Part shown: in pieces, positions 1 through 64,000 of the stretch | Position numbering within the stretch: the first letter of the stretch is position 1 | How the letters are laid out: every line of letters begins with the position of its first letter | Assembly: GCA_002049455.2 (NCBI GenBank) | Contig: KV919029.1 | Span: 45,664 to 109,663, forward strand | From: Porphyra umbilicalis | Taxonomy: Eukaryota > Rhodophyta > Bangiophyceae > Bangiales > Bangiaceae | DNA: 64,000 nucleotides | Direction of reading: 5' to 3' | Made by a program: the position numbers and the translations under genes | Notes under the pieces: model-generated | The model's database searches: none | Told to the model about the DNA's origin: nothing | Seen by the model: the letters and a program-made list of their open reading frames with translations, nothing else

Positions 1-1009
1 ACACGCGCTCCGCGTCTTTGCGCCGCCCCTCCTGCCGAGAAGCGAAGAATTTCTCCTTTTCCTCGTCGCCCTTCGACGTGTCCATGAGGACGGCATGCTC
101 GGGGTATATGCCGTCGCACAAAAAGTACGGTAACGTCCGTTCGGCGCCGTTAACTGTGTAGGTGATAGGGGGAGGAAAAGCACCGGCAATCATAGACTGA
201 AAAAGAGGAGAAAAAGCCATCACGTTCAAGTCATTCATGGCACCAGGCATCCCAATAAAAAAGTGCCACAGGTAAAGATCCATGTCCGCCACGGTTTCCA
301 TAACAATAGTTCGCTTCCCAGACTTACCCTGATATTGTCCGTGCTGGGCGACTGGACAGCTTGCCCACTCCCAGTGGGAGCAGTCGACACACCCCATGCA
401 CCCCGGGAAGCCAGCGTCCTCGTAAGCCTTCATAACGCGCTGTAAATCTGCTCGGGTGGGCGGACGGAGGTACACAGGCTTGAACTTATCGATAACAAAG
501 CGAGAAAAGCTATGCACGGTCTCGTTAACAGTAGACTCTGACAAGCGAACGTACTCATCAACGCGGTCAGTGGCCTCGCCGTATGCCAGCACCCTCAATG
601 CCGCCGAAACCTTCACCAAAGTCGACGATTGAGGCTCCCCGGTGGCGTTCACACGTTGCTGGAAGTACGGCTCGCATAGCGCAGCACGATACAAGCGGTC
701 GAACACCACACGAGGTACGCGAAAGCGGCGCTCAAAGTCAACTTCGTCATAGATGGGTGGCTGTCCGTTCAAACCAAAGTAATCGCGCAGGTGAGCTGTC
801 TCCCCCAATAGAAAGCCACGATTCTTGTTAGGGGCCTTTCCAGGATAAGAACATGGGCGCGGGTTAATCTCTGCCGCCTCATCCGCGTGCGCAAGCAAGT
901 CGCCAACCTGCTGAGCTGCCTGGACAGCGGCCAAGACATCGTCATCGTCATCATTCGCAAAGGCGGTGGCAATGGCCAACATGGTGTGTTCCTCGTCGGA
1001 GTCCGACAT
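1..1009 (-). CDS. PIF/Harbinger-type DDE transposase (HARBI1-like), 3' end outside the window
   Basis: The minus strand is open from an ATG at 1009 to the window edge, about 336 codons with no stop. It starts MSDSDEEHT, followed by an acidic stretch. It then matches the plant-transposase/HARBI1 nuclease family: FERRFRVPR, an AYGEA block, then GCMGCVDCSHWEW, which carries the first catalytic Asp, and GMPGAMNDLNVM, which carries the second. The region around the third acidic residue (RQEGRRKDAERV) lies at the very edge. In the family this enzyme cuts and joins element ends with the help of a Myb-like partner protein. It is paralogous to the transposases at 16607-18109 and 28881-30916. It is the only one of the three with no visible lesion, although its C-terminus cannot be seen. 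The surrounding DNA is less GC-rich than the next 3 kb. Confidence 0.85.
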   Translation of the reverse strand, partial: MSDSDEEHTMLAIATAFANDDDDDVLAAVQAAQQVGDLLAHADEAAEINPRPCSYPGKAPNKNRGFLLGETAHLRDYFGLNGQPPIYDEVDFERRFRVPRVVFDRLYRAALCEPYFQQRVNATGEPQSSTLVKVSAALRVLAYGEATDRVDEYVRLSESTVNETVHSFSRFVIDKFKPVYLRPPTRADLQRVMKAYEDAGFPGCMGCVDCSHWEWASCPVAQHGQYQGKSGKRTIVMETVADMDLYLWHFFIGMPGAMNDLNVMAFSPLFQSMIAGAFPPPITYTVNGAERTLPYFLCDGIYPEHAVLMDTSKGDEEKEKFFASRQEGRRKDAERV

Positions 1010-4000
1010 CAGATGAGAGACAGAGGGATAAAAGCGTTACCGAGGACAACAGTAGACCGACAGGGAAACACGGTGCGGGAAGAAGACGGGCAGACGTCGG
1101 TTGGCTCAAGCGATAGCCTCGGTTCCCTCCAGCTCCGCTGGATCGAAGCACATCTGCGGACAGTCAACTCCTTTATGAGTTCTCACAATTCCGATATCGA
1201 CCGGGTCCTGGCCGCGCGATTTCGGAGTTTTTGGCGCGATCACCATTGGATTCGCCCCTCGATCGATGGAGAACCGAAGCATACCAGCCCGTTCACTGGC
1301 GATCACAGCAGAGTGCTCTTCACAGCAGATTCTGTTGGAAGGACAGCTGATCGGCCACAAAACAGTGCCATGGCACTAGTCAGCGCCGCTAGGCCCGAGG
1401 TCGAGACGTGACCTGCTTAGTTTTGGCTCTGCCTTTGGAGAGCCAGTGACAGCGCCACACGTTGTGCACACGTGGCCGTTGGGTTGGACGGTTGGCTCCA
1501 TTGGTGGAGATGCTCTGACGGGGCCTGCATGGAGATTGCGGAGTGTGCGGTGGTGAGGGGGGGTGGGGTGGGGGGGGGAGAGGGCGCCAGAGCACGCACG
1601 ACCGACCTGGCAACCCCGCTCCATCGGCCGACGGCGGGGCGGCCGCGCGACCGCCGGTGCCTGCCCACTGACGTGCAGCGGCGGGGATCGATCGCCACAA
1701 GCGAGCTCGCGAGGCGGGCAGCGGGGCGCGGGTGGCTCCCCTCACCGCCGCAGGGGGCGTGCTGCCGGCCACGCTCGCGAGTCGGCCGAGCGGCTCAGAC
1801 GCGAGCGGACACGGCGCATCCCCCCCCACCGCGGCCGCCGTGCCCGTCTGCTGCCGCCGACGTTGGTGGATCTCGGGTATGGGCGCACGTGCGCGTCACC
1901 AGCGGCCGCCGCCGCGTGCGCGCGCCGCGGCCAGTGGCGGCCGCTACCGCTGCCGCCACAGGGTGTCAAATCCGCCCGCCCGCCGGGCCTCGGTCGGCAC
2001 CGTGCGGCGCGGTGGGGGGGGTGGCAGCCGGATCAAGGGCCGTTGTGTGGGGCGACGGGGGGGGGCACCCGCGAGTCCCCACACTTGTGCGCGGCAGCAC
2101 GTACACTTTAGCACGGTGCTGTCACGGAAGGGTGCCCCCCCGCACGATCCCCCCCCCCCCCCCTAACCCCGCCTCTCCACCCCCCTCCGTGTCTCGACTT
2201 TGGGCGGGATGGCCGCCGCCGACGGTGCTTCTTGGCAAGGCACTTTGCCCGCGTCCTCGATTCGACAGCCACGCAGTCGCGTGGGCGGCGGGCCCTGCCG
2301 CGGTCGGCCGGCCGCGGACGGGCGCGCGGGGAGCCCGTCGCCGCCTCGCCGCTGACAACGCAAGTCGGGTGCCGGTCTGAAGACTGCAGAGCGCGCCCTG
2401 GGCCGGGAGAGACAAGCTGCCACTCGACGACGTTGCATGGCCCATGGGGGCGGGATTGGGGGGGGTGGCGGTAATGCGGAAAAGGTGTGAGTGTCGGCGA
2501 CCGCCGCGGCGGCCCCCCGCCAGACACAAGACGTCCGCCGCCTGCCCGGCGGCCGGGCCGCGCTGCCGATGACGTCGGCACCGGCCTCGGCCGCAGTCAC
2601 TCCGCTGGCTACGTGCCGTGGTTTGTCTCCTCCCCCCTGCCCTTCCTCGCCCCCCCCCTCCACGCCGTCGCGACGCTAGCGGCGTCATGGCACGGTGCCG
2701 GTGGCCGGCACAAGTCGCGGGGAAGTTGGTTAGCACCCCCCCTATCACCGGTCTCGCCTACCGTCCGCGCCAGTACCGTCTGCGAGCGGCACGTCGGAGC
2801 TGTGGCAACAGCGCGGCGTGCGTGTCGCCGAACCACACGCCAGCAGCGGGAGCCGGTATGTTGTGTGAAGACCGCCCCCCTGGGCGTGGGCGGTTGACAG
2901 ACGCACGGAGGCGCGACTGCGTTTGCCCCGCGAGTCGTAGATGCGACGGCGGAGGCCGCCTCACACGCCTCTTACCCCGCGCTCGTTGCTCGTGACGTCT
3001 CATCCCGCGTCTCGTTGTGCCCCCGTGCGCCGCGCACGAGGCTGCCTTGTCACGCGCCGCGCTGGCTGGGCGTTCCATCGGCCCGCTCGGCACGAGGCAC
3101 CGCGGCCGGCCGTGCAACCAGACTCACTCGACTGCGTCGGGTGACGAGCGTGGGGACTCCGGGCCAGCCGCCCGCCCCCGTCAATGGTGGCGCGGGGGTG
3201 CTGGGCGGCGGGCGACCGACAGTTGTAGCCGTCCGGCAGTGGGGCGTCGGCAGGGCGGGACGCCCGTCACAGCATGGTCGACGCCGGCGATGGCACCACG
3301 CCCGGTGTAGCCCGTGCTGTCCGCCGAGCGCGCCTGGGGTATCGTCGGGCGGCCACCACTACCGCTGGCGTGTCGTCCCAGCCTCGGTGGGTCTGCGTGG
3401 CGGTGACGGTGGCAGCGGCGTGCGCTCCACGCGCCCCCACGTTGACCGCGGGGTGTGCGCGCGCAAGTGCTTGCCCGCGGGCTGCCCGCAGTCACACGCA
3501 GGGCGGGCATGTGGCCAAGTCCAGCGCACCGCACGTGGTGGCTTGGCCGATTTTGGGCGGCGAGGGGCTCCCGGCAGACCACTGGCGCGGCGAGGGGTGT
3601 TTGGAGACCGCACGCCACCTGACTTGTTGCGCGGCGCCCTGGTCTTGTCCCGGTCTGCCGTCCTCCCCGGCCGCGCGCGCGGGCGCGTCTGCATCACAGC
3701 GTGCGCACGCAACGCGGCTCCCAACGCGCCCCGTGGCGGTCGGCCGGTCATGAGGCTCCCGCCCACGCGGCGGCACGCGCGTGGGCAACGGTCGGGATGG
3801 CGCCGGCGGTGCACATCCGCCACCGCGCCAACCATCACGTCGCGGGGGAAGGCGCTGCGAGGGGGGGTAACCGCCGCCCGCTCGTCGGACCGCCCGCCAA
3901 GGCGGGGCGGCGGCGGGGAGGGGGCACCCAGGGGGCATGCAGGGGGCATAGCCGTCCGTCCCCCGTGACTAGCGGTCCACTGACCGGCGGGGTGGCGCCG

Positions 4001-4259
4001 CCCCGCGAGGAGCTTTAAGCGGCTCCGCGGTGCGTGGCGGCGCCGACCGCGGCTCGTCTCTCCATCCACCGCCAGTGTACCGGCAGCGCACACCCGACCC
4101 GTCCGGCACTCTCGGCTCTCCTGTCACTACCCGCCCTCCCGCTCAAGGCCTTCCCGTTGGTCACGGTCTGACGTCGTGGCCCTCCACGCGCGCCGACCCA
4201 CGCCTCTTCATCCGCGCGCCGTCGTCGACGACCCGGAAGCGTCCCGTGCCGTCGCTGCC
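1010..4259. other. Gene-free GC-rich block
   Basis: No gene is recognised here. The first 400 bases are of moderate GC and are probably the upstream part of the transposon at 1-1009. From about 1417 the sequence becomes extremely GC-rich, with runs of G or C. Many long frames are open on both strands at once, but they are Arg/Pro/Ala/Gly-rich composition artefacts with no domain. The last 200 bases are the likely promoter and leader of the secreted-protein gene that starts at 4260. Confidence 0.6.
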
Positions 4260-4748
4260 ATGGCCCGCATGGTGCTCTTGCTGCTGCTGCTCGCCGTGGC
4301 GGGCACGACTGCTGCGGCGCCGACTGCGCCACGGGTATGTCGCGTGGCCGACACGTGCACACGGCGCCTGCTCTCGGGCACCCCAGGCCAGATTGTCGCC
4401 AACGGGTGCGGCGTTGAGTTCTCCTTCAACAAGTCGTGCGTACCGTCCATCCTGAAATCGTGTGTGGCAAAGGACGAATGCGCACCCAAGAAGAAGGCGT
4501 TGCCCCTCTTGCGCGGCGGTACCTTCAAGAACACCTGCGGTAGGACGTTCCACATGTCGGGCTCATGCAAGCTCCTTCCCCTGTCGACCAGGTGCTACAA
4601 GGCGTGCGCGCGGCCCAGAGGGAAATCGTTCCTGAAAGTCATGCCGGGCGTGCCCGTGACGTGCGCGACCAAGTGCGTTGCCGCCGAGCGGAAGCAGAAG
4701 AAGATCAACAGCCGCGGCAAGAAGATCAACAGCCGCGGCAAGAAGTAG
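4260..4748 (+). CDS. Small secreted cysteine-rich basic protein, family not recognised
   Basis: This is a 162-residue protein. I chose the ATG at 4260 because it is followed at once by a classic signal peptide (MARMVLLLLLLAVAG, then TTAAAPTAP as a likely cleavage region) and sits in an ATGG Kozak-like context; an upstream in-frame ATG at 4176 would bury the signal peptide. The mature part has 12 cysteines. It contains two similar modules of the form Cys-Gly-x(7)-Ser-Cys-x(8)-Cys-x(3-4)-Cys: CGVEFSFNKSC and then CGRTFHMSGSC. Both modules are rich in Lys. The C-terminus ends with the tandem repeat KKINSRGKKINSRGKK, encoded by a duplicated 18-bp unit. The features suggest an extracellular or wall-associated, disulphide-bonded, positively charged protein. 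No function is assigned. No intron is visible. Confidence 0.75.
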   Translation: MARMVLLLLLLAVAGTTAAAPTAPRVCRVADTCTRRLLSGTPGQIVANGCGVEFSFNKSCVPSILKSCVAKDECAPKKKALPLLRGGTFKNTCGRTFHMSGSCKLLPLSTRCYKACARPRGKSFLKVMPGVPVTCATKCVAAERKQKKINSRGKKINSRGKK

Positions 4749-5223
4749 GGGAGATAGTCGCATGTTTGCCCTGCCAGCGGTGAGCTCTGCAGCCGGTAGG
4801 CGGGCGGGGCGTTCGACTTGCTGGTCGTGATTGTTGTGGAGATTGTCATGGACCGGCCGACTGCCGACGCGACCGCGTGGAGTGTAGATAGGGTGCAGCG
4901 AGCTGTTGTTTTGGGTGTGGGCGGAGCTTTTTTTGGGGTGAGAGCGTCGGCTTTACCCACCAGCTGACCCCAGATTTTCTGCCCAGTTTGTGATGACAGT
5001 GGTGTGCCCATAGCGTGACGGTCATGTGTGATGCTGCACGGCAGGGCAGAGAGGCTTCGTACCAGCTTACAAGCGCGTCCAGCCTCGAAAGGTAATGTTT
5101 CCAAAGTACAGTGCCACACTAGTTTTTGCACTCTGTTGACAATAACTGGACGTCAATGGATGGCTAGCTAGGCACGGGCGCCGCTGGTGTGTCGGTCACA
5201 GCAGACCGGCTCTAACTGCCGTT
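4749..5223. other. Intergenic, nothing recognised
   Basis: This is the 3' flank of the secreted-protein gene. GC content drops compared with the upstream block. I see no domain-bearing frame and no RNA gene. Confidence 0.5.
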
Positions 5224-5320
5224 CTCTCGCACGCCGACTGTTGCACCACTCTCACAAATCGGCCTCTGCGACCCCGTTAAGGCCGATTTGTACGAGTGGT
5301 GCGACAGTTTGCGTGCGAGG
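5224..5320. repeat. Imperfect inverted repeat (hairpin), about 40-bp arms
   Basis: The left arm runs from CTCGCACGC through CACAAATCGGCCT. It is matched on the opposite strand by the right arm AGGCCGATTTGTACGAGTGG through GCGTGCGAG. The arms differ at a few positions and are separated by about 15 bases. This looks like a small foldback/MITE-like element. It lies immediately before repeat copy A. Confidence 0.7.
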
Positions 5321-5323
5321 TTT

Positions 5324-5956
5324 TTCCCTGGCCTTTAGGACAGGGTGCTCTCAAAGTGTAGTGATGCACACATATACTTAGATCACGGGACTTGATCTCC
5401 GTTTCAGAGGTGGCAGTCTGCATTCGTGTCCTCAGGCATCTGAGGGCGTGTCGACGTCGGAAGGGTCGCGATGACGCTAAAAGCGAATAGAGTTACGTGG
5501 CTGAGAAGGACTGTCCTGCCACAAGGGTCACAGGGCCCGGACGGTGCCTGCCCCCCTACCACCCCCCACCGCCCCGAGTTGGGCGCGGCGACCGCGCGCA
5601 GCGACTACGGGGGTTGAACGCGCCCGCGATGACCCGCGAGTGATCGTGCCTGCGCGCCGGCTTCTGTTGCGGCTGCCCGTCGGCCTGCCATCTACCGGCG
5701 CGGTTAGAGGTGCGCTGCGCGGCGGAGTGAAGGCCCCTCCCGTCGGCGTCGCGCGACGCCGGCGAGCCGCCGCCGCTGCGGTGCCGGCGGCGGCACCCTT
5801 TTCCCCGCCCCACGTTTCCCCCGCCACGGCAACGTGGCTGTACGTGCCCCCGTGCGCGCTCGCGGCTATGGAGTCGGCCGGCGTGCCCGGTGTCGATGCG
5901 TCGCCAAGCGCGCCACCGCCCTGAAGGCCAGGGTATTGCACGCACGTGCCTGGAAT
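5324..5956 (+). repeat. Dispersed repeat, copy A (uninterrupted)
   Basis: This 633-bp sequence is repeated in the same orientation at 6273-7573. The shared sequence begins TTCCCTGGCCTTTAGGACAG and ends at GCACGTGCCTGGAAT. Near the ends, CCCTGGCCTTTAGG and its near-complement CCTGAAGGCCAGGG form imperfect terminal inverted repeats, as in a non-autonomous DNA transposon. The interior is GC-rich and codes for nothing I recognise. The site CATCTGAGGGCG at 5437-5448 is intact here, whereas copy B is split at the same place by an insertion. Confidence 0.8.
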
Positions 5957-6002
5957 CTTGCGAAAACGGCTGTATGCCTTGGGGCTGTCCATCCAGAGGC
6001 TC

Positions 6003-6172
6003 AGGGTCATTCTACACCAGCCCGAATGCCCCGAACGTCCGAACGCTGAACGGCCATATTGAAATACCATTGGCCAAGCATCCCAGCCGAGGCCACGTCG
6101 CCCAATGGGGTTTCGGTATGGCCGTTCAGCGTTCGGACGTTCGGGGCGTTCGGGCTGGTGTTGAATGACCCT
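6003..6172. repeat. Foldback element with about 60-bp arms
   Basis: The left arm contains GGGTCATTCTACACCAGCCC, ATGCCCCGAACGTCCGAACG and CTGAACGGCCATA. The right arm is its reverse complement: TATGGCCGTTCAG, CGTTCGGACGTTCGGGGCGT and GGGCTGGTGTTGAATGACCC. A spacer of about 45 bases separates them. The arms differ at only a few positions. It sits between the two copies of the dispersed repeat and resembles a MITE. Confidence 0.75.
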
Positions 6173-6272
6173 CAAGCCGCCCAGCAAGATCGAGACTATC
6201 AATGTTGAATGAGTCATTGTTGATTGCAGTGTTCTCTTGGAACCCAACCTTTTCAACGATCGATGCGGCACA

Positions 6273-7573
6273 TTCCCTGGCCTTTAGGACAGGGTGCTCT
6301 CAAAGTGTAGTGATGCACACATATACTTAGATCAAGGGACTTGCTCTTCGTTTCAGAGGTGGCAGTCTGCATTCGTGTCCTCAGGCATCTGAGGCATGGA
6401 TGGAAAAAATGATACATTTTTTACTCCGGCTTTAATTAATTAATAGATTCATTAACTTCATTTTTTGATTTTATCATTTTTAATGCATTTTATTACATTT
6501 TTTGACGAAGATGGACCAATCGAGAACACGTACCTCCCTCGCTGACCACCACGACGGCGTCGGCATTTGCACAGAGGACACTTGAGCAGATTCCCGCCCT
6601 CACACACACACGGCACCAGCGCGTCGCACCCCCACCGCCCCCCCCCTTTCCCAGTACATGTTCCCACCACGGGCTTGTGCACCATGCTCCCCCCCAACTC
6701 ATCTGAGCGTCCCACTGCCACGGGAGGTGCTGGCGGTCATGCTCCATCACCCCCTTTACCTCGTACTGAAAGCCCCGCCCCCGGACGGTTGCAAGCGCCG
6801 AGGAATACGGCGCAACGACGCAGTCCTGGTGAGTCCTGGTGTAAATGGCTGTACCTGCCATAAGTTTAATTAATTCAAGGGGCTCGAAGGGCCGATGAAT
6901 TAATATATTAATTAATTCATAAATTAATCTAAATAATATAATGCATACATTATATTGCTGCAATCCATGATCTGAGGGCGTGTCGACGTCGGAAGGGTCG
7001 CGATGACGCTAAAAGCGAATAGAGTTACGTGGCTGAGAAGGACTGTCCTGTCACAAGGGTCACAGGGCCCGGACGGTGCCTGCCCCCCTACCACCCCCCA
7101 CCGCCCCGAGTAGCGCGCGGTGACCGCGCGCAGCGACTTCCGGGGCTTGACGCGCCCACGATGACCCGCGGGTGATCGTGCCTGCGCGCCGTCTTCTGTT
7201 GCGGCGGCGAGTCGGCGGTTGCTGACGCCATCTAGCGGCGCGGTTACAGGCGCCTCGTCGCGCGGCGATCAGTCCCACTCGCCCGACCGTGCGCCGTGTC
7301 GGCCGCCCTGCCCGCCGTGCGCAGGTGCGCTGCGCGGCGGAGTGACGGCCTCGCCCGTGGGCTCGGCGCGACGCCGGCGGGGGCCGCCGCCGCTGCGGTG
7401 GCGGATGGGGCACCCCTTTCCCCGCCCGACGCTCCCCCCACCACGGCAACGTGGCTGTACGTGCCCCCGTGCGCGCTCGCTGCCATAGAGCCGGCCGGCA
7501 TGCCCGGTGTCAATGCGACGCCGAGCGCGCCACCGCCCTGAAGGCCAGGGTATTGCACGCACGTGCCTGGAAT
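6273..7573 (+). repeat. Dispersed repeat, copy B (split by an insertion)
   Basis: Second copy of the repeat at 5324-5956, starting TTCCCTGGCC and ending CTGGAAT. It is interrupted at 6395-6969 by a hAT-like element. It also holds roughly 75 bp near 7250-7325 that is absent from copy A, so the copies differ in length apart from the insertion. No gene is recognised inside. Confidence 0.8.
6395..6969. mobile_element. 575-bp non-autonomous hAT-like insertion with 8-bp target duplication
   Basis: The element begins CATGGAT and ends ATCCATG, a perfect 7-bp terminal inverted repeat. It is flanked by the direct repeat ATCTGAGG at 6387-6394 and 6970-6977. Copy A of the host repeat has the uninterrupted site at 5438-5445, which proves the insertion. 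The 8-bp duplication is typical of the hAT superfamily (P elements also give 8 bp). The outer 100 bases on each side are AT-rich with TTAATTAATTAA runs, and the middle is GC-richer. There is no transposase, so it would have to be mobilised in trans. Confidence 0.85.
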
Positions 7574-8288
7574 TCGCTATTCACATATAGACCGTGTGAG
7601 GTTGTCAATGGGATGGCACGGAGCCACGCCTTCACAGAGCGTGGCAGTCAACAATACCACTGAAGAGACACTCATGTTTGGTTTGCAACTCCAACACTTT
7701 CTTTTTCAAATATTTGTAAGAGACGGACAGACTTCCACAAAAAACGTTCGGAGCGGAGCCACGTAATTATGGGAGAGCAGCATGATTGTGCACAATATTG
7801 AGCACAAATCTACGTCCAGCCCGCGCACAACGCTGCTGCGAGACGCTCTCGACACCGTGGTCCAAGCGACACATTTTTGCTCGACCGCGCCGCACGCACA
7901 CACGTACACTCGTCGTGGCCTGTGGTCAACGCGCACCCTGCGCGACAGACGTTGCGCAGGGCGAGCCTGCCCTGCTGTGCTTTACCCTTCGCCCGCCCGG
8001 CACGTCATCGTGCCTTGCCGCTGCGGTCTGTGCGGTACACCAAGTTTGGGTCGAGCGGCCACGTGTGCGCTCGCGGTTGTGCTCTCTTCTGCCATCGTGT
8101 GGTGTTGCGCCTCGGGCGGCGTAAAGCGACGCATCGTTCTGGGCATTTTGTGTCGCGCCCTTCCCGAGTGCTCCACCCGCCCTTCCATCGGCAACCTGCT
8201 CGTCCTGGAGGCGATTGTCACGCTGTGTTGGCGGGGCGTGTTCCGCCGTACCACCCTTCAGTGCCGTTCCCCGTAGCAGGCAGTCGTC
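7574..8288. other. Upstream region of the PP1 gene
   Basis: No separate gene is recognised. This stretch carries the promoter and 5' leader of the phosphatase gene that starts at 8289. A long open frame that crosses exon 1 and intron 1 of that gene has no domain and is a shadow. I see no confident TATA box. Confidence 0.5.
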
Positions 8289-9973
8289 ATGGATCCTGCA
8301 TCGACCTCGAAGCGGTACGATGTCTTTTTCAGGGGTGGGCGACTATGTTTTACAATAGACGCTGTCGTGCTTTTCTGTTGACGCTTGCCAGCTTGTGGGC
8401 GCATGGCACCTGGTGCGTGCTTTTCGTGACAAGCCTCTTTGGTTTTGCTGGTCTGCTGATCGACAACCGTCTAATGTCTGGCATGTTCACTCACTGCGTT
8501 CATCTGTGCGGTACATTGGGTACGCTTGCTACGTACGGTGAATGTATTCTTGCTCTCTTATTGCTTTGATGTGAGCAGCGGTGGTGGGAAAGGAGGCGCG
8601 GCGGATTCCTCGGAGCTGAACGTCGACTCCATCATCGAGCGTCTGCTCGAGGTACGTTGTGATGCGGTCGATCATTGGCGTGTAAGGTTGACTTCGTGAC
8701 ACGCGGAGCGGATGGCCCATGGCGTGAGTGGCGTGCGAGGCCTTGCTCCTTTGCTGACTTGACCGATTATTGCTTTTGTCGCACTCACTCATACTTTTCT
8801 CTCGGCTCATATGCCTTGAATGCCGTCTTACACATCTTGTTTGACGCGTGCAGCACAAGCCGTCTGGCGGGGGTAAGAAGTCGAAGGTGCGCGGGCAGCG
8901 GCCCGGGCGGCAGGTGAACTTGCTCGAGGAGGAGATCAAGCAGTTGTGTCTGCAGGCCAGGCAAATCTTCCTCTCGCAGGCGCCATTGCTAGAGCTCGAC
9001 GCGCCCATCAAAATCTGCGGCGACATCCATGGGCAGTACCACGATTTGCTGCGGCTGTTCGAGTATGGTGGCTTCCCTCCGACCAGCAACTGTACGTTTT
9101 TGGTTCTCGACAGTGCTAGGGTGCCACGAGTGTCTTGCCTAGTCGGAGTTGGTGGGAGGCGCGTTGCTGCTGTAGCGCGTATGGTGTGGGCGTTCACGTT
9201 TGCAGTCGCAGTGTGCGATGGCCGCCTTGTGGAGGCCCAGCTGACCCACAATGTTGTTGCGTTTTGCTTTTTCGCATGTGGCTGGTTCGTCTGGCGTAGT
9301 TCTGTTCCTGGGAGACTACGTTGACCGGGGAAAGCAGAGCATCGAAACAATTTGCTTATTGATGGCGTTCAAGGTCCGCTACCCGGAGAACTTCTTTGTG
9401 CTGCGGGGCAACCACGAATGCTCCAGCATCAACCGCATCTATGGGTTCTACGACGAGTGCCGGCGACGCTACAACATCAAGCTTTGGAAGACGTTTTGCG
9501 ACGTCTTCAACTGCATGCCTGTTGCGGCGATTGTAGATGAGAAGATCTTCTGCACCCACGGCGGGCTGTCCCCGGAGCTGACGTCGATGGAGCAGATCCG
9601 ACGTATCCAGCGCCCGACGGACGTTCCCGACCAAGGCTTGCTGTGTGACCTGCTCTGGTCTGACCCCGATGGGGAAATCAAGGGGTGGGGCGAGAACGAC
9701 CGTGGCGTCTCCTTCACTTTTGGCGGTGACATCGTAGCGCGCTTCCTGCAGCGCTTCGATTTGGACCTGGTATGCCGCGCCCACCAGGTTGTGGAGGACG
9801 GCTACTCGTTCTTCTGCGACCGCCGCCTGGTGACCATCTTCTCCGCGCCCAACTACTGCGGCGAGTTCGACAACGCTGGCGCCATGATGTCAGTGGACGA
9901 GACGCTGATGTGCTCTTTCCAAATTCTCAAGCCGGCCGACAAGAAAAAGATGGGTGGCTTCGGCACCCAGTAG
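8289..9973 (+). CDS. Serine/threonine protein phosphatase PP1 catalytic subunit
   Basis: Four exons: 8289-8314, 8576-8651, 8854-9091 and 9300-9973. Introns are 261, 202 and 208 bp with donors GTACGA, GTACGT and GTACGT, and all phases agree. They encode 337 residues, the usual PP1 length. The N-terminus is MDPASTSKR, a Gly/Ser linker and then [12 protein letters not shown]. Metal-binding signatures are [29 protein letters not shown] and LRGNHE. The C-terminal core has [20 protein letters not shown] and ends MGGFGTQ. PP1 is a metal-dependent phosphatase directed by regulatory subunits to many nuclear and cytoplasmic substrates. Exon 1 is only 26 nt. Intron 1 ends GAGCAG, so acceptors at 8575 and 8578 are both in phase and would add or remove one Ser. 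Confidence 0.96.
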
Positions 9974-10915
9974 GGTGGCGCTGCCCGACTGCGTGGCACG
10001 CAATTATGTGATATTGTGATGTGTTCTGTTGCTATTTGCCTCTTTCCGTTCTTTCTTTCTCCAATATCCCTAGCACTTGCGTGGTTCATGTGGGAAACGA
10101 GCGCATTGCTGATTGCCGTAGAGAGCGGCGGTTTTGTTTCCATCTGATGGTGGCGTCTAGGCATTTGTGCGTCGTTCCAATCTCGCTCGCATCATTCAGG
10201 CAGTGAGCAGCCAGCTCAAGCCCGCACTGTGCATGGTTTGTGTGACATATGGGCATCGTGGTTGCTGGTCATGTAGATTGCTCATCTTCCCTTGACGCAA
10301 TGGTATGAACTTTGGTGGGCCCAGACATCAGTCGTTGGTTGCTTCGTGTACAGTACCTCACCGTCTCGGTAGCGAGCCTTCGGCGCCGGCAATCCGGCTG
10401 GATGCATTGTAGCCATGCATTGCGATTCCGGTTGAGCGCGGCCACCACGCTCACCATTCCAGAGACCATCTGAGCTATAGCAGAAAAGCGAGCCGTCCTT
10501 CAAACTGATTGAAAATGCATGGAATCACTGCGATAGACACAGTACTGCGAAGCGCCTCGCGTGGAGGCGTGCACCAGGTACATCTTTCGCGAAGGTAGAA
10601 TGATGGGATACATGCAGGTCAACCAGAACTCTCCCCGGACCAATAACGCGAAGCACCTGCACCCAGCGTACAACAACAAAAACCAGAACCCGGAACACCT
10701 GTGCTCAGCAAGAAATGAAACAGCAAACACAGTTGACACAGAGGCTCGCCAGCCACACACCTATGCCGCGCTACATACCACGGCGGGCGCGTGCATCCCG
10801 CCTGCCCGGGCAAGTCCCCTGACCCATGCACATCCACCCATGCATATGCGTCGTCCTGCGCGCACTCTCGTGGCAGCCCCACCGCCACCTCCGCCCCTGT
10901 ACAACTAACAGCTCG
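9974..10915. other. Intergenic, 3' side of two converging genes
   Basis: This 0.94-kb stretch holds the 3' untranslated regions of PP1 (plus strand) and of the HHL1-like gene (minus strand). It is of moderate GC, and no other gene or RNA is recognised. Confidence 0.5.
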
Positions 10916-11503
10916 CTACTTGGTGTTGAGTGGGTTGGTGAGGTTGGAGAAGAAGTTGCTGACGCTGGCGAGGAAGCCTTCACCCTCAATCGGCCTCGTT
11001 GCCTCCGTCACCACCTCGTCTGGGAACTCCTTCAGCTGGTAACCGTAGACCAAGTCGTCCGCGACGTCTTTGAGCGTCGGGAAGAGCCGCAGCGCCCCCG
11101 ATGCCAGGTCCTTCTCCGTCGCATAGATGGCGCGTACAACGCCACCCGAGCGGGGTACCGCCAAGCTGCCGACCGGGTACCAGTTGGGCTTCTCCCCAGT
11201 GTCCTCCGGCCGCCGCACCCAAATGTTGTACTCTGGCATGCCCGACGCTTTCATGTCGTCGTACTTGTTGCTGGCCGCGTTGCGGCGGACAGCCGCTGCC
11301 GAAGGGGGCGCCGCCGCCGCTTTGGCTGGGCCAAATCCCTTGGGCTGAGTGGGCGTGGCTTCTTGCGGTGCGGGGGAGGTTTCGTCTGCCGCCCCGGGCG
11401 CCTCGCTGGCGTTCTCCGCAGCCATGGTCGGGCGGCGGCTGCAGGCATGGGCCCGCGACTGAGCCTGGCCCGGGAGCGCCAGCGGGGACGTCATGAAGGC
11501 CAT
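10916..11503 (-). CDS. HHL1-like plastid protein (photosystem II high-light protection family)
   Basis: Single exon, 195 residues. The first 30 residues (MAFMTSPLALPGQAQSR and on) are rich in Ser, Ala and Arg and poor in acidic residues, as in plastid targeting peptides. The conserved part has KGFGPAK, PEYNIWVRRPEDTGEKPNWY, PVGSLAVPRSGGVVRAIYAT and YGYQLKEFP. It resembles the WYP...GG..A.....A.KD and YGYKL blocks of plant HYPERSENSITIVE TO HIGH LIGHT 1. In plants that thylakoid protein associates with LQY1 and helps repair photosystem II in strong light. The assignment comes from recalled motif similarity without an alignment; it could be a related uncharacterised algal family. Confidence 0.62.
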   Translation of the reverse strand: MAFMTSPLALPGQAQSRAHACSRRPTMAAENASEAPGAADETSPAPQEATPTQPKGFGPAKAAAAPPSAAAVRRNAASNKYDDMKASGMPEYNIWVRRPEDTGEKPNWYPVGSLAVPRSGGVVRAIYATEKDLASGALRLFPTLKDVADDLVYGYQLKEFPDEVVTEATRPIEGEGFLASVSNFFSNLTNPLNTK

Positions 11504-11942
11504 GGCGCCGAAGAGTTTTCAAGAGAGGAGGTAGAAGGAGCAGGGAGGAAGTGTGGGGAAGAAGGCGGACGCGTCGGAAGCGGCCTGCGGGGAAGGTGTT
11601 GGCAGACGGAAGAAGACGCGGCGATGCGCGACGCTTGGGCAGGTGGTGATCCCTCGACCACACGACTCCGGCGCTGGCGACAGCATGGATTGGACACACT
11701 GACTCTGGACGTCACACGTGTACGGCCCAGAACGCTCCACGCCTGTGCCCAACAGAGCGATCCAAGTCAATTCCCTAGACTTGAAACCAGGGTTCTACTC
11801 AAGTTTTACCTGGGCGTTAGGTCACGGGTACCATACTGTACCCTGAATAGGATTAGGAAGAGCGCCCGGGGCGCTATTGAGGGGCGTTCTTAGCGCGCTG
11901 TTAGGGCGCTGTTACATAGGGCGCTGTTAGGGCGCTGTTCAC
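11504..11942. other. Short intergenic region with a small tandem repeat
   Basis: Upstream region of the HHL1-like gene. Between about 11861 and 11940 the unit GGGCGCTGTTA and variants recur at least four times just before the hAT end. Nothing else is recognised. Confidence 0.5.
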
Positions 11943-12095
11943 TAGGGATGGGCAACTGGTTTAGCGTAACTGGTTGTAACTGGTTTAAATTGTTTTTTGC
12001 CAAAACTGGCATCAACCAATTTTGGTATTTAAAAACTGTGCAAATCAGTTCCCAGGTGTACCCAGGACATGTGGGAACAGATTTGCACCGGCTGA
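11943..12095 (+). mobile_element. Probable 5' end of a hAT element with subterminal repeats
   Basis: The sequence TAGGGATGGGCAACTGG resembles the CAGGGATGGGCAA-type ends of hAT elements. AACTGGTT-like motifs recur several times within 100 bases (GCAACTGGTT, GTAACTGGTT, GTAACTGGTT, AAAACTGGC), like the subterminal transposase-binding repeats of this superfamily. The transposase remnant follows directly. No matching right end was found. Confidence 0.5.
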
Positions 12096-14252
12096 CCGCT
12101 CGAAGGCGGTGCACGGCTGTCTGCCAACGCACAGCCTCGTCCCACCTCCAGCCAAAACAGCAGCCTCGTCGCAGTGCAGGGCAGTGACGGGCGCCGGTTG
12201 AGTCCCGAGTCACTAGTTGAGGACCCGGCCTACGTGGCGATGATTGCCAATGCCAACCCCCACTGGTCCACTCTGTCGAGGTCAACCCTTTCCCGAGCTA
12301 CATCTACTCGCTTCCGGGAGCTGCAGGGCGACGCGAGGGCGACCTTAAGCGGCGTGACCATATGCCACGTCAACACGGACATGTGGACGTCTCTGGCAAA
12401 CGAGCCGTTCGGATCCTTTCTGGTCTCGTACATTGACCAGGCCTGGGTACTGCGGTCCCGTGTGTTGTGCTGCGGCGTCGTCAACGGCCGCCACGCGGCG
12501 TCTGCCATTGCTACCTTCTTGCTGCGGGTGGCCGGCGAGTTTGGCATTAGTGACAAGGTTGGGATCGTGCGCACGGACGGGGCGAGTAACTGCATGGGCG
12601 CCGGCCGCGTCCTCGGAGAGGCGGCGCGGGGTGCCGACCATCCGAGCGGCTTTGAAACTGGTAGGGCCAGATTCGTGGCGCCGACGGGCGACGCATGCGG
12701 CGTCGGGCGCGCGGACGTAGTGGGTGGCGCGGAGCATGCGGAGGCGGGGGGTGCCGCAGGGCAAGCGGATCGGCCCGGCGGCGCAGCCGGGGCGGCCACC
12801 GAGTCGGATGAAGAGGAAGGAGGAGACGGGGCAGACCTGGAGGACGTTGGATCTGACGGTGGTGATTTTGTATCCCCGACGGAAGCTGCCTCGGGCGGGA
12901 CAACTTACACCTCGGAAGAGGAAGAGGCTCGGGCGAATGTATTTTGTGCGGAAATTCCGGGGGCCTTCCACGACGGCCGTGAGCCGGCAGGCGGGCGTGG
13001 CGGTGCCGCGTTCTCTTGGCAGCACGCTCGCTGTGCCACGCACACTCTTCAATTCTCGGTGCGGGCTGGCCTCGCCGTCCCTTGTCTACGGGGCATCCTT
13101 AAGAACGTGCGACTCGTGTCCAAGCTCTGCCGCACGAGCACGAACTTTAAGGAGGAGCTAAGACTGTCGGTCGAGAGGGAGGAGGCCCGCATGGCCACTG
13201 CAGAGGGGCGTGGGATCGTCCGGGAATCCGACCTCGTGTCCCGTCTCATGATCGACTGTCCGACACGGTGGGGCTCGACGTTGACCATGCTCCGCCGCTT
13301 CGTGCGGGTCGGGCCGGCCGTACCCCCGGCACTCTCGTCGTACTACTTCTACACCTCCGTGCAGGGCTCCAAGAAGCGCGTGGAGTGCCCCAACATGGTC
13401 GAGCAAGCCGCGCTGCTAGCGGTCATCTCCTTCCTCTCTGTACTGGAGGGCGCCTCAACCTCCCTGGGATCCGAGGTGAAGCCCACAAGCTTGTTGGAGG
13501 AGACGGTGTTCTGGTACGTCAAGAAGGTTGGTGCTCCACAGGTGGGCGACTGTGTGAAGGTGGCCGCGCTGAAGCGATTCGTGTTGGAGAACATGCGCGT
13601 GCGCCGTGAACGCGAGCGCCTCACCGGAACTAACCCCGAGTGGTTTCCCATCCGGCTGGCTGCTGTGTTGCTCAACCCCCGCACCAAGGCGTTTGACTTT
13701 GGCAAGAACGCGGCAGCGGTATCCGTGGCGCGAAACAGCGTTCTGGATATCATCAAGTGGATGGCGGCACGGGCTGACTTGGCTGACGAAGGTACGATGC
13801 CGGCGGCGGCAAATGATGGCATCAATGCTTCAAACAAATGTCGTCGCTCATTTGTTGGAAACTTGCTTTCGTAGACCACCCCCTAACATGAGCTGGCGGA
13901 CGGGGGTGATGCTCGACCAAATCCGGCGTCTGCTCTGTTCTCTACCACGGTGGAGGCTGAGTGGGAGTCGTACCTACGATGCTCTGTGATCACCCTTCCG
14001 GGGGATACCGCTCTCTCCTGGTGGAGAGCGCATCAGGAGGCCTTCCCTCGTGTGGCCATGGGGGCTCTCTACCTGCTATCCGTGCCAGAAACGAGCGTGT
14101 CGTCTGAGCGGGTCTTTTCTCGGGCGGGACGTACTGTCACCAAGCAACGAGCTCGTCTGACGGGCGCTAACGCCGAGAAGTATATTGTACTCGGTGACGA
14201 CTTGAGTCGTAGCCGACAGCTGTCGGTGTCTGGGGGTGAAGTGGATGAGTGA
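12096..14252 (+). pseudogene. hAT-family transposase, interrupted
   Basis: One frame runs from a stop at 12093 to 14252 and carries hAT landmarks in order: NTDMWTS (first catalytic Asp), VRTDGASNCMG (second Asp), WQHARCATHTLQFSV (the C..H motif), CPTRWGST, and the C-terminal dimerisation motif LLSVPETSVSSERVFSRAGR. Two in-frame stops, TAG at 13872 and TAA at 13884, separate the catalytic part from the dimerisation domain. I tried splicing with the GTACGA donor at 13792, but none of the nearby acceptors restores the frame. No ATG or BED zinc finger precedes the catalytic part. An acidic, Gly-rich insert lies around 12740-12960. A dead, 5'-truncated copy is most likely. Confidence 0.8.
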
Positions 14253-16606
14253 CGGGGTGATTTTCACGTCTGTGAGTGTATGTGATTGTCAGGAAAGGGA
14301 CGAACAAGGTCGCGTTGCCGATACCATGTGCAGAAAAGATGATGCACCTCATCACTAGCGCCCGTCGACAAGAGCACTCCGGTTTCTGCGGTGACTACGA
14401 AAGAATGACACGGACGTGCACATACAACCTCTTTAATGCAACGCGCACTCGCTGTTGTCCGTCCCTCCTCCCTCCCCACGTCGTCTTGCTCCTATCTTGT
14501 CCAACACACATCGCCATCGACCACCACCACCCCGCCCCCGCTCGCCCTCCCGTCCTATGCCGCGTATCTCCCCGCTTCGCTCTCCTTGCCTTGATTGAAC
14601 CACCAGAGCCAGCAACTCTATCGCCACCGCAGCGTGCGCCCGTCGCTCGCATTGCCTCGCACGGGGAGCGACTGGAGACCACGATATCGTCAACCACACC
14701 AAAAGCCAAGAATGGGCAGCGCACAGGACGCACACCAGGAAGCAGAGTTCAGCAACACAGAAATGAGGTGACAGTTGGGTGAAGCGTCTCGGGAATGCAG
14801 GAAAAAGAGGAGGCGAGCGGCAGAACCACAAGAACGGGAGAAACAGGCGCTGTCTGGAACACCCCAAGATTAACAGGACAACACCCAAGCTCAACCCAAG
14901 CTGGTAAAAGAAGCGGAGAGGACGGCAATCACACATCCACAGACACTGAACATACCAACCGCATGGGATTCCAGGACTGAAGGCTGTAGCCATGACCCAC
15001 CCAGGGGTGTTCGTTGCACGTTGGTATCCAGTCGAGAAACACCTGGAGTGAACACCACAACAGCGACCGGCGAAGACACGCAAGAAGAACAACAACGACG
15101 GTAGTTTAAAAGTAAGAACATTGACTGAAGGAGAGAGCACGAAAAGCATCACACTAAATATGTGGTGAGAAACGACATTGTTACATGGCATGAGAAAGAT
15201 CCCTGCTTGATCATATCGAGGGGGCAAACGACCATTGCACAGGTCGTGAAAAACATCCGATAGGGCGCAACGTGTGTTGGAAGGATCTTGATCAGTTTAG
15301 AAAAATAATGGCGCGGATCTCCACTTTATTAAGATGAGGACCGCCCTCGGCATTCGAGAGCGGACCAACAGTTTTAGTCGATTGCAGCTGGGTGACGGAG
15401 CAGTCGGTTGGTGTCGCGTGATCGGATTCTACCGCAGGGTGTCAGTGCCTGCCGCGTGGGATGGGATCGGACATGTCTCTCAGAAAAGCGTACAGTGAGG
15501 CTCTTGCTCGCCTCGTGACCCCCGATCTGGCCTCCGGAGTGCATGTTGGTGGCCAGACGATGGATGGTTCAGGTGGTGCCATCACCTCCCTGTGGTCGCT
15601 TGGGTGCGGTAGGGCGGCCAACACTGTTGCAGAGCCTCAGAGGGCGGGGGTGAAGGGGGGCTGAGCGAGATCGTGTGGGCGGCCTGGCCCCACGCACACA
15701 GATATTTGGAGGTGGCGGGCCGCCCGACACTGCTTCAGAGCCCCTGGAGGGGGGGGGGGGGGTCGGAATGGATCGCGCGTTGCGCCCGGCCCGACACGCA
15801 TACAGCGATTTGCAGGCTATAGGCGGTCCGCCACCGCACACAGAACGGTTTCAGAGGGGGGGGGGGGGGTGGGCGGCGGCCTGATGTCGTCTCTCGGCGC
15901 ACGCCCGCCACATCCAGGGGGGCTGGTGGTCCGCCACCGCCCACCTTGCCCCCGCACAGAGGGTGCGGGGGTCGATCCAGGACCAGGCGGTACCTGGTTG
16001 GCTCCCTCCCAGTTTTTGCGGGGCAGGTGGTGATCCACCACTTCGCACAATGCCTATTGAGTGGGGAGGAGACTCGGCCCGTCGCTTTGGCCTGCGCCAG
16101 GCGTCGCCCGACCGTCCACTGCCCGACCCATCGACGTCGCGCCCATCACTGTGACGCGCGGCGCCATCACCCCCATCGTCCCCGGCCATCACACCCATCC
16201 TTACCCAGGCTCTATTCCATCGCCCTGTTTCTCCTCCACGACGTGCCCGCTGCGGCGGCACCTGCCCTGTCCTCGATTTGAGACGCACAATCCGCGCACC
16301 CACCCCACCTTGTTTGCTACCCCTCTACGTTTTTTTATCCCCATCCTTGTGTTCCGAGCTCCACTACGACCTACGCGCATTGGTCCGTACCTCCCCCCCT
16401 GCGCTGCCGACCCGTGATTGAGTGGCATTAGCGCCCACGACACGGTTTGCCGTGTCCGCCGTCACTGCCCGCTGCGGCTGCCGCTAATCGCTGCCGCGGG
16501 CGGTTCCACTCGTCCCCCATCTCCTGCGCTCACCAACCGCCCTAGGGACCCTCTGCTGTGCACTCATGGACGCTGACGAGGCGGGGCTGTCGAGCACACT
16601 GCATCG
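14253..16606. other. Intergenic between hAT and PIF-like elements
   Basis: No gene is recognised. 14700-15450 is notably AT-richer than its surroundings. From 15650 to 15960 are several G runs of up to about 14 bases, with similar flanks (TTCAGAG followed by a G run). 16070-16606 is pyrimidine-rich and is probably the leader of the transposase that follows. An ATG at 16566 opens another frame and may be the original start codon before a small frameshift. Confidence 0.5.
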
Positions 16607-18109
16607 TTGCTCGCAGAGTTCGATGGTGGCGTCGTTTGTGCCGCTGTGCGCGCCCACGTGGGCGTGCTGTTCCTGCTTCGACGACAGTTGCGCTCCGGCC
16701 GTGCCAACCGCCGTCGTCGCTACCGCGGCTCCGTTGCTGGGCGTCGGCCAAACAAGCGGCGCGACTTTGCAGCTGGGCTCTTCAACATCCAGCGCGACTA
16801 CTTTGGTGTCAACGCGGAGGCTCCCATCCACGACGACCGTGACTTTGAGACGCGGTTTCGCGTGCCACGCAGTGTGTTTCGACGCGTCTACCAGGCATTG
16901 AAGGACGAGCCGTTCTTCCAGCAGCAGATCGACGCGACGGGTCGCCTGCAGGCCCACACTCTTCAGAAGATCGTTGCCGCCTTCTGCGTCACCGTGTACG
17001 GCGAGGCGGCCGACCGTGCGGACGGGTACGTGCGCCTTTATTGTTCTACTGTGGCGCAAGCGACAAAGCTACTGCTGGAGTTCATTGTGCGGCGGTGGGG
17101 ACCAACCTACCTGCGCCGTCCTAACAATTTGGAGCTGAAGAAGATGATGGAGCGCAATGCGGAGCGTGGCTTTCCTGGATGCATGGGCTCGCTGCACTGC
17201 ACGCACTGGGAGTGGCATCAGTGCCCGACGGGCATGGCGGGTGCGTATCAGAGCCGGAAGGGCTCGCGCGGCGTTGTTGTCGAGGCCGTCTGCGATGAGG
17301 ACCTGTGGATTTGGCACCTGTTTGTCGGTGACCCCGGGAGCTTGAACGACATCAAAGTTATGAACCAATCGCCCCTCTACCTCGACGTCACCGCCGGCCG
17401 GTGGCCGCTGCGGGATGTGCCCTTTTCCATCGATGGGACAACTCGCACACTACCATACTACCGTATCGATGGTATCTACCCTCGTTATGCCTTCCTAGTG
17501 TCGCCCCACCCCATGCCATTGACTGACGAGGCAAAGACCTTCAGCCGTCCGCAGGAGGCGATTCGCAAGGATGTTGAGCGGCTGTTTGGCGTCCTGACTA
17601 AGTGGTTTCACATTGCCTTGCACCCAGGACGATGCCGCTCCGTGAAGCAGCTGATTATGACCTACAAGGCGGTGTGCATTCTACACAACATGTGTGTAGA
17701 GGCCCGTCGTGACACGTTTTTGAGCCGCCGCAGACATCTACGAGGGACTAACGGGGGTGGGAGTGCGGGTGGTGAGGGTGAGGGTCCTGCAGATAAGGCT
17801 GCCGCTGCAGCGCGGGGTCATGGTGCCCAAGATGGTGGGTCAGGCGATGGCGGCGCTGCTGCCGCCGGGGGAGCTGCACCTGGCGGCGGCATCGGCAATG
17901 GCGGCGGCCTCCCGGCCGCCGCTGACGCTGTCGCTGACCCACCTCCGGCACTGAACGCTGTGGATCAGCCCCCCGCGGGCGGTATGGTTGCTGTCTTTGA
18001 TGCATGGGGTGAGACTCGCAATCCCTCCGAGCACGAGCAGCTCCGTGCCGACCTGACGGCGCACGTATGGAACGACCGCGGCGAGTTGCTGTCCCCGTAT
18101 TTGGTGTAG
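16607..18109 (+). CDS. PIF/Harbinger-type transposase with a substituted catalytic Asp
   Basis: About 500 codons are open. Family landmarks run in order: GRRPNKRRDF, RVPRSVFRRVY, AVTVYGEA-like, GFPGCMGSLHCTHWEW, DLWIWHLFVGDPGSLNDIKV, IDGIYPRYAF, and RPQEAIRKDVERLFG with the catalytic Glu. At the first catalytic position (codon 17195-17197, CAC) there is His, where the paralogue at 1-1009 has Asp, so the enzyme is probably inactive. The C-terminal 120 residues are Gly/Ala-rich. The start is unclear: the paralogue at 28881-30916 has an N-terminus like MDEPFDMSADAM, and here a similar MDADEAG at 16566 lies in another frame. The gene converges on a Myb-like ORF (19605-21116), forming one element. 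Confidence 0.82.
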   Translation: MLAEFDGGVVCAAVRAHVGVLFLLRRQLRSGRANRRRRYRGSVAGRRPNKRRDFAAGLFNIQRDYFGVNAEAPIHDDRDFETRFRVPRSVFRRVYQALKDEPFFQQQIDATGRLQAHTLQKIVAAFCVTVYGEAADRADGYVRLYCSTVAQATKLLLEFIVRRWGPTYLRRPNNLELKKMMERNAERGFPGCMGSLHCTHWEWHQCPTGMAGAYQSRKGSRGVVVEAVCDEDLWIWHLFVGDPGSLNDIKVMNQSPLYLDVTAGRWPLRDVPFSIDGTTRTLPYYRIDGIYPRYAFLVSPHPMPLTDEAKTFSRPQEAIRKDVERLFGVLTKWFHIALHPGRCRSVKQLIMTYKAVCILHNMCVEARRDTFLSRRRHLRGTNGGGSAGGEGEGPADKAAAAARGHGAQDGGSGDGGAAAAGGAAPGGGIGNGGGLPAAADAVADPPPALNAVDQPPAGGMVAVFDAWGETRNPSEHEQLRADLTAHVWNDRGELLSPYLV

Positions 18110-18130
18110 AGACGCAAGGTTACCCAAATG

Positions 18131-18166
18131 TTTTTTTTTCCCCGTTGGACAGGTTTCTTTTTTCCC
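18131..18166 (+). promoter_or_regulatory. T-tract motif behind the transposase ORF
   Basis: Nine T, then CCCCGTTGGACAGG, then a second T-rich tract ending CCC. It starts 21 bases after the transposase stop. Near-identical motifs follow the Myb-like ORF of the same element on the other strand and both ORFs of the second element. It may be a conserved 3'-end signal of this transposon family; the function is inferred only from position. Confidence 0.6.
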
Positions 18167-18169
18167 TTA

Positions 18170-19510
18170 ACATCGTTGTCCATAGTGTGTACCACCAGGT
18201 CCGTTCTAGTTGAGATCCCCACAACCTCAGCTGGCGCTTTCGCGGGGCTCCCTGCCTCTCCGCCGTCCCTTCCCGCAGCCCGCCCACCCCTGAGCCCCCG
18301 CCTCCTTCCAATGGCATGGCTCGAGGCCTCCACCTCCCCTTAGGTCCGCCCGCGCCCACCCCCTGGCAGGGCGGCGCCCGCCGCGGACGCGGCGGCGGCG
18401 GCGGCGGCTGCAGAAGTGGCGGCGGCGGCGGGGGCGGCGGCGGCGGCGGGGGCGGCGGCGGCGGCGCCGGCGGAGGCAGTGGCGGCGCCGGCGGCGCCGG
18501 CCGAAGCGGCCGCTCCCTCGGCGGCACGGTTGCAGACGGGCGCTTCGCCGCCCGGGTCCGCCGCGTCGGCGGCGGCTGCCGGGTGCGCTTCCCCCCCCCC
18601 GCGTCGCGCACCACGGCGGCCGCCTCCTTCGCTCCCCGCTGTACGACGGCGACTGCCGGCGATCCGCGGGCGCGACTACCCCCCCCCCATATGCCACCTC
18701 CCCGCCCCCCTGTCGACGCGGCCGCGGCCGAGCGCCTTGTCGGCGCCCGTCGTGCGCGGCGGTGTCCGTCAGCCCGGGCAGCGGCGGGGGCGGCGGCCGA
18801 GGCTGCGGCTGCTGCGGCGGCACCGGTGGCGGCGGCGGCGGCAGCGGCGACGGCGGGGGCAGCGCCAGCCAAGGGTACGGCCGACAGGGTCCCGGGCGGC
18901 TCCAGCGGCGGCAACGGCGGCCGGCGGCGGGGGCGGCGGCCGGCGGCGGGGGGGGCGGCAGCGGAGGGAGCTGCCGCCAGCGGCGGCGGCGGCAGCGGCG
19001 GCGGCGGCGGCGACGGCGGGGGCAGCGCCAGGCTGGGGTGCGTCCAACAGGGTTCCGGGCGACGCAAGCGGCGGCGACGGCGGCCGGCGGCGGGGGCAGC
19101 GGCCGGCAGCGGGGGCGGCGGTTGGCGGTGGGGCCGGCAGTCGGCAGCGGGGGCGGCGGCCGACAGCGCGGGCGGTGGCAGGCGCCGGGGGCAGCAGCCG
19201 GCGGCGGGGGCGGCGGTCGGCGGCGGAGGCGGCGGACGACAGCGCGGGCGGTGGCAGGCGGCGGGGGCGACGGCTGGCGGCGGGGGGGGCGGCCGGCGGC
19301 GGAGGCGGCGGCCGGCGGCCGGGGGAGCGGCCGGCGGCAGGGGTGGTGGCAGTCGGCGGAGGCGGCGGTCAGCGGCGGGGGCGGCGGTCGGCGGCTGGGG
19401 CAGCGGTCGACAGCGCGGGCAGTGGTAGGCGGCGGGGGCGGCGGCCGGCGGCGGAGGCGGCGGCCGGCGGCGAGGGGGGCGGCCTGCAGCGGGGGCGGGG
19501 GACAGGCACT
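18170..19510. repeat. GC-rich simple-sequence spacer between convergent transposon ORFs
   Basis: Dominated by GGC/GCC triplet runs and degenerate copies such as GGCGGGGGCGGCGGCCGGCG. Frames of several hundred codons are open on both strands because of composition (Gly, Ala, Pro, Arg only), and I do not consider them genes. It fills the gap between the facing ORFs of the first PIF-like element. Confidence 0.7.
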
Positions 19511-19516
19511 TGTAAA

Positions 19517-19549
19517 GGAAAAAAAAACCCTGCCTAACGGGGAAAAAAA
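19517..19549 (-). promoter_or_regulatory. T-tract motif behind the Myb-like ORF, first element
   Basis: Read on the minus strand: seven T, CCCCGTTAGGCAGGG, nine T, CC. It begins 55 bases after the stop of the Myb-like ORF and mirrors the motif at 18131-18166. Confidence 0.6.
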
Positions 19550-19604
19550 TACCTTTGTCATACTCAACATGCAAACACATCATGTCCCACACAAAAGCAA
19601 CAAA

Positions 19605-21116
19605 CTACAGGTATTTCTTCTCGGAGTCATCGTCGTTATCCGTGGACACGCTCTCTTCGTCCAGGAGGTGCTTCGTTGCCGGGGTGCGCGCGTGCTGAGC
19701 CGCGGCTGCCTGCCGCTTGGTCTTCATCGAGCGGCGGCCGGCGGAAGTCTTTTGTTGCTGGCGCACGCGCGCCACCGCGGACTTGGCCGCCGACGCCGCC
19801 GCCAGAGCAGATGAAGATGTCCCATCCGCACCCGACGGCGCCGCCAGCGCTCCTGGCGCCGGCGGCGCCCGCGCTCCGGCGGCAGGGCCAGCAGCAGTCC
19901 GCGGCGTCTTCGTTGTGCCGGCAACAACCAGACCAGCAACGCCGTTCCCCACACCACCGGTAGAGTCGTCAGTTCCCTCACTCCCCCCAAAATCAATAGT
20001 AGAAGAGCTCGCCAAACCTGCACGCTGAAGCATCTTCTGCGTAATGGGCAAGCGGTACCGAGCCGCTTCAGGGGTGTGCCGCATCAGTGGAGATTCAAAA
20101 AAGCAAAGGGCAGTGCGCTCGTTTTGCGCGTCCTTCACCTTGCGGAGGGCCTCAGTACTGTCCTAGACTTGAGCGTCCACCTGGATGTCGTCTTGTCGCT
20201 GCTTCTTGGCAGCTTTGATGCCAGTAGGTCGACCCTGGAAGCCGCCGTTGCGTCGGCTGCGGCTGCTGCCGCTGCCGCTGCCACTCTCGTCGTCGTCCGA
20301 CGACGAGTCGCCAAAAATGTCGTTTGTAGAGGCGTCGCCGCCGTTGGCGGCGCCGCTGAACTTGCCACTCTGCCGCAATACGCGCCAACACGCAAACCAC
20401 TTTCAGTGTGCGACCTTGGCCTTGCGTTTTCTCGTTTTGTCGTTGCGCTTGTCTTGGTCTCGGTCGGCACGGATGTCGTCGTACACGTCCAGCGAGAAGT
20501 AGCTCGCCACAGCTCTGCTGATGATATCCTCCTCAGACAGGTTGCCAGTAGTCGGCATGGCCTTAACAGCGAGGTCGTGCGACGTGAAGGTGCTCAACCA
20601 CGCCCGGATGCGCTTTAACTGCTTCTCCAGCGCGCTTGGTAGGCGGTCCACTCTCATCGGCCCCTTTTTCAGCACTATCTCAGCCCAGAGCTTGTGAACA
20701 GTCCCCCACAGGTTCTCCTTGGTGCGGGCAGTCGCCCTCACCGGGTCACTCGTCACCCCCAGGTAGGCCTCACAGAGTGGCATACGGTCGGCGTTCGTCC
20801 ATCCCAGAGCAGACCCCATCTTCTTGGGTAGCGCGTAGGTCACAGCCGGTACAGAGGCGGAGGGTGTGCAGGAAGCAGCTGGGGAGAGCACCGAGGCACA
20901 GGGACTAGCTCGTACGTCGGGCCGAGAAAGGGTTGAGTCCCCTGCACATTGTAAACCGGACGGCTCAGAGGCTCGGATGGCGTCGGCTGCCGCAACGGCT
21001 GCGACGGCGCGGGCCACTAATTCCACGGCGCGGACGTGTTCAGTGCGGGCGTCCGCGTCAGCACCCACTGGAAGTTCTGCGTGCCACCCGGACCTCCTCA
21101 CTGGTCGACCCGCCAA
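19605..21116 (-). pseudogene. Myb/SANT-like DNA-binding protein of a PIF/Harbinger element, two in-frame stops
   Basis: A single minus-strand frame of 504 codons. It is interrupted by TGA at 20403-20405 (after KRKAKVAH) and TAG at about 20163 (after DIQVDAQV). Translation resumes in the same frame after each stop and stays homologous to the copy at 26744-28507: CWRVLR, KFSGAA, DDIQ, TEAL...ERTALCFF, TPEAARYR. The N-terminal half holds the trihelix-like domain: GWTNADRMPLCEAYLGV, IRAWLSTFTSHDLAVKAM and GNLSEEDIISRAVASYF. In this superfamily the second ORF binds the element ends and helps the transposase. No convincing ATG is visible (the longest frame begins at a TTG). Confidence 0.78.
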
Positions 21117-24100
21117 GGCGAGCGCACCTCAGGCGAGCGCCACAGAGTCGCCGGTGGTGAAGACTCCCAGACGGGGGGTTAGTCGTCGCCCCACGCCTCG
21201 TAGGGGGGCGCCCACCGCCAGCCGGGAAAAGGGCCCGGGGGGTGGCGCGGCAGGGCCCATAGCCGGTCCCAGCCGCCGCCCCTTGGCGAGCCCAGTCGGC
21301 CGTTGGCGGGCCAGGCGGTGGGCCCCACGGCTGTCGCGGCGGATTGCGCGAGCGGTAGTCGTCAGTGCCGCCCCTGAAATGGGGCGGACGTCTTGGCGGG
21401 CTTGGGGGAGAGCCCGGCGGCAGAGGCCGCGGCAGCCGTGGAGGGCTGCACGAGCGGTACCCGCGACCGCGAGAAGGTGGATGCTGCGGACAGCGCGGCG
21501 GGCCGGGGGGGCGACCAGCCGGCAGGCGCTGAGCGCTTTGACCACAGTGGTTTGGGGAGAATGGTGGACCCCTTGAAGGACAGCGAGGAGCGCCAAAGGG
21601 CACCCGAGGGGGGCTCGGCGGTCGCCAGCAGTCGTTGTTGCCACCGCCGCGCGGATGCGCACGCACAGGGCCAGGAGGGCCGCCGTGAAAACCGGGGCCG
21701 TCCCAATCGCCGCGGTGTCGCACTTGCCGCCGTTGTTGGTCGCAGTCGTCGCGGTCTCCATGTCGGCGGCCGTGACCGAGAGCGGAGTACGGTGTGCGCG
21801 GGCTAAAGACGCCGTTCCAGTGGGGTACGGAGGCGGGCGCCGAGGCGCCGCCGGCGGGTTGCGCGCACACAAACGGCACGCGGAGGAGCCGCGCGCGGGA
21901 GACACCACAGGGCCCCCACACTGCGTGCCTGCGACGGTGGGAGACCGTTGGCTGCCCGCCCGCGCCCGCGTCCGTCCACGAAGAGCGAAAAAAACGTCGT
22001 AGTTGACCCGCCTACGGCACAACACCGCATGCTCTCTATTCGTGCCTGGGTGGGAGGGCAACGGCCTGGGCCCCACACGAGGTGGCCCGCAAGAGGCCAA
22101 AAGAGGTCGAGCGTCGGACTAGTGCGAGGGGACAACGCGACAGGTCCCACCTCCTCAAACCCACGCGTGGGAACAACGCGACAGGTCCCCCCAATCGCTG
22201 ACTCGCGTGGCAGGCGACCGCCTGTCGGTCCCCTCGGACTGCTCACGCCGGGAGGCGTGTCTCGGCGGACCCACGTTGGCGTGGCGAGCGCGCGTGTCGA
22301 GGCACGCTCTGGCCCGCTCGCGCCACAAAAAAGGCGGCACCCGCCGCCCCGCGCAGGGAAACTGATCGAGGTCCTCCAATGCGCTGCCTGGGGAGGCGGG
22401 GTGCACCCGCGCAGGCACCCCCGATCTCACAAGGCGTGCTAATTGGACCGCACACGATGCGCGGACTGACGACAGGGCAGTGGCTGCGATCATCGCTGTC
22501 CGCCCACGCAACGCAATCAGTCGTCATGCGTGTGTGTGAGGCCCAAATCGCGATCACGCAACGGGATAACGTAACCAATCATGTCTGCGCAGCGCTCTCA
22601 AATCTCCCACCCAGTGCCACAACTGGCCGCCACATCCTCCGTTTGAGACAAGCGGCGTCCAATCAAGCCCACAGGAGATCTGAGGGCGGAGCCCAGCCCG
22701 ACCAGATTGCCGCGAGATCGAGACAGAACGTTTTGAAAATACCTGGACTGCACGAATGACGCTTCGAGGCCGGGGCACGGCTTAGAAATTTTGCATTGAC
22801 AGCCAATCAAAGAGCCCCTCTTCCGTCCGCTGACCGGAGAGCCTGACCCGAGAGCGTCGCAGCGCAATCGATTTTAAAAGCTTGCACTCCCAAGAGATGG
22901 TCCATGGGTGTTGCGAGCAACTTGGGAGGACCACTTTGCGGTGCGGACAGTGCCGTGGTCCTCTCAGGCACGTGATTGTCCACCAGACTGGCCCAGATCG
23001 CTAATGTGGCGCCTTGTGCAACGCAGGTCCTCGCCTGTGTCAGGCTTTGACATCGAATATTCTTGCGCGTGGTGCCGCGGCACTGCCAGGCGTCGTCGCA
23101 TTCACCCCATGTTGTTGCGTCTTGAGCCTGATTCCTGTCGATTTGGGCTTCATTCGCATACTGTGCATCAATTCTTTGTCGCGTAGCATGCCCGAGCCCA
23201 TTTTCGAATGAATTTAGTGACTATCTCTGCACGATCTGCCATCGGTTTTGGACACATCAGCCAGCGTCCAAGTTCTGAAACCCCAACCGGAATATGCCAC
23301 GTTTGCTTACGTGGAGGACGCTCAGCGGCTCCCCATTATTCTCATCCACGAGGGCCGTTCGCGGTCCTGGAGTTATCGAAAACAGGGGCTACATGTTCCA
23401 CAGATGGGTGCAAGAAGATGGGGGAAGCGTGTCTAGCAACGTCGACTCCCAAGCGCACAGAAATCGAACATATATTCAAGCAGTCACGAGGTGAGGGAGG
23501 GAGGGGCGAAACGGCTGCGATCCCGACAAGAACGCGTCGCCACTTTCCAATCGTCTGTGCAGACTTTTGTTATCTGAGTGAACATACCGAAAGTCAGGTT
23601 CACACGTCTAAAATAAAGCGCCACGAACTGACAGGAATTGGTCGTCCTGCTGGCACGACGCAGAAAACTCTCACTTCGGGAAGGCACCTGGCGAACTAAT
23701 GACAGATGGCGAGCCTCACGCGACAGCGCAGAGCCGCGGCTCCCGGTCGAGGACCCTGGGAACGGGGTGCGCTGTGCGACGCGCTGTCAAGTCGCGACCT
23801 CGGCAGGCACCGCGCGGTCCGACAGATGCATCGATTCGAATGCTTCCAGAACGAGAGGCGGACGACGCCTTTGCTGGTGGCGGCATTGGCTTGCTTAGAA
23901 CGAGCACTGCCACAAGCGTCGAAACGGGCGGTGTCGGTGGGCCCGCGCGAGAATATCGGCGTGGTCGCGCAATCAATCACGTGATCCGTTTGCATGCAAT
24001 GAGAAATCTTTGGAAGTTTCCAATCTGATCCAAGCCATATCGTTGGCTGCTGGAAATGTTCACAGATATGTTGGAAGGGAGGCGGATCCATCATTGCCAC

Positions 24101-24665
24101 GGGTCAGCCGGCCTGTGATCAGATTCCTCTGGTCCCTGTTGGCGCCAAGCCCGCCCCCCCCCTCCAATTGGACGAAGGGCAGCCTCAAGTCAAGCGTGGC
24201 GCGGCGGGTGCCTCAGCCGCTTCCACGAGGCGGGGATTTCTTCGACGCAGGGGCACGCACGAGGCCCCGTGCCAGTGTTGGTGCGGCCCGCCTCGTGGGC
24301 GGCGCTGCGTGGGGCCTTGTCGCAGAGGGGGCCGTTCGGGGAGCCTCAAATGCACCGCCCTGGGCGGTATCGGGCACACCTCCCACTCGGGCGGGCCCTC
24401 AGCACACTGCGCCCCCCCATCCACGCACGCGCACGAGGGGCCGCAGCGTGGGATGCCATCCGCGGCTCGTTGGGGCGCCCCCTGGGCCGCCATCGGCCGC
24501 ACGGAGGGGCGCCCCCTGGGCTGCGGTCGCGCGCTCGTGCTCCGCGTGCGCGCGCTTCTCGTGTCGCGTGCTGTCGGCCGCTGGCGACGGCATATGAACA
24601 CGCCGTCCGCCGGCGGCTCTTGCTCCCTCGATCATTCATCCCAACGACCTCCGGCACGCATCCCC
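21117..24665. other. Gene-free region, compositionally mixed
   Basis: 21117-22430 is GC-rich with no supported frame; it probably includes the upstream end of the first PIF-like element, but I could not find terminal repeats. 22440-24150 is markedly less GC-rich and holds no gene or RNA that I recognise. 24150-24665 returns to GC-rich sequence. Confidence 0.5.
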
Positions 24666-25078
24666 TACCATTGAGTTCTTCCCGCCCTTGCCGCCGGCGT
24701 GGGACGCCGGCGGCTGCCCCCCCCGCCCCCTTGGTACCGTTGAGTTCTTGCCACTCTGCCGCCGGCTTTGGACGCCGGCGGCTGCCCCTCCCCCCCTCCG
24801 TGCTACCGTTGAGTTCTTCCCGCCCTCACCGCCGGCGTCGGACGCAGGCGGCTGCCCCCCCCCCTCTGCTACCACTGCGTTTTTCCCGCTCTGCCACCGG
24901 CGTGGCACGCCAGCGGCTGCTCCCCCCCCCCTCTCTGCTACCGTTGCGTTTTTCCCGCGCTTGCCGCCGGCGTGGCACGCCGGCGGCCATTATCCCGACC
25001 CCCCCTTCTACCGTTGAGCTTTTCCCACCCTTGCCTCCGGCGAGGCACGCTGGCGGCGGTTCCCCGCCCTCCCCCCCG
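24666..25078 (+). repeat. Minisatellite, about 69-bp unit, six copies
   Basis: Each unit starts TACCGTTGAGTTCTTCC or a variant (24666, 24735, 24804, 24870, 24939, 25009) and contains GCCGCCGGCGTGG...GCCGGCGGC, itself a short inverted repeat, followed by a C run of variable length. The units differ by substitutions and by C-run length, giving periods of 66-70 bp. Confidence 0.85.
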
Positions 25079-25430
25079 CTTTTTTTTTTTTGCCGCCGGC
25101 CACCCGCGTGTGGCTCTTTGCCCGCGTGCGCCGCCTGTGCTGCGTGGGCGCCGGCGGGGTGCCGTGTGCGCAACAGTGCCTCGACCCCGCTGCCCCCCCG
25201 CCCCTCCCTGACCCTCGGCCAATCTGTTCAAGAGCCACCGGTCTCCCCCGTCTCCCATCATGACCCGCAAGCCCGAACCGGAGCGTGACACGGAGCGGAG
25301 GAGGGACCAGCGTCGGTGGCACCAAGAGCGTCTCGCCGTGCTCGCGCGGTGCACCTGTTCGTGCCATCTCGGGGGGTGCCCGCCGTGCTCCGCATCTTCA
25401 CCGTCGCGCGGCGGACGGGCGCCATCCTAA

Positions 25431-26250
25431 CCACGCAACAACTGGGCGCCGCTGGCTGGTCGGCACCCTCAAAATGCCGGCGGCAACTGGGTCGGGGAAC
25501 AAGGGCGTGCACCGTCGCCACCGCGCAACAACTGGGCGCCGCCGGCTGAACGGCACCCTCAACAAGCCGGCGGCAACTGGGGCTGGTGGCAAGGACAGGC
25601 GCGGTCGCCGCCACGCAATAACTGGGCGCCGCCGGCTGATACGCACCAACATCAAGCCGGCGGCAACTGGGGCGGGGGGCAAGGACGGGCGCCGTCGCCG
25701 CAGCACAACAACTGGCCGCCGCCGGCTTACCCGCACCCACATCAAGCCGGCGGCAACTGGGGCGGGGGGAAAGGACGGGCGCCGTCGCCTCCGCGCAAGA
25801 ACTGGGCGCCGCCGGCTGAACGTGACCCAACGCAAGCCGGCGGCAACTGGGGTGGGGGGCAAGAACGGGCGCAGTCGCCGCAGCGGAACAACTGGGCCCC
25901 GCCGGTTGGTCGGCATCCACACCAAGCCGGCGGCAACTGGGGCGGGGGACAAGGTCGGGTGCCATCGCCGCCGCGCCAAAGCTGGGCGCCGCCGGATGAT
26001 CTGCACTCACAACAAGCCGGCGGCAACTGGGGCGGGGGACAAGGACGGGCGCCGTCACCACCGCGCAACAACTGGGCTCCGCCGGCTGATCGCGGCCCAC
26101 CGCAAGCCGGCGGCAACTGGGGCGGCGGACAAGGACGGGTGCCGTCGCCGTAGCGCAACGACCGGGCGCCGCTGGCTCAGCCTCACCCACACCAAGCCGG
26201 CGGCAGCTCGAGGCCCCCCCCTGGTGGTCGATCGCCACAAGGCGGAGGCA
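25431..26250 (+). repeat. Minisatellite with an exact 90-bp period, nine copies
   Basis: ACTGGGCGCCGCCGGCT or a variant recurs at 25441, 25531, 25621, 25711, 25801, 25891, 25981, 26071 and 26161, always exactly 90 bases apart, with no indels despite many substitutions. In one frame each unit reads like NNWAPPA...QAGGNWGGGQGRAPSP (30 residues). That frame is broken by TAA at 25428, TAG near 26151 and TGA near 26250, each one substitution away from the sense codon in sister units. It then continues open to 26831. A second frame is also open throughout. It is probably a decayed coding array upstream of the Myb-like ORF. Confidence 0.85.
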
Positions 26251-26743
26251 ACTGAGGTGGCGGGCAAGGACGGGCGTCCTTGCCGCCGCGCAGCGACTGG
26301 GTGCCGCCGTCTGGTTTCATCCCTTCTAAAGCCGGCGGCGGCGACGGACGGCACCCGACGGGCGGGGGACCGCTGCCTTGTGGCGTGAACGGCGGCGGGC
26401 TGCCAGACCAAGGTCGCCCCCCGCCGCAAGTCGTCAGCGCGCCGCCGGCTCGCGGCTTTCAGCCGCTCGCCGGCGGCAGGTTCTCGCTGCCGCCCGACGT
26501 TGTGCCGCCTCAAGGTGGCGGCCAATCGCGTGGGGTCAAGGGACGGGCGGCGTTGCCGCCGCCGGCTAGTTTTGTGCTGCCACGAGCCGGCGGCAACTCT
26601 ACACCTTCGGGAGCCAGCCGCCGTGAAGCCAGTGGCTCGCGGGCGCCGCCGCCGGCCAACGTGCTGCCTGAAAGCGGCGGGGAGTCGGCACCCCCGGCTG
26701 CAGATCAACCACAAGCCGGCGGCTCACAGCCTTCACCCGCCGA

Positions 26744-28507
26744 ATGCCGGCCGCCGGCAGCCACCGTGCACCCCCCGTCCGTCCCGACGCTGAGTCCAGG
26801 GGCTGCAGGGGAGGCGTCGGCGGAAACTTAGGCGGCGGGCCACGACACGCCGGCGGGCCACGACAAGCCGGCGGGCCACGACCAGCCGGCGAGCCCCGAC
26901 CTGCCGACGGGCCAGGGCAAGCCGGCGGGCGAAGACACGCCGGCGGGCCAGGACACGCCGGCGGACCACGGCAAGCCGGCGGGCCACGACCAGCCGGCGG
27001 GCCACGACCAGCCGGTGGGGCACGGCCTGCCGGCAGACCAGGACAAGCCGCCGGCGGACCAGGACAATCCAGCGGCAGCGCGGGGCGCGACGCCGCCGGT
27101 GGAGAAGGAGTCGACGTTGACGATGTTGGCTGTGACGTCGCTGCGCTCAAGTACGCGGCCTCCGCGATGGGGACCGGTCCGGGCTGGACCGACGAGGAGC
27201 GTGTTGCGCTGTGCAAAGCCTACCTGACCGCGTCGCAGGACCCTATTAAGGGGGCGGACCAGAGTGGCCCGACTTTTTGGACTGCGGTGGTTGCGGCATG
27301 GAAGGGGATGCTGGCGGGACGCCCTGGCCTCCGCCGGCGCACTGAGCGAGGAGTGAGGGGGGTGCAGAAGCAGTGGGACAAGATCCGCAAGGGTTTCTAC
27401 GAGTTCGGCTCGCACTACCTGGCGGTCAAGCGTATTGAGCTGACGGGGAACCCAAGTGAGGAGGACATGATTAGCGCGGCGATGGCGCGCTTCTGAGGCG
27501 CCAATGTGTGCGAGGCGCTGCGCACGGACCGCGCGGCGGACATGGCCAAGGGCAAGACAACCAAGCGCAAGGCCAAGCAAGTGCACTGCCCGTGGGTCCC
27601 GTGCTGGCGGGTACTGCGACACGTCGACAAGTTTAGCGGGGCCGCCGGGGCCGCCGCAGCCGACAGCGGCGCCGCCGGTGCCGGATCATCCGGCGGCTCT
27701 TCCGGCGGCCGCTCGACAAGCGACTCTGACGAGGACGCGGAGGACGCGGGTACTGGCGGTTACCAATCGCGCCCGCGTGGTTCCAAGGCCGCCAAAAGTG
27801 ACAAGGCGGAGGACATTCAGGCGTCGCGTATGCTGAAGGCAAGCACGGACGCGTTGTCTGCGTTGGCCCGAGCAACGTCTGAGCGTACAACCGTGGCATT
27901 TTTCAACAGTGATGGGATGCGGGACACTCCTGAAGCTGTCGCTTTCCGTCGCGCCCATGCCCGCAAGCTGATGGCGGCGGCCGGGTTGGTCGTGTCCCCG
28001 CCGGGTACTTTGTCTTCTCTGGCGGGGACGGCCGCCGCCTCCACGCCCGCGACTGGCGCAGATGTGCCGGCGGAGGGGGGGGCGACGCCCTCTACACCCG
28101 CCCTCACGTCAACCTTGACACCGCGTACGCTGCCGGCGCCGGCGCCGGCGCAGACACCGGCGGCTGGCGCGGCACTGGTGCCGGCATCTCCGCCGGCGGC
28201 GAGCATCACAGGACCTGAGCCGCCTGTACGAGCGGTCACGGAGGCGGCGGCGAGTACATCTGCACCGCCGGCCTCGGCGGACGGCTCCGGTGCAGCGAGC
28301 CGTAGCCGGCGGTCGCTGGTGACCAAGCAGGCCAAGGCGGCGGCAGCTCTTGCCGCCGCGTCGAAGACGCTCGACGACAAGAACGACGGCGTTTATGTGG
28401 TGCCTCTCTTTAACACGCGCGACAGTGGCGCGGGCCATGTCGAGGACAAGGATGAAGCTCAGGGGGATGACTCTAGTGATGACGAGACCAACGCTGAGTA
28501 CGAATAG
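26744..28507 (+). pseudogene. Myb/SANT-like protein of the second PIF/Harbinger element, one in-frame TGA
   Basis: 588 codons in one frame, interrupted only by TGA at 27494-27496. The N-terminal part is a low-complexity array of GGPRHA/GGPRQA-type hexapeptides (18-bp units, 26832-27060). Next comes the trihelix-like domain: GPGWTDEERVALCKAYL, GVQKQWDKIRKGFYEFG and GNPSEEDMISAAMARF. After the stop the homology to the first element continues: KRKAKQVH, CWRVLR, DKFSGAAG, EDIQASRML, TPEAVAFRRAHARKLM. The stop falls where the first element is open, and the first element's stops fall where this copy is open. The C-terminal 200 residues are Ala/Pro/Thr-rich. It converges on the transposase at 28881-30916. 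Confidence 0.78.
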
Positions 28508-28542
28508 TGTGTGGAGAGTGTATCGGGCAGCGACTTCAAAGG

Positions 28543-28602
28543 TTTTTTTTTCCCCGTTGGGCAGGGTTTTTTTTTCCCCGTTGGGCAGGGTTTTTTTTTC
28601 CT
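28543..28602 (+). promoter_or_regulatory. T-tract motif, duplicated, behind the Myb-like ORF of the second element
   Basis: Nine T, CCCCGTTGGGCAGGG, nine T, CCCCGTTGGGCAGGG, nine T, CC: two tandem copies of the same unit. It starts 35 bases after the ORF stop. It is preceded by CAAAGG, as is the equivalent site of the first element. Confidence 0.65.
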
Positions 28603-28767
28603 ACCTCTTTCTTCTTTGCGCGCAACAGTGGCATTACTTTGGCATCTTTTATACGGCCGCTACGGCGGCCCGTGGCGGGTCCGGCCTCTGTGTCATTTTC
28701 GAGCAAGGCCTCCGTGACAATTGCGAGTAAGGAGTCAAGACAAAGGCAAGAGGACAGGTAAGTCGAA

Positions 28768-28801
28768 GGAAAAAAAAAGCCGCGGGGGGGAAAAAAAAAA
28801 A
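28768..28801 (-). promoter_or_regulatory. Diverged T-tract motif behind the second transposase
   Basis: On the minus strand: about 11 T, a C run, GCGGC, then about nine T and CC. The layout matches the other three motifs but the central sequence has diverged. It lies about 80 bases after the transposase stop. Confidence 0.5.
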
Positions 28802-28880
28802 CTTTTGTGCTGCACCGGTTTCAAGTATGGCTCAAGAAGCGTGGCTCTGTCCGCCCACACATCCTCCGCCAGGTCATGTC

Positions 28881-30916
28881 TCAGCTTGGTATGCTCCTCC
28901 TCACTCCGTGTCTCCGCTCACGCGCCCAGAGCATGCCCAAAAGTGCCTGCGGGCAGCCAGGCGACAGGCGCAATGACGGGGGGGGGGGGGGCACCCGCGC
29001 CCACGAAGCCGTCCCCAGCGTCGTGGCCATCGCTACCGACGGCACCATCGCCGTTGGCACCAGATCCGCCGCCGCCGCCGGCTCCACTGTCACCGGCGGC
29101 GCCGACAATCCAACGACCCTCAGCTGCCGCCGCACCAACGCGGTGCCCCAAACGCCCCGGGCCGCCGCTGCCGGCCGCCTGACCGCCGGCAGCGGCGGCG
29201 GCAGCAGATCTACCACCGCCCGCCCCGTCCCCACCTGGTGCCGGTCCTGCCGAGCGGCCGCCATCGGCCGCCTGACCGCCGGCGGCGGCAGCAAGAAGTG
29301 CGCCAACACCGCCGCCGCCGGCCGCCTCGCCAGCACCGGCGGCGGCAGCAGCCAATCCGCCACCGACCACCCCCGCACCACCAAGCCCCGGTCCTGCCAA
29401 GCCGCCGCCGCCGGCTGCCTGACCGCCGACGGTGGCGGCGGCAGCAGATGCCCCCGACCCAGCTCCCCCACCACCCTGTCCCGGTCCCGCCAAGCCACAG
29501 GCGCCGGGTGCTTAACCGCCTGCGGCGGCGGCGGCAGCAGAATCCCCCGAGCCACCTCCTCCACCACCCTGTCCCCGTCCCACCAAGCCGTCGCCGCCGG
29601 CCGCCTGACCGCCGGCGGCGGCAGCACGAAGTGATCCAACACCGCCGCCGCCGGCCGCCTTTCCAGCGCCGGCGGCGGCAGCAGCCAATTCGCAACCTGC
29701 CGCCCTCCCACCACGAAGTCCCGGTCCCGCCAAGCCGCCGCCGCGGGCCGCCTGACCGCCGGCGGCGGCAGAGGCAGCAGACCACCCCGCCCCCGCTCCC
29801 CCACCACCCTGTCCCAAACCCGCCAAGCCGCCGCCGCCGGCCGCCTGACCTCCGGCGACGGCAGCTGTAGAAGCTTCCCCCACCCCCGCTCGCCCGCCAC
29901 CCTGTCCCCCACCTGCCAAGCCGCCGCCGCCGGCCGTCTGACCGCCGGCGGCGGCAGTGGCAGAAGATCCCCCCGCCCCCGCTCCCCCACTACCCTGTCC
30001 CTCACCCGCCAAGCCGCCGCCGCCGGCCGCCTGACCGCCGGCGGCGGCAGGGGCAGAAGATCCCCTCGCGCCCGCTCCCCCACAACCCTACCCGCCAAGC
30101 CGCCGCCGTCGGCCGCCTGACCGCCGGCGGCCATACGGGTGCGGGACACGTACCCGTCTCGTCGCTGTTCCGTAACCATGTTGTGAAGGATGGCCACCGC
30201 CTTGGTGACGGTGACCATCTGCGCTACGGAAGCGTACCTGGCAGGATGGAGAGCGACGTGGAAGCGAGCCGTCAGCTCCGCATACAGGCGTTCCACATCT
30301 TTTCGAAGTGCTTCCTGAAGACGGTTAAATGTAATCTCGACTTCTGTCGTGGGGTCGGGGAACGTAGAAACGAAAAATGCAAACCTAGGATAAATACCAT
30401 CCACAAGATAATACAGGAGCGTGCGGGTCGTGCCGTTGGCAGTGAAATAAAACGTACGGGGCGGCCATTCCCCGTTCTTGACGCCTCTCCATACGCAATG
30501 ACTTGAAACGCCGCTACCACATTTCGCAAGGGGTGAGCCTGGAGCCTCCCAGTGGCATTAATGCGCTGTGCAAAAAACGGTCGGTCCTTCACGGCGTTGT
30601 AGACCCGAAGAAACACGCTGCGCGGCACGCGGAAGCGGCGTTCAAAGTCCCGCCCATCATACACAGGCGGCTCCCCGTTCAGACCAAAATAATCTCGCAG
30701 AATAGCGCGCAAACCTGAGCGGAAGTTACGCCGCTTATTCGGCCGGCGGCCCGGTACAGATCCAACATAACGGGGCCGCCGGGACACCCAAGACCCTCGC
30801 GCGCGCTTCCGCCAATGATCCAACGCCTGCAGGTGCGCCGCAACCGCCGAAGCAATATGCAGGTCCTCGGTATCCTCCAGCATCGCGTCCGCAGACATGT
30901 CGAAAGGTTCATCCAT
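28881..30916 (-). pseudogene. PIF/Harbinger-type transposase lacking its catalytic centre
   Basis: The N-terminal part (from ATG 30916, MDEPFDMSADAMLEDTEDL) reads GSVPGRRPNKRRNF, DYFGLNGEPPVYDGRDFERR, RVPRSVFLRVYNAV and AYGEAS. The frame then changes near 30480 and resumes at FTANGTTRTLLYYLVDGIYP and ALRKDVERLYAELTARFHVA. Compared with the copy at 16607-18109, roughly 390 bp is missing, including the segments with both catalytic Asp residues. The C-terminal tail is a 31-residue coding minisatellite (29150-30130). The 3' half keeps a 500-codon open frame despite the deletion. Confidence 0.8.
29150..30130 (-). repeat. Coding minisatellite, 93-bp unit, in the transposase tail
   Basis: Units carry CCGCCGCCGGCCGCCTGACC followed by a GCCGGCGGCGGCAG block and a variable spacer. 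In the best-aligned part the landmark recurs at 29846, 29939 and 30032, exactly 93 bp (31 codons) apart. On the minus strand each unit encodes a variant of LLPLPPPAVRRPAAAAW plus a charged linker. The spacing is kept in multiples of three, consistent with former coding constraint. Confidence 0.8.
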
Positions 30917-32738
30917 CGCGCCAAGAAGACGGTCGCCACGACGGTGGCGGCGGACGGTCGTCGTCGACGACGACGCCAGTGCGCTACGCTGCCTGCGCCT
31001 CCTCACTCGGATCTCCTCAGCACCCCACTGAGAACACACCGCATGAACAGAGCAGATTTCCTTTGGCCCACCCCTCCGGCAGACCGTTTCAATGCCCCTC
31101 GGTGGAGCCCCGAAACATTCGCATCCTGGGGTGGAGGCTCCGTCACCTGCGGTCGCGTGCTGGACGCGACGGTCCATAGCAGTCGCGATACCGTTGCAAA
31201 CGGTGATCGCTCGAACGCTCTCCCGCGACACAAAGTGCATTGTTTGTCACTGAAGCTTCAAGAAAGCCGGATGCCACGTCACAAGCATTTCGAACGGCGG
31301 CCAAAGCAGCGCCAGCCAATGAGAGAGCTGAACAAGATGGGGAGGAGAGCTCCCACTCCCCAAATTGTGCAGAGAATGGGGGACAAGGGCCTCACCCCCC
31401 ATTTTCTGCTCGCTGAATCTGTGTGTACTTACGTGATTACAATCAACTAGATTCGGGTTTTCCCTCTTCGATTTGGGGTGCCCGACGTTGCTGTGGAGTA
31501 GAGGTGGCGCCGTTGCCGAGGAAAGATTGCAGAAATTTCAATTCCCGTTGCTTTCTCGCAACTGCGTTTCGGCGTTTCCTCGGCCAGCCGAGGCTGAGGC
31601 ACACGCCACCACTCACGACACCAGCCGCGACCATCTGGAGTCACCCGCGCACCGAGGAGGTGCTTTCGGGCAACTCATCACGCCCACCGCCGACCACCCC
31701 CATGAGGATGGCTGCTTTCGTCCGCATCCCCGTGTGATGCCGTGCTTCACCCCCCCCCCCCGTCCCCCCCCCCCCCCCCCCGAACATTTGCCCGCGCGGT
31801 TTGGACCTTGATAGGGGTTCCTTTCGACTGCATTGGCACGGCTGTCGTCCAGTGGTACGGCTCCTCCGACCTCACCTGTCCACCTCTCTGCAGCATCGTT
31901 GTGTCCGCATCAATGCAAGTCTTTTTGCGTATTCGGGGGCTACCGTATGCCACCCGGATTGCTGTTTGTGCTTCGCTTGTTGACGTTGCTGTTTTGTGCT
32001 ACGCACCCTGTTTGTCCCCCTTTCTTTCGTTTCTTGTGCAGGTCACGACACCCGCATCAGCGCATCAACCACCTCCACGGGACGCCTTTCTACATTGCCG
32101 CATGCTTGAGAGGAGCGGGAGCTTGAGGGGGGTGAGTGGTGGGACGAGCAGGACTTGCGTGGAGTAAAGGCCTTTATTTTGACCCTGCCGAGTTGCAAAG
32201 GGCAACCACAAGAGGAGACGCGGAGCAACGCAGGCAATCGCGGTGGCGGCGGCCTGGTTCGTGGGGATAGTATGCGCTTATTCTTCGAGGCGGCCAAGGC
32301 GAGTCAGCTTGCGCCCAGCGGACCCTGTCGCCGGGGTGCTCTCGTCGGTCCTCAGCGCGCCCTGCGCACAGTGCAAAGCAGCCGCTTTGCAGCTGCTCCC
32401 TGTGGGCAGCCTTCGGCGTCTGTGTGGCAAGGATGCGCCATGCACAGCCACAAAGCAGCGCCACAGACAGAGGGACGGTTGTCAGTGACACACGTTTCAA
32501 TGTCTCGAGAGGAAACGGTGACGAAACGGAAATTACCGAAACGAGTGCGGAACACCCCCTGTGGGAGGTAACGGAAACTTCCTTGAAATTTCCATACGTG
32601 TCAGGAAATCTGCCTTCTCTCCTGTGGAGCCGTCCCCAACCCCAAGAGCCTAAATGGAGCCACGTGGAGCATTTGGGGGACACGTTTCTGACACGTATAC
32701 ACATTCGGACTTGAGGAGGACGTTGTTGGGTGTGCTCT
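30917..32738. other. Intergenic, no supported gene
   Basis: 30917-31440 is the upstream side of the second transposase. Around 31745-31795 lie long C runs. Between 31840 and 32125 are pyrimidine tracts ending in CAG that could be splice acceptors of a small plus-strand gene, but no exon chain with a recognisable product emerged. Nothing else is supported. Confidence 0.4.
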
Positions 32739-32741
32739 AAT

Positions 32742-34129
32742 AGAGAGCGTCGGCAAGTCGGGCGTGGGTATCAGAAGTGGGTAGAATGTGGGTCGCCGAC
32801 CCACGTCGGATGTACCCACATCTTACCCACATTTAGCGTCGGCAAGTGGCCAAATAACGGTCGACACGATTTGAGCTCTCCACATCTACCGCAACCGCAC
32901 AGCAGCGACCTCTGTGCGAGCAACACCTTCCAATTGACCTCCACCCCCAGCACCATCACCCCTTCCCCCTTGGGGAAACGCCCCGGCCGACCATATGACA
33001 GGGCGGCGGTCGATGGAGATGGGATACAGTGGGCATAGTGCGAGTTTTGGATGGAGGGGCGCCGACAGTTAAGGGCGTGGGGGGGGGGGGGGGGTGACGG
33101 CATCGGGGGGGGTATGGTGCCGGTTGACAAAGGCAGCTTGTACGGTGCAAGATGATGCGCCTTCTCGATACACCCGAAACTGGAGACACAAGCGCCCGTG
33201 GTGGGCGCCAAGCCCGGGCTGAGACGAGCGGTGGTGGCACAACTGGCGCCACGTGTGTGGCCACGTGGTCCTCACCGACCGGTATTTGGCGTGGGTCGGA
33301 TGACCCAGATAGCCACAAATGGGTTCCAAATGTGGGTAGCCGCTGCTACGTGGCACGAAACGTGTCCTCGATCCACGCCGCCGACCCACTTTTGACTTGC
33401 CGACGCTCTCTATTAGACGCTCTCTATTAGAGAGCATCGTCTATTAGACGCTCTCAATTAGAGAGCGTCGGCAAGTCAAATGTGGGTCGGCGGCGTGGAT
33501 CGAGGACACGTTTCGTGCCACGTAGCAGCGGCTACCCACATTTGGAACCCATTTGTGGCTATCTGGGTCATCCGACCCACGCCAAATACCGGTCGGTGAG
33601 GACCACGTGGCCACACACGTGGCGCCAGTTGTGCCACCACCGCTCGTCTCAGCCCGGGCTTGGCGCCCACCACGGGCGCTTGTGTCTCCAGTTTCGGGTG
33701 TATCGAGAAGGCGCATCATCTTGCACCGTACAAGCTGCCTTTGTCAACCGGCACCATACCCCCCCCGATGCCGTCACCCCCCCCCCCCCCCCACGCCCTT
33801 AACTGTCGGCGCCCCTCCATCCAAAACTCGCACTATGCCCACTGTATCCCATCTCCATCGACCGCCGCCCTGTCATATGGTCGGCCGGGGCGTTTCCCCA
33901 AGGGGGAAGGGGTGATGGTGCTGGGGGTGGAGGTCAATTGGAAGGTGTTGCTCGCACAGAGGTCGCTGCTGTGCGGTTGCGGTAGATGTGGAGAGCTCAA
34001 ATCGTGTCGACCGTTATTTGGCCACTTGCCGACGCTAAATGTGGGTAAGATGTGGGTACATCCGACGTGGGTCGGCGACCCACATTCTACCCACTTTTGA
34101 TACCCACGCCCGACTTGCCGACGCTCTCT
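32742..34129. mobile_element. 1388-bp composite palindrome: two inverted copies of a 670-bp TIR element
   Basis: Copy 1 (32742-33411) and copy 2 (33460-34129) are each 670 bp and are reverse complements, with only two mismatches noticed by eye. Each begins AGAGAGCGTCGGCAAGTC and ends GACTTGCCGACGCTCTCT, so each arm is itself bounded by about 18-bp inverted repeats. The 48-bp spacer is built from fragments of the same terminus (GACGCTCTCTATTAGAGAGC). The outer flanks are AAT (32739-32741) and AAT (34130-34132), a possible 3-bp target duplication, while the inner flanks are ATT. This suggests the whole unit was inserted together. Frames inside are mirror images and code for nothing known. Confidence 0.88.
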
Positions 34130-34132
34130 AAT

Positions 34133-35360
34133 GTCCGCTTTGTTGGGATCTTCACTGGGCGTGCGCATGAGGACGAGCTCCGCCGGCGCGGCGGGCCCCC
34201 ACCGCCGCGGCGGCACGCCAATACAAATTGAGGTCTCCCGGGCTCACCGCGCGACACCATACCGAGGACGCAGGGCGGTGTCGCGACGGCCAGTCCGGCG
34301 GCGGTAGCGGCGGCGGCACTACGGCGGCGGTGACACGGCGGCGGCGCCGCGGAGGTGGCGGCGCAAACGGGGTGGCCTCTGACTGCCGCCCTCCCATGCC
34401 ACAGCAGCGGTGTGACGATGACGCCGCCGTCGCGGCGTGCCGATCGCCCGTTTGCGCACGCTGCCGCGCCAGCTGGCGGTCCAACCGACCGCCACCACAG
34501 ACGCCGCCTCCGCTAACCATCGCGTCGCCGCCGCACGGGGCTGCCGCGCGTCGCTGGCGGCAGCGAACCACCGCTTTCGCGACCACGGCAGCCCTGGCGG
34601 CGACAACGCCACCTGCCGCCGCCGGACCCGCCGTCGCACGAGCCTACTCCCGCCGCCGGTCGCGGGCTGTGCCCCGTGTCGCCCGACGGCGGCGGCAGCG
34701 CGACCGCCGAGCGTGTCGAGCAGAGGCCTTGCACCCCCCTCCCCCCGTCCTTCCCGGTCCCGCGACCGTTGCCTACCCACCACGCACAGAGAGCACTTCC
34801 TCGAGGCTGCTCCACGTCAAGGCGGCGGCGGCGGCGGCGACGGCGCCCGCCGCCCGCCGGGCCGCCGCCGGCCTGCGGGCAACCGATTGGGTGTGCCTCG
34901 ACTGCGGCGACCGCCACCTTCGGCCGGCCGGCCGCGGGGTGGCCTTAGGGCCGCCGCCGACGCGGCCACGGGCATCAGCCGCTTCCCCGCCGCCACGGAC
35001 AGCGGCACCGCCGCCGGCACGCACACAGGCGACACACCCCCCCCCTCTCCTCACGCCCCCACCGCGCGCCGCGCGCCGCCATCCACTACCTCGCCGGCGA
35101 CATTGCTGACGGCGCCCCCCAGCCACAGATCCTCTACCACCGCGCGCCAAGCTTTCGGGGCGGCCGCGGCGGCGGCCGACACCCACGGCGGCCGCGCGGA
35201 AGCCGCCCATCCCAGGTGCCTGCGGCGGCCGCAGCCACTGTGGTGGCCGCCGCCACCCCTTGCAGCCGCCGCAAGCACCACCACCCCCACTCGCGCCGCC
35301 GCGCACGTACTCGCCGCCCTCGCCGCCCCGCAGCGTCACGCAACTCGGAGACGCGTCGGT

Positions 35361-35403
<43 letters not shown>

Positions 35404-36072
35404 GCGGCGGCGGCGGCGGCGACCACTTCTCGTGGCAGCGGCCGCCACGGGCGACGCTGCCGCCGGTCAGCCCCCGATGTTGAGTGGGGTGGGGGCGGCC
35501 GATGAAACATGCAGAGAACCACATGACGACGGTCGCCGCCTCTCCACCGCGTCGCACGGGGCAGTGCCGTGTTTGGGGCAAGCCCACGATGCGCCGCCAT
35601 ATCCAGGGCTTGTGTCGGCCGCGCGCTGCGGGTCCAAGCGCCGCCTGTTGCGTCGCGATGAACGACAGGGCCTGTTTATTTACAGTCGACGGCCACGCAC
35701 AGGGATGCCTTTCGCTCTGCTGTCCAATCACCGACAATACGTAAGGCCGTCGAGGCCCGTGTGTCATCGCCGATCAGCGCGTGTCCCGCAATTGGCTGTC
35801 GAGGTCAATGGCGTCGCAGAGCCCCCCCCCCCCACGACGGCGCCGCCGTGTGCGCACGGCGCACGATCTCTCGTCGGCGCCCGCGCCGCCTTTCGACGCC
35901 GCGCGCCGCCCGCGCCGCCGTCCCCGACCCGCCGCTGGTGGTGGTGGCAATCCCCGTCGGTGGCGCCCCTCCCTTTGCCCACCCCCCCCGTTTGCTCCCC
36001 CGGTGGTGCCCGTCCCGCCTTGATTGTCGCGCGGTCACCGTCGGCCCCTCGCGGCGTGCGCCGCCCGCCGCC
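34133..36072. other. GC-rich upstream region of the photolyase-RUS fusion gene
   Basis: Dominated by GCC/GGC triplets (for example 35350-35425). Long frames are open on both strands but consist of Pro/Ala/Arg/Gly only. 35480-35760 is less biased. No gene is supported. The last few hundred bases should hold the promoter of the gene starting near 36073. Confidence 0.5.
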
Positions 36073-38687
36073 ATGCCGATGGCGTTTGTCGGGGGCGCCC
36101 TCGTGGCGCCCCCGTGGGCGTCGGCGGCCCCCCGCGCGGCGCGCGGCCGGCAGACGACCACCGCCGCCGCGGCAGCAACAATGGCAGCGTCGACAGTAGC
36201 GGCGGCGACGGCGTCGGCGGCGGCGGCGGCGGCGTTGTGGCCATCCCTGGCGGCCACTGCCGCGGCGGCGGTGGGCGCGTCCCCCCCCCGGCGCCCGCGC
36301 GGGCGCGGTGGGGCGCGCCCGCCCCCGCCCCCGCCCCCGCCCCCGCCGCGGCGCCCGCCACCCGCCCCACCGCCGGCAGCGGCGCGCGGTCGCGCGACCG
36401 CCGTGGCGCGGCGCGGACGGCCGTCGTGTGGCTCCACGCCGGCTGCCTCCGCGTGCACGACAATGCGGCGTTGGCGGCGGCGGCGGCGCTCGGCGGCGGC
36501 TGGGCGGTCGTGCCGGTGGCAACGGTGCCGCCGGGGGGGGGGGGGGGGGGGTCACCGCCGCCACTGCTGACCTCGGGCGCTCCCTGCGCTCGCGGGGGAG
36601 TGACTTGCTCGTCGTCTGTGGTGGCGGGGGCGGGGGAGGCCGCGCCGCGATTGACGCCGTGTGCGCGGCGCTCGGCGCCGAGGTGCTCATTGCGTTTCGG
36701 CCACGGCTGGCGCCGGCGGCGCCGGCGGGGGGGGGGGGGGGGCGTCCCTCTCGGCGCGGCGGACGGTGTGGGTGACCGCGTCGGCGGTTGGCGCGGCGCC
36801 GCTGCCGCCGCCGCCGGCGCTGCCGCCGCTGCCGGCATTGCCGGCGGGGCTGCTCGGCAGCCTCCCCGGCGCACCCGCCGCCGCCGCCGCCGCCGGGGGG
36901 TTGACGGGCGGGGCGGCAACACTGCCCGTCCGCCGCGGCTCGGACGCGGGCGAGACGGCCGCGAGGAGACGACTCGCCGCTCACGTGGCGCGGGTGTCCC
37001 CGCCCGCCACCGCCGCCGTGCGGGCGCCCGCCGTGGCGGCCGTGGCGGTCATGGGGGCCTTTCCCCGGGAGCTCGCCGTCGGCTCCCTGTCGCCGTGCAC
37101 CATTGCGTCTGCCGTGCGGCGGGCGGCGGGCGGCGCCCCCACCCCCCGCGCGACGGCCGTGGCACTCGGCGCCGTCTCCCCCACCGCCGCCGCCCTGTCG
37201 GGCGTGGCCGCCTACGAGCTCCGCGGCGGCGTGCGCAAGCGCCTCGTGTGGGACGCGACGGACGGGGACGGCCGGTTTGTGTTGCAAGACTCGGTGCGCC
37301 CCGACGGTCCGTCGGGGGAACTGTTTGGCACGCACGGCGCGGCGGCCGACGCGGCCGCGTCGGTCGTCCACTTTTTCACAAACGCCTTTTTCCCCGAAGA
37401 CGTGACGCCCGACTACTACTCCTTCACCGCGTGGCGGTTTTTCCAACGCTGCGTCTCCGCGACGGTCGGCGTGTTTGGCACGCAGGCGCTGCTGCTCGCG
37501 CTCGGCATCAAGTCGGGGCGGTTGGGCCAAGCGGCGGCCATCTCGTGGGTGCTCAAGGACGGCCTCGGGCGCGTCGGCAAGATGCTGTGGGCGGGGTCGG
37601 TCGGCCGCGACTTTGACGTTGACCCCAAACGCTGGCGCTTCCGCTCCGCCCTCATGTACGCGGCGGGGAATGGCCTCGAGATTGTCACGCAAATCTTCCC
37701 CGCCTCCTTTCTGGTCGTGGCGACGGGCGCCAACACGCTCAAGCAGGTGTCCATGCTGACCGCGTCGGCGACGCGCAACGCCATGTACCGGTCGTTTGGG
37801 GGCAAGGCGCAAAACATTGCCAACATTACGGCCAAGGGGGAAGCCCAAATCGTCGTTGCCGACTTGATCGGCATGACGTGCGGCATTCAACTGTCCAAGG
37901 CGCTCGGCGCGGGCAAGGGCCGCCTCGGCAACATCAATGTGTTCGCCGCGTACGTCTTGCTGTCGGCTATTGACGTGCTCGCCATCTACCAGGAGCTGCG
38001 GCAGGTCGTGTTTCGGACCATCAACCCGGAGCGGCTCGGCATGACGGTCGCCGCCTTTGTTGCCGACGGCACCGTGCCGCCGCCGCCGGTCGTGTCCCGC
38101 CGGGAGCCCATCTTCCTCCCGCCCGTGTACGACCACCGGCGCATTTTCGTGCCACTGAGCCGCCTCACCGCCACGCCCGCGGAGCTGACGCGGGCGCTCC
38201 ACGGGTTCCGCGGCGAAAAGTACGCCATCCACTGCGTGCGGGGGGGGGGGGCGCTGCCGACGGCGCCCTCACATGCAAGGTCGCGTTGCGGGAGGATGCG
38301 ACGAATTTGGACGTGCTGCGCTCGATGCTTGCCGTCGGGTACGCTTCGTTTGTGCCCGCGCCAGCGGGCGGCGGCGGCGGCGGTGGTGGTGGCGGCGGCG
38401 GCGGGTGGCCCGCCGCCGCCGCCGCGGCGCCACCCACCGACGGCCGGGGCGTCGTGGCGGCGGGCGCCGCCGCCAAGGCGCCGCCCTTTTTTGCCCCCAT
38501 GCCCCATGTGGCGCGCCTGTGGCGGCGGCGGCGGGCCGCTGTTAATGGCAACGTGCACGCAGCGGTGGTGGCGGCCAACCAGCGGGCGACGCGGACGGCT
38601 GGGGCGTTTTTGTCGTCGCTCCGGGCCAACGGGTGGGACGTGGACCACCTGCTGCTGAGCACCATCAAGCGGCGGGCGACGTGGTAG
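36073..38687 (+). CDS. Apparent fusion of a cryptochrome/photolyase-like region with an RUS (DUF647) domain; frame changes at homopolymers
   Basis: The likely start MPMAFVGGALVAPPWASAAP leads into an Ala/Thr/Arg-rich plastid-type targeting peptide. Next come photolyase N-terminal blocks: TAVVWLHAGCLRVHDNAALA (36420-36480), LGRSLRSRGSDLLVVCG, AIDAVCAALGAEVLIAFRP, and FPRELAVGSLSPCTIASAVR, which resembles the LSPYLALGCLSPR segment. The second half is a clear RUS domain: EDVTPDYYSFTAWRFFQ, AISWVLKDGLGRVGKMLW, DVDPKRWRFRSALMYAAGNG and LGMTVAAFV, with a C-terminal VALREDATNLDVLRSMLAVG. Frames switch at C9 (36281-36289), G19 (36533-36551), G16 (36727-36742) and G12 (38240-38251), so homopolymer length errors are likely; otherwise it is a pseudogene. 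Plant RUS1/RUS2 act in plastids and affect UV-B sensitivity. Most of the FAD-binding domain is absent. Confidence 0.7.
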
Positions 38688-39102
38688 GGGCGGGGGGCGG
38701 CGCGTTTGGTGTTTTGTTGTGCACGCCTTGCTCTGTTGCGTGTGCTTGGGCTCCACGACGACTGTTCGGGGGAGACCTTTTTCGCGCCCGTCTCCGCATG
38801 GAGCATCATAGCCACATGTTTTTCTCTCTGAGCAAGCGCCACGGTGAGCGCTCGAGAGCCAAAAAAAAAGGGCGTCAAGCAGCGTATGGCGACTGGCGAC
38901 TCCATGGCGCGGAACCGAATGGACATAAAAGGCATCAAGTAGAAAAAAGGGCGCCTCATGCTGGAGATTTTAGAACACAGACACGACACCGAGCACCTCA
39001 CGACCACGCTGCACAGGCGCAGCCTCGATCGGAGCCGCATGCAGCACGCGTACGAACGACAAACAAAAAGGGGGAAGGGGGGGAGGCTCCAGCAAAGAAC
39101 GC
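38688..39102. other. Short intergenic region between converging genes
   Basis: Contains the 3' regions of the fusion gene and of the COX VIIa-like gene. Nothing else is recognised. Confidence 0.5.
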
Positions 39103-39717
39103 CTAGAAGCCGTCCTTCTTGCCATAGCCGTTCTGCAACTTGTGGTACCCCGACGCAGACATGGCGAGGCACGTGAAGATCAGAACGCCAGCGGTCAAGT
39201 TGATAATCTTGTCCGTCCTACACAGCACAGAGCAGAACGTAATGATGAGGAGAAGAGAGAAGCGGACAAGTATCACCCGACATGATCAGTCGCTGATCGA
39301 ACGGGCCACACGTCCGCATCAACCGTCGATGACCCCCCTCCCATATCCCCGTGTGAAGACTATCGGCCACGGCGACGGCGGTTCGCGAACCACAATCACC
39401 ACACGTTCTCTGGGAAGCAGGACGTCGCAGAGCCCACAACCCGCCGCACACGCGCATGTGAAGGGCCACAATGGCATGGCCGACGCAGACCACGCCACAA
39501 AACGCAAACGGGGACTAAGAAACAAGAACCCCAATCCCCAAAATGCAGCACATAACGTCGCGCCGAAAAACATAGCCGCGAGACAATGTAATAGCAATAG
39601 GGGAGACACGGCGCCGACGACCTCGTGGCAAACGTACCGTCCGGCCTGGAACGTAAACTTGCCCTGCGCTTGCTTCTCTGCGAAAAACTTGACGGCGGCA
39701 GGCACCTGGTTCGGCAT
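39103..39717 (-). CDS. Plant-type cytochrome c oxidase subunit VIIa-like protein
   Basis: Two minus-strand exons, 39638-39717 and 39103-39217, are joined across a 420-bp intron (donor GTACGT, acceptor TAG, phase 2). They give 64 residues. The N-terminus MPNQVPAAVKFFAEKQ is soluble. TDKIINLTAGVLIFTCLAMS forms the single membrane segment, and the tail is GYHKLQNGYGKKDGF. Plant COX VIIa-like proteins have the same layout: an EKQ...F block, a DK before the helix, and a G.GKK ending. In plants this is a small inner-mitochondrial-membrane subunit of complex IV. The exons are short, so the gene is easily missed by ORF callers. The match is by recalled pattern. Confidence 0.72.
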
Positions 39718-40439
39718 GATTGCAGGAATGAGGGCGCCGGAGCGGCTCAGGCTCGAAGGTGAAAAGAGTACGGCGATAGCGGAGAAGGTGACCGAGTTTG
39801 CAGAGGATAACGTGAAGACGCCGGACGTGCAACGGGTGGCCCAACTGGGCTGTGGTCAGCAAGGAGCGCAACAGGACTTGAAGGTGATGTGTAATACTAA
39901 CAAGTAACGGAGCAGATAGAATAAACTACTCTAATTCAGAAGGAAGAGATCGGCATTTGCCTCCGCCTGGAGTCAATTGCAATCGCAGAAAGCATCGGAC
40001 AGAAGTGTCCTGGAACAGAAGTAGCCCCGTTCTGTCACGCCGGGCCAGCGCGTCCAAAGTGAAACGTCGGTCGCCGTCGGCGGCCGCGTCCGTGCTGGAT
40101 GCAAACGACAGCCGCACGTTCCCTCCCAGAGCCTCTGCACGCTGTCACCCACTTGTCACCCACCGTGGGCGGGTGTCCGGGCGCCCCGTTTTGGCCAGGT
40201 CGCAGTTTGCCGTTGGCCGGCGGCGGGACAATTTGCGCTGGCCCCCATTGGCCACCCGCAACAGCCCTTTTTTCCGTATAGAGGCTGACTGTCGCCGCCG
40301 CTCTGACGCCGCCGTCGTCGTCGTTCCCGCACGCACGCACGACTCTCTTGCTCCCACCGCACCCCCCGTCTTCCCCGCCGTTTTTCGCTCCCCCGCCATC
40401 CTTCGCGCCTCGCCGTCCCAACCCCCCCCACGCCCAATC
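39718..40439. other. Divergent intergenic region (COX VIIa-like and eIF4A)
   Basis: A probable bidirectional promoter region of 0.72 kb between the minus-strand COX VIIa-like gene and the plus-strand eIF4A gene. The last 80 bases before the eIF4A ATG are C-rich. No other gene is recognised. Confidence 0.5.
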
Positions 40440-42236
40440 ATGGCGGAAGCGTATGTTGTCGCGTGAAACTGAAATTGCGTCGTTGCCGACGCCAGACGCG
40501 TTGTCCACCGTCTCGTTTCCGAGCGTGTCCCCGTGTGACGTGCTGGAGTTGCTTGAGACTTCTACGCCAGTTACCTCCGTGCGCGCTCTATACGAGCCCA
40601 TCTTGTTTTTGCTGTGATGTTTCAGACGTGTCGATTATCACCTTGCTGACCTCATCCTGTTCCTGCATCATTGTGGTCGGTTCCTGCGACTGTGTGCACC
40701 TTGTGTTTCTTGTTGCTGATTGTATTTGGTAAGCAGTAACGGCGCTGGCGCGGCCTCCGCCGAGGCTGCCGCGCCTGCGCCGGCGACCGTCGCCGACCCG
40801 TCTGGCGTTGCCGGCGGTTCGTCCACGGCCCTGGGTGATGGCTCTGAGATCACCACGAACTACACCGAGGTCCACGAGACCTTCGATGATATGAACCTGC
40901 GCGAGGAGCTGCTGCGGTATGTTAAGGGGGCTTCGTTCTCTGTTCGTTGTATGTGTATTGCCGGTCGTGGTGACGGTCAGCAGTGCGGTACAGAGAGGTG
41001 AATGGTGCACTGCCTCGTTGGTGAAAGCAACGTCTTCGTGGTCGCTTACGGCCAGTTGGAAGCTGTACAATGGATGCTGACATTCTTCCATTTTCGTCCC
41101 GACTGCTGGTTCTTGCACATATGTATGCACCTTTTTCTTCGGTTCACAGTGGCATCTACGCGTATGGTTTCGAGAAGCCGAGTGCTATCCAGCAGCGTGC
41201 CATCATGCCGCTGATCCAGCACCGTGACACGATTGCGCAGGCGCAGTCCGGTATGGGCAAGACCGCGACCTTCTCCATTGGCGTGCTCCAGAACGTTGAT
41301 ACGTCCGTCCGCAAGGTGCAGGCGCTCATTCTGGCGCCAACCCGCGAGCTGGCCCAGCAGATTCACAAGGTCGTCCAAACGCTGAGCGACTTCATGTCCA
41401 TCTCGTGCCATGCGTGCATTGGTGGCACCCGCGTAATGGAGGACGTGCGCGTCTTCCAGTCGGAGACCCCCCACGTGGTGGTGGGCACCCCTGGCCGCGT
41501 GTTTGACATGATCCAGCGCCGTGCCCTCGACACTGGCAGCATCAAGGCGTTCTGCCTGGACGAGGCCGACGAGATGCTCAGCCGCGGCTTCAAGGAGCAG
41601 ATCTATGAGATCTTCCAGTTCATGCCGGCAACTTGCCAGGTGGGCCTCTTCTCGGCCACCATGCCTGACGACGTGCTGGAGATGACGCAGAAGTTCATGC
41701 GCGACCCGATTCGCATCCTTGTCAAGAAGGACGAGCTTACCCTGGAGGGTATCAAGCAGTTCTATGTGGCGGTGGAGCGCGAAGACTGGAAGCTTGAGAC
41801 TCTGTGCGACTTGTACGAGACGCTTAACATCACGCAGTCGATCATCTACACCAACACTCGTCGTAAGGTCGAGTGGCTGGTTGCCAAGATGAACGAGCGC
41901 GACTTCACGGTCTCGTCGCTGCACGGTGACATGGACCAGAAGGATCGCGACATTATCATGCGCGAGTTCCGCACGGGCTCCACCCGTGTGCTCATCACGA
42001 CGGACCTGCTTGCTCGTGGCATTGACGTGCAGCAGGTGTCGCTTGTGGTCAACTACGACCTGCCGACCAACAAGGAGAACTACATTCACCGGATTGGCCG
42101 GTCTGGGCGTTTCGGGCGCAAGGGTGTTGCCATCAACTTCATCACGACCGACGATGCCCGTGCGATGCGCGAGATTGAGGAGTTCTATCAGACGACGATC
42201 GGCGAGATGCCCATGGACGTGTCGAACCTCATCTAA
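40440..42236 (+). CDS. ATP-dependent RNA helicase eIF4A
   Basis: Three exons: 40440-40450, 40737-40916 and 41150-42236 (introns of 286 and 233 bp, both with GTATGT donors and phase 2). They encode 425 residues. The N-terminus is [15 protein letters not shown], a flexible Ala-rich stretch. DEAD-box motifs run in order: Q motif [13 protein letters not shown], motif [53 protein letters not shown] and [13 protein letters not shown], ending MPMDVSNLI. eIF4A unwinds 5' leaders as part of eIF4F in cytoplasmic translation initiation. Two oddities: motif I has Met where eIF4A usually has Thr (SGTGKT), and exon 1 is only 11 nt. Intron 1 ends AAGCAG, an in-phase tandem acceptor (40733 or 40736). Confidence 0.96.
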
Positions 42237-42674
42237 ATGACGACAACGATGCTTCAACTGCAGCTCGTGTGCGTGACAAGAATGCAGCTAGGGGAGCTGA
42301 ACGGCGCGAAGGCCGGACTGGCTCGTGATTGTGGACGGTGTGAGCACGTGCGTGAAGGGCGAGCGCGGCTCCAGGCCTGTAGACCTTGTACCTGTGTGCG
42401 GTTAAGACGACACTGCTTTGTGGGGGGTGGTGCCGGCGCCGCTGTGCACGCCTGGCGGCGGCGGCGGTGTCGCTCCTGCTTTTCTTTTTTCTCCACTTGG
42501 TATGTACCAATAAGCTTGCGACTTTACTGGAGACGTCGCCCGCGGCGCGCTCCATAGGTTTTTTTCTCTTGGACTTCCGATTTCCTTGTTCTCAACGATT
42601 AGGACGATGAGGGTGCGTGGAAGAAACGGTGCACGTACACTGTAGGTCACGACGCGCATGTCATCGCGTTCTCT
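42237..42674. other. Intergenic between converging eIF4A and membrin genes
   Basis: 438 bases holding the two 3' untranslated regions. A T-rich stretch is at 42478-42500 and another at 42556-42566. Nothing else is recognised. Confidence 0.5.
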
Positions 42675-43364
42675 TCACGACCGCTTCCACCACCACAGGA
42701 AGATGACGAGCAGTAATGTGGCGCCAATCCCCGCGTACACGAGCAACGCATCCGCACGGTCCCGCCGCTCAATGCGTGCAATGAGTTTCTGGGAGACGCC
42801 CAGTGCGTGCGCCGCGTCGAGCACCTTGCGGCGCGTGCCCTTGAGCCGCTGCCGCTGCGCCACAAGGGCCTCGAGTGCCCCTCGACCCGTCGCCAGCAGC
42901 GCGTCGGTGGCGCCCTCGGAGCGATCGAGCGCGTGCCGCTCCTGGTCCATCCCCATCTCCATCGTCACAGCCGCGTCGCCGCGGACGCGCGAGTCGCCTC
43001 CACCTGCCGACCGTAGTGGACCGCTGCCGCCTCGTCTTTGCAGCAGCTCCGCGCGCATATCCTCCTCTCCAGCTGCCGCCGCCGCGCGGGCAGACACCCG
43101 TCGGAATGACTCGCGCAGGTCCGCCACATCCCCATCTAGCCGTCGCAGCTGTCGGCGGCTATGCTCCCGCCGTGCGGGGGGCGCCGACCGGAGGAGGGCG
43201 GCGAGCGAAGCTGATAGCCCAGACAGCTGCTCCAGGTTGGTCCCAAAGGCCGCCCGCAGTGGTGAGGTGGCTGCCTGCTCCAGGCCCCCCGCCGCTTCGA
43301 GTGCCTCGCGTTGGTTTCGGCTCTCCTGCAGCAACCGCTGTGCGTCCTTGAAAAGGGGCTCCAT
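42675..43364 (-). CDS. Golgi Qb-SNARE, membrin/GOSR2/Bos1 family
   Basis: Single exon, 229 residues. It starts MEPLFKDAQRLLQESRNQRE, like the MDPLFQQ start of GOSR2. The C-terminal half has the SNARE heptads with the family signature LVAQRQRLKGTRRKVLDAAH, ALGVSQKLIARIERR, then a single membrane anchor of about 20 residues (LLVYAGIGATLLLVIFLW) and the tail WWKRS. It is a tail-anchored SNARE that pairs with Qa, Qc and R SNAREs in ER-to-Golgi transport. Ala-rich insertions in the N-terminal domain reflect the genome's composition. It is divergently arranged with the CCDC6-like gene 1.5 kb away. Confidence 0.88.
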   Translation of the reverse strand: MEPLFKDAQRLLQESRNQREALEAAGGLEQAATSPLRAAFGTNLEQLSGLSASLAALLRSAPPARREHSRRQLRRLDGDVADLRESFRRVSARAAAAAGEEDMRAELLQRRGGSGPLRSAGGGDSRVRGDAAVTMEMGMDQERHALDRSEGATDALLATGRGALEALVAQRQRLKGTRRKVLDAAHALGVSQKLIARIERRDRADALLVYAGIGATLLLVIFLWWWKRS

Positions 43365-44828
43365 CGGTGGCCAAGGATGGGCCGGTGGCGGCGCCAGAAC
43401 CGAGCGGGAAGGGAGATGGAACTAGGCACGAAAAGAAAGTGAGGCTGCAACCGGTCGTTGAAAGGTGGTAGTGTGGCGCCGAACCACGCGTCGTCTGCCA
43501 GCGTAAGCAACTCAATAGGTAGAGCACCGACAGCAACAGCAGCAGCAACAGCAGCCACAGGTGCTCGATAACTGCAAGGTAAAAAGGAGCAGTCTCGATC
43601 AACAAAGAAGGTGGAACAGAAGGCCAGGACGTCAACCTCTCGCAATGAACCCCGTCAGCCAGAAGGTGGGCGAAGCGGCCTCCCGCACTGCAGGGTGCTG
43701 GGATGAACAAGTGCAGCAGTGACTTCGCCTTGCCCCCACCTTATCACCTGCCAACCAATCATAGTGGGGGTGGTGATTGAATGCAAGAAAGCAGCAAATA
43801 ATAATTGGATGTTGCAAAAACTCAAAGAAAACGAGGTTGTGTAGTTTCTGATTGGAGCAGAGGTACTTTCCAAGTGCTGAATATCTGGCCTGCCTCCAAA
43901 ATCTGCTGCCTCAGCACATCATGCTCTCTGTTGTTTTGGAAGACCATCGGTACGCCCTGGTCTATCGGGTGGATTGGATACTGGGTGCGTGTTCGTGGGC
44001 GCAGGTCTCATCTGTCGTTGTGGTCTCAACGCCCACCATTGCCTTTACAGTCTTTGCTATGTACTAGGCGCCTTCGGATAGTCCAGGAACCGAGGCCGTT
44101 GGCAACGCTCCTGCATGGAAAAGGATAGTCTTCTTGAAAACGTTCAAGAAGTTGGTCAGTTCTTTACAAGTGGGTACTTGTTCGACCACAAATCCAGTCC
44201 AATACGAAAGAATCTGCCGCGTCAACCGCGCTAGTTCCTTCGCAGATTCTGCCAATGAGAAGCCAGCACAGCCTAAGCCACGACAATCGCTGTTCCTGCA
44301 CGCTGTGCCACCCGAGCGCTGGACGATTTCGCGTCGCGCTCCAGTCTGTGCTTCGCGGAGCAGCTGCGAGCGTGTGCCGACCTGCTGGCGCGGAACAGCG
44401 ATTGCTCTGCCGGAGTCGCCGCGCGCGTGGGAGCCACCAGCCCGGTCCGCACCCGCATCCCCCCCCGCCAGCTGCCTCCCGCTGCCGCCGCCGCTGCTGC
44501 CGCCGCCGCCGCCTCGTCCACGTGACGCGTCAGGCGGCTGCCGCGCGCGCCGAACTGCTGTGAGTCGCGGCCGGCCGCTCCGCCCCCTGGGGGTGTCTGC
44601 CGGCGGTGTCATAGGCGCACGTGCCCTGCAAACGAGGTAGCTGTCTCGCCACCGTCGCCGACGACTCTGGTGTCTGGCCTTTTTACGCCGCCCTGTGCAT
44701 TCCCTGCGCCACCTCCACGTCTGCCCCCTCCCCCCCCGACGACTCGCACCCCCCCACCCCTTGCTTCACTCGGCGTGTAACTGCGACCAGCGCCAGTGCT
44801 GCTGCCGCCGGTCGTCGCGGCCGTCGCC
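43365..44828. other. Divergent intergenic region (membrin and CCDC6-like)
   Basis: 1.46 kb with no supported coding sequence. 43500-44150 has lower GC. 44440-44830 is C-rich and leads to the CCDC6-like start. An inverted repeat of heat-shock-element type lies at 44130-44151. Confidence 0.5.
44130..44151. promoter_or_regulatory. Palindrome resembling a heat-shock element
   Basis: CTTCTTGAA and TTCAAGAAG are perfect inverted 9-bp arms around AACG. They give alternating TTC/GAA units (TTC-TT-GAA, 4-bp spacer, TTC-AA-GAA), close to the HSF-binding layout except for the 4-bp centre. The position is between two divergent genes. Function is not shown. Confidence 0.35.
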
Positions 44829-45844
44829 ATGGCTGACGGGGCAACCGAGCCGGCCTCGGCAGAGGTTGCGCGACTCACCGCGGAGCTGGCGGCCACCAAC
44901 ACCCGCCTCGCCGAGTCGGAAGCTCGGGTGGTGACGCTGCAGGAGACGGTCGTGCAGATGAAAAAGGCCGCTGCCGCGGTGGTACGTTGTTCGGGCTTCT
45001 TGATGCGACTCGCGTCCATGAAGGGGAGGTGCTAGCGATGGCTGGTGTAGGCGACAGGGCGCGCGGTGGAGGTAGATGACATGCGTCATTTTTCCAGGTT
45101 GCCCTTGATGAGTGTTGAACAGGCATGGTATTGACTGGTTCTGGTGTTGTGCGGTGTTGGTGCTGTGTTGATCCTTCTGTGGAGTGTTTTGCATTTGATC
45201 ATCTCGCTGCTTGGTTGTGACAACTCTCTTTCGTGCCATGTCCGCGCCCTCTTCCTCTTCTCTCCCCCCTCTATCAACCCCCTTGCTTCCCCTCTGCGCA
45301 GCAAATTCAAGTCGAAGCCGAGGAGGAGCAGATTACCAACAAGTTGATCAAGCGGCTCAACGAGCTCAAGTCGGAGAAGGAGGCCCTCGCGATGCAGATC
45401 GAGCAGGAAGAGGAGTATATTAGCAACAAGCTGCAGGCTAAGCTCGATGCCCTCGCCCGGGACAAGATTGTTATGGAAAATGCGCTCGAAGCCGAGCAGG
45501 AGTTCATCGTCAACCGGCTTACCCGCCAGCTCTCCGAGGCCAAGGCGGAGAATAGCGCACTGGAGGGCAAGATTGCGCGGCTGAGCCGCAGCAACTCGGC
45601 GACCGTGTCGCGGGAGGACGGGATGGACGCGAGGGCGGGGGGAGTCGGCCTCGGCGACATGCAGGAAGAGGACGTGGAGGACCCGGCCGTCACCGCCGCC
45701 GCACGGGCGGCGGCGGAGCGCGCTGCCGCCGCCGATGTGGCCGCCGCGGTTGCCGCCGCCGCGGCTGCCGCCGAGGCTGCCGCCCGGGCCACGTCGGGGA
45801 GGGGGGTCGGGGGCGGTGCGGCGGGCGGCGCTCCGACCTCCTAG
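44829..45844 (+). CDS. CCDC6-like coiled-coil protein
   Basis: Two exons, 44829-44981 and 45302-45844, with a 320-bp phase-0 intron (donor GTACGT, acceptor CAG). They encode 231 residues. The start MADGATEPASAEVARL is in an ATGG context. The coiled coil runs from about residue 12 to 155. It has three repeats typical of CCDC6: EAEEEQITNKLIKRLNELK, EQEEEYISNKLQAKLDAL and EAEQEFIVNRLTRQLSEAK, each an E.E..I.N.L unit. The tail from about residue 175 is Ala/Glu-rich. Animal CCDC6 is a phosphoprotein tied to stress and DNA-damage signalling; the role in algae is unknown. The core match is strong, the function only family-level. Confidence 0.85.
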
Positions 45845-47007
45845 CCTCCCGGCCGGCCACCGCGGCGCCGACCGCCATGTTGCCGAACGCCGTGCGGGCT
45901 GGCCTTGGCGGGAATGGGGACTGCGTGATGGTGAGTGGGAGGGGGGGTGGGGAATGCGTGTGGAGGGCACTCGCCGGCTGGTTCGTTTTTTCTTGTCGAC
46001 CGTTCTTCGTGTCTGGCTCATCATTTTCGTCTTTTCTTTTGGGGTCGCCGGCGCGACCCCTCGATGTCTATTGTCGGGTGTGTTGCCCTTGTTTTGTTTG
46101 CTGCATCACATGTATCATGGTCGACTTTTATTCCTGCCCAAACGCAGTTGTTTTTTACAGATGCTGACCTCCTCCGCAACCTCGGGTTGCTCGCTCGTGG
46201 AGATATGCCAGTGGTCTCGTGGGCAGAACGCTGTGATGTAGGCCTGCCTCAGCTATCTGTACCCGCTATGCGGCCGTGTGCAGGTCTGCGGCTCTCTTTT
46301 GGCCTAGCTGGCTTGGTTCTGCCCCGCTGGGGCTCCGTTGGCGGGTCAATGGCACGCGGAATCCAGCGCGCAAGAGCTTGGCGAGCCGCGAAGCAGCACA
46401 TTCCCACAAGGTGTTCCTTTTTAGTGCTTTCTGAGAGCTGCGGGCTGGTCGTCCCTGTCGTGCCTCTGCCGTCTGTCTTGTGTCTGCTGCAGACCAGAGC
46501 ATATCAGGACATACTGCGCGAGGGCACAAGACAGGAGGCGGAGGCAGGGTGCGGCAGCAACGCAAGTGGAACTTGGGTGTTGATCCAGCCAACCTAACTT
46601 TTTTGAAAAGTGAATACTTTCCAAGTGAATAATGGATGATGAATGTGTTTTTTTGATGAGCTCTTTTATTTCCAGTAAATTAGACGCACTGGCACAGCCG
46701 CAGTCCGACACTGTCGGCGGCAGGCAAGAGAAGTGAAGGCAGCGGTGTCAAGGCCGTACCATGTCATGGCGAGCTTGTATGAGCACCTCTCCATCCACCA
46801 TCATTGGTGTGTTGTACTGCCGCACTTGCCTATTTGTAGCTATACCCCACGCCTGTCAGCAGTGTGAGATGGGGTCTGTAAGCCTCGGATTGATCCAGCA
46901 CCTGATCCGGACTTGATCCGGCCTGGGCTGGCCAATCGTCAGTCCTCGACCAAGAGCAGGTCGGACGCCGGGCTGGCGTACGTGGCGCAACGGGCTTCAT
47001 CAAGGGC

Positions 47008-47071
47008 CGGGAGAGGGACAGGAGAGGGCCGGGAGAGGGACGGGGGAGGGACGGGGGAGGGACGGGGGAGG
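47008..47071 (+). repeat. Short tandem repeat, 10-11-bp unit
   Basis: Six or so copies of GACGGGGGAGG and the variant GCCGGGAGAGG in direct tandem. Confidence 0.8.
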
Positions 47072-48448
47072 CGCGTGGGGCGGGCGGGCCAGTGCGCGCC
47101 GGGCTGAGCCGGCCAGGGTGCGCGGGCGGCGTGGGTCTGCACACTGCTGGGCGTGCTGTGGTCGTGGGTGGGAGTGACCCTCGACGGGGGATAAGAGGCG
47201 GGACAGTCGAGTCGGGCGGGACGACGACGTGGGTAGGAAGATAGAGCCTTTTATCTCACAAGCAGAACACCGATGCCTGGTTCGGCTGCTTCTCGCAGTT
47301 GACCAGCCCTGAAGTCTGCAGTCGGCCGCGCTAAAACATCGAGCGTCAGCTGTTTGCCAACGTGGAATGGCAAACCATTCGCTCTGTTGGTCCTGATGGG
47401 TGGGCTTTTCGGGCGCACAGTCGCGGAGGCGGCGACAGCGAACGTCAACGATTCCGCCGCAAGCGGCGATTGCGGCGCACTACCTCACTGGCGAGCAGAA
47501 GGACGGAAGGCAGACAAGGCTGCTCTGTCCAGTGGTGGGAAGGGCGACTGTTCGGAGCAGCGGGACAGCACAGAAGGACGTACCTTGCGACTGTCCATCA
47601 TGCCTGCATGACGGAGGCAACCGAGCCAGCGGTATCTCTGATAACAGGCGAACCCTCACAGACGGATGCACTGTGCTTTCCACTTGATCCGCTCTTTCGA
47701 AATATCTGTGCGTAACGGCAGATGCAGCCGCGGGCAGAGACGCCAGCCGACGTCTTTGCCGCCCGTCCATTAGGTCGAACGCCACCAACAGCGGCTGTGC
47801 TGTGGGCAAGCCGTGGCCGACCGGTCACCAGCGGCTTTGGGTGGTCAAAAGGACGCCGCGCCAATAGCCCAAGCTCCGTGACACTGCAGGGCCGTCCACC
47901 GTGGGATCTACGGCGGTAGGCGCGAGAGGCGGCGGCCCGACGACAGGCCCCACTGCTTGCAAGCGGTGGAAGCCCGGCGACGAGCCCCGGCTGGGCACTG
48001 CCGCGCCTACAGGAGGCGGGGAATCCGCCACCACAGTAGCCCGCACACGGGACTGCTCCAGACACCGCATGCAGCTCATTGTGGCACGGGTACTACCCAA
48101 TTTATTGCGGGCCACGGCACCAGCCAACGGGCCACCAGCACGACTGGGCGGATCTCGAGAAACGTGGTCAAGCAATACAGATCCGCACCTCCCCGATGCA
48201 CGGCTTTTGAGTACAAATCCCTTTCCGATAGGCCGGCGACCACGTGCGCGACCCGCGACCACCCTCGACGGCGGCGGCGGTCCAGCACCCCCCTCCCGGC
48301 CTCGCTTGCCCGTCCGACGTGGGACCAAGCCGCCCGCCCCCACCGGCGGTCGTGCGTGGAGCGGCACGCAGGTCGCGTGTCCGCCTGCGCGGTCGATCGC
48401 CCGCATCGGTGGGATCGCGGGTCCCTGCGGCGCTGCGCGGCCGGCGCC

Positions 48449-48499
48449 GTTGCCGGCTCATCCCGGCCACGATGATCGTGGCCGGGATGAGCCGGCAAC
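48449..48499. repeat. 51-bp perfect palindrome
   Basis: The arm GTTGCCGGCTCATCCCGGCC followed by ACGAT is matched exactly by its reverse complement ATCGTGGCCGGGATGAGCCG followed by GCAAC, around a single central G. There are no mismatches over 25 bp per arm. It would form a very stable hairpin. No flanking duplication was found. Confidence 0.9.
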
Positions 48500-49615
48500 G
48501 CCGCGCGGCTGTGATGGCCGTTGATCCCACGCCGCGCCTCGCCCATTCCCCCACCGCCGCAGCCGGCGCCCGCCGTAGACGTCGCCAACGTCGGCGGATC
48601 TACAGCGCCGCGCCGCGCCGCGCCGCAGTTGGCGCTGGGGAGAGGATGGCGGCGTGCGCAGGGTGGCGCAGCGGCCACGCCCCACGTGGTGGGGCTTGCC
48701 CGACGCCGGCGACGGGCCCGCGTTTTCGGGCGAGTGATGGCGTGCGCGCAGCGGGAAGGTGCGGCGTGGTGTGCGTGTGCCCCGCCTGAGTGTCTGTATG
48801 AACGTCTCCACTCACATCACCCCCCCTCACACGCACTCATTTGCTAGCACTCATGGCATACAGTAGGGGGGGGGGGGTAAGTTGGCAACGTCCCGGTTCA
48901 CATGTCATAAATATCTACCGAGGACGTGCTGCTCGGCACGCGTTCGCGCAAGGTGACTTGGTGCAGCCGATGATAGGGCGTCGCGCCCTCCGCGTCGTCG
49001 CGTTGCATGCCGCGCGCGCCAGTCAGGGGACGGCACCCGGGCACCCCCACAAGGCCAACGGCCGTGCACGGCGTTGTGGCCGAGGTGGCCGTAGCGGCCG
49101 CCCCCGGTTGCGCCAAACGACAGACCAGATACAGACGGGCAGCGCACGGGAGCAGGGATGGCTGCAGCTCTCGCGGCCAATGGGCCGCCCACCGCGAGCC
49201 CCCCACGAGGTCCTCTGGGCCCCGCCGCAGGGCCAAGAGTGCGGCAAGTCAGCTCGGGGCGGGCGGCGGCTCGCCGCTGCCCGTCACCAGGTGCACGTAA
49301 AAGCAGCTCCGCGGGCCCCGCCAGGCGAACGGGCACCGTGCATCACCCGCGGAACTGAGGGTGACTGCCATGCGCGTGTCATCGGCTGTTTCCATCCCGT
49401 TCACTTCCCCCCTGGCAGTCATCACGTCCGTGCGCTCCCTCCTCGCCGCCGCTGTGGCGCCACGCCGGTCCTCCCGTGTCACCACGCAGCGGCACCGAGG
49501 GACCGAGGGACCGATCGACAGACGCCCTCGACGTCAGTAATAACAGCGTCGACCCCCCACGACTGACCCTGCCGCTGGTGGCGCGACCTTTCAGACCCCT
49601 CCCCGACCGGCAAGA

Positions 49616-51354
49616 ATGGCCGACCAGGTGCCGATGCCGGCCGACGTAACCGCGCCGCTTGCGTCCAGCATGTCATCTTCGTCGAGCGCGCCGCTCAAAG
49701 GTGAACATGTGTCCCTGAAGGTGGGCGACAGCGGCCTCTCTGTCGCCGTCATTGGTATGTTGACGTCGGTTCTACTCTGTTGAGAAGAGTTTTGGCTGCG
49801 TGATGGATTGTGAAGGGCGCTCCTTATTGCTTTGGGCTTGCGCGGCGTGTCTGTTGGCTACTCTAGGGGCACTCGACTCACACTGCGCCGTCCTCCTGAT
49901 TGGATATGACCCCATGCTTGGGTGCCTGCGCGACTGGCACCTCCTCTTCCCAACGCTTCCCCGTTGCAGGCAATGGCGTGTATGGCCGCGCCTTTGCGCG
50001 CCGCATGGCCGCCATCGGCGTGCCGGTCATCCTCGGCACGCGGTCCCCCCCCTCGGCCACGTCGACGGCGCCGACGTGGGCGCTCCCGTGCACCGTCACG
50101 GTCATCTCCGAGGCGCTCTCGTCGTCGACGGTGGTCATCTTGGCCATCCCCCACACTGCCGCCGCCGCGTTTGTGCGGGAGCATGGGGCGGGCCTGGGTG
50201 GAAAGGTGCTCGTCGACGTGGCCAACCCCGTGGCCCCGTCGTTTGGCACCACCATGCGGACGCTGTGGGCAAAGGCGATGGGAAAGCCGTCGGCAACGAC
50301 GACTGCATCGGCGGCGGCAGCGGCGATTCCGCCGCCGTCGGCCGACGACAGCGACGATGTGATGGTGGACAAGGCCGCGGCAGTGGCCGCCGCCGACCCG
50401 TTGGCGTCGACGGCAGAGCGGCTGGCGGCGGTCGTGGCCGCTGAGGGTCTCTCGTCTACCCCAGTCGTCAAGGCGTTTAACAACGTGTCGGCGTACGCGC
50501 TCGACGAGGCGGCTGCGCAGACGCCTCCGCCCACGGTCATGATCGCGTCTGAGGATTCCGACGCCAAGGCGGCGGTCGGCGACCTCGCCCGCCGCATGGG
50601 CCTCCCCGTGCTCGACGCGGGCGGCCTCATCGCCGCACGCACCGCGGAAGCGACCGTTCACCGCTTTTTTGACGGGTGGGTGGCGGCGGTCGTCGTCACG
50701 ACCATCCTCCTCCTGGCATGCAGCATCTACTGGTCACAGCGGTACTTTGCCGAAGGTCGCGCGACGACCGCCCTGTGGTACGCGTGGCTGCTCCAGCCGG
50801 TCGGCCACATTGCCATGGTGCTGCTCGCACTCACCTTCCTGCCGGGCAGCCTAGCGGCGGCCCTGCAGCTGGCACGGGGTACCGCCAAGCGGCCATTCCC
50901 CGCCTGGTTGGCGTCGTGGATGGCCATCCGCAAGCAGCTAGGCATGGCGGGCTGGTTTTTGGCCACGCTCCACGCCATTGCGGGCGCGCTACACGGGGCG
51001 CCAAAGCGGGCTAACGACCCGACCTACGACGCGTACACGTACATTGCGTTTGGGGTGTTGGCGTACGGGGCCTTCCTGCTCGTCGCCATGGCCTCCAACC
51101 CCGCGGTCGCCTCAGGTCTTTCGTGGACGGAATTCAAGACCATCTTTTCGGGGCTCGGTCTGCTGACGATGGCGTTGACGCTCGTCCACGTCGGCGTCTT
51201 CATCAAACTCCTGTCCAAGTTTGTGGACCAGTTCAACAACCCTGTTCTGCCAGTCTTCCTGGCCTTTGGGGTTCTGAGCGTGGCGGCTGTGGCGATGGCG
51301 CTGTGCAAGTTGCCGCCCCTGTCGATTGCCATCAAGCGGGTGCGGGCCCGTTGA
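49616..51354 (+). CDS. STEAP-family metalloreductase
   Basis: Two exons, 49616-49754 and 49970-51354 (215-bp intron, donor GTATGT, phase 1), encode 507 residues. Residues about 42-250 form an FNO-like NADPH-binding domain: VAVIGNGVYGRAFARRM (GxGxxG), LVDVANPVAPSFGTT and VVKAFNNVSAYALDE. It carries an Ala/Asp-rich insert of about 50 residues. Six membrane helices follow. The ferric-reductase core includes QPVGHIAMVLLALTFLPG and RKQLGMAGWFLATLHAIAG, each with a putative haem-ligand His. STEAP enzymes pass electrons from NADPH through FAD and haem to reduce Fe3+ or Cu2+ at membranes. The intron splits the Rossmann glycine motif. No operon-like neighbours. Confidence 0.93.
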
Positions 51355-54300
51355 ATCCGGTGTGGAGTCAAAGAGTGAAATGGAAGGACTCAGATGGGAG
51401 GGGAGAGAGACATGACTACAGCGGCAACACTGAAGCACAATACCAGCGTGCTGCGCGGCGAGACCACGGTATTTTTCGCATGATTTTGGCACATGTCCTC
51501 CGCGGAGCAGCGCTGATACTGCACACATCCAGCTCAGGACCTCACGATGCGAGCTGTGGCGGTGCCGTCTGGGTAGCGAGGGACAGCCAACTGGATGGGG
51601 GCGTAGTGCGAACGGCCGGGGCCGTAAGCTTGGCTGCGCGCCATGGTGTGGGGTTCCGACCTGCCCCCTTGCGCTTGCCTTCTCCGAGAAGCGCCAAGCC
51701 ACCGACTGAGAAGTACGCCATGGCAAATTGAGTGCTCCACACTCAGGGGGAAGGGTGACGCGGGCAGCGGACCGCTCCAGTCGTGACCCGTGCCGTCACC
51801 ACCGTCGCTCGTCGGGGGGCTGCCACCCCCCCCCAAGCAAACGTCACCCATACCCCATCCGCAGGGGCCGGCGGCAGCCGCGCCGCCAACCGCACCACCG
51901 AACCCGCAATCGGCGGCGGCCGTCGGGTGGGTCCACGCCCGCGCCAGTGACGGCGACAACGCTGGCGGGGCGGGTGAGCGCCACGCCAGCGCCGGCGCGA
52001 GAGCAGCGCACGGCGGCAAGACGCCGGGGGACGGTGACCGCGCGTCGACGGTCAGACGCGGCCCACACTACCCCCGCCCCACGCCTGCCCCCCCCCCCCG
52101 CCGTTGCGCGCCCCCGCTGCGCCACCCCCAACCCCCGAGCCGGTGAGCGCCCACCCTGTCCCACCTGTCGTTGCCAGTCGGGCGTCGACCCACCGGACGC
52201 GGGCCGTCGACGCGCGCTCCCGCCGCCCGCCCATCCGCCGCCGCCACCATCTGGGTGCGTCGGGGCACGCGGGGCACGGAGCGGCGGCCGCGGCGGCGGC
52301 CGCCGCGCGCTGCGCGGCGCCCCCCCTCTAACCGTGACCGACGCCGCACGGCGACGGCGGCGGCACGAGGCGACGCGCGACGGCGTGCGGCGCGCCGCGG
52401 CAGCCACAACCCCCCGGTTCATCTGTATCAACGTGCGCGTCGGGCGAGGTGTGCGCGCGGCGGGACACTTCTCGGGGGAGGGGCGCCCGCCCCACGCTCC
52501 GGCGGCGGCGAGCGTGGCAGCGATGGGGGAATGGACCCAAGGGAGGGGGTTGGAAAATGCGGTGTCCGTGGGGCGGGCGGTGGTCACGAGGAGAAAGGTG
52601 GGGTTGCGGTCTCAATGGCCGTGTAGCAGAAAAGGGTGGACGGGGAAGGGGGGGGGGGAGGGAGGGGGCGTCGCCATGACCAGAGGGGGTGGTAGCGCCG
52701 GCACCGTCGCGGCGGCAGCGGCGCCGCGTCGGTTGGCCGTTGTGGGCGGGGCCGACGCGGTCGGCACCGCGGCCGACGCGCCGCGGCCGACCGGCGGCCA
52801 CGCCCGCGTCGCGCCGTCCCCGCGGGCGCGGGTGCAGTAGTCTGGGCGCCGCCGGGCGGCGCGGGAGGGGGCCCTCCGGGACGCCCCAGCGCGCAGAGGA
52901 GCGGGCCGCTGCGACGCGGCCGCCCGCGCGGGCGGCGACCGCCGCGCGCCACGCAGGGGCGTCTGTGGACGGCGACCGCCGGCGCGGCTCGTCGACACGT
53001 CGACGCCGAGGCGAGCGACCCGGTGGGTGCGCTCAACGGGGGGCACTGGGTGCACGCGGCAACGGTGCCGCCCGCAGCCGCTGTGCCTGCTCGGCCGTGG
53101 GGGGGGGTGCGCGCGCGCCGTGGGGCGAGCTGCACGCGGGCGGTCACGCCGCGCGGCGTTTGCCGCCGGCCGGTCGCTGACACGGCGGGACGGGCGCCGC
53201 GCGGCGCGGGCGGCGTGCGGCCGCGCCGACGCGCGGCGGCGGCGGCGGCGCCAGCGCCCCGCACCGCCAGCGTTGCACGCGTGGCAGCAGTGGCGGCGGG
53301 CGACGCGTCGGCGCCAAGGAAGCGGCGGGCCTGCGGATGGCCCCCCACCAGGCGTGGCGGACGCTGTGCGCGTACGATTGCATACGGGGCCGTGGTGGAG
53401 GGGCAGACGGAGGAGCGGCCGCGTCCCGGCCGAGCTGGTCCCATTGCTCCGCGGGGGCAGCTGGCGCTCATCGCATGGCGACAGGTACAGTACATTGCAT
53501 GTCATGCTCCTTCTGCGCGGCGACCCATTCCGCTCGGCCGTCTCGGACTTGCGGACGGCGCCGACGGCCACACCGTTGCCGGACCGCATTGACCGCATCA
53601 TGCGTGATCGTGGAACCCGTTTTCTGCCGCCCGCGTGGTTCCATCCTCCGTGTGCACTCAGTTCAGCACTGCCGTGCTGCTGACATGACAGTGACCGTTG
53701 CTCGACAGAGGTAGCCCACCATGATAACGGATGCTCGCGAAGAGCTGAATTACATTTCACCCAGGCAGCCAAACAGGTTCGATCAATAATCGGCATAGGC
53801 GAGGCAGATGATTGGCTAATGCTACAACAGAGTCGAAAACCCCAACGCTGAGCCAGTGCAAGCCTGGAAACGAGACTGGGTGGGTCAATTACACGTCTTT
53901 GGTGGATAGCATACAGTGAGCGCTAATATTGATAGTTGAGAGCACGCAATATTCGGTCCATCACCTGTTATTTCCCTCATCTTTGCCCACAGTTGATTGC
54001 TGTACGCATTGGTGGATGGTGCCCACACAGGCATCGCTGGCATCGCCGCTTAAAATTTGCACCTCGCCTGTCAACATCGCGTCTCGCAGCCGCTGGGGAG
54101 CCGCGTCTACGCACGCGCTGTGCCAGGCCCCTCCGCGATTGCGGCTGTGGGGCCCGTTCACAGAGAGAACCAACTTCCCCCGCCGATCTCCAGCCTCTGG
54201 GTGACTCGGATGGACCATCCACGGGCCTCGGACGACGCCGCCGGCCGTGCGCGCCCTCGCGGCGGCTCGAGCCGCCACCACCGCCAACGCCACCGCCGCC

Positions 54301-54774
54301 GATGGCGGCCCGTCGTCCAGACCGCCACCACTCCATCGCCTGCCCTGTGTGTGTGGGCTGCGCCAGGGCCAGAGTGGGGGCAGCTTGTGAGGAAACCTGT
54401 GGGAGGCAGCAGGCCGAGGTGCCCCCTGCCATTCAATTCGCAGTCGTGATCACCGCCGACGCTCGGTGGTGGCTTTTCGTCTCTCCCCCCATTACCCGCG
54501 CGGTGTCCTCACTCGCCGTCTCCCTTCTTTTACCAACCACCCCCCCATACTCCTCTACCCTCACCCCCCCATACTCCTCTACCCTCACCCCCCCATACTC
54601 CTCTACCCTCACCCCCCTCGGTTATTGTTGCCTCGCTTTGCCGACCTGCCTTGTCGGTACGACACCACGTGGCACGCCTCTGTCTTCCCCTCCGTCGTCC
54701 TCCTCCTCCCTCCTTTTGCCTTCCACCTCTCTCCTCGTGTCCCCCTTATCCCCTCGACCCTCCTCGATCCCGGG
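51355..54774. other. Intergenic region upstream of phytoene synthase
   Basis: 51730-53480 is extremely GC-rich, with frames open in all directions and no domain. 53700-54050 is AT-richer. 54480-54774 is a long pyrimidine-rich leader with a 24-bp tandem repeat. The phytoene synthase frame stays open upstream of its likely ATG, but the sequence there looks like leader rather than protein. Confidence 0.5.
54541..54618 (+). repeat. 24-bp tandem repeat in the phytoene synthase leader
   Basis: The unit ATACTCCTCTACCCTCACCC plus CCCC occurs at 54547, 54571 and 54595, exactly 24 bp apart and essentially identical. It lies about 160-230 bases before the start codon, in an almost pure pyrimidine tract. 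A regulatory role is possible but not shown. Confidence 0.85.
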
Positions 54775-56385
54775 ATGATCTCTCCGACACGACGCACGGA
54801 TGATGCCGGGGCGCTCGCTTTTGCGGGCGCTCCCCTGCCATGTCGCTCCCGTTTCCCGGGTGCGCCCGCCACTGGCCAGACGATCGTGCGGCAGGGACCC
54901 GGCCGGAGTGTGCCCGTCAACCGCCGGCGGTCACGCCAGGCGGCCATTGTTGCGCTCGCCCCGGCGGCCAACGATGCGTCAGGCAGCAACAGGCCCGCCG
55001 ACACCCTCTACACCGACACCGACCCGGAGGTGTTGATGCCCGACAACTTGTTTCAGGAACTCACCCCGCGCGCGAGCGGGCCGGCCCGCGCCGACGGCAG
55101 CAGTCCGCGGGGGTGGCTCGAGTCGGGGACCGCCACCTACACGCTGCCGTCGCAGGCGTCGGCGGGCAACGTCGCCACCCCATCGGCGGAGTTGGCTTCG
55201 ACGACCGAGACGGCCCGGCGGGACGCGGCCAAGGCGGTGGCCGCGGCGGTGTCGGGCATGCCCGCGCTGGACGCCCTCGACTTGGATGAGCTCCCTGTCG
55301 TCGGCGCGCCCAACGCGTCGTCCCCCCCCGCGCCGTGGGATACAACGACGAGCGCGCACGGGTTGTCCTTTTTGGGGCGCCGGCTCAACTTTGTTCGCCG
55401 TCGGCAAGCCATTATCGCCAAGGCGTATGAGGAGTGCGAGCGCATCACGGCGCTCTACGCCAAGACCTTTTATCTCGGCACCAGCTTCCTCGACCCGGCC
55501 AAGCGATCGGCCGTGTGGGCGGTGTACACTTGGTGCCGCCGCACCGACGACCTGGTCGATGGCCCACGGGTAACGCAACGGTGTGGGTCGCTGCGCGACG
55601 TGCTGGCGGGGTGGAGCACCCGCCTGGACTCAATCTTTGCGGCTGGTCGGGGGGCTCGGGAAGGGGAGCAGGACGTGGCGCCTCCGCGGGACGCCCTCGA
55701 CCTTGCCCTTGTCGACGTCATTGTGCGGTACCCGGACATGGACATCACGCCCTTTGCCGACATGATTGACGGCATGATTATGGACGTGGAGATGGACCGT
55801 TTTGCAACGTGGGACGAACTCCACCTCTATTGCTACCGGGTGGCTGGCACGGTCGGACTCATGACGCTGCCGATCATGGGGTCGGTCGACGGCACCCGGG
55901 CGGGCCTGCGCGCCGCTGCCGAGCCGGCACTGGCACTGGGTGTGGCCCTCCAGCTGACCAACATCCTCCGTGACGTCGGTGAAGATCGCCTCCGCGGCCG
56001 CATCTACCTGCCGTTGGAGGACCTCCAGCGTTTCAACTACTCGGAGGCGGACCTGCTTGCGGGCGTCCTCGACGACCGGTACCGAGCGCTCATGAAGTTT
56101 CAGATTGCGCGCGCGCGGGCCTACTTTGCCAAGGCTGAGGCGGGGATTGACCTGCTGAGCCCAGACGCGCGACTCCCTGTTCGGGCAAGCCTCGACATGT
56201 ACGCGGGCATCCTTGAAGTGCTCGAGACCAACGGGTACGACAACTTCAAGCGGCGCGCGTACGTGTCCAAGTGGGGCAAACTCGCCACCCTTCCAGGCTC
56301 GTGGGCGCGCATCCAGCCCGCCGGCTCCGTGGCTCGGCGAGTATTTGAGACGTACGAGAAGCTGGTGGCGGTGGGGTCCAGCTAA
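54775..56385 (+). CDS. PSY: Phytoene synthase
   Basis: Single exon, 536 residues from the ATG at 54775. I preferred this start because upstream in-frame sequence is a low-complexity pyrimidine repeat. The first 150-190 residues form a plastid targeting and linker region. The catalytic part has YAKTFYLGTSFLDPAKR, the first Asp-rich motif RRTDDLVDG (about residue 255), the second DVEMDRF (about 337), YCYRVAGTVGLMTLPIMG, and LTNILRDVGEDRLRGRIYLP. Those are the substrate-Mg2+ and signature motifs of the squalene/phytoene synthase family. It condenses two geranylgeranyl diphosphates into phytoene, the committed step of carotenoid synthesis, in plastids. The RRTD and AGTVGLM forms favour phytoene over squalene synthase. 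Confidence 0.95.
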   Translation: MISPTRRTDDAGALAFAGAPLPCRSRFPGAPATGQTIVRQGPGRSVPVNRRRSRQAAIVALAPAANDASGSNRPADTLYTDTDPEVLMPDNLFQELTPRASGPARADGSSPRGWLESGTATYTLPSQASAGNVATPSAELASTTETARRDAAKAVAAAVSGMPALDALDLDELPVVGAPNASSPPAPWDTTTSAHGLSFLGRRLNFVRRRQAIIAKAYEECERITALYAKTFYLGTSFLDPAKRSAVWAVYTWCRRTDDLVDGPRVTQRCGSLRDVLAGWSTRLDSIFAAGRGAREGEQDVAPPRDALDLALVDVIVRYPDMDITPFADMIDGMIMDVEMDRFATWDELHLYCYRVAGTVGLMTLPIMGSVDGTRAGLRAAAEPALALGVALQLTNILRDVGEDRLRGRIYLPLEDLQRFNYSEADLLAGVLDDRYRALMKFQIARARAYFAKAEAGIDLLSPDARLPVRASLDMYAGILEVLETNGYDNFKRRAYVSKWGKLATLPGSWARIQPAGSVARRVFETYEKLVAVGSS

Positions 56386-57717
56386 GCTGTTTGCGCGGCA
56401 GCCGACAGCAACCTTTGTGACCTGGCATGTGTGTACTATAGGCTACTCTCTGAGCGGGAGAGCAACCCGTCGTGTCTCTTTTTACCGCATTGTGCACAGT
56501 GAGAAGGCAGTTCCTCGAGGGTCCGGGCTCTCTTTGGCAGCGCCGTAAAAGTAATTTTCGACATGTGTCCGCAAGGCGCTCACCAGTCTGGCCCATCGCA
56601 CCGGCTACCCCTGTGCGCAGTGAATGTATTGGTGCTCGGCCGTTGGCGACAGCGGCAGTCGTGAAACCGGGGGCAGCAGCAACGGTGGCCGGCTCCCGGT
56701 TCACCCGTACCACCACGTCGGCCGAAACGTCGCGCATGCTGACGGTGACCATGATAGTGAGAATGCACCTCCTGGTCCGTCTCGCGCGTCCCTGGCACTC
56801 TTTCCTCCTTCCCCCGCCCGCACAAGAGGACAGCGACGATTAAAGAGAGCGCGAAGCGCAGCGAACAGCCTCGGCGCGTGCGACATCATGTACGTCAGCA
56901 CCACTCTGGAACAGCCACCCTCAAAGTGACTATGAATGTACTACCTCCCAGTTTGAGCCGCAGAGAGGGCAAGGGACATGAGTGATGGATTGCTGAGACG
57001 ATGCCATGAACACCAACGTACACAATGACAAAAATCACACATCCCTTGCATCAGTACTACATACTACACACACAACGAGTCCCGGCCTCGTGTGCGGTGT
57101 GAGGGTGGGGGCGGTGACGGGCGCGGATATGCGCGATGAGGACAAGGTGACTCAACGGAGCTGCTGACCCCAAGCCCACAGGTCACAGCGACAAAAAAAG
57201 CGAATCAGCCATGCGAGCGCCTATGGCCATGGACCCTGTGACGCTGTCGCACACAGTGAACTTTGCGCTACCACCACACCGCCCTCGCACCCACGCCTCA
57301 CACAACACATACAATGAGTCCCTGTCTCCACCGCCCGCCATGCGAGCACACCCCCCGCCTCACCAGGAAACCGCGCCTCTTCAATGGGTGAGAAGGACGA
57401 CCGGACCAAAAGCGTTGGCACTGACGTCGGACGGGCAACCAACAACCACGGCACGCTGCACATCATGACAAGTGGCGGGGGTGGGCCCAGTCGCATCCTC
57501 GCGGAGAAGGGCGCAATGGCACGGGGAGGCGTGAGACTTCTAGACGTGAGCTGCAAGGGAGGGCGCGACACGACGGTGCACCGGTGACGTACCCGCGGGG
57601 GGGTGGAGGCGCTCGGACAACCGACGAGAAACGCACTCAGAAGGAGGCCAAAAAGGTGCGCATACCTCGTTGATACATAGGCATCCGTAGGCCCGGGGGC
57701 GGGGGGGCAGGTTAGGC
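56386..57717. other. Intergenic, no supported gene
   Basis: 3' flank of phytoene synthase and further non-coding sequence of moderate GC. No recognisable frame or RNA. Confidence 0.5.
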
Positions 57718-60140
57718 GCATCGTCTCCGTTCGCTGAATCGGTGATCAGCGTGTATCAGTTGTATCAGTGATCGAGACCCGGTTTCGATACGCGTTTTTG
57801 GCCCCATCGAAGCATGTATCGAAGGCCATTCTCGATACAGCGACTGTCAACAATCTCGATCAAGGTCCGCGAAACAGTCATCTCAGCACAGCAGACTGTC
57901 TCACGTCCCTTTAAGATCATTCACTTGTGCTCTAGACTTTCATTGGACGAGGGCCTTTGAGTGCTGGTTTGCATTAAAGATCACTGCTGCTTACATTGCC
58001 ACATCGCCCTTTCGACGAACAAGTATTGTACTGCATCTGTGCAAGGAAAGTTGTGCTGATCCAGTCGTCTTCGTCTTCTCGCAAAGAACGCACGAAGCAG
58101 TCGAGCTCCCCGACGACAAGAACACCCAAAACATCGTTGGCATTGCTGACATGTCATCAACACATGCCGAGTACACTATAAGGTGACTAGCGTTGGGTGC
58201 AGGCGTCTCTTCTCTGAGGAGGAAAGTCTCCGCAAAATAGTGCGACGTCGTCAAAAGCTGACGAAACCAGCGCAACACGCTCACGTAGCGAAGCTATGCA
58301 ATAAACCTCGGAGAAACTGTGAATGTCGCCACTTGCGAGAGCACACGGTCGTAGTGTCCAGAGGGCCTACTGAGTCGGTTGTTGACTTGGTCGGCAAGCA
58401 CTGACGACCAAAAACATGAAGGAACGCAGCAGTAGTCGCAGCGAACATTGGCAAAGTAGTTATAATATCATTCTTTCTTCGTTAAGGATCAGCAAGCGGC
58501 GTGGGGTGTAGTGGGTAAGCTTCTCAGGCACGTTATTAGCGAAGCTTCTAGTAGGGATCCATTCGCGTTCTCAACGCTCAGGCAGCCACGTTGCATGAAA
58601 TTGATGGCCCTGGTCTGTTTGATGGTCACCCTCTAGGCCATGTGATTGGATGATCTTATCTGTATGCCCAATCACGCGTATCCACGTTTCAGCGTTCGAT
58701 GGCCTACAATCGCTCTGGTCCAGAAGGATTACACATGCGAGCGATTACAGCCTCCCCCAAAAGCGTTTACAGATGCCTTCCTGGAACCCCCACTGTACTC
58801 CACACAAGAGCCCCGAAATGGTCAGCAGCGCGCATCTTTGCGGCCATATCAGCACCGCGTCTCCGCCCTCTTCCGTCGTCTTGGACGCGCTCGCCACATT
58901 CGCCCCTTTCTTTGCCCCCGCGCGCCGCATCCGCCCATTTCTTTCCCCCCCCCCTTCCCCCCCTCCGCACACCATGCACGTTGCGCTGCACTCAGGTACG
59001 TTTTTTCTTCAATGTGTTCCTCGTCCTTCCCCGTCCCCCCCCCGAGCCCCAGCCGGGTTGTTTACTCTTCTGTTCTTCTTTTCTTGAGGCATCTGATCGC
59101 CTCTGCTGTCGACCTCCCCCTCCGTGTGGCGGCGCGCCGGGTGCTGCGCTTGTCTGCCTTGCTGACCATTTCTTTGTGCTGAGAATCATACGACAAAGAT
59201 GAAGATACCAAATGGGGACCAACAATGGGGACGCTTTAACTGGAGGAGACAAAGGGACACAACAACAACTGGGGAAGAGGAAAGGGACCCAACGACGTCG
59301 TGGTCAGAAGAGTGAAGGAGCAGAACGAAAGGCCTCATTACAGTGCTGAAGCTCGGAATTCTATGGCAGCATCGAAAAGAGATGCTCCCCCGATGTACAA
59401 CCATTATGCTGAATACTGCATCACATGATAAGTTAATTGCTCTGTCAGTCATCCCAACAATATTTGTAGAATGGGTGAAGCACTCGCTCGTGTGACGGGA
59501 AACACATTTGGCGCCTTAGGATAGAATCCTTATTGTTTGAGCGAACGTTATTTTGGAGTTGGGCACACCGTTCGACTCAGCTCATCGAGATCTGTCCTGT
59601 GAGGCTATCTCCAAGTCAATCTGATCGAATGTCAAGAACTGGTGGATGCGCACTGGTGACTACTGGCTTTTTCCCAAACTGTGTGTCTGTGTTCTCACGA
59701 AAAGTGGAAGCTTCGCTACCTGGTCCCTGCCCTGGGGGACCAACTTGTCTTCGCATGGTACACATGAGACAGGGGTTCGAGACCCCCTTTTTTGACTTTT
59801 TCTGTTGCAGTAATTTAGTTCAATGCTTATCTCATCCAGTCCAGGCTGCACAGTTGGTGTTGTCGGACCCATTCCCTCGAGGGGTGATCCCATTGGTCAA
59901 TCGGATCAACAGAACTGGTCATCTGTAGGTCAATAACCGACATGCTGACACATCTCAGCAGTCTCGCGTCATCTGCCAGGCCCTGCTTCGATAAAGGTCT
60001 TGTCTCGAGAATACTGTGCGGGGTTTGTATCGACGACCCCATCGAAACCCCGGCTCGATACAAGCGTCCTGGCGGTTCCTGTTTGATCGAGGTTGTATCG
60101 AGAATGGCCTTCGATACACGTTTGAGCGAACGGTGACGAT
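57718..60140. repeat. AT-richer segment bounded by diverged inverted repeats (possible element)
   Basis: The left end CCGTTCGCTGAATC (57727) and right end GAGCGAACGGTGACG (60123) are inverted relative to each other. Inside, TGTATCGAAGGCCATTCTCG occurs at about 57825 and as its reverse complement near 60100. Related GTATCGA motifs recur several times near both ends. The interior is less GC-rich than the surroundings. A possible exon (MHVALHS followed by GTACGT, at 58974) was seen but no continuing gene. It could be an old non-autonomous transposon. Confidence 0.4.
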
Positions 60141-62472
60141 ACATGCGGGGTGGGCGCATACGTGCGGGGGTCCGCCACCCCAACAGTCGTGCGATCGCTC
60201 CGAGTGCTTGCTGCACGCATCTTGCTTCTGAGAATCGGCTGAGCCACAAAAAGGGCGCACTTCAGAGCAGCCACGTTGTTTTCGAGGGCACTTCTAGCCC
60301 AGAGAGCCTTCGTGTTTGGCATTGATCTGACAGCACATATTCCAGCCAATGGATGGTCCGAGTTGAGGGCCTCTGCCGATGGAGAGCCAGAGGAGCTCTA
60401 AGAGCCGATCCACAGTGTATCAACTCGGCGTGCAAGGTGCACAGATAGCCGCGCAGTGCTTCATTAAGGGTGTTCGCACGCAAGCCCGACTTTTCTGCGG
60501 AACCTCTGCGGAAGCAGCCTGCGGAAGGGTTCCTTCCGCATTCAGAATGTTGAAGGTCCGCGAGCGAACTGCGGAACCGGGCAACGAGCGTCGATATCTC
60601 CCCAGCAATAGCTATCTGATAGTGAGTAGAAGCCAATCAGAGCCGTTCACAAACCCGTGGTCTACCCAATCACAGGCGGCCGCCCGCGCCGTCCTGACGG
60701 GCGGCGGACGCCGCGAAAACGCCGCCGACGCCGGGACCGCGCGCCGCCGCCGCCAGCCGCGTTGGCGGTGACTCGCGTCCGCGGTTGACACGACGGGGGG
60801 CGCCGGCACCCCGTCTGTCGCGGCCGCGGCTGGCTGGAGGGAGGGTGCGCCAACGGGTACAGGGGGGGCGCGCAACGCCGGCAGGGGTGCGCGGAAAGGC
60901 GCCGGCTGGAGCAGCGGCGCGTCGGCGCCACAGCCGCCGCCTGACACGCCGTGGCGTCGCTGCTCTTGAACGGCGCCAGCTGTCACGGACACTGCGTCAA
61001 GCAGGCGGCCGCCGCTGCCGCCACCGTCGCCGCCGCCACCGCAGCCGCCGCCGCCGCTGCCGTCGCCGCCGCTGCTGCGCGGTCAGCGACCGCAGGGGCT
61101 GCGGCGGCGGTAGTGCTACACCCACCCCCCTCGCGATGACCTCCTCGACCAGCTCGTGGCGTGGTGTTGCAAGCAGCTGCGGTAGGAGAGTCTCATCTGC
61201 CGCTCTCTTGCAGAGAGCTGGGTCAGTGCGCAGGCGCAACAGTCTGACTTCCGACCCGTGGCTTACAGTGGGGCCATTTTAACCTACTCGTCGTGTAGCG
61301 CAATCGGCGTTCGTCGTTGCAAGATACTTTGCGGCAGCTTGCTGAAGGATGCTTGCGCATGCCGGTGAAAAGCAAACTGGGGACGTGCGGCGTGCAGGCT
61401 GGGAGGGGCGGTGCTTCTTTTGTCGAGACGCTTCGAATGGTGTACAGCACGCACGCCGCACGGCCCCGGTTTTGTCTGCACAAAATGTTGCGGCTGAAAA
61501 GCAGGAAGAATACCCTGTCTGAGGGGTTCCGCAAACTTCTTGCGGAGCTTCAGCAGGAATAATGCCGTTTGCGTGCGAACACGGTTTAAGGAGCACCGCG
61601 CGGTGGCCGGATTCTTGAGCCTTCCATTTTCGTGACGGGGGCTGCATGCAATCCTGGTCACGTTCCTCACCGTTGGGCAATGACAGTGGTTGGCTTCGCA
61701 AACTCGCCACGGGTGCTGTGCGTGCGTAAAAAAAAACAGAAAGCGAGCTCTCCGTAGCAATACCGGTGAACATGAGCGGGAGGCGCCTGCAGCATGGTCC
61801 AGGACTGGGGCATCTTGGACGAGGCCGCCGTGGCGGTGGCAGCCTGCTACAGCCGACAAAGTAAATGGCTATCAAGAGAGTGCCAGGGCGCTAAGGAGCA
61901 CAAGTATTATATATTAAGAGTGGTGGATGCCCCTGGCGCTGTCGTGCTGGCAAGGAAGGGCTGTCAGGCGCCGCAGAGTCACCACAGCGGCCAGGTGTCA
62001 GGCAGACAAGGCACCACACGTGACGAGCGTGGTGCCACCACGGAAAACACACGGTCGAGCCCAATTGCCATCACGAATTGGTCGTCCCGCCGGATCGAGC
62101 CGCACGAGACGGGCGAGCCCAAGCCACATGCGCGTCGCGCCAGTGGCACGTCTCGCGGCGGCGCCGCCAGGCGCCCGTCGTGGTCGTCCTCTGGTCGGCG
62201 GGTTGGTGCTCCTCGGCCACCCCACCACTGCCGTCGCCCCGCTCCTCGTCGCATCACTCCTTGTGGTCTCCCTTTTGACTGCCCTTCCTTTTCGTGCTTC
62301 TGGGCGACGTTGCTAGCTCGGTCGGCCTCCTCCCTTTTTCGACCGATACCCCCACTCCTTTTGTTTCCCCTTCTTTCCGCCCCTCTGCTTTTCCCTCTTT
62401 TCCTCCTCTCCCCCCCCCCCTTTCCGACCGTCGGTCTTGCTCCTCCCCCCTTCCCTACACTCGGCCATCACC
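60141..62472. other. Intergenic and leader of the RING protein gene
   Basis: 60650-61140 is GC-rich with triplet repeats. 61200-61950 is of mixed composition. 62290-62472 is strongly pyrimidine-rich and is the likely leader of the gene starting at 62473. No other gene is recognised. Confidence 0.5.
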
Positions 62473-63574
62473 ATGGGCTCCTCCCTTTCGGGTGACGCCG
62501 ACCGGCCGGCCGCCCCCCCCCCCCCCTCGGGCGCGACGCTCGGGCGGCGGCCGGAAAACATTCGCGGCTTGCGGCTCCCCCCCGCCCTGCCCGGCCCGTC
62601 GGGCGCCCTCGTGCCGACATCCACCCCCGGTGGGCGGCGGTTGCAAGAGGTCCTCGGCGCCCACCTGTCGGCCGCGGGCGGCGGCGCGGCGGCGTGGGGC
62701 GGACCGACGGCCCCGGGCGCGACCATGGCGGAGCTCGAGACGGTCGGCGTCGTGCGCAACGCGGTGCACCTCCAAGCCGACACGCTGAGGCTGCTGCCGG
62801 TGCCCGCCGCCGAGGGCGACGCGCGGGGGGGGGACGGGCCCGCCGCTGCGGGCGCGACGGCGGCGTCGCCCCCGCGGCCGGCCCCGTCCGTGGCGGCCGC
62901 CAATGGGGCCGCCCCCCCCCCGGCGCGCCCCCCCCCCCCACTGGGCGCTACTTGCTCGAGTTTACGTTTGACGCCACCGTCTGCGGCGCCGTGACCGTCT
63001 TTTTCCACGCGCGGGAGGTGTCGACGGGGGCGGCCAGTGGGGACGCCCCCGCGGGCGCGCCGCCCGTCGGCGTGGCCGCCCGCTACACGGGCGGGGGCGG
63101 GGGCGCCGGCGGGGCGCCGACGCGCACGCGCTTTGCGGTCGGCCGCCAGCAGGTGTACCGCCAAAAAGCGTCGGCGGCGCTCGACGTGACCGCCGGCGAG
63201 TGGGTCGTGCGGGCCGGCGGCAGCGGCGGCGGCGGCAACGTGTGGCCGCTGGTCATTTGCCTCGCGACCGGGTGGGGTGGCAAGGCGCCGGGGGGGACGG
63301 CGCCGCCGCCGGGCGCACGGGGGCGGGCGGCGGCGCCGGCGGCGGTGCCGAAAAGATGGCGGCGGGGGAGGTGACGTACGCGACGCTCGTGCCGCCTGGC
63401 CCGGGGGCGGCGCGTGGAAGGTGCGCGCCCTCAAACAGCGGGTGCTGTTTGAGGGGGGCATGTACGACTTGCAAACCATTTACGGCATCCAAACGCCGGG
63501 GCCGGCGTCGGCTGCCACGGGCGGCAACGATGCGGGCGGCGACGGCGACGGCGGCGGCAGCGGCAGCGACGGTG

Positions 63575-63606
<32 letters not shown>

Positions 63607-64000
63607 ACCGCCGCGGGCGCCCCCGTCGAGGAAGTCGACGCGCCCGGCGCCGAGTGCGTCGTGTGTTTGACCGACCCCCGGGAGGTGTTTGTCCTCCCCT
63701 GCCGCCACCTGTGCCTCTGCGCCGACTGCGCGCCCGACTATAAGCGGCAGTGGAACAAGTGCCCGATCTGCCGCAAGACGGTCGTCCAGATGGTCCGCAT
63801 CCGGCCGCAGCAGCCCGAGGGGGAGCCGGCGGCCGCGGCGACGGGGGGGCGGCCGGATGCGGGGGAGCGCGGGACGGGAGCGGGGGGGGACACGGGGGGG
63901 GCTGACCGCAGGGGGGCGTCGAGGAAACATTTACATAGACGGGCAAGGCGGTCGCCCCCACGCCGTCGTCACCCGCAGACGGGGGCACGCGGCGGCGCGG
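62473..64000 (+). CDS. MGRN1/RNF157/LOG2-type RING E3 ubiquitin ligase, frame changes at homopolymers, 3' end uncertain
   Basis: It starts MGSSLSGDADRP (an N-myristoylation-type Gly2). Next come NAVHLQADTLRLLP and YLLEFTFDATVCGAVTVFFH, the family's substrate-binding beta domain. VRALKQRVLFEGGMYDLQTI, the block preceding the RING in LOG2, follows. The C3HC4 RING reads CVVCLTDPREVFVLPCRHLC, LCADCAP and NKCPICRKTVVQM (63655-63800). The pieces lie in different frames: a change near the C runs at 62912-62939, another near the G run at about 63290, and another near 63405. A stop in another frame lies at about 63925; the RING frame itself runs to the edge. Homologues attach ubiquitin to membrane and trafficking proteins. 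Homopolymer errors are likelier than a pseudogene because each block is well conserved. Confidence 0.8.

Follow-up and report, generated by a model that had tools for sequence, protein, structure and literature searches.

The locus at 36073..38687 of the window, the whole 64,000-nucleotide stretch of Porphyra umbilicalis DNA analyzed here (from a genome of 84 Mb in 665 contigs), raises the question of whether a photolyase-like domain is genuinely joined to a RUS (DUF647) domain, and what such a fold might do on a RUS protein. RUS proteins are present in most eukaryotes, and in plants the RUS unit acts in UV-B tolerance and probably in vitamin B6 balance. An old natural fusion would give a concrete lead on RUS function, a Rosetta-stone hypothesis that is testable in plants, and would be a clear case of a photolyase fold retained after its flavin half was lost.

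On the forward strand, the gene extends from an ATG at 36073 to a TAG at 38685-38687 and yields a conceptual protein of 869 aa when four frame breaks are bridged, each at a C/G homopolymer: a C9 run (36281..36289), a G19 run within the alpha/beta domain (36533..36551), a G16 run (36727..36742) and a G12 run (38240..38251). Third-position GC content indicated frame 0 at about 36300-36540, then frame 1 (about 36780 to 38220) and, at the end, frame 0 again; the leader and a short frame-2 stretch (36552-36726) gave no clear signal. The protein begins with an Ala/Pro-rich leader, a candidate plastid transit peptide (36073..36416), followed by a photolyase-derived domain (36417..37125) made up of the alpha/beta domain, a linker and the first FAD-domain helices. 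These helices begin at a GET motif (36949..36957), and the domain closes with FPRELAVGSLSPCTIASAVRRA (37060..37125), the equivalent of TSxLSPYLxxGxLSxR with the TSxxS part lost. The RUS domain (PF04884) occupies 37360..38067, and the end of a UVB_sens_C domain (PF24160) lies at 38538..38684. Homopolymer runs are frequent in the window as a whole (63, counting C/G of at least 8 and A/T of at least 9), and other genes in it may be frame-broken too. A DEAD-box helicase (41070-42236, forward strand; PF00270, PF00271) is a single open frame. A transposase-like ORF (Plant_tran, PF04827, 63 bits) lies on the reverse strand at 28884-30404.

The RUS domain scored 198.3 bits in its raw frame (curated cut-off 28.3) and 197 bits once the frames were joined, and a genome search gave the same place. 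PF00875, the photolyase alpha/beta domain, reached 18.4 bits (E = 0.0021) in the raw open frames, below its cut-off of 26.6, and 27.7 bits in the full-length joined protein or 29.5 bits in the joined N-part. The order PF00875 followed by DUF647, foreseen in the preliminary description, was thus recovered with both models over their cut-offs, PF00875 only barely; the photolyase similarity sought within 36400-37160 is present, and a photolyase N-terminal fold is indeed fused to RUS. The domain at 36417..37125 was also matched by profile and HMM, the structure match being that of a Galdieria relative. PF24160 scored 14.8 bits in the raw frame and, in the joined protein only, a marginal 21.4 bits (cut-off 20.7), its best stretch covering profile positions 110-156 of 156. 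The FAD-binding domain, PF03441, went unmatched in the joined protein up to E = 10, in a search whose filters drop most weak matches, nor is it among the precomputed domains of any of 120 listed homologs (of 137 matches to the RUS part). Three frames gave no NCBIfam match, and a PDB search with the joined N-part as a single sequence had a best, non-significant E value of 2.

Four frame breaks and a weak raw-frame PF00875 could mean that the two parts are united only by an artefact of assembly or frame reading. Single ORFs with both domains (PF00875 and PF04884) are found, however, in P0003 (907 aa), in P0004 from Pyropia vietnamensis (919 aa, on a 1.37-Mb contig) and in others. As these carry the same protein in one frame, errors of sequencing or assembly, or recent damage, most likely explain the breaks in the window copy. 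Transcripts ending between the two parts would, by the preliminary description, have spoken against the fusion; among the homologs, ORFs of transcript origin span both (P0058 from MMETSP; P0038 and P0049 by their transcriptome-like labels). For the family we reject an assembly artefact, and give next to no weight to this explanation of the joining. The gene at this locus is a red-algal RUS protein with a truncated photolyase/cryptochrome module at its N-terminus, without the FAD-binding core.

In a search with the RUS part as query, 62 of the 120 listed matches (P0001-P0061 and P0064) form the fused set; it was selected for rank and for length of the N-part, which makes its completeness partly a product of how it was drawn. 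It includes Pyropia vietnamensis, Chondrus crispus, Galdieria phlegrea (by label), G. partita, G. sulphuraria, Gracilariopsis chorda, Agarophyton chilense, Porphyridium purpureum, Rhodosorus marinus and Cyanidiococcus yangmingshanensis, a spread through the red algae that rules out a fusion limited to Pyropia. The closest named species among the matches listed is P. vietnamensis, with a RUS part 94.7% identical to that of the window protein. Against P0003 and P0004, identity was 94-95% in the RUS domain, 67% in the N-domain and 46-50% in the leader. PF00875 is precomputed on 25 of the 62 fused proteins, and the database name of the G. partita entry begins "Photolyase/cryptochrome alpha/".

The N-termini of at least 220 aa, 56 plus that of the window protein, align as one domain. 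An HMM built from these 57, and therefore including its own members, recovered the six shorter fused N-termini at E ≤ 1.4e-19 and no N-terminus from 48 further RUS proteins (best E 0.048); these 48 are the testable ones among 58 non-fused proteins, 10 of which have no N-part above 30 aa. An HMM of 41 photolyases matched 53 of the 63 fused N-termini (the 62 plus the window) at E < 1e-3 and 55 at E < 0.01, and again nothing among those 48 (best E 1.7). The eight misses were P0001, P0018, P0030 and P0053, which have short N-parts, and P0037, P0060, P0061 and P0064; the cyanidialean P0061 was connected to Galdieria P0047 at E 5e-6. The 41 photolyases comprised 40 of 42 (those over 380 aa) and the alga's own PHR2. 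Since 40 of the 41 were fetched with the fused-protein profile, this HMM leans to the fused set and is partly dependent on it; Pfam's own PF00875 model is independent of that profile. Profile, structure and photolyase-HMM matches together rule out chance similarity: the N-domain is homologous to photolyases, and the architecture is conserved among red algae.

Such fusion proteins are already present in databases, contrary to the earlier impression that no protein with this architecture had been described. We found no publication on the link: a search of mostly open literature combining photolyase with RUS/DUF647 names gave no paper that, in the passages available, links both families, and the accessible text of the red-algal cryptochrome literature covering Pyropia does not mention RUS. 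As in the RUS/DUF647 proteins of plants (Arabidopsis RUS1-RUS6), the RUS domain of the fused protein is complete and its end resembles UVB_sens_C; what sets it apart from that family is the extra photolyase-derived N-domain, which goes unmentioned in the available portions of RUS-family papers.

To see what the domain has kept, residues were counted in the 57 fused N-parts and the 41 photolyases. The R and D of LRxxDN and the E of GE (in the GET motif) are invariant in the fused proteins (57/57 each), and the Gly of LxxG is kept in 56; two linker prolines are present in 55 and 56 of the 57 fused proteins, compared with 7 and 19 of the 41 photolyases. The Asp of WFRRDLR, in contrast, is retained in 12 of 57 fused proteins vs. 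39 of 41 photolyases, and the TSxxS motif in none of the 57 vs. 36 of 41. In the NRxYEPxxRD segment, Asn is still the commonest residue (29/57), and the R and D columns are gapped in 47 and 48 proteins; the loops that follow strands 2 and 5 are deleted or variable. After the first FAD-domain helices, no part of the FAD core is present. We take the residues of these motifs to have FAD- or antenna-binding roles in photolyases. Residues that keep the fold survive and those facing the cofactors are mostly lost, which favors a structural, docking or new-ligand use, although the conserved ones may serve fold stability alone. The preliminary description had rightly identified where the FAD-domain region starts (GET, LAVGSLSP) and that most of what should follow is lost; its suggestion of antenna-chromophore binding finds no support in the sequence, where the NRxYEPxxRD segment is not conserved.

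These losses bear on whether the domain could act as a light sensor, with the alpha/beta part binding a flavin or an antenna-type chromophore and passing a UV-A/blue signal to the RUS unit. The model of the Galdieria relative (not of the window protein) is mostly confident in its fold, with a whole-chain pTM of 0.53, and by its structure matches the fold is that of photoreceptors. The accessible text of two papers reports that plant rus1 and rus2 mutants are hypersensitive to UV-B, weak UV-B blocking their root growth (PMC4585147), and that RUS1 of Chlamydomonas acts in a light-dependent manner (PMC13115044). The persistence of the Asn would also fit light sensing, and the alpha/beta domain might, even on its own, accommodate a chromophore by some other means. 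Set against this, the FAD core and TSxxS are absent, the WFRRDLR Asp is mostly lost, and the remainder of NRxYEPxxRD, like the loops that follow strands 2 and 5, is deleted or variable, and we consider a sensor rather unlikely.

An active photolyase recruited to plastid membranes seems very improbable to us, given that the FAD motif is lost and PF03441 is missing from the joined protein and from the precomputed domains of all 120 listed homologs; the preliminary description, too, leaned away from repair. A precedent for repair with a shortened FAD domain would be PHR2 of Chlamydomonas, which is reported to repair DNA; the same source, in its available part, credits Arabidopsis PHR2 with no repair in chloroplasts (PMC4564169).

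The domain might instead be a slowly decaying passenger, with no role beyond spacing or aiding the folding of RUS. It evolves much faster than the RUS domain, the version in a second red-algal paralog looks eroded, and the 48 testable N-termini outside the red-algal set do without it. The domain has nevertheless persisted in Galdieria as well as in Chondrus and Pyropia, some of its residues are the same in all 57 proteins, and its modeled fold is mostly confident; a mere passenger is unlikely in our view.

We favor, with a probability of roughly 0.6, a reading in which the photolyase fold, fused once, has been retained for regulation or docking, without photochemistry, on a plastid, half-MFS-like RUS membrane unit. 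The fused RUS protein would be a plastid protein, its RUS part would form a six-helix, half-MFS-like membrane unit, as proposed for plant RUS4, and the photolyase-derived domain would contact a partner or small ligand and so control this unit. Our predicted structure models contain six long helices. In the available portions of the reports, cotton RUS4 was modeled as a six-helix membrane protein that resembles one half of melibiose permease and may work as a dimer (PMC10943365), and Chlamydomonas RUS1 with four membrane helices and a resemblance to ion/solute transporters (PMC13115044). The match list contains TeaD, a universal stress protein titled as part of a transporter; by this analogy, a HUP-type regulator sitting on a transporter would be reasonable, and no more.

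The same alga has a stand-alone PHR2/PPL-type gene (contig C132, 177578-178285) that stops soon after the first FAD-domain helices. Like the fused protein, its product combines an alpha/beta domain with a shortened FAD domain; it differs in standing alone and in its strong PF00875 match (163 bits). The existence of this separate gene rules out that the fused gene is the alga's own PHR2. Against the fused profile, the stand-alone PHR2 scored 86.7 bits and the alga's other photolyases at most 33.1 bits, two of these being broken or cut pieces; bacterial photolyases, themselves selected by profile, scored up to 94 bits. In a tree of 31 hand-picked N-domain sequences, the 12 fused N-domains formed one clade (100/99). 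The alga's PHR2 was the nearest sampled photolyase and the other 18 grouped at 95/81, in a sample with one PHR2, no CRY-DASH and 8 of 31 rows of unlike composition. As far as the accessible text goes, one report places PHR2 close to CRY-DASH, as a clade whose FAD domain is short (about 95 aa in plants), and has it missing from all but the green algae (PMC4564169), whereas a later survey, also available in part, lists it in some red algae and describes CRY/PL proteins of red algae that belong to none of the subfamilies (PMC9498864). In chrysanthemum, PHR2 is reported to work with a transcription factor (PMC10663108, available portion). Compared with CRY/photolyase proteins in general, such as Chlamydomonas CraCRY (6fn2), the fused domain lacks the FAD-binding core and the FAD motif. 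The alga also has a divergent photolyase, perhaps of class II, with a long Gly-rich tail (contig C3, 288061-288552). Chain Ff of the trypanosome structures 7pua/7pub ("DNA photolyase, putative") matches weakly and could be another non-repair reuse of the photolyase fold; it belongs to a mitoribosome assembly intermediate, unlike the red-algal fusion.

In RUS trees of hand-picked sequences, non-red relatives, among them Ectocarpus, Phaeothamnion, Rhizochromulina, Vitrella and Chromera, nested inside the fused set (94/85 with 40 rows; 86/80 with 33 rows), as expected if the gene came from a red alga and the domain was then lost. A single origin of the fusion, before the divergence of living red algae, is most likely, and the trees favor a loss that perhaps occurred in red-derived secondary algae; a single clade of fused RUS proteins was not rejected by the AU test (p = 0.074), so that the loss is tentative. 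A second red-algal RUS paralog (contig C201, 42608-43592) has a reduced HUP-type N-terminal domain that resembles an eroded photolyase alpha/beta domain, and probably carries a further eroded form of the photolyase-derived domain. A HUP-fold domain ancestral to both paralogs, gating a plastid half-transporter in response to light, redox state, a nucleotide or a B6-like ligand, then lost in plants and replaced there by partners like PHR2 or CRY-DASH, is an idea that we hold to be doubtful. The weak Foldseek list of the paralog includes MFS transporters.
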